From: Pseudomonadota bacterium
Lineage (GTDB): Bacteria > Desulfobacterota > Binatia > UBA1149
Length of the DNA: 34,516 bases
Assembly (NCBI GenBank): GCA_014382245.1
Contig: JACNKC010000021.1
Span: 1-34,516, forward strand
Direction of reading: 5' to 3'
Below the pieces are notes generated by a model. The model worked only from the letters and a program-made list of their open reading frames with translations, had not been told where the DNA came from and made no database searches. This document shows, in pieces, positions 1 through 34,516 of the stretch. Made by a program: the position numbers and the translations under genes. Each line of letters begins with the position of its first letter. The stretch's first letter is position 1.

Positions 1-1624
1 GGGTAACCGTCAATGCACCGATGAGCGGCGGAGGTCCTGCGGGCACCGTCGTCGTAGACGTAGACGTAGACGTAGACGTAGACGTGGTTACAAGGGGATC
101 CTGGTTGGGGTATCCGTCGCCGCAGAGGTTGACGGTACAATCGTTCAGGCAGGAGTCGCTGTTCGACACGTTGCCATCGTCGCACTGCTCACCAGCCTGC
201 AATACACCGTTGCCGCAGTACTCGGTAAGACAGTTCGAATCGCAACCATCAGCGTTCGATAGGTTGGCGTCATCGCACTGCTCGCCACTGTCAACCACGC
301 CGTCACCGCACCAAGGCAGCGTGCAATCGTTGCGGCAGGCATCGGCAACGAGATCGCTGTTGGAACTACCGTCGTCGCACTGCTCCAAGCCCAGGCTGGC
401 TGGCAGCAATCGCGAACGCATTCTTCCAGCCCGCCGATTGGCTGCTGCGGCTACCCGCCGACTCGACGTCGTCACAGTCAGGCACACATCGTCAGCATCG
501 GCCGACGGATGGCAGCCACCCGTCGTCGAGCTCACCACGACCGCAACGTTGGCCGTGATATCGGTAAACGCAGTGTCCGTGGCTTCGGTTATGGTCAGCG
601 TGTAGTCACCGGCAACTGACGCTCCGGTGGCCGAACACCAGACGTATACGAGCCCGGACGATGCGTCGATGCCCTCAGCATCGATCGCACCGATGGTGGC
701 GACGGTGCCTGCTATGCCGGTGGCAACCGAAGGTGCAGGACCCAGAAGAGCGTCAAGGGATGCTCCGCAAGTGCTGATGGTCGCGCCGGCAGTGAAGTCC
801 AGGGTAACCGTCAATGCACCGATGAGCGGCGGAGGTCCAGCAGGCACGGTCGTAGACGTAGACGTCGAAGTAGAAGTGGACGTAGACGTAGACGTGGTCG
901 TAGCTGCTGCCACTGTGGTAGTGGTCGTTGTGCCGCAGCTGCCGGGCAGCTCTGCCCCCACCACTACGCTCACCGACGGCGTGGAACTCAGAGCCGTAAA
1001 ATCCGGGGCCACGGCCTCGGTAACGATGACAGTAAAGTCGCCAGCAGTCGGTTGGCTGCCGTTGAAGGTGCAGGTAGCCAGGTTTACCGGGCCGGTCCCG
1101 CCGCCGGTCGATAAGAACCCGGCCGTAATGATGCGGTTGGGATCGTCGTCGTTGAAAGCGCTCAAGCCAACACCGGCAAGGAGGGCGTCAGTGGCCATCG
1201 CACACTGCACGTCAGATCCAACACCGACCATTTCGCCCGAAGCCGTTGAGTAGTCGAGCGTGAAAGTCAGGCTGCCAAAAGTAACCGTATCGTCCAGTCG
1301 CAACGAAAGCTCCCAGTCGCATATATCAGTCGGAAGGGTCGTGCTGGTCGTAGCCGGCGAAAACGTGGTGGTCGTGGTCGCAGGCGACCCCGGCTCGACG
1401 TTGGGGAAGCCGTCGCCGCAGACGTTGAGCGTGCAGTCGTTCAGGCAGGAGTCCAGGTTCGACAAATTGCCATCGTCGCACTCCTCGCCAAGCTCGACCA
1501 GCGTGTTGCCGCAGACGGCGGCTTCAGACACGAGGGGAAGTCCGATCAGCAGTGATACAGCTAGAACCAACACGACAGCGCCTGACAAACTCAAGCCCTT
1601 GGGTTCACAAGTAAGACCGCCCAT
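1..1624 (-). CDS. Secreted modular protein with Myxococcus-type Cys-rich repeats and Ser/Thr linkers (3' end outside window)
   Basis: This frame is open from an ATG at 1624 to the window edge, about 541 codons, so the C-terminus is missing. Residues 14-32 are a hydrophobic signal segment followed by SEAAVCGN. A first Cys-rich unit (residues about 38-75) contains EECDDGN and SCLNDC. A Thr-rich linker, a beta-type domain (101-225), a TTTST/STST linker (about 228-263) and a second similar domain (264-370) follow. Three more Cys-rich units come next (GEQCDD, DGCDSNC, SCLNDC), then another TSTS linker and the start of a third domain. The CDDGN...DSC..DC pattern matches the Myxococcus cysteine-rich repeat family, found on secreted or surface proteins. 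The beta domains are unidentified and recall cohesin or Ig-like folds. A GTG directly before the ATG is an alternative start, with a G-rich stretch upstream. The function is unknown; an extracellular adhesive or structural role is inference. Confidence 0.8.
   Translation of the reverse strand, partial: MGGLTCEPKGLSLSGAVVLVLAVSLLIGLPLVSEAAVCGNTLVELGEECDDGNLSNLDSCLNDCTLNVCGDGFPNVEPGSPATTTTTFSPATTSTTLPTDICDWELSLRLDDTVTFGSLTFTLDYSTASGEMVGVGSDVQCAMATDALLAGVGLSAFNDDDPNRIITAGFLSTGGGTGPVNLATCTFNGSQPTAGDFTVIVTEAVAPDFTALSSTPSVSVVVGAELPGSCGTTTTTTVAAATTTSTSTSTSTSTSTSTTVPAGPPPLIGALTVTLDFTAGATISTCGASLDALLGPAPSVATGIAGTVATIGAIDAEGIDASSGLVYVWCSATGASVAGDYTLTITEATDTAFTDITANVAVVVSSTTGGCHPSADADDVCLTVTTSSRRVAAAANRRAGRMRSRLLPASLGLEQCDDGSSNSDLVADACRNDCTLPWCGDGVVDSGEQCDDANLSNADGCDSNCLTEYCGNGVLQAGEQCDDGNVSNSDSCLNDCTVNLCGDGYPNQDPLVTTSTSTSTSTSTTTVPAGPPPLIGALTVT
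54..83. repeat. Hexanucleotide tandem repeat (GTAGAC)x5
   Basis: Five perfect GTAGAC units lie inside the Cys-rich secreted protein. On the coding (minus) strand they read GTCTAC and encode alternating Ser-Thr residues of an interdomain linker. Because the unit is six bases, slippage would change linker length without breaking the frame. Confidence 0.9.
802..866. repeat. Direct repeat of positions 1-62 (duplicated linker/domain junction)
   Basis: The sequence from 802 is nearly identical to the sequence from position 1. Both read GGGTAACCGTCAATGCACCG and continue through the junction into the GTAGAC linker. On the coding strand both encode TVPAGPPPLIGALTVT, so a linker plus the start of a beta domain has been duplicated. 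The copy at position 1 continues beyond the window. Confidence 0.9.
852..893. repeat. Imperfect GTAGAC hexanucleotide repeat
   Basis: About seven six-base units are present. The outer ones are GTAGAC and the inner ones are variants (GTCGAA, GTAGAA, GTGGAC). They encode a Ser/Thr linker of the secreted protein. The interrupted units suggest an older, more stable array than the perfect one at 54-83. Confidence 0.85.
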
Positions 1625-1749
1625 CACGTTTCCCCCCGGGGACAGCGGCGGCTGGATCATCCGGCCGCCCGACTTCTTAACGGCCGACGTGGCTCCAAAC
1701 TGCCGACCCTGTATTAATCAAATTTTCTACCAGCCATTGGACTCCAACC

Positions 1750-1778
1750 CTGTCCCCGTTCAATAAAAGCTGGGACAG
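1750..1778. repeat. Inverted repeat CTGTCCC-N15-GGGACAG
   Basis: Perfect 7-bp arms at 1750-1756 and 1772-1778 sit midway between two divergent genes. No T-run follows, so an intrinsic terminator is unlikely. It could be an operator or a chance hairpin. Confidence 0.4.
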
Positions 1779-1877
1779 TTACGCACAGAGCCACTTAGCC
1801 AGGGCAACGGCAGCATATCCATGCTCCTGGGCGTGCAGTAAACGCACGGGCGAAGCGCCCTGTGCCGAAACACGCCC

Positions 1878-1907
1878 TTGGCGCGAACCCGCCGCTCGCG
1901 TTATACA
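1878..1907 (+). promoter_or_regulatory. Sigma70-like promoter for the AsmA-like gene
   Basis: A -35 TTGGCG (1878-1883) is followed by 18 nt and a -10 TATACA (1902-1907). The -10 ends 7 nt before the ATG at 1915, so transcription would begin at or next to the start codon. It also argues for ATG 1915 over the upstream in-frame GTG at 1909. Confidence 0.55.
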
Positions 1908-1914
1908 GGTGGCG

Positions 1915-3402
1915 ATGAATTATGTGCCCACAGGGAACCCGCGCACCCGGGGTGCCGCTGCCGGCCGCGCGCTGGGCCTGCTGGCCCTGGTCACGGCCCT
2001 GCTCGTGCTCGGCCTGTGGTTGTGGGGCCGTTACGTTTTTACGCCCGAATGGGTCGACAGCAATGTCTTTGCGCCCCTCGAACAACGCTGGCAACGCGAT
2101 CTTTCGGTGGAGAAGGTCGCACTGCGAAGCGACGGCTTGCTGCTGGGCGGACTTGTTATCGGCGAGCACGCCGATTTTGCCGACAGTGAAGGGGACGTAT
2201 TCGCGTACTCATCGCAGGTTGAACTGCGCATAGACTGGGCCGAGCTGCTCGACGGAAAGCTGCACGTGAGCCGGGTAGACCTGCGGGAGCCCACCGTCTA
2301 CCTGCGCAGAGCCGCTGACGGACGACTCAACGCTTCTTCGCTTGTCGCCATGCTCACCGACGGCACGCAGCCCGGCGATGACAACGACGACCCCGAGGAC
2401 GCCGAGCCGCTGAAAATCACTCTCAACATGAAGCACGGCGTGGTTGAGTACGGCGACCTGCTGGCGCAGGACATAGAGGCGCAACTTCGCATTTCAGGAG
2501 ACCGGGTGAAACTCACCGAGCTGAGCCTGGAGACCGCCGACGGCACGCTGACGGCAAGTGGCGAGGCCGACCTCGGCGACTCACCCCCTTCGCTGGGCGT
2601 GGGCGTGTGGGCCGAGGAGATCGACCTCAAGATTCTTGCAGAGGCCTTGGACCTGCCCATCCGCCTGAGGGGGGAGCTCTCCCTGGAAGCCAACTTCGCT
2701 ATGGCCGACCCGCGTTCTTCTAAACAGCGGCAAGTCGAGGGCAAAGAAGCACACTGGGCCGAGCTGCTGCAGGGCCGCGGCAGGTTCAACATCGACAAGG
2801 GCCGGGTCGAGGGCTCCGAGCTGCTCAACACCATAGCCTCGCTCACCGGACTTGGCGGGCTCACTTCGTTGCCGCTGAACAAATCCGGGGGCGAACTCAT
2901 CGTGACCTCGGGCAGCGTGAGCAGCGAGCGTATCGTTCTGGGAGGCGAGAGCGAACGCGTGCTCTTGATGGGTGCGGTAGACCTGGCCGGCGACTGGGAC
3001 GTCGAGGCCTGGGCGGGCGCCAACGACGAGGACGACAAGCTCGACCTGCCCTCCTGGGTACGCCCGCTGATGCGCTGCGAGATCGAGCAGATCGAAGACG
3101 ACTCCGATCCCGCCGGCAGCCGCACGCTACGCTGGAAGTACGTGCCCTTCGCGATGACCGGGAGCGTTAGCGAGCCCCGGGTCGCGTTTCCGCGACGCGC
3201 TTTCACCCCCACGGCTCTGCTCGCCACCCTTCTCAGCGACGGCAGCTGCGATCAGCCGCCCGGTAGCAAGAGCGGCGCCTCGGGAATCAACGACATCGGC
3301 AACGACGCGGCCCGCGCGCTGCGCAACGGCATCGATAGTATCCTGGGCGACGGTGCCGACTGCGTCCCCATTCCCTTCATCCGCGACTGCCCGGCTGGTT
3401 AA
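1915..3402 (+). CDS. AsmA-family envelope protein
   Basis: A 495-residue protein with one N-terminal membrane anchor (residues about 17-37, Leu/Ala-rich ending in WLWG). A long periplasmic region follows, rich in short beta-strand repeats such as LHVSRVDLREPTVYLRR and LKITLNMKHGVVEYGDL. The C-terminal half has the AsmA pattern GRGRFNIDKGRVEGSELL and later GGELIVTSGSV. AsmA/TamB-like proteins span the envelope as beta-taco lipid conduits and affect outer-membrane lipid homeostasis; the substrate here is unknown. At about 500 residues it is shorter than E. coli AsmA. It may be co-transcribed with the GluQ-like gene 7 nt downstream. In-frame GTG 1909 is an alternative start, but the promoter spacing favours ATG 1915. 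Confidence 0.82.
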   Translation: MNYVPTGNPRTRGAAAGRALGLLALVTALLVLGLWLWGRYVFTPEWVDSNVFAPLEQRWQRDLSVEKVALRSDGLLLGGLVIGEHADFADSEGDVFAYSSQVELRIDWAELLDGKLHVSRVDLREPTVYLRRAADGRLNASSLVAMLTDGTQPGDDNDDPEDAEPLKITLNMKHGVVEYGDLLAQDIEAQLRISGDRVKLTELSLETADGTLTASGEADLGDSPPSLGVGVWAEEIDLKILAEALDLPIRLRGELSLEANFAMADPRSSKQRQVEGKEAHWAELLQGRGRFNIDKGRVEGSELLNTIASLTGLGGLTSLPLNKSGGELIVTSGSVSSERIVLGGESERVLLMGAVDLAGDWDVEAWAGANDEDDKLDLPSWVRPLMRCEIEQIEDDSDPAGSRTLRWKYVPFAMTGSVSEPRVAFPRRAFTPTALLATLLSDGSCDQPPGSKSGASGINDIGNDAARALRNGIDSILGDGADCVPIPFIRDCPAG

Positions 3403-3409
3403 GCGCCGC

Positions 3410-4459
3410 GTGGCGCCCCGCGACCAAACCGAACAGGCCGACAAAGCGGCGAGGGGCAGGCTGGCCCCCTCGCCCACCGGCCCACTTCACCTGGGCAACG
3501 CCGCCGCCTTGCTCCTGGCCTGGCTGTCGTTGCGCTCATCGGGCGGCACCCTCGTGTACAGGACCGAGGATCTCGACAGCGGCAGGGTCGTGCCCGGCAT
3601 GGCCGACCAGCAACGCCGAGAGCTCGAGTGGCTGGGGCTGGACTGGGATGAAGACGACACCCTCGGCGGTAGGCACGGCCCCTACCTGCAATCGCTGCGC
3701 GGCCAGCGTTACGAAGCGGCGTTGCGACGGCTCGACGCGGCGGGCCTGCTGTTTCCCTGCGCGTTGTCGCGTCGCGACCTTGCCGGTATCGCTTCTGCGG
3801 GCAGTGCCGCCGGTGATAGCGCGGCGGGTGATAGTGCGGCGGGTGATAGTGCGGCGGGTGCCTACCCCGCGCGGCTGCGCCCCGACCACAACGAACCCGG
3901 TTGGCTCGAAGGCATTCTCTCAGGCGAAGACCGCGACAACTCGGTGCGCCTGTGCGTACAGAACGAAGTGATGAACTTCGACGACCTCGTCCTCGGTCCC
4001 CAGGGCGACAACCCGGCATTGGCTAGTGGCGATTTTGTTCTGCGCCGCCGCGACTCGCTGTTCGCCTACCAGTTGGCGGTAGTTGTAGACGACATCGAGA
4101 TGGGCATCACCGAGGTAGTGCGGGGTGCTGACCTGCTCGCTTCCACCGCTGGCCAGCTGCAATTGTGGCACGCACTCTCGGACCGCGAGCCGAGTTGGGC
4201 CCACCTGCCGTTGCTGCTCAACGACGCGGGCGTAAAGCTTTCAAAGCGCGATGGCGGGCTCGAGCTGGCCAGCCTGCGCGAGGCCGGCGTGTCACCCGAA
4301 CGGCTCGTGGGTTGGCTGGCGGGTGCGCTGGGGCTGCGACCATCGGCGGAGGCTTGCCGGCCGGCAGAACTGCTCAACGATTTTTCACTGCGATCCCTGG
4401 TCCGCCATAACATAAGCGTGAGCAACGCTGCGATGAACGAATTGCGGGCTGTTTCTTAA
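3410..4459 (+). CDS. gluQ: Glutamyl-Q tRNA(Asp) synthetase-like protein
   Basis: A class I aminoacyl-tRNA synthetase-like protein of 349 residues without an anticodon-binding domain. It has the N-terminal signature GRLAPSPTGPLHLGNAAALL (HIGH equivalent HLGN), YRTEDLDSGR, and the KMSKS equivalent KLSKRDGG. GluQ attaches glutamate to queuosine in tRNA(Asp). The zinc region looks degenerate: family members carry a CxC...C ligand set, while here only the Cys in LFPCALSRRDL remains and YPARLR lacks the later Cys. An (AAGDS)n stretch from a 15-bp tandem repeat sits between them. GTG 3410 is chosen because it directly follows the upstream stop. ATG 3353 would overlap the AsmA-like gene by 50 nt and add 19 poorly conserved residues. 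A truncated glutamyl-tRNA synthetase paralogue of other function is an alternative. Confidence 0.85.
   Translation: MAPRDQTEQADKAARGRLAPSPTGPLHLGNAAALLLAWLSLRSSGGTLVYRTEDLDSGRVVPGMADQQRRELEWLGLDWDEDDTLGGRHGPYLQSLRGQRYEAALRRLDAAGLLFPCALSRRDLAGIASAGSAAGDSAAGDSAAGDSAAGAYPARLRPDHNEPGWLEGILSGEDRDNSVRLCVQNEVMNFDDLVLGPQGDNPALASGDFVLRRRDSLFAYQLAVVVDDIEMGITEVVRGADLLASTAGQLQLWHALSDREPSWAHLPLLLNDAGVKLSKRDGGLELASLREAGVSPERLVGWLAGALGLRPSAEACRPAELLNDFSLRSLVRHNISVSNAAMNELRAVS
3797..3856. repeat. 15-bp tandem repeat in gluQ (three near-perfect units plus a degenerate one)
   Basis: Units GGTGATAGYGCGGCG lie at 3812-3826, 3827-3841 and 3842-3856, with an imperfect copy before them. They encode AGDSA repeats in the loop where zinc ligands are expected. 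The unit is a multiple of three, so copy-number change keeps the frame. Confidence 0.9.
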
Positions 4460-4470
4460 CAGCAATGTCA

Positions 4471-4500
4471 TTGCCCGGCTGGTCCCCGCGGGTGCATACT
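4471..4500 (+). promoter_or_regulatory. Sigma70-like promoter of the pseudopilin cluster
   Basis: A -35 TTGCCC (4471-4476), 18-nt spacer and -10 CATACT (4495-4500) end 7 nt before the GTG start at 4508. This fits a leaderless transcript; no Shine-Dalgarno sequence is visible. Confidence 0.55.
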
Positions 4501-4507
4501 GCAACCC

Positions 4508-4960
4508 GTGACGAGCTCTTCTCACAATAGTGTCTCCAACAGCAAGCGCCACTACGGTGGCTGGACTCTGCTCGAACTGCTCGCGTCGATGACCCTGCTT
4601 TCATTGGCGGCGGTAGCTGTCACCGCCAGCTCGCTCAAGCTGTCGTCCGCCGCCGCTTTGTCGACTGCGCGCACGGTCGCCCTGCGCGCGGCCACTGACG
4701 CTCGGCGTCTCGCCTATCTCGAATCCCGCTGGTTCGACCTCGAGATCACACCCGGCATGACCGAGCTCGTGGTGAGTGACGGACTGCTGCACCACGACGC
4801 CTACCCACTGCCTGCCGGCGTCTCTGTTCTGTCTGCGCCCACCCGCGGCTACGTGCGCTTCCAGGCGGGTGGCTTTGCCGACAACTCCACCATGGTGCTG
4901 GCAGGACAGCGCGGTGGCACAGTGAAGCTGGTGATAAACCAGCGGGGGTTGGTGCATTGA
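4508..4960 (+). CDS. GspH-like type II secretion pseudopilin
   Basis: A 150-residue protein with a class III (prepilin) signal. A 18-residue basic leader ends in HYGG, then WTLLELLASMTLLSLAAVAV, giving G18 at -1 and the conserved Glu23 at +5 of the mature protein, followed by a hydrophobic helix. The later part (TLDARRLAYLES-like region and a beta-rich C-terminus) fits minor pseudopilins of the GspH type, which sit at the tip of the type II secretion pseudopilus after PilD/GspO cleavage. Starts with GTG. It is first of four coupled genes and its stop overlaps the next start (TTGA). No other secretion core genes are adjacent. A type IV pilus minor pilin (FimT-like) is the alternative. Confidence 0.75.
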   Translation: MTSSSHNSVSNSKRHYGGWTLLELLASMTLLSLAAVAVTASSLKLSSAAALSTARTVALRAATDARRLAYLESRWFDLEITPGMTELVVSDGLLHHDAYPLPAGVSVLSAPTRGYVRFQAGGFADNSTMVLAGQRGGTVKLVINQRGLVH

Positions 4961-5307
4961 AAGCAGCGTCGACGGCACCCCCGGGAAGCTCGCTGTTTGA
5001 GTGCATGGCAGCGCTGGCACTGGCCTCGTTGCTGGCCGGTCCAATGGTGGGCCTGGCGCGCTCGGCCGCCTTGTCCTTGTCTCTCACCCGGGCGGGCAGC
5101 GCCGCTCTTGACGCCGCCCGCAACAAGCTCGACCTCATGCTCGCGGCTCCCTGCGGGCCGGTGCTCGGCTGCCCCGCTGGTCTTGATTGCTCGCGCAGCT
5201 TGAGCCCCGGCCCGGGTGCACTCACCGTGGCCACGGTCACCGTGCAGTCGGGCCCATACCAGGCCAGGCTGGCCGCCTTGCTGCCGGCCTGCGAAACGCA
5301 ACCTTGA
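4957..5307 (+). CDS. Small GspI-like pseudopilin
   Basis: A 116-residue protein starting at TTG, overlapping the upstream stop by 4 nt. The N-terminus PPGSSLFECMAALALASLLAG is a shortened prepilin signal with Gly11 at -1 and Glu16 at +5, then a hydrophobic helix. The region ALDAARNKLDLMLAAPCG resembles the GspI helix. The C-terminal part has four Cys and a beta-like TVATVTVQSG. Position two in the H-I-J-K order and the size support a minor pseudopilin that would initiate pseudopilus assembly. The +1/+2 residues are Ser-Ser rather than the usual Phe-Thr, so processing efficiency is uncertain. Confidence 0.6.
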   Translation: MKAASTAPPGSSLFECMAALALASLLAGPMVGLARSAALSLSLTRAGSAALDAARNKLDLMLAAPCGPVLGCPAGLDCSRSLSPGPGALTVATVTVQSGPYQARLAALLPACETQP

Positions 5308-5816
5308 GCAGCAGCCTGATGGAGAGTGCCGCCGTGCTCGGTCTCGAAACAGCCCTGCTGGTTTCTCTCGCGGCCATCATGCTGTCGGGGCTCGCGGTGC
5401 TGAACGACGGTGAACGGGCGAGCGCCGATCTCCTGCGCCACCGGCAGGTGGAACGATTGCTTGCCGGTAGTTTCGAGCGCTGTGCCACCGGTCCCGGCGT
5501 GGTCGTGGAGGCGCTGTCGGACAAGGTCGTGCTTGCCTGCGACAGCGACGGAGACGGCGAGGTCGACCTGCACAGCTCGGAACTCACCACGCTGGCCGTT
5601 CGCGGAAGTGGTTCACAGCGGAGACTGGCGCAACAGTTCGGTGGCCAATCGCGCACCCTGGTCAAAGGCCTGCCGGTTGGCTCGGCGTTTTCTTACTACG
5701 ACCAGTCAGGTGGCATCTCGAGCTCGGCCTTCAACAGCAGGGCAGTGGCGGTGCCCACGGCGGCGGGCCTGTTGATGTTCGCACTACCCGAGACGGCTGA
5801 AAACAGCGGTGGCTGA
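5304..5816 (+). CDS. GspJ/PilW-like pseudopilin
   Basis: A 170-residue protein. The frame opens earlier, but TTG 5304 overlaps the upstream TGA in a TTGA junction identical to the preceding gene pair, so it is preferred; ATG 5319-5321 is another option. N-terminus MSSSLMESAAVLGLETALLV has Glu at the expected +5, but the residue at -1 is Ser, not Gly. The middle has the typical GspJ/PilW pattern CDSDGDGEVDLHSSEL, then LTTLAV and QRRLAQ, and later FSYYDQSGG. The Asp-rich loop may bind calcium (inference from DxDxDG spacing). Function is inferred as a minor pseudopilin in the pilus tip complex. Confidence 0.62.
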   Translation: MSSSLMESAAVLGLETALLVSLAAIMLSGLAVLNDGERASADLLRHRQVERLLAGSFERCATGPGVVVEALSDKVVLACDSDGDGEVDLHSSELTTLAVRGSGSQRRLAQQFGGQSRTLVKGLPVGSAFSYYDQSGGISSSAFNSRAVAVPTAAGLLMFALPETAENSGG

Positions 5817-6231
5817 ACACCGTCCACAAGGCGGCGCTGTATCTATTGAGCGCCGGCCACAAGGCGGCGCTGTATCTATTGAGCGCCGGCCACAAGGCGG
5901 CGCTGTACTCATGGCCACCCTGTTGCTGTGCCTCGCCACGCTGTCGCTCGTCGTGGCACTGGCCGGGCTCTCGCGGGAACTGGTCGTCGAGCTGCAGGCG
6001 CGCAGCGACTCGCTTTGCGCCCGTTACGCAGCCCGCGCCGCCATCACCCTGGCGATGGCTGGCGCTGACTCGAGCTTGGCGGCCTCACTGCTGGGCCAAC
6101 CGGTGAGTTGGACCAGCGCAGCCCTGCTGCCCCTGCCTGCAGGAGCATGCGTGCTCGAAGGGATGGGCCGCTGCGGCGGGGCCAGCAGGCTGCTCGTTCA
6201 GCGCGACCACGGGCTTAGCTGCCCACCCTGA
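5809..6231 (+). CDS. Short GspK/PilX-like protein with repeated N-terminal motif
   Basis: A 140-residue protein starting at GTG, overlapping the upstream gene by 8 nt. The first 33 residues consist of a tandem repeat RRPQGGAVSIE; the last copy runs into a hydrophobic helix QGGAVLMATLLLCLATLSLV. QRG/QGG followed by a hydrophobic stretch then ARSDSLCARYAARAAITLA is typical of the N-terminus of GspK and PilX proteins. At about 110 mature residues it is far smaller than GspK (about 300), lacking its large globular insert. Position at the end of an H-I-J-like run supports the K-like assignment. An internal ATG at 5911 would remove the repeats and the cleavage site. Confidence 0.55.
   Translation: MAEHRPQGGAVSIERRPQGGAVSIERRPQGGAVLMATLLLCLATLSLVVALAGLSRELVVELQARSDSLCARYAARAAITLAMAGADSSLAASLLGQPVSWTSAALLPLPAGACVLEGMGRCGGASRLLVQRDHGLSCPP
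5818..5907. repeat. 33-bp tandem repeat, about 2.7 copies
   Basis: Copies start at 5818, 5851 and 5884. Copies two and three are identical for their first 24 bases, and copies one and two are identical after the first nine bases. Each unit encodes RRPQGGAVSIE in the GspK-like gene. There are no spacers, so it is not a CRISPR array. Confidence 0.92.
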
Positions 6232-6265
6232 CGCACCCGGGAAGGCCAGGAGCTCGTGGCCGCGG

Positions 6266-6293
6266 TTGCGATTTCGTAAACGGGGCATAATCA
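6266..6293 (+). promoter_or_regulatory. Sigma70-like promoter of the tmk operon
   Basis: A -35 TTGCGA (6266-6271), 16-nt spacer and -10 TAATCA (6288-6293) end 9 nt before the tmk ATG. No Shine-Dalgarno sequence lies in that gap, consistent with leaderless or near-leaderless initiation. Confidence 0.5.
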
Positions 6294-6302
6294 TCGCGGC
6301 CG

Positions 6303-6944
6303 ATGGCAGCCCTTGTGACACTGGAAGGCATCGAGGGCTGCGGCAAGTCTACCCAGGCGGGCCTGCTCACGGCGCACCTTGAAGACCGCGGCCTCGACGC
6401 CGTTCTCACCTGCGAGCCGGGTGGCACGCGGGTTACCGCCGAGATCCGGCGCCTGTTGGCCGACCCCACTTCCGAGTTGGACCCGCGGACCGAACTCCTG
6501 CTCTTCCTCGCCGATCGTGCCCAGCACGTGACCGAGGTCATACGACCGGCGCTCGAACGCGGAGCCGTGGTGATCTGCGACCGCTACAGCGACTCCACTA
6601 TAGCCTACCAGTGCCACGGCCGCGGTCACGAGCGCGCCCTGGTCGACGAACTCAACGCCTGGGCGGCGGGCCAACTGGTACCGGATCTCACGCTGTGGAT
6701 AGACTGCGAAATAGAGATCGGCCTCGAGCGCGCCCGCGTTCACAGCGGCGGGCCGGGCGACCGCTTCGAGGCCGAGCCAACGGCTTTTCACCAGCGGGTG
6801 CGAGCCGGCTTTGCCGGCTGCTGCAAGGACGAACCCGAACGCGTGCGCCGCATTGACGGCAACCGCGACCAGGCGAGTGTTACAGCGTCGGTGCTGGCGA
6901 CGGTGGACGAGTTTCTCGCTTCACAATCTGGGGCAGCTCGATGA
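6303..6944 (+). CDS. tmk: Thymidylate kinase
   Basis: Phosphorylates dTMP to dTDP with ATP in the cytoplasm, feeding DNA synthesis. The 213-residue protein begins MAALVTLEGIEGCGKSTQA with the P-loop EGCGKST. EPGGTRVTAEIRR, the DRY-type motif CDRYSDSTIAYQCHGRG, and the LID-region sequence ERARVHSGGPGDRFE follow. Length is normal for the family. Its stop overlaps the holB start by 4 nt (ATGA), so the two are translationally coupled. The gene heads the operon tmk-holB-metG-tatD, an arrangement common in deltaproteobacterial and Gram-positive genomes. A promoter just upstream implies little or no leader. Confidence 0.96.
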   Translation: MAALVTLEGIEGCGKSTQAGLLTAHLEDRGLDAVLTCEPGGTRVTAEIRRLLADPTSELDPRTELLLFLADRAQHVTEVIRPALERGAVVICDRYSDSTIAYQCHGRGHERALVDELNAWAAGQLVPDLTLWIDCEIEIGLERARVHSGGPGDRFEAEPTAFHQRVRAGFAGCCKDEPERVRRIDGNRDQASVTASVLATVDEFLASQSGAAR

Positions 6945-8005
6945 GCGCTGCCGATCTTTCGCCGCTACAGGGTCACGGCCAGCAACTCGACAAGCTCCGA
7001 CGGCTGGTGCCGCGGCACGGCGAGGGCGAACGACGCCACCACCACGCGTTCATTTTCTGCGGGCCCATGGGCACCGGCAAGTTCAAGGCCGCGTTGTGGC
7101 TGGCCGCGCGGCTCAAGTGCGAGCAACCCGGGAACTGCCGCGGACTGTTTGAAGAAGGCGCCGGCCAGCTGTGCGATCGCTGCGGACAGTTGGCCGCGGG
7201 CAGTCACCCGGACCTCGTGGTGGTCGAGCCCATGGAAGAGGGCAAAGCCATTTATCTCGCCCAGATCGTTCCGCGCAAGAAACCCGAAGTTCCCCAGCGG
7301 CCGCTAGTGACCACGCTGGCCACGAGGCCACTGCGGCCCGGGCCGCGCGTGGCCATCATCCGCGACGCCGAGCTGCTCAGGGTCGAAGCGCAGAACGCCA
7401 TGCTAAAACTGCTCGAAGAACCGCCGGGCGATTGCGTCCTCGTGCTGGTGACCGCCAACCCCACTGCCCTGCTGCCCACCGTGCGCTCGCGCTGCCAGTT
7501 TGTTCGTTTCGGCCTGCTCGACGACGACGAACTCGGACGGGTGATGGCCGCGCAGGGCATCGACAGCAAGCGCTCAGCCGAGATCGCCATGCTGGCCGGC
7601 GGCCGGGCCGACCTCGCGTTGTCTACCGACGAACGCGCCATCGATGAAAGGCTCAAGCTGGTAAGCAGCTGGGAAAAGCTGCTCGCCGATCCCCTGCTCC
7701 CCTTGGAACCGCTGGTGCGGCAGCTCGCCGGCAAACCGGGCAAGGACAGCAGCACGCCCGAACGCAAGCGCCGAATGAAACTGCTCGCCGAGTGGCAACT
7801 GGCCAAGGCGAGGACCGCCCTGGGGCAGTCGCGGCCGCAGGGCAACAGCGAGCTCGACCGACTACTGGCCAACGCGGCCGCGGCACGCAGCCCGCGCCGA
7901 CTGGTGCACGATTCGCTGACCATGAACTCCTGCACGCTGGCGCTGGGCCGCAACGCCAACGCCAAACTGGCCATCCGTGATGCCCTGTTGCATATAAGGG
8001 GCTGA
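6941..8005 (+). CDS. holB: DNA polymerase III delta-prime subunit
   Basis: A 354-residue AAA+ clamp-loader protein. Near the N-terminus FIFCGPMGTGKFKAALWLAARL is the P-loop region (GPMGTGK). A Cys-rich zinc module runs from CEQPGNCRG to CDRCGQLAAGSHPD. Sensor and SRC-like motifs appear in RVAIIRDAELLRVEAQNAMLKLLEEPP and LLPTVRSRCQFVRF. Delta-prime is the stator of the clamp loader that places the sliding clamp on DNA. Overlaps tmk by 4 nt; metG begins 17 nt downstream. The C-terminal collar domain is divergent, as usual for this subunit. Confidence 0.93.
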   Translation: MSAADLSPLQGHGQQLDKLRRLVPRHGEGERRHHHAFIFCGPMGTGKFKAALWLAARLKCEQPGNCRGLFEEGAGQLCDRCGQLAAGSHPDLVVVEPMEEGKAIYLAQIVPRKKPEVPQRPLVTTLATRPLRPGPRVAIIRDAELLRVEAQNAMLKLLEEPPGDCVLVLVTANPTALLPTVRSRCQFVRFGLLDDDELGRVMAAQGIDSKRSAEIAMLAGGRADLALSTDERAIDERLKLVSSWEKLLADPLLPLEPLVRQLAGKPGKDSSTPERKRRMKLLAEWQLAKARTALGQSRPQGNSELDRLLANAAAARSPRRLVHDSLTMNSCTLALGRNANAKLAIRDALLHIRG

Positions 8006-8021
8006 GCGCAACACCCTCGTC

Positions 8022-9587
8022 ATGACAGGCAAGCCTTCCACCATCGAACTCACCACCCCGCTTTACTACGTGAACGCGGAGCCTCACCTCGGGCACACCT
8101 ACACCACGGTAATCGTAGACACGCTGGCTCGCTTTCATCGTTCGATGGGCAGGGAGGTGTTCTTTCTGACCGGCACCGACGAGCACGGCGACAAGATAGC
8201 CCGCGCGGCTGAAGCCGCTGGCTGTGAGCCACGTGAGTACGCCGACCGCGTGTCGGATATTTTCAGGTCAACCTGGGACGAATGCTCGATAAGCTACGAC
8301 CACTTCGTGCGCACCACCGACTCCTACCACGTGGATTTCGTGCGCGAGGTACTCACGCGCGTCAACGACGCCGGCGATATCTACTTTGACAGCTACGGCG
8401 GCAACTACTGCACCGGCTGCGAGCGCTTCTACACCGACCGCGAGCTGGTGGACGGCAAGTGCCCCGACCACGAGCTGGAGCCCGAGTGGATAGAAGAGCA
8501 AAACTATTTCTTCAAGCTGTCGGCTTACCAGCAGCGCCTGCTCGACCACCTGCACGACAACCCCGACTTCATCCGACCCGAGGGCTACCGCAACGAGGTG
8601 CTCTCCCTGCTGGGCGAACCACTCGAAGACCTTTGCATTTCGCGCCCGACGAGTCGCCTGGACTGGGGCATCCCGCTGCCCTTTGACGACGACTACGTAA
8701 CCTACGTGTGGTTCGACGCCTTGCTCAACTACCGCGCGGCGCTCGAGTTCGCGCGCGGCGACAAGGCCGACAAGTTCTGGCAGAACGCCAACCACTTCAT
8801 AGCCAAGGACATACTCAAGCCGCACGCGGTGTTCTGGCCGGCCATGCTGATGGCCGCCGGGCTGCCGCTGTACGATCGGCTCAACGTACACGGCTACTGG
8901 AACATGGGCGAGAGCAAGATGTCCAAGTCGCTGGGCAACGTGATACGTCCGCTGGAAATGAAAGAGCGCTTCGGGCTCGACAGCTTTCGTTACTTCCTCC
9001 TGCGCGAGATGTCGTTTGGTTCCGACTCCAGCTTTACCGAGGACGCCTTCGTGCGGCGCTTCAACGGCGACCTCTCCAACGGGCTGGGCAACCTCGTGAG
9101 CCGGGTGCTGTCGATGCAGAACAAGTACTTCGACGGCCTGCTGCAGGCGCCGGCCGACGAAGACACATCGGCTGAAGACACGGCTGCCGACGCGACAGTG
9201 CACGCGGCTTTTGAAAAAGCCGAGCAGAGAGTGCCCGAGTTGCTCGAGGGGCTGTCTTTCCACCTCGCGCTCGAAGAAGCCTGGCACGCTCTTGCCGCCT
9301 GCGACAAGTACATAGTCGATACGGCGCCCTTCAAGCTCTACAAGGACGAGAGCAAGCACGGGCGGGTGGGCGAGATACTGCTGCTCTTGTGCGAAGCCCT
9401 GCTGCACGCGGCCCGACTGCTGGCGCCCTTCATGCCCGACAGCTCAGCGGCTATCTCCAGGCTGCTCAACACCGAGCCGGTAGAGATGGCCGAGCCGCCG
9501 CCTGCCTGGGGTACAGCCTTTGAGCCCGGCCACCGCGTGGGCAAGCCCGAGCCGCTGTTTCCTCGCATAGAGATCGACAAGCAGTGA
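8022..9587 (+). CDS. metG: Methionyl-tRNA synthetase (short form)
   Basis: Charges tRNA(Met) in the cytoplasm. The 521-residue protein has the class I signatures HLGH (in NAEPHLGHTYTT) and KMSKS (in ESKMSKSLGN), LTGTDEHGDKIARAAE, and the WFDALLNY region. The zinc knuckle reads CTGCERFY...GKCPDHELEP, so the last position of the usual Cys set is His. The protein stops after the alpha-helical anticodon-binding domain and lacks the C-terminal EMAP/Trbp111-like tRNA-binding domain that many bacterial MetG proteins carry. Several bacteria have such short forms. The stop overlaps the tatD GTG start by 4 nt. Confidence 0.96.
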   Translation: MTGKPSTIELTTPLYYVNAEPHLGHTYTTVIVDTLARFHRSMGREVFFLTGTDEHGDKIARAAEAAGCEPREYADRVSDIFRSTWDECSISYDHFVRTTDSYHVDFVREVLTRVNDAGDIYFDSYGGNYCTGCERFYTDRELVDGKCPDHELEPEWIEEQNYFFKLSAYQQRLLDHLHDNPDFIRPEGYRNEVLSLLGEPLEDLCISRPTSRLDWGIPLPFDDDYVTYVWFDALLNYRAALEFARGDKADKFWQNANHFIAKDILKPHAVFWPAMLMAAGLPLYDRLNVHGYWNMGESKMSKSLGNVIRPLEMKERFGLDSFRYFLLREMSFGSDSSFTEDAFVRRFNGDLSNGLGNLVSRVLSMQNKYFDGLLQAPADEDTSAEDTAADATVHAAFEKAEQRVPELLEGLSFHLALEEAWHALAACDKYIVDTAPFKLYKDESKHGRVGEILLLLCEALLHAARLLAPFMPDSSAAISRLLNTEPVEMAEPPPAWGTAFEPGHRVGKPEPLFPRIEIDKQ

Positions 9588-10363
9588 CGCCCGCCATCAT
9601 TGACACCCACTGCCATCTTTCCGACGGCAAGTTCAGCGACGACGTCGACGAGGTAATCGAGCGCGCCGTGGCCGCGGGCGTTACCCGCATGGTGGCCGTA
9701 GGTGGCGGCGGCCCCATTGAAGATAGCAGGCGCAGCGCCGAAATGACCGAGCGCTACGACTGCCTGCGCTCCACGGCCGGTATTCATCCGCACGACGCGG
9801 CGTCGGTCGACCAGGCCACGATCGATGAGCTGGAGGAACTGCTCGCCCGGCCGACCGTGGTGGCGGTGGGCGAAACCGGGCTCGATTATTACTACGACAA
9901 CTCCCCCCGCGACCTCCAGCGCGAGGCACTGGCCCGCCACCTGCAGTTGGCCCAGCAGTGCTCGTTGCCGATTGTGCTGCACTGCCGGGACGCGCACGAA
10001 GATCTCCGCGACGTGATCGAAGCCGAGGGCGTACCTGCCGCGGGCGGCGTTGTGCACTGCTTTACCGGTAACTACCAGGAGGCCTGTTGGTACCTCGACC
10101 ACGGGCTGCTGATTTCGTTCACCGGCATAATCTCGTTTCGCAACGCCGGCGAACTGCGGGACGTGGCCGCACGGGTTCCGCTCGACAGCATGATGCTCGA
10201 GACCGACTCACCCTACCTCGCTCCCGAGCCCAAGCGTGGAAAGCGCAACGAGCCTGGCTACGTGGTGCACGTGGCGAAGGCGATGGCACGCACACGCAAT
10301 TGCAGCCTCGAAGAAGTAGCCCGGGCCACCACCGCCAACGCCGAGAAAATGTTTTTCTCCTGA
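9584..10363 (+). CDS. tatD: TatD-family metal-dependent DNase
   Basis: A 259-residue TIM-barrel hydrolase. Metal-site motifs are IDTHCHL (N-terminal HxH), VGETGLDYYYD (bridging Glu), LHCRDAHED, VVHCFTG and LETDSPYLAPEP (catalytic Asp). Family members are 3'-5' DNases acting in DNA quality control; some process D-tyrosyl or other substrates. Starts at GTG in a GTGA overlap with metG, the usual position for tatD after metG. Its stop is only 3 nt from the stop of the convergent iron permease gene, with no recognisable terminator between them. Confidence 0.94.
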   Translation: MTPAIIDTHCHLSDGKFSDDVDEVIERAVAAGVTRMVAVGGGGPIEDSRRSAEMTERYDCLRSTAGIHPHDAASVDQATIDELEELLARPTVVAVGETGLDYYYDNSPRDLQREALARHLQLAQQCSLPIVLHCRDAHEDLRDVIEAEGVPAAGGVVHCFTGNYQEACWYLDHGLLISFTGIISFRNAGELRDVAARVPLDSMMLETDSPYLAPEPKRGKRNEPGYVVHVAKAMARTRNCSLEEVARATTANAEKMFFS

Positions 10364-10366
10364 GGC

Positions 10367-12673
10367 TCAGCCGGATTGGTCGACCGATCCACGGCGAGCA
10401 CGCAACAGCACGGCCGCCGCCAGTACAGCCGCGGCCAGCATCAGCCCCTGGGCCATGGCCGTTTCGAGATCGGGGGACATGCCCAGCAGCGAAAACTCCG
10501 GCCACCAGCCCACCGGTGTGAGCGCCATGACTCCGCCTTCCTGCAACTCGGTTATGCCCGCGCCTGCAAAACGAAAGGCCAGCAGGTAGAGCAGGCTGCC
10601 GGTGGCCGAAAAGAACGGCCGAAGGGGCACGCGGACGCCCAGCTTGAAGACCCCGAGGTACAACAGGAAGAGCAGCAGGCTGCCGACCCCGAAGCCTCCC
10701 GACACGGCCATCACCTGGCCACCGTCGGCCAGCAGGGCACGGTAGAACAACACCGTCTCGAAACCCTCGCGATAAACGGCAAGGAACGCGATCCCGGCCA
10801 TGGTCCAGCGCGAACCGGCGCCCAGCGCGCGGTCGACCTGCCCCTGTATGTAGCGCTGCCAGCGGTCGGCCTCTGCTCGCGACAACAACCAGTAGCTCAC
10901 GCTGAACAGCACCAGGGCCGCGAGTAACATGGTGACACCCTCGATGAGTTCGCCGGCCAGGCCGACCCCTCCAAGCAGCCACTGGGCCGCGGCCGCGGTG
11001 GCGATGCTGAGCAGCACGCCCACCGCCGCTCCCTCGAACAGCCAACGCCGGGCGATCATGTGTCCGCCACGCGACAGGTAGGTCGCAAGCGCGGCGATCA
11101 CGAGTATCGCCTCCAGGCCTTCCCTGAGTATGATCACCAGCGAAGCGAAGAAGGCCGAGGCCGAGCTGGCGGTGGCTCCCAATAGGACAGCCGCTGCCTC
11201 CAGGTCCCGGTCTATCGAATCAAAGTCTGCTTCGCGTCCGGACAGCAGGTCCGCGCGGGCACGGGCAAAGCGTTTCTCCAGGGTACCGGCCAACGCAGAA
11301 TCGCGGGTGGCGATAAGTTTCTCGGCCTGCTCAAAAACCATGTAGGCCTGCAGCATGACGGCCGCGGCGCCAGCCGAATCGTCCTCGGCCATCGCTCTCG
11401 CCCGCTCCACCAGTTGGAAGACCTCGTCGAGCTCGTTCGAGTTGGTTTCGGCGGCCCCTACCCCCAAGCCGGCACGCAAGGACTCGTCGAGTCGGCGGGC
11501 AGCAGCAGCCACCTGTCCCTCTGCCCGCTGCGAATAAACTGCCTCGGTGAGCTCCTGCAGCAAAGCGGCCACGGCATCGCTGTCCGCCTCGGTGAGAACG
11601 TCGCCCAAGGCGTCAATATCGGCGGCGACCGTGGCCAGGAAGATACGCGCTTCACCATACTCAAGCTTGTTGACTACCTCGCCGTCGCGGACTCCGTCGT
11701 TGTACTCCTCTACAACCAGCTCCAGGGCCGACAAGAGGTGACGCGGATCTACTTCGCGCTGCTCATCGGCCGCAGCGCCGCTATCGGCCGAAGCCAGGCG
11801 TGCAGCGACCAGCAGCGAGTCCGCTGCGCTGCCGTCGTCATCGCCGTGGACTCTCGAGCTCTCGAGTGCCTCCAGCAGGCGACGATCAGACAGGCCCGCA
11901 GTCGCCATCGGGTCGGACAGGTCCAGGGCCTTACCGTCACCGTGGCAGCCATCGCAGTTTGCGAGATCGCCGCCAGCTGTTCGGCTATTGCCCGCGGCCG
12001 CCTCAACAATCCCCGGTCGCGATTTCAAGGTCCACAGGAACCACACGATATCCCAGCGCTCCTGGACGGTGAGCACGTGGTCCCAGGCCGGCATGGCAGT
12101 GCCCGGCAGGCCCATGCCCATCACCTGGAAAAACTCCTCGGGCGTCTCGTCGAGCAGCTCCGAGCCGGCGGTAAAATCGACCGGCCGCGGGCCAACTACC
12201 TGGTCAGCCAGCGGGCCATGGCCATCGCCCTGCTCGCCGTGACACGAGGTGCAGTAGCGCAGGTAAAGCGTACGCCCCCGCTGCGGCGAGGGCCTGTCCG
12301 ATGGAGCCTGGACCCCCACCCCCTCGGCGTGAACACCAACCCACTGCTCGTAAGCCCTGGTCAGCTCCTCGACCGCTGCGCGGCCCTCTGCCAGCGCAAT
12401 GACAGCGTCAAGCTCGGGCGACGGAGAGGAATCGGCGAGCAAGGAGAACAGCGCCATCGCGGTTGCCAATTCGTCGGGATCGACCACCTCGCCACCGCGT
12501 ACACCCTCTCCGTATTCCTGCACGGCCACGCGCAACATGCCCAGCTGCCGGGCCCGGTCGGGCTCGCCCATGTCGAGCGGACCCGAAGCTCCAGACAACC
12601 GCGTGTAAACGAATGCCGTCGCCGCAAGAGCAAATAAGCCGCATAACAGGGCGGGTCGGAATCTTTTCAGCAT
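10367..12673 (-). CDS. Cytochrome c / FTR1 fusion iron permease
   Basis: A 768-residue protein with an N-terminal membrane segment or signal (residues 7-24). Two c-type haem motifs follow, CTSCH (141-145, in a cytochrome c domain ending near VWFLWTL) and CDGCH (240-244). A long helical periplasmic region precedes a C-terminal FTR1-type permease from about 508, with the iron-binding motifs REGLE (517-521) and REGFE (635-639) in hydrophobic helices. FTR1/EfeU proteins import ferric iron after coupled oxidation of Fe2+. The fused cytochrome suggests electrons are passed on in the periplasm (inference). Segments near residues 56-66 and 323-333 both read YxxGVRxGEVV, a sign of internal duplication. 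fur lies upstream on the same strand, and a Fur-like box sits 41 bp before the start. Confidence 0.9.
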   Translation of the reverse strand: MLKRFRPALLCGLFALAATAFVYTRLSGASGPLDMGEPDRARQLGMLRVAVQEYGEGVRGGEVVDPDELATAMALFSLLADSSPSPELDAVIALAEGRAAVEELTRAYEQWVGVHAEGVGVQAPSDRPSPQRGRTLYLRYCTSCHGEQGDGHGPLADQVVGPRPVDFTAGSELLDETPEEFFQVMGMGLPGTAMPAWDHVLTVQERWDIVWFLWTLKSRPGIVEAAAGNSRTAGGDLANCDGCHGDGKALDLSDPMATAGLSDRRLLEALESSRVHGDDDGSAADSLLVAARLASADSGAAADEQREVDPRHLLSALELVVEEYNDGVRDGEVVNKLEYGEARIFLATVAADIDALGDVLTEADSDAVAALLQELTEAVYSQRAEGQVAAAARRLDESLRAGLGVGAAETNSNELDEVFQLVERARAMAEDDSAGAAAVMLQAYMVFEQAEKLIATRDSALAGTLEKRFARARADLLSGREADFDSIDRDLEAAAVLLGATASSASAFFASLVIILREGLEAILVIAALATYLSRGGHMIARRWLFEGAAVGVLLSIATAAAAQWLLGGVGLAGELIEGVTMLLAALVLFSVSYWLLSRAEADRWQRYIQGQVDRALGAGSRWTMAGIAFLAVYREGFETVLFYRALLADGGQVMAVSGGFGVGSLLLFLLYLGVFKLGVRVPLRPFFSATGSLLYLLAFRFAGAGITELQEGGVMALTPVGWWPEFSLLGMSPDLETAMAQGLMLAAAVLAAAVLLRARRGSVDQSG

Positions 12674-12713
12674 GTGTACAACAGGTACCGAGGGCGGTGG
12701 GCTTTTTGAATTC

Positions 12714-12732
12714 GATTGTCAATATCATTAAT
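12714..12732 (-). promoter_or_regulatory. Candidate Fur box upstream of the iron permease
   Basis: GATTGTCAATATCATTAAT matches the classical 19-bp Fur consensus GATAATGATAATCATTATC at about 12-13 positions. It stands out as an AT-rich island, 41 bp before the permease start and directly after the fur gene. A weak promoter, TTCAAA (12705-12710), 17 nt, TACCTG (12682-12687), lies next to it, 8 nt before the ATG. Iron-dependent repression of the permease is the inferred role. Confidence 0.55.
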
Positions 12733-12776
12733 ACCAGTGCTCAAGTGCCCTGTAAAGCATGGCGAGGGGCCCCTTT

Positions 12777-13208
12777 TCAGCGGCAGTTGCGGCACAGGCC
12801 GAAGAGTTCGAGCCGGTGGCTCACCAGCGAAAAGCCCAGCCGCTTGGCCGCCGCCTCCTGCAGGCTCTCGATCTGGTCGTTCTCGAACTCTTCGATGCGA
12901 CCACACTCGGTACAGATGCAGTGGTCGTGGTGGGCCGACAGGTTTTCGTACAGGGCCACGCCCGTGTCGAAGTGCCGTTCCTGCACCAGGCCCGCCTCGC
13001 ACAGCAGTCGCATGGTCCGGTACACGGTAGAAAAACCTATGCCCGGTTCTATCTCGCGCACGCGGGCAAAGATCTGCTCAGCGCTGAAGTGGCCCCTTAC
13101 CCCGAGAAACCAGCGCGCTATTTCTTCGCGCTGTTGAGTATTTTTCATACCGTGTTCGCGGATGAAATCGCGAAAACTATCCAGCCGAGCGGTTTCGTCG
13201 ATGGCCAA
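12777..13208 (-). CDS. fur: Fur-family metal-dependent transcriptional repressor
   Basis: A 143-residue protein. The N-terminal winged helix includes KNTQQREEIARWFLG and FSTVYRTMRLLCEAGLV (recognition helix). The dimerisation domain has the metal motif HHDHCICTECGRIEEF and a second Cys pair, CRNC, at the very C-terminus, giving the two CxxC structural zinc pairs. Size and motifs fit Fur/Zur/PerR. Location next to an FTR1 permease preceded by a Fur-like box favours iron sensing. PerR or Zur cannot be excluded by sequence alone. It starts 3 nt after the upstream small gene and so is likely co-transcribed with it and phaR. Confidence 0.92.
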   Translation of the reverse strand: MAIDETARLDSFRDFIREHGMKNTQQREEIARWFLGVRGHFSAEQIFARVREIEPGIGFSTVYRTMRLLCEAGLVQERHFDTGVALYENLSAHHDHCICTECGRIEEFENDQIESLQEAAAKRLGFSLVSHRLELFGLCRNCR

Positions 13209-13211
13209 TGG

Positions 13212-13550
13212 TCAGGCGGGGGGGCCGGTCGAGCCACCGGGACCGTCTATGAGTTCCCTCAGCTCGGGGTCAAGATACTGGCCGGCGAGGTCGGAATCTT
13301 TCAGTGCAATGGCGAGCAGTTCAAGTCGCTCGGCCACCGGCACCTTGCGGTCCAGGAGCATGACTTCCTTGCCGTCCACCGTGCACAGGCCGCTCTGCAC
13401 GCTGTAGCCGGCGTCGCGGTGAAGTTGCTCTTCGCGAACCTCCAGGCCAACGCTGTCGGCTACTTCCTTGAGCCGATCCAGCAGCGCGCGGCTGCGCTCA
13501 TCAGCGGGGGACGTTTTTACGGCCTTACCCTTCTTCGCCATGGATGACAC
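13212..13550 (-). CDS. Conserved small hypothetical protein
   Basis: A 112-residue protein without signal peptide or membrane segment. It has a Lys-rich start (AKKGKAVK), a helical stretch RSRALLDRLKEVADSVGLEVREE, then SGLCTVDGKEVMLLDRKVPVAERLELLAIAL and YLDPELRELIDG. I do not recognise a named domain. The GLCxxxGxxxxLLDRxxP pattern looks like a small cytoplasmic family seen in several phyla, but that is from memory. Starts at GTG 13550 or ATG 13541. Lies between phaR (12 nt) and fur (3 nt), so it is probably transcribed with both. Confidence 0.75.
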   Translation of the reverse strand: MSSMAKKGKAVKTSPADERSRALLDRLKEVADSVGLEVREEQLHRDAGYSVQSGLCTVDGKEVMLLDRKVPVAERLELLAIALKDSDLAGQYLDPELRELIDGPGGSTGPPA

Positions 13551-13562
13551 GACGAGCGCGAC

Positions 13563-14291
13563 TTAACGGTCGGCGCTCTTCCCCCCGGCCGGCGTGTCGC
13601 CGAAGCTGTCCTGTCCCTCCGACTCCCCGCCCGCAGGTTCCTCCGGGGCAACTTCAGCAGGGGAGGACGACTGGGCGACGGCCGAATCGCCAGCGGGATC
13701 CTCGGTCGCGGCGGCCGCGGGGGCGTCGTCTCCGTCCTCACCGCTGCGCACCAGGCCCACGGCATTCTCGAGCGACTGCAGGCTCTTCTCCACTCGCTCG
13801 AGTTCGCGCTGCACCACCGCACTACTGCGCGCACTGTCCACCGACTCCCTGAGCCAACTTCGCAGTTCGTTGAACTGTTCCTGTGGACGCGCGACCAGGT
13901 CATCGATGAGGTGTCGCCCTTCTTCGAGCGCGCGGCCACCGCCACCCACCACGTCGCGTACCCGCTCGCCGGCGCGCTCGGTTATTCCACCCAGCACTTC
14001 TATTCCGCGCGTAGCCCGATCGCTGATGTCCTGCACTGTTGCCCCGCCCGATCGAATCAGCTCGCGCAGAAACGAAACCGAGACCAGGCTGCTGCGGGTT
14101 TTCTCTTCCTCGAGTATTATCTGGGCAAACGTGATCGCAGTGAGATCGTCACCGCTCTCGTTGTCGATGACCGTGAGCTCCTCGCCGTCACGCACCATCC
14201 GGGCCAGGCCCTTGAGGGTAACGTAACGGGACTTCATGGTGTCGTATAGTTTACGGTTGGCGTACCGCTTGATGACGCGTTCTCTGTTCAT
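13563..14291 (-). CDS. phaR: PHA/PHB accumulation regulator-type DNA-binding protein
   Basis: A 242-residue protein whose first 60 residues match the polyhydroxyalkanoate synthesis regulator DNA-binding domain: VIKRYANRKLYDTMKSRYVTL, VRDGEELTVIDNESGDDLT and ITFAQIILEEE. A helical middle part (about 75-170, phasin-like amphipathic helices) follows, then an acidic Ala/Glu/Pro-rich tail. PhaR proteins bind DNA and PHA granules and control phasin expression. No PHA synthase or phasin gene is in the window, so a different role is possible. Likely first gene of phaR-(13212 gene)-fur. Confidence 0.85.
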   Translation of the reverse strand: MNRERVIKRYANRKLYDTMKSRYVTLKGLARMVRDGEELTVIDNESGDDLTAITFAQIILEEEKTRSSLVSVSFLRELIRSGGATVQDISDRATRGIEVLGGITERAGERVRDVVGGGGRALEEGRHLIDDLVARPQEQFNELRSWLRESVDSARSSAVVQRELERVEKSLQSLENAVGLVRSGEDGDDAPAAAATEDPAGDSAVAQSSSPAEVAPEEPAGGESEGQDSFGDTPAGGKSADR

Positions 14292-14374
14292 GACTTTAAC
14301 CCCGGCACAGCCAACTCTTCACGACGATGGCTAGCAAAACGGGGGCTAACAGGCAAACACACCTCGGCAGCAGG

Positions 14375-14403
14375 TTGACCACCACCGTGGCGCCGGTTAG
14401 CGT
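14375..14403 (+). promoter_or_regulatory. Sigma70-like promoter of the Nit-family gene
   Basis: TTGACC (14375-14380), 17-nt spacer, TAGCGT (14398-14403), 13 nt before ATG 14417. This implies a leader of only a few bases and supports that start over the in-frame ATG at 14327. Confidence 0.45.
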
Positions 14404-14416
14404 CGGGCGAACAGAG

Positions 14417-15280
14417 ATGGAGACGCTCAAGGCAAGCGCCGTGCAGATGAAATCGGGACCGGACCGTTCGAGCAACCTCGAATGCGCCGGCCAACTGCTG
14501 CGGCAGGCGGCCCGCGAGGGCGCACAGCTGGCGGTACTGCCCGAAATATTCTCCTGGCGCGGTCCCCAGGCCGATGAACTGGCGAACGCCGAAACGATTA
14601 CCGGCCCCAGCTCGCAGGCCGTGGCAGCGCTGGCCGCCGAACTGAAAATCTACATCGTGGCCGGCTCCCTGCTCGAATCGGCCGACACTGAAGCCACCGG
14701 CAGTAACACCGGCATTAACAAGCAGCCTGCCAACGACGCGCCCCCCGAGGCCTGCTACAACACCAGCCTGCTCTTCGGGCCCGGGGGCGAGCTGCTGGCC
14801 TTCTATCGCAAGATACATCTCTTCGACGTGGACATGCCCGGCAGCCTGAGTTTTCGTGAAACCGACACCCGGCTGCCCGGCGACCGCGCGGTCGTGGCCA
14901 CCACCGGGCCGGCCGTACTCGGACTGTCGGTGTGCTACGACCTTCGTTTTCCAGAACTGTATCGCGAGCTGACCGCGCGCGGAGCCGAGATACTGACCGT
15001 CCCCTCGGCCTTTACTTACCCCACCGGCCAGGCCCACTGGAAACTGCTGTTGCGAGCACGCGCGGTTGAGAACCAGGCCTGGGTCATTGCTCCCAACCAG
15101 TACGGCGAGGCCGGCTACGGCTTTGCCGACTACGGGCACTCGATGATCATCGACCCCTGGGGCCGCGTGCTGGCCGAGGCCGGCGACGACGAGGACATGG
15201 TGCTCACCTGCGAGCTCGACGCTGCGGTGCTCGACAAGGTCAGGCGCGAGTTGCCCAGTGCCGACCACAGGAGAATGTAA
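14417..15280 (+). CDS. Nit-family carbon-nitrogen hydrolase
   Basis: A 287-residue nitrilase-superfamily amidase. The Glu-Lys-Cys triad is visible in order: LAVLPEIFSW (Glu), FYRKIHLFDVDMPG (Lys) and LSVCYDLRFPELYR (Cys). Further Nit1-type marks are YNTSLLFGPGGELLAFYRK, HWKLLLRARAVENQAWVIAPNQYG and HSMIIDPWGRVLAEAG. The closest functional family is Nit1/YbeM-type deaminated glutathione amidase, a metabolite-repair enzyme, which is inference. ATG 14417 gives the usual family N-terminus (METLKASAVQM); an upstream in-frame ATG at 14327 adds 30 unrelated residues. moeA follows after 2 nt. Confidence 0.9.
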   Translation: METLKASAVQMKSGPDRSSNLECAGQLLRQAAREGAQLAVLPEIFSWRGPQADELANAETITGPSSQAVAALAAELKIYIVAGSLLESADTEATGSNTGINKQPANDAPPEACYNTSLLFGPGGELLAFYRKIHLFDVDMPGSLSFRETDTRLPGDRAVVATTGPAVLGLSVCYDLRFPELYRELTARGAEILTVPSAFTYPTGQAHWKLLLRARAVENQAWVIAPNQYGEAGYGFADYGHSMIIDPWGRVLAEAGDDEDMVLTCELDAAVLDKVRRELPSADHRRM

Positions 15281-15282
15281 GC

Positions 15283-16542
15283 GTGCCTCGTTTTCTTGAA
15301 CTCGCCCGCCTCGAAGAAGCGACGCAGCTTCTGGAGGTCTTTGCCGCGCTCGACACCGAGTCGGTGGACGCCCGCACCGCCGAGAGCCGGGTGCTCGCCG
15401 AAACCGTGACCGCGACGGCCGACGTACCCAGCTCGACCCGCTCGAGCATGGACGGCTACGCCCTGCGCGCTGCCGACACCGCCGGGGCCAACGAGCAGAA
15501 CGCCGCCGTACTCAAGCTCGCGGGACAGGTCGAAACCGGCCACGCCCCCACCACCGAGCTCGAGGCTGGCAGCGCGCTACGCATATCCACTGGCGGGGTG
15601 CTGCCAGTCGGCGCCGATTCGGTGGTCATGGTCGAGTACACCGACACCGACAGCGGCACTGGCGGCGACGGCGACACCGCTGCCCGGGTGTTCGTGCGCA
15701 AGCAGGTGCAGGAGGGTGCCTGCCTCGTGCCCACGGGCGAGGACATGCGCCGTGGCGACCTGCTCATGCAGCCCGGCCGGCGCTTGAGAGCGAGCGACAC
15801 CGGCGTACTGACGGGGACCGGCCACGAAAGCGTGCGCGTTTTCCGGGTGCCAGTGGCGGGCGTACTCGCCACCGGCGATGAGATCGTAGAACCCGGCACC
15901 GAGCTCGGCCCCGGGCAGGTCTACAACGCCAACCAGTACTCGTTGGCCGCGCTGCTGCGTCGGCGCGGCATAATGCCCGCCGTAAGCATGGTCGTGCCCG
16001 ACGAGGCCGAACGTTTCACGAGGGAGCTGTCACTGGCGATAGAAAAATGCGACGCGGTGTTCGTGTCGGGCGGCAGCTCCAAGGGCACCCGCGACCTGAC
16101 GCTGGCCACCATCAAGAACCTGGGCGGCAAGGTCCTGCTGCACGGCCTGGCCATCGCGCCGGGCAAACCCACCATCATCGCCCGCGTGGGTAATTGCGCC
16201 GTGGTGGGCGTGCCCGGCAACCCGGCGGCAGCCGTGGTGGTCTTTGCACTGCTCGGGGCGTCGCTGCTGCGTCACCTCGAGGGTGAACCCCTCGATCGAA
16301 TACGCGCAACCATGCCCCTGCTTCGCGCGAGGCTGGGCGCCGACGTCAAGGGCAGCAACGGCCGCGAAGACTGGCTGCGCGTGCGCCTGGAAGCCGGCGA
16401 AGACCTGCCCACCGCGCAACCCGTGCCTGGCCGATCGCTGTCGCTATCGTCGCTCGCCCGCGCAGACGGACTCGCTCGCATAGCCCTGCACCGCGACTCG
16501 GCCGCCGCAGGAGAAACAGTGGAGGTCCTGCTTCTCGACTGA
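15283..16542 (+). CDS. moeA: Molybdopterin molybdenumtransferase MoeA
   Basis: A 419-residue MoeA protein inserting molybdate into adenylylated molybdopterin. Visible motifs are SSTRSSMDGYALRAADT (MDGYA at 56-60), GHAPTTELEAGSALRISTGGVLPVGADSVVMVEYT, PVAGVLATGDEIVEPG, VYNANQYSLAALL, and SGGSSKGTRDLTLATI in the catalytic MogA-like domain. GKPTIIARVGNCAVVGVPGNPAAAV follows. Length is normal. Starts with GTG 2 nt after the Nit-family gene, with a second moeA-type gene 15 nt downstream, so the three probably form one operon. Confidence 0.94.
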   Translation: MPRFLELARLEEATQLLEVFAALDTESVDARTAESRVLAETVTATADVPSSTRSSMDGYALRAADTAGANEQNAAVLKLAGQVETGHAPTTELEAGSALRISTGGVLPVGADSVVMVEYTDTDSGTGGDGDTAARVFVRKQVQEGACLVPTGEDMRRGDLLMQPGRRLRASDTGVLTGTGHESVRVFRVPVAGVLATGDEIVEPGTELGPGQVYNANQYSLAALLRRRGIMPAVSMVVPDEAERFTRELSLAIEKCDAVFVSGGSSKGTRDLTLATIKNLGGKVLLHGLAIAPGKPTIIARVGNCAVVGVPGNPAAAVVVFALLGASLLRHLEGEPLDRIRATMPLLRARLGADVKGSNGREDWLRVRLEAGEDLPTAQPVPGRSLSLSSLARADGLARIALHRDSAAAGETVEVLLLD

Positions 16543-16557
16543 GAGCTGGCAAGCGGT

Positions 16558-18177
16558 GTGGGTAAAAAATCCGACAACGCGCGTGCCGCTGTGAGCGCGC
16601 CTCGCCTCTCACTGGCCGCGGCCCGTGAGCTGCTGCTGTCGCTTGCGCCTGCGACAGGCGAAGAAGATATCGAACCGTCGCTCGCGCTCGGCCGTACCAG
16701 CTCGCAAGCGGTGTACAGCCGCCACGCCAATCCCAACTACCGGGCCGCCGCAATGGACGGAATCGCGGTTCGCGCCGCCGACACGATCACCGCGGGCAAA
16801 ACCTCTCCCTGCACGCTGCCCGAACACCGCTCCCGCGACACGGCGCCCACGGGGGCCTGTGCGCCGGTGGACACCGGCATGGCCATGCCCGACTGGGCCG
16901 ACGCGGTTGTCATGGTCGAACACAGCAAGCAGGTCGAGGGCGGCTGGCAGATCACCTCGCCGGTGGCGGTCGGCAAGCACGTGCGCAGGGCGGGCGAAGA
17001 CGTCGGCGCCGGCGTGCAACTACTGGGCCGCGGATGCCGCGTGGGCGCGGCCGAAATCGGCGCAATGCTCGCGACCGGTGTCGAATCGCTGAAATTACGC
17101 TTGCCCCCCACGGTGGCGATCCTCGCCACCGGCGACGAGGTGGTTCAACCCGGCCAAGCGGCTGCGCCGGGCGCCGTCATCGAGTTCAACTCGCGGGTAC
17201 TCGCGGCCATGCTGCAAGAGCGCGGGGCAAAGCCCGTGTACCTCGGCCACGTGGCCGACGACCCCGCCGAGTTGGCGCGAATCATCGGCGAGGGCACAAC
17301 CAGCCACGACCTGCTCTGCGTTATCGCGGGTAGCTCTGCCGGCCGCCGCGATCACACGGTCGACGTGCTCGCCGGGCTCGGCGATGTGCTCGTCCGCGGC
17401 GTGGACCTGGTGCCGGGCCGACCGGCTATCATCGCCCGGGCCAACGGCACCCCCATACTCGGTATTCCCGGCTACCCGGTATCGGCCTGGGCCGTGTGCC
17501 GCGAACTGTTGTTGCCACTGGTAGACGCCTGCCTGGGTGGGCAGGCAGGCCAGCCCACCGTGGTGACGGCCGAGCTCCTGCGCGCCGCGCCCTCGAGACT
17601 CGGCGTCGAAGAACTGGTGCGGGTATGCCTGCGCCGTGACCGCGAACGCCTGCTGGCGGCACCACTGCCGCGCTCTTCGGGTTCGATCACCACGCTCCTG
17701 CGCGCCGACGCGATTCTGCGCGTAGCGGCCCACGCCGAGGGCGCCGAGCCCGGGCCCGTGGAACTGGAGATGCTGCGCCCGCTCGATCGGGCGCTCGATA
17801 CGCCATTGCTGGCCGGTGACCCCCATCCCGTGGTCGAGCTGTTGGCCGAGCTGTCGTGCCGCGGCCGAGGACACGACGCTGAGGGCCACCACAACGCGCC
17901 GGCGCCGGCGTGGTTAGGGCTGGGCGCGGCCGATGGCCTGGTTGCCGTAGCCCGTGGCGAGGCCGACCTTGCGCTGCTCGATGAAGAGCAGGCCGCCAGC
18001 CTTGGCGAAGATATCAGCCGGGCAACCGAGACCGGGGCGCGCTTGCTCAAGCTGGGCTTCGAGGACAAGACCTTCCTGCTCGTGTTGGCCGAGCACGGCC
18101 CGGTGGCAGAGCGAATCGCGCGCGCGCTGGCCGACCAGTCACTGCTGGACGAAGCCCGGCTGGCGCTGCTCGACTGA
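16558..18177 (+). CDS. Second MoeA-type protein with a shortened C-terminal binding-protein-like domain
   Basis: A 539-residue protein starting at GTG. Residues 15-400 are a full MoeA: AAAMDGIAVRAADT (MDGIA 66-70), VAILATGDEVVQPG, IEFNSRVLAAML, IAGSSAGRRDHTVDVLAGLG, and GRPAIIARANGTPILGIPGYPVSAW. From about residue 405 a tail (LLAGDPHPVVELLAEL..., LGLGAADGLVAVARGEADLALLDEE...) resembles the PBP-like domain fused to MoeA in archaea and some deltaproteobacteria, which is thought to sense or select the metal or ligand. The tail is about 135 residues against roughly 190 for a full domain, so it may be degenerate. Divergence from the neighbouring moeA suggests a specialised role (molybdate versus tungstate, or a distinct cofactor); this is inference. 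Confidence 0.88.
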   Translation: MGKKSDNARAAVSAPRLSLAAARELLLSLAPATGEEDIEPSLALGRTSSQAVYSRHANPNYRAAAMDGIAVRAADTITAGKTSPCTLPEHRSRDTAPTGACAPVDTGMAMPDWADAVVMVEHSKQVEGGWQITSPVAVGKHVRRAGEDVGAGVQLLGRGCRVGAAEIGAMLATGVESLKLRLPPTVAILATGDEVVQPGQAAAPGAVIEFNSRVLAAMLQERGAKPVYLGHVADDPAELARIIGEGTTSHDLLCVIAGSSAGRRDHTVDVLAGLGDVLVRGVDLVPGRPAIIARANGTPILGIPGYPVSAWAVCRELLLPLVDACLGGQAGQPTVVTAELLRAAPSRLGVEELVRVCLRRDRERLLAAPLPRSSGSITTLLRADAILRVAAHAEGAEPGPVELEMLRPLDRALDTPLLAGDPHPVVELLAELSCRGRGHDAEGHHNAPAPAWLGLGAADGLVAVARGEADLALLDEEQAASLGEDISRATETGARLLKLGFEDKTFLLVLAEHGPVAERIARALADQSLLDEARLALLD

Positions 18178-18185
18178 CGGTCGAC

Positions 18186-18932
18186 TCAGCTCAAGCCTTC
18201 TACGATTTCTTCTACGATCTGCCTGGCGGCCGCGCGCGGATCACCGGCGTCGCGAATGGGCCGCCCGATCACGACGTAGTCGGCCCCTCGCCTGATGGCG
18301 TCGGCCGGGCCCGCTGTGCGCTTCTGGTCACCCTTGTCGCTTCCCGCCGGTCGTATGCCCGGGGTAAGCACGATGAAGTCGCGGCCACAGGCTTCGCGTA
18401 TGGCGCCAATCTCGCGGGGCGACGCCACCACCCCGTCCATGCCCGAGTCACGCGCCAGCAAAGCCAGCCGAACAACCTGGTCGTCGAGCTCACCATCAAC
18501 ACCTATGGCACGCAGGTCGCTGGCGTCAATACTGGTGAGCACGGTCACGGCCAGCATCCGCGGACGTTCAAGATTCTCGGTACGGCAAACCCTGTCTACC
18601 GAACGCACTGCCTCACGCATCATGGCCGCGCTTCCAGACGCGTGCAGGTTGAAGATCGAAACACCCAGCCTCGTGGCCTCCATCGCAGCGCGGGCGACGG
18701 TGCGCGGGATGTCATGGAACTTGAGGTCGAGAAAAACTTCGCTGCCCCGCTCCTTCACGTGCTCGATCACCGGCGGGCCGCTGCTCATGAACAACTGCTT
18801 ACCGACCTTGAACATGCCCACGCTGTCACCCAACAGGGTTATAAACTCGTCGGCTTCGGCTATCGTGCCTACGTCGAGGGCAAAAATGAGTTTCCTGCGG
18901 GCGACCTCGTAGATTTCAGACGAGGCCGTCAC
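18186..18932 (-). CDS. pyrF: Orotidine 5'-phosphate decarboxylase
   Basis: Last step of UMP synthesis, decarboxylating OMP. The 248-residue TIM barrel has KLIFALDVGTIAEADEF, the catalytic signature FLDLKFHDIPRTV (Asp-Lys-Asp), VLTSIDASDLRAIG, the phosphate-binding LTPGIRPAGSDKGDQKR, and the C-terminal ADYVVIGRPIRDAGDP. Starts with GTG in a 4-nt GTGA overlap with the proS stop, so it is translationally coupled to it. Ends 8 nt from the convergent moeA-type gene. Confidence 0.96.
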   Translation of the reverse strand: MTASSEIYEVARRKLIFALDVGTIAEADEFITLLGDSVGMFKVGKQLFMSSGPPVIEHVKERGSEVFLDLKFHDIPRTVARAAMEATRLGVSIFNLHASGSAAMMREAVRSVDRVCRTENLERPRMLAVTVLTSIDASDLRAIGVDGELDDQVVRLALLARDSGMDGVVASPREIGAIREACGRDFIVLTPGIRPAGSDKGDQKRTAGPADAIRRGADYVVIGRPIRDAGDPRAAARQIVEEIVEGLS

Positions 18933-20641
18933 CGCGCGAGCGCCTCGCTGACCGCAGCCACTATGTGCTGAGCGGCCGAGTCCAGCGCCAGGTCACTGCT
19001 CTCGCCGCTTCTTCGCTCGCGCAGCTCAACGGTCCCCTGCTTGACGCCACGCGGTCCGATCGTGACCCGCCAGGGTATGCCGAGCAGGTCGGCATCGTTG
19101 AACTTCACTCCCGCCCTCTCGTCGCGGTCGTCGAGAATGACCTCGACGCCGGCCGCCAGTAACTGCTCGTAGAGCTTTTCCGAGGCCGCGCGGGTATCGT
19201 CGTCCTTCCACTTGACGGGCAGCAGCAGCACCTGCACCGGGGCGATGGCCGGCGGCCAGATTATGCCATCGTCGTCGTGGTTCTGTTCAATGGCAGCGGC
19301 CATGGTACGCGTGATGCCGATGCCGTAGGTGCCCATCTCCATCACGCACTCGTTGCCATCGGTATCGAGGTAAGTGGCGCCCATGGCCTCGGAATATTTG
19401 CTGCCAAGGTAGAAAACCTGGCCGACCTCTATCCCGCGAAAAGCCTGGTAGCTGCCGCCGTTGCAGCGCGGGCAGGGGTCACCCGCAGCGGCTTCGCGCA
19501 GGTCGTGAAACTCGGCCACCGGAAAGTCTCTTTGCTGGTCTATCCCCGAAAGGTGAAGGTCGGCGCGATTGGCCCCGCTGATCATGCCCGTGGCACCGCG
19601 CAGTCGCAGGTCGACGACCAGTTCGATCTCCAGCCCGACCGGGCCGGCGAAACCCTGCGGCGCGCCGCTCATCTTCTTGACCTCGTCGGCTTCGGCCATC
19701 CGCAACTCGGTTGCGCCCAGTGCCCGCTTAAGCTTTGCCTCGCTCAGCTGGTCATCGCCCCTCACGAGCGCTGCCACTCCGCGGTCGTCGGCCACGAACA
19801 ACAGCGTTTTTACGAAACGCCCGGCTGGCTCCGACAACATGGCCGACACGTCTTCTATGCTTCCCGCTCCCGGCGTTGAGACCTCGCTGGGTTCCGACGA
19901 TTCGAAGAGCCCGGGCTCGCCGACCGCCAGCTCGGCCTTCTCTACGTTGGCCGCGTAGTCGCAGTGGTCGCAGCCGAGGATCAAGTCTTCACCGGACTCG
20001 GCCAGTACCTGGAATTCGTGCGAACCCGACCCCCCTATGGCGCCGGTATCGGCCTCCACCGCCCTGAAGTCGAGACCGCAGCGGGTAAAAATTCGCGCGT
20101 AGGTGTCGTACATCAGTTGGTACTCACGGCGACAGTCTTCCTCGTCAACGTGAAACGAGTACCCGTCCTTCATCAGGAACTCTCTTCCGCGCATGAGTCC
20201 GAAACGCGGACGGATCTCATCCCTGAACTTGGTGTCGACCTGGTAGAGATTGAGCGGAAGCTCCCTGTAAGAACGCACGTTGCCACGAACGAGATCGGTC
20301 ATTACCTCCTCGTGGGTAGGGCCGACACAGAACTCGCGGCCACTGCGGTCGACGAGCCGCAGCAACTCGGGCCCGTAGGCATCCCAGCGCCCACTTTCGC
20401 GCCACAACTCGGCCGGGCTCAACAGCGGCAGCGACACTTCCTGGCAACCGGCCGCGTCGAGCTCTTCCCTTACGATAGCTTCTATCTTTCGAACGGTCCT
20501 CAGGCCGAGGGGGAGGATATCGTATATGCCGCGGGCTACCTGGCGTATCAGTCCCGCGCGCAGCATCAGTCGGTGACTCACCACCTCGGCGTCGGAGGGG
20601 TCTTCCTTTACTGTTTGAAGAAGCAGTCGGGTGTAACGCAT
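18929..20641 (-). CDS. proS: Prolyl-tRNA synthetase
   Basis: A class II synthetase charging tRNA(Pro). From ATG 20641 it is 570 residues, the usual length of the bacterial type with an editing (INS) insert. Motifs include SHRLMLRAGLIRQVARGIYDILPLG, GPTHEEVMTDLVRG, RDEIRPRFGLMRGREFLMKDGYSFH (motif 2) and MGTYGIGITRTMAAAIEQNHDDDGIIWP (motif 3). The central insert (about 225-385) contains VKTLLFVADDRGVAALVRGD. The frame opens 16 codons earlier, but MRYTRLLLQT is the family start and has GAGAG just upstream. Coupled to pyrF downstream. Confidence 0.96.
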   Translation of the reverse strand: MRYTRLLLQTVKEDPSDAEVVSHRLMLRAGLIRQVARGIYDILPLGLRTVRKIEAIVREELDAAGCQEVSLPLLSPAELWRESGRWDAYGPELLRLVDRSGREFCVGPTHEEVMTDLVRGNVRSYRELPLNLYQVDTKFRDEIRPRFGLMRGREFLMKDGYSFHVDEEDCRREYQLMYDTYARIFTRCGLDFRAVEADTGAIGGSGSHEFQVLAESGEDLILGCDHCDYAANVEKAELAVGEPGLFESSEPSEVSTPGAGSIEDVSAMLSEPAGRFVKTLLFVADDRGVAALVRGDDQLSEAKLKRALGATELRMAEADEVKKMSGAPQGFAGPVGLEIELVVDLRLRGATGMISGANRADLHLSGIDQQRDFPVAEFHDLREAAAGDPCPRCNGGSYQAFRGIEVGQVFYLGSKYSEAMGATYLDTDGNECVMEMGTYGIGITRTMAAAIEQNHDDDGIIWPPAIAPVQVLLLPVKWKDDDTRAASEKLYEQLLAAGVEVILDDRDERAGVKFNDADLLGIPWRVTIGPRGVKQGTVELRERRSGESSDLALDSAAQHIVAAVSEALAR

Positions 20642-20660
20642 AGATGACTCTCGCGTCGAA

Positions 20661-20689
20661 CTTCTACGACAAGGTAGCCACGACGGCAA
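20661..20689 (-). promoter_or_regulatory. Sigma70-like promoter of proS-pyrF
   Basis: On the minus strand, TTGCCG (20689-20684), 17 nt, TAGAAG (20666-20661). The -10 ends 19 nt before the proS ATG, leaving a short leader with a GAGAG Shine-Dalgarno-like element. This makes proS a leadered contrast to the leaderless genes in the window. Confidence 0.45.
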
Positions 20690-20701
20690 CAGGCCCGGGT
20701 T

Positions 20702-21667
20702 TCACCCCACGCCCACGCCAGCCAGCCCGGCCAGGCGGGCCGCCCCCATGGCACCTGCCAGTCGGCCGTGAACCGCCGCCACCGTTCGCAGCTCGTCTAT
20801 GCCGCGGGCAAACAACCCGGCTGCAATCTCGCGCCTGATATCGTCCACCCGAGCCATGAAGACCGGGGCCAGTCCACCACCCAGTATGATCAGTGGCAGG
20901 TCCATCGAGTTGACCGCCGACGCCAGGCCGGCTCCCAGCGCGGCGATCATTTGCCCGACCAGGCGCGCGGCGACTTCGTCACCCCCGGCGTTCTCAAACA
21001 GGCTGTGGGCCAGCCCCCGGTCCTCCTGCCCTGCGCGGGCAAGCAATCTCGACCGCTGCGCAGCATCGAGTTCATCGACCATGGCCACCGTCGCCGTTTC
21101 GGACACGTAGGCTTCAAGACAACCCCGGGCCGAGCAGCCGCAGCGGCGGCCGCCCTGCACGATCACCGCGTGCCCGAGTTCGCAGCCGCGGCCAGAGGGT
21201 CCGCGGTAGAGCTTGCCGCCCAACACCAGGCCCGAACCCAGGCCCGTGCCCAGGGTCACCAGCAGGTAGTCAAGCTCGCCGTCCGCGGCGCCGCCGAGAC
21301 CCTCGGCCAGGGCTGCGCAGTTGGCGTCGTTTTCAACCAGGACCGGCCGGGCCAACGCTGCGGCCAGGCGCTCGGCAAGTACTACGCCCTGCAGGGCCGG
21401 AAGGTTGGGGCTGCCAAGCAGGCGGCCGGCAGAGTCGAGCACGCCGGGTACGCCCAGCCCGAGAGCCGCGCTGCTGCCGGGGGTCTCGCCTGCTGAAGAC
21501 TCCAGCCCGCCAACCAGCGTGGCCACCATGTCGACCAGTCGCCGCAGATCGGTGTCGCCGCCGCTGGGCAGAGAGGCCTGGTCGAGCAGCGCACCGGAGG
21601 GCGACACCAGCACGGCCTTGATGGTCTGCCCGCCCAGGTCGAGGCCCACGCCAGGGGAAGCCTTCAA
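20702..21667 (-). CDS. ROK-family sugar kinase (glucokinase-like)
   Basis: A 321-residue protein. The N-terminal phosphate-1 motif is GVGLDLGGQTIKAVLVSPSG. ENDANCAALAEGLGGA contains the substrate-binding Asn-Asp pair, LLVTLGTGLGSGLVLGG is the ATP-binding loop, and ELGHAVIVQGGRRCGCSARGCLEAY carries the ROK Glu-x-Gly-His and zinc-binding Cys cluster. ROK kinases phosphorylate glucose, fructose or amino sugars; glucokinase is the most likely activity but the substrate cannot be fixed from sequence. The start overlaps the DUF502 stop by 4 nt (ATGA), making it the last gene of the flippase-DUF502-ROK unit. Confidence 0.9.
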   Translation of the reverse strand: MKASPGVGLDLGGQTIKAVLVSPSGALLDQASLPSGGDTDLRRLVDMVATLVGGLESSAGETPGSSAALGLGVPGVLDSAGRLLGSPNLPALQGVVLAERLAAALARPVLVENDANCAALAEGLGGAADGELDYLLVTLGTGLGSGLVLGGKLYRGPSGRGCELGHAVIVQGGRRCGCSARGCLEAYVSETATVAMVDELDAAQRSRLLARAGQEDRGLAHSLFENAGGDEVAARLVGQMIAALGAGLASAVNSMDLPLIILGGGLAPVFMARVDDIRREIAAGLFARGIDELRTVAAVHGRLAGAMGAARLAGLAGVGVG

Positions 21668-22302
21668 CTGGATATGCCTGCGCGTGCCGCCGAGCGCAGG
21701 GTGGCCGGCATCGAGCCGCCGCAGGAGAGCACAGCAGAAATCCCGTCTTCGAGACTCATCTCGGCATCGAGTACCCGGTCCCGCGGCAGCAGCATGACGT
21801 CGCCCAGGTAGAGATGGTTGGTGGGCACGTACACCGTGGCGTACTCGAGCAAATCGCCCGGGCCACCGGGCTCTGCCCCTGAACGATCGACAACGAATTC
21901 GCTGGTGAGAAACCCCAGGCTCCAGGGGAGCCCGAATTCGTCGAGCACGATGACGGTGCGCTTGAAATTACTCGACTCGCCGCCGCTCGAAAAGCCACGC
22001 ACCACCTGCTGGACGGTGCCGTACACCGACCTGACCAACGGCACCCGCGACACGACCTTTTCGAACCTGCGGACCAACGCCTCGCCCACGAGGTGACTCG
22101 AAAAGTGACCGAGCACGATGACTATGGCCAGGGTAAGAACTACGCCCGCGCCCGGTATATCGCTGCCGAAGTAGATGTGAAGCAGCGGTTGCGAAAAATC
22201 GTCGAGCAGGGAGAACAGCACCTGCAGCACCCAGAGCGTCGCGGCCACCGGCAGTATGACCAGCAGGCCACCTATGAACTTGTTGCGCAGCCTTGCGATC
22301 AC
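21664..22302 (-). CDS. DUF502 family membrane protein
   Basis: A 212-residue protein. The start is GTG 22302, overlapping the upstream stop by 4 nt; the frame is open further upstream but in the shadow of the flippase gene. Two N-terminal membrane helices (KFIGGLLVILPVAATLWVLQVLF and IPGAGVVLTLAIVIVLGHF) are followed by the DUF502 core: RVPLVRSVYGTVQQVVRGFSS, FKRTVIVLDEF, GFLTSE and YVPTNHLYLGDVMLLPRDRV. The biochemical function of DUF502 is unknown. Position between a lipid flippase-like protein and a kinase suggests an envelope role, but that is inference. Confidence 0.9.
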   Translation of the reverse strand: MIARLRNKFIGGLLVILPVAATLWVLQVLFSLLDDFSQPLLHIYFGSDIPGAGVVLTLAIVIVLGHFSSHLVGEALVRRFEKVVSRVPLVRSVYGTVQQVVRGFSSGGESSNFKRTVIVLDEFGLPWSLGFLTSEFVVDRSGAEPGGPGDLLEYATVYVPTNHLYLGDVMLLPRDRVLDAEMSLEDGISAVLSCGGSMPATLRSAARAGISS

Positions 22303-23396
22303 GACAGCATCTCCTCGGCTTCGGCTTCTTCGTCGCTCACCTCGGCAAACGCTCCACGCGCCAGCAACAAGGCCAACGCCACCGGAATCACGTAGAAACA
22401 GACCCTGAAAATCACTATGGGAAGAAACGAATCCTTTAACGCGATGCCCACGCCGGCAAAGGTAGCCGCCATGGTAGCCTCGAGCACGCCCACGCCCCCG
22501 GGTACGAAAGAAATGACCGCCACCACGATAGACACCGAAAATCCCACCGCCACCTGGCTGTAAGTGGCCGGGTAGCCCACGCTGTAAAAGGCCGCGTAGA
22601 GAATACCCACCGTGAACAACCAGTCGAAAAATATCCACGCCACCGGGCGCGACAAGGCGGCCGGCCGTTCCGCGAGGAACTCCATGCCCTCGTTGAGGTG
22701 AGACAGAAGCAGGTCCAGGCGTCGGCCCTGCGGCTCCTGCTTACCGAGACGCCTGAGCACCCAGTGTCCGGCACGCGCACAGAAGCCGAGAAAGCGGTTA
22801 CGAAGAGAGCGGCGCAGTATCATCGTCGCCGCGGCACCGAGAAACAGCACGAGCACGACCACCACCGTAACCGCCGCGGTGACGCGGGCGTCGCCCGCCT
22901 CGCTGCCCAGGAGCAGGTGGCCCATGCCGTAAAGAATAAACAGCAGCAGCATGAAGTTGGTTATCAGCGTCTGCGTAAACGAGATCAGTACCGATTTGCC
23001 CGAGTTGACACCCTTCTTGCGCAGCATGACCGTGCGCAGGGCGAAGCCGCTCAGGCCCCCGGTGGGCAGCAGGTAGTTCACGGCGTTGGCCACGAAAGTG
23101 ATCCGCAGCATGTCGAGAGATTTGACCGGACTGCCGGCGGCACGCGCTATGCCCTCGTAGGAAAGGGACATGGTGACATAGCTCATCAGGGTGGCCGCTA
23201 AGGGTAGCAACAGCAGCAGGGGAGATACGCCCGACAGGGCTTCGAACATCTGGCCGGCACCGGCTATCCAGGCCATGGCGGCGTAGACCAGCAAGAGGCC
23301 TATTCCTCCGAACACCGCGCCGCGGGTCAGTCGATCGCTAAGAGAAGCTGGCCGATCGCCGCGAATGTCATCACTCACCCCACCCACGGACACCAT
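22299..23396 (-). CDS. Flippase-like integral membrane protein (LPG synthase transmembrane-region family)
   Basis: A 365-residue protein with about eight predicted hydrophobic segments. Family marks are [39 protein letters not shown], the central [19 protein letters not shown], and [22 protein letters not shown] near the C-terminus. This matches the UPF0104 / lysylphosphatidylglycerol synthetase transmembrane family, whose members flip aminoacylated lipids or related polar lipids. No aminoacyl-transferase domain is fused, so only the flippase-like half is present. A -10-like CATAGT ends 7 nt before the ATG, but no good -35 is seen. Confidence 0.88.
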
Positions 23397-23403
23397 TGTT
23401 TCA

Positions 23404-23409
23404 ACTATG
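23404..23409 (-). promoter_or_regulatory. Possible -10 element for the flippase-like gene
   Basis: CATAGT on the minus strand ends 7 nt before the ATG at 23396, the same spacing as the leaderless promoters elsewhere. The matching -35 position (CCTCCC) is poor, so this is a weak call. Confidence 0.25.
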
Positions 23410-23464
23410 GAGCCGATTTGCCAGTCGGGAGGGCCACCCCGACCTGCGCCCCACCCTTACTGAC

Positions 23465-25381
23465 TCAGGAAGGAGCCGACGGCGGATCGAGGGATGGAGC
23501 CCGCTGTGGCTGGCGAAGCTTGCGCAGCGCCTTGGCCTCGATCTGCCGGATACGCTCGCGCGTTACGGCAAACTTCTGGCCAACTTCCTCGAGGGTGAAG
23601 TCGGTCTTCTCGCCTATGCCGAAGCGCATCCTGAGAATCTGCTCCTCGCGCGGGGTGAGCGTGGCCAGCACCTTGCGGGTCTGCTCTTCGAGGCTCAGCG
23701 CCACGGCGGCTTCAGCCGGTGACACCGACTGGCGATCCTCTACGAAGTCGCCGAGCGAACTCTCCTCGTCATCGCCGATGGGAGTCTCGAGCGAAACCGG
23801 CTCCTTTACGATCTTGAGCACCTTGCGAATCTTGTCCGCAGGCATCTCCATCTGTTCAGCGATTTCGTCCGGCGCCGGCTCACGACCAAGCTGCTGCACG
23901 AGGTAACGCGACGTACGCAGAACCTTGTTGATGGTCTCGATCATGTGCACCGGGATGCGAATGGTTCGCGCCTGGTCGGCGATGGCCCGGCTGACGCTCT
24001 GGCGAATCCACCAGGTCGCGTAAGTCGAGAACTTGTAGCCGCGCTGGTACTCGAACTTGTCCACGGCACGCATAAGTCCGATGTTGCCTTCCTGTATAAG
24101 GTCGAGAAAGCCCAGGCCGCGATTCGTGTAACGCTTGGCTATCGAGACCACCAGTCTCAGGTTAGCCTCGATGAGATCCTTCTTGCCTTTCTGCGAGCGT
24201 TCCTCGCCGCGACGGATGATGCGTACCGCCCAGTCCAGGTCCTCGGTCGACATGCCGATCTCGGCTTCGATGGCGCGCAGGTTACGCCGCGCTTCGCGTA
24301 TGGCCGCTCCCATCTTGATGGCCGCATCGGTGCTCATGCGCAGGTTACCGGTAGCCTTGCGCTTGGCGTTGGTGTCTCCGGACGAGAGCTTGCGGACCAG
24401 TTCGAGGATCTGCTTGCTGTCCCTGCGGGTGCGCTTTCCGGCGCGGATTATCACCCGCTCCTGCTTCCGGGCGAGCTCGCGGGCCTCCTTGAACTTGCCG
24501 ACTATGCGGGTGACGTGGGCCTCGCCCAGCCCCATGTCGATAAGATGGAGCCGAACCTTTTCTCTCGAGGCTTCAAACTTGTTTTCCCTCTCCGTGGGTT
24601 TGCGGCGGGTCTTGACGTTCTTAGCCGGGGCAAAGCGCTTGGGCTTGGTAGCCTGGTAGGTGCTGGCCATGCGCTTGAGCGCGGTGACCTCCTTGAGAAA
24701 CTTCTTGAGCTTCCTCTCGTCTTTCTCAGCGCTGGCCGCCCGGTCTTCCTCTGACTCGTCGGCAAAAATATCCCGTGGCTCGATCTCGCCCGAACGAACA
24801 CGCACGGCGATGCCCACCACGTACTCAATAGATACCGGCAAGGAGTACACGCAGTCGCGAACCTCGTGCAGGCCGGCCTCGATCTCCTTGGCAATGGTTA
24901 CTTCCTGCTCACGCGACAGCAGGGGTACGCTGCCCATCTCCTGCAGGTACATCCGGACCGGGTCGGTGCTGTCGGACGCATAGTCCTTGGAGGCCGTCGC
25001 GCTGGGCTTGGGGCGCGCCTTGGCCGGCTTCGCCGCCACTCGCTTGGGAGGCCCATCCTCCGAATTTTCGCCCAACCACTCTTCGTCGTCGCCATCGAAA
25101 AGCGCGTCGTGGTCAGCGCCGGAGTCGGTGGAATTCGAAGGAGCATCGTCAGTTCCAGCGGCCTTGTTGCTGCCCGAGTAACCCTCCTCGAGTTCTATGT
25201 CGTTCTCGGTCAGCAGGCTGACGGCGGCGTTGAGATCCTCGGGCGTGAAATCGTCCTTGGGCATCACGCGGCTGACTTCGTCGTAGGTCACAAAGCCACG
25301 GTCACGGCCAAGCTCGATGAGCTTGGCGACTACCTTGTCAAGATCATGCCCGCTGGTGTGTTTTGCTGTATTTTTCTGCAT
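23465..25381 (-). CDS. rpoD: Primary RNA polymerase sigma factor RpoD (sigma70)
   Basis: A 638-residue group 1 sigma factor from ATG 25381. Region 1.1 (about 10-70) contains [22 protein letters not shown]. Region 1.2 is [23 protein letters not shown] long non-conserved acidic/basic insert follows. Region 2 spans [20 protein letters not shown] to [20 protein letters not shown], region 3 follows, and region 4 is [21 protein letters not shown] and [19 protein letters not shown]. It directs RNA polymerase to housekeeping promoters. The frame opens 20 codons earlier (TTG) but those residues do not resemble region 1.1. dnaG, often adjacent, is absent. Two palindromes lie in its upstream region. Confidence 0.97.
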
Positions 25382-25632
25382 ACAAGTTGCGGTCAGCGGC
25401 CGGTATGTACTCTTCGTCCAGACACGGAAAAAGTTGTACAACTAGTCAGTACACTACTCGTGTACCCCCGGCGGCGAACGACCAGCCTTCAACGCTACGC
25501 AGGCCCATGTTACGAGTCAAGAAAATGACCCTGCAAACGCTCTCCAAAAACCATAAAACAGGTAAATGCCCCTTTATTACTGGGCTTTTTCGAGCAATAC
25601 CGACTCCAAGACAGATTGCCGGGCCGAGCTTG
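25382..25632. other. Divergent rpoD / sulfatase intergenic region
   Basis: No gene is seen. The region holds two palindromes near rpoD (separate entry) and an AT-richer stretch (25540-25600). A weak hairpin followed by five T's (GCCC 25568-25571, GGGC 25582-25585, T's 25586-25590) points toward the sulfatase gene. No confident promoter was found for either gene. Confidence 0.5.
25432..25465. promoter_or_regulatory. Paired palindromes upstream of rpoD (candidate operators)
   Basis: AGTTGTACAACT (25432-25443) is a perfect 12-bp palindrome. Five bases further, GTACAC-TACTC-GTGTAC (25449-25465) is a perfect 6-bp inverted repeat. Both contain GTAC and lie 51-84 bp before the rpoD start. They may bind a dimeric regulator of rpoD or of the divergent sulfatase gene. 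No known consensus is assigned. Confidence 0.5.
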
Positions 25633-27084
25633 ATGAAAGGGGGGGGGCAAAAAATACCGGCCCCGCTGTCTGTACCGGGATTGGCCGGGGTTCTTCTGAT
25701 TGCTGCTGCCACCTGCCTGGGCTCCTGCACCCCCCACGTGGGTGGTAACGACCAGCCGATGTCGCTGCTGCTCGTGGTCGTTGACACTCTGAGGGCTGAT
25801 CACCTGGGGCCATGGCGCGATGCGGGCGCGGGCGAGACCGTCACGCCCGCGCTGGATCAACTGGCTGACGAGGCGATTGTTTTTGACCGAGCCTTTTCGC
25901 CGGCACCGTTCACCATGCCGGCCATGGCGGCCACCATGACAGGACGCTGGCCCGACCGGGTGGGCGTGGTCAACCACGATCGACTTACCACCCTGCCCGG
26001 CAATTACCCGCTACTCTCCCAGCTTGCGCTCGAGGCCGGCTACCTAACCGCTGCCGTGGTGACCAACCCATGGCTGGCCCGGCGCAAAAGCGGCTTCGGC
26101 CGCGGCTTTGAAGACTGGTACGACGGCGAGGGTGCCGGCTCACACCCAAGGCGCGGCGCGGCCGCGGTTACCCGGCAAGCCGAGGAGTGGCTGAACAAAA
26201 ACAGCTCCAAGCCTTTTCTGCTGTGGACCCATTACATGGACACGCACATGCCCTACCGTCCCGATCCTGCCTGCAAGCCCAGGCCGGGCTCTTTGCAGCG
26301 CAGCAGCAAGGTTATCAGCGACTTCGTGGAAGGCCGGCTGCAGCCGCAGGAAATATATTTCGGAGTGCGGGGCTACGCAGAAAGCGACCTCGAGGCGACC
26401 CGCCTTATATACGACGACGCGCTTTACTGCGTGGACCAGCAGTTGGGGCGACTGCTCGCCACGCTGCAGGAGCTCGAAATTGCCGACAGCACGGTGGTAG
26501 TCTTCATGGCCGACCACGGCGAGAGCCTGGGTGATCACGGGCTCTATTTTGCCCACGATTTCACCCTCTACGAGGAGCTGCTGCACGTTCCGATGATGAT
26601 GCGGGTGCCGGGTCTTACGCCCGGCCGTCGGCCCGACCCGGTGTCGCTGGTCGATGTTCTGCCGACCCTCTGCGCGCTGATGGAGCTCGATTGCCCGCAG
26701 CAGATGGACGGTCAGGACCTTTTAGGCCAGGCCCCGACGAGCGACCGGGTGCTTTTTGCGGCCGGGCCACCGGCGCGCGAACGGTACTCGATGAACCCTC
26801 GGCAGCCCGTAGCTGGCCTGGCTGGACGCTGGACCGCGGCCACGCGCTCGTCTCTCAAGCTCATACACCTGCCCTGGCCCGGGGGTGCCCGCATGGAGCT
26901 GTACGACCTGGAGCGCGACCCCATGGAAAAAGAGAACCTCTTCGGACAGGTCGACAGCTCGCTGCTGCAGGAGCAGCTGCGCAACTGGCGACGGCAAGGT
27001 GACCAGCAGAGGCCAGAGGCGGCGCAGTCCCCCCTGGGGCCCAACCGCCTGCGGCAGCTGCGCGAACTCGGCTACCTGCGCTGA
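25633..27084 (+). CDS. Sulfatase-superfamily lipoprotein
   Basis: A 483-residue alkaline phosphatase-superfamily hydrolase. The signal (PGLAGVLLIAAATCLGSC) has a lipobox LGSC with Cys32, so it is probably membrane-anchored outside the cytoplasm. Metal motifs include LLLVVVDTLRADHLGPW (Asp51) and VVVFMADHGESLGDHG (Asp, His). The nucleophile region reads SPAPFTMPAMAATMTGRWP: Thr94 sits where sulfatases carry the formylglycine Cys or Ser, so this may be a Thr-type phosphohydrolase or phosphotransferase rather than a true sulfatase. The C-terminus MELYDLERDPMEKENLFG is typical of sulfatase family members. ATG 25633 gives a proper lipoprotein signal; the frame is open about 90 codons upstream. A run of nine G follows codon 2. 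Confidence 0.88.
   Translation: MKGGGQKIPAPLSVPGLAGVLLIAAATCLGSCTPHVGGNDQPMSLLLVVVDTLRADHLGPWRDAGAGETVTPALDQLADEAIVFDRAFSPAPFTMPAMAATMTGRWPDRVGVVNHDRLTTLPGNYPLLSQLALEAGYLTAAVVTNPWLARRKSGFGRGFEDWYDGEGAGSHPRRGAAAVTRQAEEWLNKNSSKPFLLWTHYMDTHMPYRPDPACKPRPGSLQRSSKVISDFVEGRLQPQEIYFGVRGYAESDLEATRLIYDDALYCVDQQLGRLLATLQELEIADSTVVVFMADHGESLGDHGLYFAHDFTLYEELLHVPMMMRVPGLTPGRRPDPVSLVDVLPTLCALMELDCPQQMDGQDLLGQAPTSDRVLFAAGPPARERYSMNPRQPVAGLAGRWTAATRSSLKLIHLPWPGGARMELYDLERDPMEKENLFGQVDSSLLQEQLRNWRRQGDQQRPEAAQSPLGPNRLRQLRELGYLR
25639..25647 (+). repeat. Homopolymer G9 at codons 3-5 of the sulfatase-like gene
   Basis: Nine consecutive G bases (Gly-Gly-Gly) lie just after the ATG AAA start, followed by CAAAAAA. 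Gain or loss of one base would shift the frame at the very N-terminus. It could also mark an assembly or sequencing uncertainty. Confidence 0.9.
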
Positions 27085-27094
27085 AGCGAAAGAG

Positions 27095-27880
27095 TCAGAA
27101 GCGCTCTACTACTTCGCGATACTGCTGACCCTTCCAGGCCAGCACCAGCCCCTCGCGTTCGATGCGCACGACCCTGAGACCGTTGACGATGTCGTTCTCG
27201 CGCACCATCGCCATGCCCCCGCCGGTGAGCCTGAGCGAGGCCAGGCGTTCCTCGGGACCACGCGCCCACTGTATGAATATGACTCCCAGGAAAGGAGCAT
27301 CCATGGGGCGGCCGTCGAGTATCTCCTCTTCTCGTGGCGCCGGAACAACCGGTGTCGGCCTGGGCGGTACGGGGCTGGGCGGCGCTGGCTTGGCGGCGGC
27401 AACTTTCGGAGCAGCAGCTTTCGGAGCAGCAGCTTTCGGCGGCGTGGGGCTGGGCACTGCCGGCCTGGGCGCTGCCGGCCTGGGCACTGCCGGCCTGGGC
27501 GCTGCCAGCCTGGGCGCTTCCGGCTTGGGCGCTGCAGGCCTGGGCGCTGCCGGCCTGGGCGCTGCCGGCTTGGCGGCGGCGACTTTCGGAGCAGCAGCTT
27601 TCGGCAGCGCGACAGCCTCCGCTCCCGTGGAAGACAGCACCGGGGCAGGCTCCACCGGAGCGGACACGACCTGGACTGGCTCGCTGCCCATCCACGATCG
27701 AACAAAGAGGATCACCGCCAGTGCAGCCACAACCCCCAGCAGCAGTTTACGATTCCCGCCACCCTGCCCGCCGTTCCCCGCTTTGTCGGGCAACTTTCCG
27801 CCCGCAGATAAATCCGAAGGCGCCGCCCCGGGTGATCCCCCTGGACCACCGTCCCGCATGGCGTCGAGTATAGAACTCAA
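27095..27880 (-). CDS. gspB: GspB-type secretion assembly protein
   Basis: A 261-residue protein. It begins MSSILDAMR, like the MSxILDAL start of GspB/ExeB. One membrane anchor (KLLLGVVAALAVILFV, about 45-60) is followed by a Pro/Ala/Lys-rich stretch (about 90-175) built from repeats. A C-terminal T2SB-like domain follows: DAPFLGVIFIQWARGPEERLASLRL, RENDIVNGLRVVRIEREGLVLAWKGQQYREV. GspB partners GspA to move the secretin GspD through the peptidoglycan. The start overlaps the gspA stop by 4 nt (ATGA). The long Pro/Ala rod would span the periplasm. Ends 10 nt from the convergent sulfatase-like gene. Confidence 0.85.
   Translation of the reverse strand: MSSILDAMRDGGPGGSPGAAPSDLSAGGKLPDKAGNGGQGGGNRKLLLGVVAALAVILFVRSWMGSEPVQVVSAPVEPAPVLSSTGAEAVALPKAAAPKVAAAKPAAPRPAAPRPAAPKPEAPRLAAPRPAVPRPAAPRPAVPSPTPPKAAAPKAAAPKVAAAKPAPPSPVPPRPTPVVPAPREEEILDGRPMDAPFLGVIFIQWARGPEERLASLRLTGGGMAMVRENDIVNGLRVVRIEREGLVLAWKGQQYREVVERF
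27385..27604. repeat. Pro/Ala-coding repeat region of gspB
   Basis: A near-identical block of about 38 bp (CTTGGCGGCGGC(A/G)ACTTTCGG...) occurs at 27389-27425 and again at 27569-27604. Between the two lies a degenerate array of GCCTGGGCGCTGCCGGCC-type units encoding APRPA/APKPE. It codes for the extended linker of GspB. Confidence 0.85.
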
Positions 27881-29649
27881 GACAGATCCCCGGCCGAAAG
27901 GGCCGCTCGCATTGCCTCGCCCAGCCCCGGGCGCTTGCGACTGGTGTCAGCGTTGTAGAGCACTACCTGGGTGAGTGGGTCAACCACGCCGTTGGGACTC
28001 AGTCCCGAAGCCGACTGGAAGGCACGCACCGACTCCTTCAGCGCGTCGTCGTATATGCCGTTGACGGCTCCGTCGAAGTGTCCACTCCGGGCCAGCAACG
28101 CCTGCAGCCTCATGACCTCCGGCCCGCCGCTGCCCGAACCGATGCTGCGCACCAGGCTCTCCCTGTCTTTCCAGAGCAAGTGGCCGCGACCGTTCCACGC
28201 CTCTTCAAACGCCGAGCGACCTACCAGCAGTGAACCGCCCAGGTCGAGCAACACGCGCTCCTCGTCCATGCCGCGCAAGAGCACGTAGCGTACCAGGCCG
28301 CCGTTGCCCGGGTCGAGCTCGACAATAAGCGGGAGGTCCACGACCCTGAGCAAGGCGACCGTCATGTCGCCGGAAAGATACCGCAGCCCCCTGTCCTCGG
28401 CCTGCGAGTCGAGGTCCAGCGAGGGGACGCGTGACTCGTCGGAGGTGACCGGGCGGCGCCCCCAGGCTTTGAACAACTCCGACATCGCCGCAACCGCGCC
28501 GTCGAACACCGGCTGTTTGCCCAGCCGTCGTTGAAGAACATCGGCCGACCGGATAACGCCGCGCGAGGCCACCACCGGGGCTACCTGCCCCACTGGGGTC
28601 GCACCCGACGCGGCACGCGCTTCGCTCACCACCGTGGTGCCGGGCATGTCCGGGAGGCTATCGAGCGAGTGCGAATTCCTGGCCACCGGTGCCGCCGGCG
28701 GGCCGGCGGGGCCCGGGTAGTCATCCACCGACCAGACGAGCAGAAAAGCGACGCCGGCAGCGGCCGTAGCCACGCCGGCAGCAACTGAAAGCCGCGCCCC
28801 CCAGCCCATCGGGGGGACTGCTCGCAGCGGAGTCCGGACCTCGTGCAGTTCGGCCCTGGCAGCCACGGTTTCGTCCTGGCCCACGCTGCGACGGCCGCGC
28901 GTCCAAGCCACCAGCAACGAACGGTGGGCGAGTATATTGATCAGCCTCGGTATACCCCCCGAAAAATCATAGAGCAGGTCCATCGCCTGTTCGTCAAAAA
29001 GCGCGGTGGCGTTATTGCCACCGGCAACGTGCAGGCGCTTGGCTATATACTCGCCCAGCTGCTCGCGGTCGAGAGGCTCCAGGTGCCAACGCACCGTGAT
29101 CCTCTGCGCCAGCTGTCGGAGATCGGGTCGCGCGAGCAGGCCACGTAACTCCGGCTGGCCGACCAGCACTATGTGGATAAGCTTTTCGGTCTCGGTCTCG
29201 AGATTGGAAAGCAGGCGAAGTTGTTCGAGGACTACCGGGTCCAGGTTCTGCGCCTCGTCTACTATGATGACAGTGTTGCCGCCGTCGGCTTTCTGGTTGA
29301 TGAGAAACTCGTTGAGCAGCTCGGTGAGTTCCTTCTTGCTCCTGCTGCGCGACGGCAGGCCGAGCTCAGCGTTGATCGTCTGTAACAACTCGACCGGGCT
29401 CAGCACGGGGTTGAAAATATAAGCCCAGGCCAGGTTGCCCGAGTCGCGCAGGTCCCGCATCAGCGCCCTCACCAGCGTGGTCTTGCCCGAACCGACTTCG
29501 CCGGTAACGGCAACGAAGCCGCTGCCCTCGTCGACGCCATAGCGCATGTGTGCGAACGCCTCGGCGTGTTGTTCACCGAAGTAAATAAAGTCCGGATCCG
29601 GGCTGAGCCGGAACGGCAGGTCGCGTAGGGAAAACCAGTCCTTGTACAT
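27877..29649 (-). CDS. gspA: GspA/ExeA-type AAA ATPase with peptidoglycan-binding domain
   Basis: A 590-residue protein from ATG 29649. The cytoplasmic AAA domain has the P-loop GEVGSGKTT (50-58), Walker B VIIVDEAQ (127-134), and GQPELRGLLARPDLRQLAQRI. A single membrane helix (about 284-306) is followed by a periplasmic peptidase-C39-like region (about 400-500, RYLSGDMTVALLRVVDLPLIVELD...). A C-terminal peptidoglycan-binding domain (about 505-567) contains LQALLARSGHFDGAVNGIYDDALKESVRAFQ. With GspB it remodels or threads peptidoglycan to assemble the type II secretin. A GGAGG Shine-Dalgarno sequence lies 8 nt before ATG 29649, which decides the start over an in-frame GTG/ATG upstream. Coupled to gspB. 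Confidence 0.93.
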   Translation of the reverse strand: MYKDWFSLRDLPFRLSPDPDFIYFGEQHAEAFAHMRYGVDEGSGFVAVTGEVGSGKTTLVRALMRDLRDSGNLAWAYIFNPVLSPVELLQTINAELGLPSRSRSKKELTELLNEFLINQKADGGNTVIIVDEAQNLDPVVLEQLRLLSNLETETEKLIHIVLVGQPELRGLLARPDLRQLAQRITVRWHLEPLDREQLGEYIAKRLHVAGGNNATALFDEQAMDLLYDFSGGIPRLINILAHRSLLVAWTRGRRSVGQDETVAARAELHEVRTPLRAVPPMGWGARLSVAAGVATAAAGVAFLLVWSVDDYPGPAGPPAAPVARNSHSLDSLPDMPGTTVVSEARAASGATPVGQVAPVVASRGVIRSADVLQRRLGKQPVFDGAVAAMSELFKAWGRRPVTSDESRVPSLDLDSQAEDRGLRYLSGDMTVALLRVVDLPLIVELDPGNGGLVRYVLLRGMDEERVLLDLGGSLLVGRSAFEEAWNGRGHLLWKDRESLVRSIGSGSGGPEVMRLQALLARSGHFDGAVNGIYDDALKESVRAFQSASGLSPNGVVDPLTQVVLYNADTSRKRPGLGEAMRAALSAGDLS

Positions 29650-29657
29650 GGGCCCGC

Positions 29658-29662
29658 CCTCC
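29658..29662 (-). promoter_or_regulatory. Shine-Dalgarno site of gspA
   Basis: GGAGG on the minus strand, 8 nt before ATG 29649. It is one of the clearest ribosome binding sites in the window and fixes the gspA start. It contrasts with the leaderless genes. Confidence 0.75.
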
Positions 29663-29675
29663 ATCATCCCCAAGC

Positions 29676-29683
29676 GGGGGGGG
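29676..29683. repeat. G8 homopolymer in the gspA leader
   Basis: Eight G bases on the plus strand (C8 in the gspA 5' region), 13 bp upstream of the GGAGG. Length change here would alter leader structure or promoter spacing, not the coding frame. Confidence 0.85.
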
Positions 29684-29707
29684 CATTACAAGCTCCATCG
29701 CAATCCG

Positions 29708-29736
29708 TTGCCAGTGTGCCGCGCTGCGGCTAGAAA
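29708..29736 (+). promoter_or_regulatory. Sigma70-like promoter of the MFS gene
   Basis: TTGCCA (29708-29713), 17-nt spacer, TAGAAA (29731-29736), ending 6 nt before ATG 29743. The purine-rich GAGGAG in that gap touches the ATG and is too close to act as a normal Shine-Dalgarno sequence, so a leaderless mRNA is likely. Confidence 0.6.
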
Positions 29737-29742
29737 GAGGAG

Positions 29743-30933
29743 ATGCCTGCTCGCATTCCGCTAGCCTTTTTTACAGTCTCGCTGGCCAACTTTCTCTCGT
29801 TCTTGAATTTTGCCTTCTTCTTCCTGCTGCCGGTGTGGGTTCTCAAGCAAGGCGGCGGTGAAGAAGCGGCGGGCAGGATCATAGGCGTAGCGGGCCTGGC
29901 GGGCTTGATCGTGCTGCCGGCGGTGGGCTACCTGCTCGACCGGATGGGCAGGCGGCGTTTTCTCATCTTTGGCACGGCGATAGGAGCCCTGACCTCGCTG
30001 GCCTTCATAGGAGTTAATGGCATAGGCTGGCAGGTCTACGCCCTGCGCGCGTTGCAGGGCGTGGCCTTCACCTGCTCGTTTACCGGCGCTCAGACCCTCG
30101 CAGTACTCTTCGCTCCAGCCTCGCGGCGAGCCGAAGTACTGGGTTGGTTCGGCATCTCCACCATACTCACCCACGCCATAAGCCCTGCCCTGGGCGAGGA
30201 AATCGTCCGGCGCTTCAGCTTTGACCACATGTTTGCCTGCGGTGCCGTGGTGGGCGTGGCCGCCTTCCTGGTCAGCTGCCTGCTGCCGCGCCCACCCGAG
30301 CTGCACGCCCACCCCGACGACACGCCGGCCGACAGGGGGATGGCACGCCGGGCGGTGGTCGCCGCCTGCCTGGCCATGCTCTGCTATGGCTTTGGATTTG
30401 GCAGCGTACAGACCTTCGTGCCGGCCATGATCACCAGGCTCGACCTCGGTCGCGTCGGCGTCTTCTTTACCTGCTGGAGTATAGCGGCCGTGGCCACGCG
30501 GATATTCCTCGGACGCGCGTCTGACCGCTTCGGCCGCCGGGCAGTGCTGGTACCGGCCATGGCGACCATGAGCCTGGCCGTGGCCATGCTCGCCTTTGCC
30601 CACGACCTCCCCATGGTGCTGGCTGCCGGCGTCGTGTTCGGCCTGGCCCAGGGCCTGCTCTACCCGACCATGAACGCACTGGTCGTGGATTGGAGCCATC
30701 CCGAGAACATAGGCCGCACCCAGTCACTGTTCAGCGGGTCGTACAGCCTGGGAATATCGGCCTGCTCGTTCCTCTTCGGAACCATAGTCGAAAACCATGG
30801 TTACGCCGCCATGTACGTGGCGTCGCTGGCCGTTACCAGCATAGGCCTGCTGTTTTTCGTCCTCAGGGGGCCGTCTGACCGCGCCCCGGCCTGGCCGGGA
30901 GCTCAGGCCGATATTTCGTCCGAAGAGAAGTAG
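29743..30933 (+). CDS. Major facilitator superfamily transporter
   Basis: A 396-residue inner-membrane protein with about 12 hydrophobic segments in two halves joined by a hydrophilic loop (RPPELHAHPDDTPADRGMARR). The MFS A-like motifs are GYLLDRMGRRRFLIFG after helix 2 and GRASDRFGRRAVLVPA in the second half. YALRALQGVAFTC is typical of helix 4. It probably exports or imports a small molecule by proton coupling; the substrate cannot be told from sequence. Its last 31 nt overlap the 3' end of the convergent HtrA-like gene. No pathway partner is adjacent. Confidence 0.9.
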   Translation: MPARIPLAFFTVSLANFLSFLNFAFFFLLPVWVLKQGGGEEAAGRIIGVAGLAGLIVLPAVGYLLDRMGRRRFLIFGTAIGALTSLAFIGVNGIGWQVYALRALQGVAFTCSFTGAQTLAVLFAPASRRAEVLGWFGISTILTHAISPALGEEIVRRFSFDHMFACGAVVGVAAFLVSCLLPRPPELHAHPDDTPADRGMARRAVVAACLAMLCYGFGFGSVQTFVPAMITRLDLGRVGVFFTCWSIAAVATRIFLGRASDRFGRRAVLVPAMATMSLAVAMLAFAHDLPMVLAAGVVFGLAQGLLYPTMNALVVDWSHPENIGRTQSLFSGSYSLGISACSFLFGTIVENHGYAAMYVASLAVTSIGLLFFVLRGPSDRAPAWPGAQADISSEEK

Positions 30934-31817
30934 TCCTCGGCGTCACCGGTAACCACCGGCAGGTCGAGTATTTCGTCCTCTCGCTGCACGCGCAGGCGGA
31001 CGGTGTCACCCGGCTTGTGCATCCACAACAGGTGGTAGAGATCCGCGCGGTCCTCGAGCTCGGTGTCGTTAAGCGCGAGCATCACGTCGCCGGCGTGCAG
31101 CCCCGCGCGCTCACCCGGGCTCTCGGGCATTATGCCCGCCAATACCGTCTGCCCGGGCAGCGAGTAGCAGAACATTCCTATCCAGGCCCGCGCCGGGCGC
31201 GAGACCCTTCGCCCGCTGGCCAGCAACTCCTCGCTGTGGTCGTAAAAAAGCTCGGCCGGAATCGCCAACGACTGCCTGCCGACTATGCCCAGGTTGAGCG
31301 AGACAATGCCCAGCAGCTCGCCCCTGCTGTTGGCCAGCGCGCCACCACCCTGCCCCGGGCTGGCCACCGACAGGCTGAGCGCTCTTTCGAGGCGGTACTC
31401 CCAGTAGGCATCAAAGGGCTCCGCCGAGGTAACCACGCCACTGTCCGTGCGTCTTTCCATGCCCTCGGTGGCGGCCACTATAAAAACGTCGCCGCCAGGA
31501 CCAATGGTGTTTGAATCGCCGGGCGCTATGGCAGGAACAAACTGGTCGATGTCGACCACGGCCAGCCCGCTGCCGTAGTCGTGGGCAACAACCCGCCCTT
31601 CTACGCTGGAGCCCTCGAGGTCCGTCACCTGTACGCTGTCGGCACCAACTACCACGTAGTTGGGAACCAGCACGAGGCCGGCCTCGTCAACGACCGTGCC
31701 ACTGCCCGAGCGCTTGAGCCCCAGCACCGCCACCGTGGGATGCCCCGCGGACACATTGACGTCGACGGCAACCGTACAACGGGCCACCGAGTGCAGAAGT
31801 TCCAGCGGTGCCTCCAC
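30903..31817 (-). CDS. HtrA-like protein with inactive protease domain plus PDZ domain
   Basis: A 304-residue protein starting at GTG. Residues about 10-200 follow the HtrA/DegP chymotrypsin fold, but each catalytic residue is replaced. The His region reads GSGTVVDEAGLVLVPNYVVVGA (Tyr54 for His). The Asp region reads HDYGSGLAVVDI (Gly84 for Asp). The Ser region reads SPGQGGGALANSRGELLG (Gly157 for Ser). A PDZ domain follows (about 210-285, PGERAGLHAGDVMLALNDTELEDRADLYHLL). There is no signal peptide or membrane anchor, so it is probably cytoplasmic. Likely a binding or scaffold pseudoenzyme; peptide capture by PDZ is inference. Divergently transcribed from pabB through back-to-back promoters. 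Confidence 0.85.
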   Translation of the reverse strand: MEAPLELLHSVARCTVAVDVNVSAGHPTVAVLGLKRSGSGTVVDEAGLVLVPNYVVVGADSVQVTDLEGSSVEGRVVAHDYGSGLAVVDIDQFVPAIAPGDSNTIGPGGDVFIVAATEGMERRTDSGVVTSAEPFDAYWEYRLERALSLSVASPGQGGGALANSRGELLGIVSLNLGIVGRQSLAIPAELFYDHSEELLASGRRVSRPARAWIGMFCYSLPGQTVLAGIMPESPGERAGLHAGDVMLALNDTELEDRADLYHLLWMHKPGDTVRLRVQREDEILDLPVVTGDAEDYFSSDEISA

Positions 31818-31823
31818 GAGAGG

Positions 31824-31852
31824 AACCTATTCCCGTGCTGGCGGCGCAGCAA
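31824..31852 (-). promoter_or_regulatory. Sigma70-like promoter of the HtrA-like gene
   Basis: On the minus strand, TTGCTG (31852-31847), 17 nt, TAGGTT (31829-31824). It ends 6 nt before the GTG at 31817, implying a leaderless transcript. Confidence 0.55.
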
Positions 31853-31858
31853 GTCCGC

Positions 31859-31887
31859 TTGACCACACCGGGATCCGCACCTAACAG
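31859..31887 (+). promoter_or_regulatory. Sigma70-like promoter of pabB-pabC
   Basis: TTGACC (31859-31864), 17 nt, TAACAG (31882-31887), ending 7 nt before the GTG at 31895. Its -35 is only 6 bp from the -35 of the divergent HtrA-like promoter. Confidence 0.55.
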
Positions 31888-31894
31888 GTAGAGG

Positions 31895-33274
31895 GTGACC
31901 CGAACCCGTGCAGGACAGGCGGCGCAGGCCCCCAAGTCGCTGCTGTCATACAACGCGAGCAAGCCCTGGGCCTTCATGCTCGACCGGGCGGGGCCGGGCT
32001 GCGGAGGGCTGGCCTCCTGGGCCGGTTCGCGGCCAGCGTCGCTGTTGCTCGTAGAGCCGTCGGGGCAGTCGCGGCTGTGGAGCGAAGGCACATGGACCAG
32101 CCCCGACCTCGGGCCGGTTGAATCTATCGCGCGCTTCGTTGAGGCCGGACAGGCCGAGGCCCTGTCCCCGGTGCCTCCGGGTGTGGGCCCACTGCCACGA
32201 ACGGTTGGCTTCATAGCTTACGAGCTGGGCGCTTTCATAGAGAAACGCATGCCCAGGGCTGCGCGGCCGTCGAAGCAACCGCTTGCCGTGTTGTGCACCT
32301 ACGACCGGGTGCAGGGCTGGGACCGAGCGAGCGGTAGAAGTTTCAAACTGGATTTCAGCCGGCGGCTGACCAACGCCTGCCCACCTCCCCTGCCCGTGCT
32401 CGACAGCGAAACACGCGACGAGGACAACGACCGAAAACTCTACGCCAGCGGGTTTGCGCGCATTGCCAGTGCCATACGCGACGGCGAGATCTACCAGGCC
32501 AACCTGTCGCGCTGCATCGCGGCCCACTACGACGCCGAGCCCTGGCAACTGTACGAGAGCATGCGTCGTCACCAACCCGTGCCGCGCGGGTTCTTCATGG
32601 ACTGCGGCGGTCTGCAGGTGCTGGGCAACTCGCCCGAATGCCTGCTGGCGATAGACGGCGAGCGGATATCTACCTTTCCGATCAAGGGAACCCGCGCGCG
32701 CGCCGCTCAACCCGCCCTCGACGAGGCGGCTGCGGCCGAGTTGCTCGCCGACCCCAAGGAGATGGCCGAGCACCTGATGATTGTTGATCTCGAGCGCAAC
32801 GACCTCGGCCGCGTGTGCGCCACGGGCAGCGTAGAAGTCACCGACTTTGCCGCCCTGCGCAGCTTTGCGACCGTGCACCACCTCGAATCCCAGGTGCGCG
32901 GTCAACTGTGCCCGGGAACGGGGTTGGAAGAAATTCTACGGGCGGTTTTTCCCGGCGGCTCGATAACCGGCGCACCACGAATCCGCGCCGTCGAAATAAT
33001 AGCCGAAGTGGAACAGGAAGAACGGGGCGTGTACACCGGTAGCTGCGGCAGCTTCAACGGCCCGCGTTCGGTGGACCTCAACGTCGCCATACGCACGGCG
33101 GTGGGCTCCTGTGGCCAACTGCGCTATCGCAGCGGCGGTGGCGTGGTTGCCGATTCGACCATGGAAAACGAATACGAAGAAACACGCAGCAAGGCCCGCG
33201 CTTTTCTCGAAGCACTTACACTGCACCCGGGGTCGGCCACCACGGGACCTTCGCGAGCCGGAGCCCGGGTGTGA
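31895..33274 (+). CDS. pabB: Aminodeoxychorismate synthase component I
   Basis: A 459-residue chorismate-binding enzyme that, with an amidotransferase (PabA, not in the window), makes 4-amino-4-deoxychorismate for folate. The C-terminal domain has GEIYQANLSRC, LGNSPECLL, PIKGTRAR (the Lys typical of PabB rather than TrpE), and EMAEHLMIVDLERNDLGRVC. FPGGSITGAPRIRAVEII, YTGSCGSF and DLNVAIRT follow, then VVADSTMENEYEET. The N-terminal part (GFIAYELGAFIEKR) fits the lid region. Starts with GTG; a promoter lies 7 nt upstream. Overlaps pabC by 4 nt (GTGA). Confidence 0.93.
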   Translation: MTRTRAGQAAQAPKSLLSYNASKPWAFMLDRAGPGCGGLASWAGSRPASLLLVEPSGQSRLWSEGTWTSPDLGPVESIARFVEAGQAEALSPVPPGVGPLPRTVGFIAYELGAFIEKRMPRAARPSKQPLAVLCTYDRVQGWDRASGRSFKLDFSRRLTNACPPPLPVLDSETRDEDNDRKLYASGFARIASAIRDGEIYQANLSRCIAAHYDAEPWQLYESMRRHQPVPRGFFMDCGGLQVLGNSPECLLAIDGERISTFPIKGTRARAAQPALDEAAAAELLADPKEMAEHLMIVDLERNDLGRVCATGSVEVTDFAALRSFATVHHLESQVRGQLCPGTGLEEILRAVFPGGSITGAPRIRAVEIIAEVEQEERGVYTGSCGSFNGPRSVDLNVAIRTAVGSCGQLRYRSGGGVVADSTMENEYEETRSKARAFLEALTLHPGSATTGPSRAGARV

Positions 33275-34182
33275 GTAAAAGGCCAGCAAGCAAGGGGCCG
33301 TTCTGTTTTCTCAACGGTCGCTACCCGCCACTTGCCGAGGCCACCATCCCGGCGCTCGACCGAGGCTTCCTCTTCGGGGAGGGGCTGTTCGAAACCTGGC
33401 GCACCTACAGGGGACGACCCTTCGCCGTAAAAGAACACGTCCAGCGCATGAAGCGCTCTGCCCGCATGCTGCAGATCCCCTTCGATCCCGACGAGAACTG
33501 GGAAGGGCGCACGCTGACCCTGGGCCGCAAGAACGGGCTGGCCGACAGTTCCTGCGCCGTGAGACTGACCATCACCGGCGGCACCGGGCCGGTGACCCTG
33601 GTGCCGGGGCCTCGCCGGAAACCAACCCGGCTGATGCTGTTCAGGCCCATGGAGCCGGGCCTGTCCGAGGCCCGCGAGAACGGCGTCGCCGTTCACATGG
33701 TGGACTTCGGCGACGGCGTCAACCCGGCCGTGCGAAACCTCAAGGCGCCTTCAAACTACCTCACTGCCGTGCTCGGCAGAACCGAGGCTCGCAAGCGCAA
33801 CTGCTTTGAGTCTCTGTACCGGCTCGAAGACGGCACCGTGCTCGAGGGCACGACAAGCAACGTGTTCGCGGTGATGGCCGGACAACTGGTCACCACCCCG
33901 GTAGCCGGCGGGGTGCTGCCGGGCATAACCCGCGCGCTGGCGTTACGGCTCGGCCGCAGGATAGCCCCCGTTGTCGAACGCCCGCTCACGGTCAAAGATC
34001 TCGCTGCCGCCGACGAGATTTTTATAACCTCGTCCTCTATCGAGGTGGTGCCCGTCACCCGCGCGGGACGGCAGCGCGTAGGCAACGGCAAAGTGGGAGA
34101 ACTCACCCGCGAGTTGCAGAAACTCTACCGGGCCTACGTGTCACGGGCTATAGGCCTGCCGGTAGACGAGCTCGGCGAATAA
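33271..34182 (+). CDS. pabC: Aminodeoxychorismate lyase (class IV aminotransferase fold)
   Basis: A 303-residue PLP enzyme. Family marks are FLNGRYPPLAEATIPALDRGFLFGEGLFETWRT, KEHVQRMKRSARML, the PLP lysine in RNLKAPSNYLTAVLGR, GTVLEGTTSNVFAV, GGVLPGITRALAL, and EIFITSSSIEVVPV. PabC eliminates pyruvate from aminodeoxychorismate to give p-aminobenzoate. Direct coupling to pabB by a GTGA overlap supports this over branched-chain or D-amino acid aminotransferase, which share the fold. Ends 29 nt from the convergent membrane-protein gene. Confidence 0.88.
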   Translation: MSKRPASKGPFCFLNGRYPPLAEATIPALDRGFLFGEGLFETWRTYRGRPFAVKEHVQRMKRSARMLQIPFDPDENWEGRTLTLGRKNGLADSSCAVRLTITGGTGPVTLVPGPRRKPTRLMLFRPMEPGLSEARENGVAVHMVDFGDGVNPAVRNLKAPSNYLTAVLGRTEARKRNCFESLYRLEDGTVLEGTTSNVFAVMAGQLVTTPVAGGVLPGITRALALRLGRRIAPVVERPLTVKDLAAADEIFITSSSIEVVPVTRAGRQRVGNGKVGELTRELQKLYRAYVSRAIGLPVDELGE

Positions 34183-34211
34183 GCGACTGGGCTTCCGGGC
34201 AGCCATGCGGC

Positions 34212-34516
34212 TCAGGAAAACACGAGCAAGCCAACGATGCCGGTGAGCGCGTAGGCCACCGTGCCCAGCAGCGCTGCCCACATAACGGTCAGGCGGGTGC
34301 CCGACTGGCCAGTGGTTTCCCAGGTCCACACGCCCAGCGCCAGCGGACCCGACAAGGCCAGCATGGCCCAGGGCATGGCCATGCGCTGGGGATCACCGGC
34401 GAGCGCGAGGGGCGACACCATGCCCCACTCGATGGGGTAGACCAGTACCGAAAGCGCCACGATGCGCAAGGCACCGCCGCGACCCCGGCCACCCGACACG
34501 GGAATGGTCTGGGGAG
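34212..34516 (-). CDS. Membrane protein of unknown function (5' end outside window)
   Basis: The frame is open from the TGA at 34212 to the right edge, so only about 100 C-terminal residues are present; an internal GTG at 34499 is unlikely to be the start. Three hydrophobic segments are seen: LRIVALSVLVYPIEWGMVSPLAL, WAMLALSGPLALGVWTW, and MWAALLGTVAYALTGIVGLLVF at the C-terminus. No family is recognised. Strand is opposite to pabC. Confidence 0.6.
   Translation of the reverse strand, partial: PQTIPVSGGRGRGGALRIVALSVLVYPIEWGMVSPLALAGDPQRMAMPWAMLALSGPLALGVWTWETTGQSGTRLTVMWAALLGTVAYALTGIVGLLVFS

Follow-up and report, generated by a model that had tools for sequence, protein, structure and literature searches.

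Does an HtrA-like gene in which all three catalytic residues are replaced still encode a protein with a function, or is it a protease gene in decay? The gene that raises this question lies on the minus strand of the window, as we call the whole stretch of 34,516 nucleotides analysed here, which belongs to a genome of 2.94 Mb. A first-pass annotation had placed Tyr54, Gly84 and Gly157 where HtrA proteases have their catalytic His, Asp and Ser, and had proposed a maintained non-catalytic role for the protein, which we refer to as pseudo-HtrA.

An HtrA fold without the catalytic triad

The closest named relative of the pseudo-HtrA, with 95% identity over the whole protein, comes from UBA1149 of UBP10 (Candidatus Binatota). 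The gene and its orthologues form the subfamily that we call type A, and the following features were located in the window copy:

30903..31817, minus strand: pseudo-HtrA gene (type A), GTG start, 304 amino acids, intact frame, with orthologues
31233..31724, minus strand: trypsin-like (chymotrypsin-fold) domain, about residues 32-195 (Pfam Trypsin_2; AlphaFold model matching DegQ/DegP, pLDDT 88 with the alignment described below)
31740..31742, minus strand: His26, invariant in type A only (family alignments)
31656..31658, minus strand: Tyr54 codon, position of the catalytic His (DegP H105); Tyr in 58/58 aligned orthologues
31566..31568, minus strand: Gly84 codon, position of the catalytic Asp (DegP D135); Gly in 55/58 aligned orthologues, Ser in 3/58
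31398..31403, minus strand: Trp139-Glu140 family signature (DegP 193-194), invariant in types A and B and present in 0/18 active HtrAs
31347..31349, minus strand: Gly157 codon, position of the catalytic Ser (DegP S210); Gly in 51/58 aligned orthologues, Ser in 5, Asn in 1, Ala in 1
31296..31298, minus strand: Leu174, family-specific, where active HtrAs have Ala (DegP A227; alignment to DegP and active HtrAs)
30948..31190, minus strand: PDZ domain, about residues 210-290 (Pfam PDZ_2; 41/41 members match)
31176..31184, minus strand: Trp212-x-Gly214 of the PDZ domain, invariant in the family

Trypsin_2 (47.4 bits) and PDZ_2 (51.8 bits) both score above their curated cut-offs and are the only Pfam domains in the protein, in agreement with the trypsin-like core, PDZ domain and intact frame described by the first-pass annotation. 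Residues 37-295 align to a DegP-like protease in a phmmer search against solved structures (E 7.6e-23), and a profile search against HtrA/Deg returned an alignment of near full length (E 2.7e-51). With the NCBIfam model of HtrA/Deg (TIGR02037) the protein reaches 103.8 bits, below the cut-off of 416 bits. The AlphaFold model adopts an HtrA fold with DegQ and DegP as its top structural neighbours; its pLDDT of 88.2 was obtained with a 33-row alignment that included active HtrAs from viral contigs and may itself impose the fold, so that the model is not independent proof, and with a 5-sequence alignment the pLDDT was 41.6. Pfam, the profile search and the model all return the arrangement of MEROPS family S1C, a trypsin-like fold followed by a PDZ domain.

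When the protein was aligned directly to E. coli DegP (annotated record L153), H105, D135 and S210 fell on Tyr54, Gly84 and Gly157. The alignments to DegP/DegQ structures place the replacements at the same residues, exactly as first annotated, and the His-Asp-Ser triad of S1C HtrA/Deg is absent from the pseudo-HtrA in both comparisons. The structure, profile and DegP alignments also rule out that the catalytic residues are placed elsewhere in the sequence. Two paralogues with intact His, Asp and Ser (L001 and L002) are encoded in the same genome. At its 3' end the pseudo-HtrA gene overlaps that of a convergent MFS transporter gene by 31 bp (30903-30933).

Conservation and selection in the Binatia

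Full-length type A orthologues, 35-95% identical to the window copy, are found in 56 of 58 Binatia genomes; G003 (87% complete) and G014 (74% complete) lack one. Among 395 sampled genomes of the phylum, comparably strong matches were confined to Binatia and one other genome, G091. The 58 distinct orthologues have Tyr, Gly and Gly at the three triad sites in 58, 55 and 51 cases, respectively. Because synonymous codons vary at these sites (TAC in 47 and TAT in 11 orthologues at Tyr54, all four Gly codons at Gly84), selection acts there on the amino acid and not on the DNA.

Between the window and two congeners, the dN/dS of the pseudo-HtrA gene is 0.14 and 0.20. In the same pairs we obtained 0.22 and 0.22 for pabB, 0.16 and 0.19 for pabC, 0.09 and 0.19 for the MFS transporter gene, and 0.11 and 0.11 for the gspA-like gene, and the pseudo-HtrA gene lies at the level of these four neighbours (range 0.09-0.23). 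Further pairs gave values between 0.08 and 0.36 for the pseudo-HtrA gene. The selection on it is ordinary purifying selection.

The loss of all three catalytic residues is what a decaying pseudogene or a recent loss of function could look like. However, the substituted residues are conserved throughout the class in intact frames, the dN/dS matches that of neighbouring genes, and a sister subfamily (type B, see below) carries the same substitutions. Decay has next to no chance of being the explanation, and we consider it refuted by conservation and purifying selection. That type A is a maintained non-catalytic protein is strongly supported; this part of the first-pass annotation holds, and among the orthologues we encountered no combination of an intact triad with relaxed selection on the window copy. 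The same annotation had also relied on a good promoter, an argument that we could not support, since a consensus scan of positions 30850-32000, which misses other promoter types, returned no sigma-70-type site.

In one Binatia family, f12 (L060-L065), the Ser position is again occupied by Ser or Asn, though His and Asp are absent. We rejected leftover protease activity as an explanation of this Ser, as the other two residues are missing and f12 is nested among Gly-bearing relatives.

The type B subfamily, the clade tree and localisation

A profile search identified a second subfamily, type B, whose members are 330-360 amino acids long, have the same Tyr and Gly and either Gly or Ala at the three triad sites, and share the motif EF-x-GYWEY. 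Type B occurs in two families of Binatia (f7 and f14) and, outside the class, in f23, f34 and f105; in all five the N-terminus bears a hydrophobic segment typical of signal peptides. Our search of other phyla covered plasmid and phage records, with a scan of genome contigs that reaches close relatives, and it found type B on plasmids of Rhizobium, Neorhizobium, Pararhizobium, Phyllobacterium and Azospirillum. These plasmid copies are annotated as 'S1C family serine protease' or 'signal protein PDZ', and the hydrophobic N-terminal segment is absent from the four rhizobial and Azospirillum copies that we read. On viral contigs, neither the family profile nor one active HtrA used as query gave a match.

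The maximum-likelihood tree separates type A (branch support 99/97), type B (100/100) and active HtrAs (100/100). The grouping of types A and B with a further protein, L130, against the active HtrAs is supported at 100/100 and persists in a tree built without the triad and signature columns. The window protein has the residues that mark this clade, namely Tyr at the His site, Gly at the Asp site, Trp-Glu in the L3 region and Leu174. L130 is encoded by a minus-strand reading frame of genome G091 (C186:4000-8000), which also carries a type A copy (L131). It retains His and Ser, combines Gly for Asp with the Trp-Glu signature, and has a signal-peptide-like segment at its N-terminus. When all columns are used L130 is drawn towards the active HtrAs (98/91); leaving out the triad and signature positions joins it to type B (92/82), and types A and B as one clade are then not rejected (p 0.40). 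This single sequence appears to sit near the base of the clade, in a position that varies with the columns used; it looks transitional, as a possible INTERMEDIATE, and we treat it as a lead only. As such, L130 may preserve an intermediate step in the loss of catalysis. It suggests an order in which Asp was lost and Trp-Glu gained first and His and Ser were lost later, with the loss of export falling in type A and in rhizobial type B.

Upstream of the pseudo-HtrA start, an in-frame stop leaves room for just three extra codons, and no signal peptide is present. Nor did we find a hydrophobic stretch like that of type B in the first 35 residues of the type A family. The start position is identical in 17 of 17 loci inspected, the start codon being ATG or GTG and the second residue Asn, Asp or Glu. 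The cytoplasmic location put forward in the first-pass annotation is supported by the absence of signal peptides across the family; from this we infer that type A probably resides in the cytoplasm in vivo, with non-classical localisation possible.

This location bears on whether the pseudo-HtrA could be a regulatory subunit of an active HtrA, comparable to MamO, which is required for MamE-dependent proteolysis (PMC4794232). The genome does encode active HtrAs that might serve as partners, but HtrA proteases are normally exported and would not meet a type A protein devoid of a signal peptide, and no active HtrA is encoded alongside the gene. We regard such a role as very unlikely.

Among the HtrA loci of viral contigs (L154-L233), profile alignment assigned Tyr-Asp-Ser to 2 distinct proteins and His-Asp-Ser to the 58 others.

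Signature residues, possible function and gene neighbourhood

Residues that are conserved to 93% or more across types A and B and differ from those of 18 active HtrAs include Gly33, Arg36, Tyr54, Trp139, Glu140, Leu174 and Tyr261; at Gly33 and Arg36 most active HtrAs are gapped. Trp139-Glu140 maps around what we take to be the L3 sensor loop, Leu174 presumably in the L2/S1 loop region, and Trp212-x-Gly214 at what we assume to be the carboxylate-binding-loop position of HtrA PDZ domains. In DegS, loop L3 (residues 176-189) relays the signal of the PDZ ligand to the active site (PMC11642142). The pseudo-HtrA has thus kept the parts for ligand recognition and relay, with the cutting part replaced by a fixed set of residues. 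PDZ-mediated scaffolding, as suggested by the first-pass annotation, is plausible given the invariant PDZ domain and W-x-G motif. Nevertheless, the PDZ domain by itself probably does not account for everything, because the most distinctive constraint on the family (Tyr54, Trp139-Glu140 and Leu174) sits in the trypsin-like half.

A rebuilt cleft could also be the active site of an enzyme with new chemistry, made of Tyr54, Trp139-Glu140 and perhaps His26 and Arg36. Tyr54, Glu140 and Leu174 are invariant throughout type A and align to the former active site or its surroundings, and His26 is invariant in type A as well. Yet His26 is not kept in type B, where Tyr54, Trp139 and Glu140 are, and the genomic context suggests no substrate; we find this possibility unlikely.

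The explanation that we favour as probable is that the pseudo-HtrA is a maintained non-proteolytic protein of the cytoplasm that binds peptides or clients and belongs to an old clade derived from HtrA. This clade probably descends from an exported HtrA-type protease and has lost catalysis; type A would additionally have lost the export signal and come to lie in the cytoplasm. There it may act as an oligomeric binding protein that does not cut, with the PDZ domain recognising C-terminal or exposed peptides of clients, and with the old cleft, rebuilt by Tyr for His, Trp-Glu in L3 and Leu in L2/S1, offering a second, fixed surface for binding or sensing. Such a protein could hold clients or serve as an adaptor. 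Proteolytically dead HtrA variants, DegP S210A among them, still guard against aggregation in E. coli and other organisms (PMC11642142).

Compared with known HtrA/Deg proteins (DegP, DegQ, DegS and MucD; MEROPS S1C), which are its closest structural neighbours, the pseudo-HtrA has the same trypsin-like and PDZ domains but lacks the catalytic His, Asp and Ser as well as a signal peptide, and is unique in its Trp139-Glu140 in the L3 region. MamO, from magnetotactic bacteria, is likewise derived from HtrA and has lost protease activity while keeping a function; unlike the pseudo-HtrA, it is a magnetosome protein with a TauE-like transporter domain and binds metal via H148 and H263 (PMC4794232). 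The pseudo-HtrA is short, cytoplasmic as judged from its sequence, and scores 19 bits with the MamO model, against a cut-off of 800 bits. Its origin from an inactive trypsin-like HtrA relative and the invariant His26 of type A would fit a metal-binding pseudo-protease of the MamO kind. This is highly improbable, however, as H148, a metal ligand of MamO, immediately precedes the site of the catalytic Asp, our family has Ser, Thr and other residues and no His at the corresponding position 83, and Pfam detects no TauE domain. PflC of Campylobacter jejuni is a further HtrA relative without the catalytic triad and acts as a structural scaffold; it is periplasmic, belongs to the flagellar medial disk, has two PDZ-like domains and has lost the His loop (PMC12222027), whereas the pseudo-HtrA has one PDZ domain and no signal peptide and retains the loops with their residues replaced. 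Proteolytically inactive Deg proteins have also been reported for two cyanobacterial strains in a review (PMC4877387), and our comparison with them covers this reported inactivity.

Dead HtrAs are thus a known kind, as MamO and PflC illustrate, and those with a known job are few. A 2008 survey listed 42 inactive homologues among 966 prokaryotic serine proteases, and the passages of it available to us do not name a Tyr/Gly/Gly group (PMC2605481). No description of the Tyr/Gly/Gly clade was found in the literature searched, subscription papers aside, and the Binatota genome paper makes no mention of proteases. What we have not found described is a class-wide, cytoplasmic, signature-bearing clade that reaches rhizobia. 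We tentatively consider, with somewhat more doubt than confidence, that it represents an ancient and widespread clade of pseudo-proteases (Binatia, a second class of the phylum and Alphaproteobacteria) that carry serine-protease annotations. Their HtrA active site would have become a new conserved ligand-binding site, and in Binatia and rhizobia at least the protein would have left the periplasm for the cytoplasm, to act as an intracellular adaptor or chaperone of the PDZ type. The conserved dead HtrA also shows that a set of proteins entered in databases as 'S1C family serine protease' are not proteases. With a dead HtrA near-universal in one class and relatives in cultivable Rhizobium, Neorhizobium and Azospirillum, a non-cutting role of HtrA becomes directly testable.

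Upstream of the pseudo-HtrA gene, and divergent from it, lie a pabB-like and a pabC-like gene:

31818..31894, no strand: divergent intergenic region to pabB, 77 bp; divergent pair kept in 8 families
31895..33274, plus strand: pabB-like gene (chorismate-binding; aminodeoxychorismate synthase component I), conserved divergent neighbour
33271..34182, plus strand: pabC-like gene (class IV aminotransferase), downstream of pabB (domain and family matches)

The divergent arrangement with pabB, mostly with pabC behind it, occurs in at least 8 families (f1, f3, f8, f9, f10, f11, f15 and f16), a lower bound as several loci end near the gene, and the gaps between the two genes are mostly 17-199 bp. Other neighbours are found in f5, f7, f12, f14 and most f11 loci, among them a thiamine-diphosphate enzyme, fatty-acid genes with YceD, and pyruvate phosphate dikinase, and the linkage to pabB is therefore old but not obligatory. 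The pairing hints at shared control in many families. Its close spacing could also speak for a regulator of the pabB-pabC operon or a partner in the folate pathway, but given the unlinked loci and the lack of any DNA-binding domain in Pfam searches we hold this to be quite unlikely. Overall, the gene neighbourhood indicates no single pathway.

Further along the window, the minus strand (27095-29673) encodes an ExeA/GspA-like AAA ATPase that has a peptidoglycan-binding domain, and after it a T2SSB/GspB-like protein containing a long Pro-Ala-rich repeat region. Next to them, on the plus strand (25363-27084), lies the gene of a sulfatase-family protein whose C-terminus resembles that of N-sulphoglucosamine sulphohydrolase.
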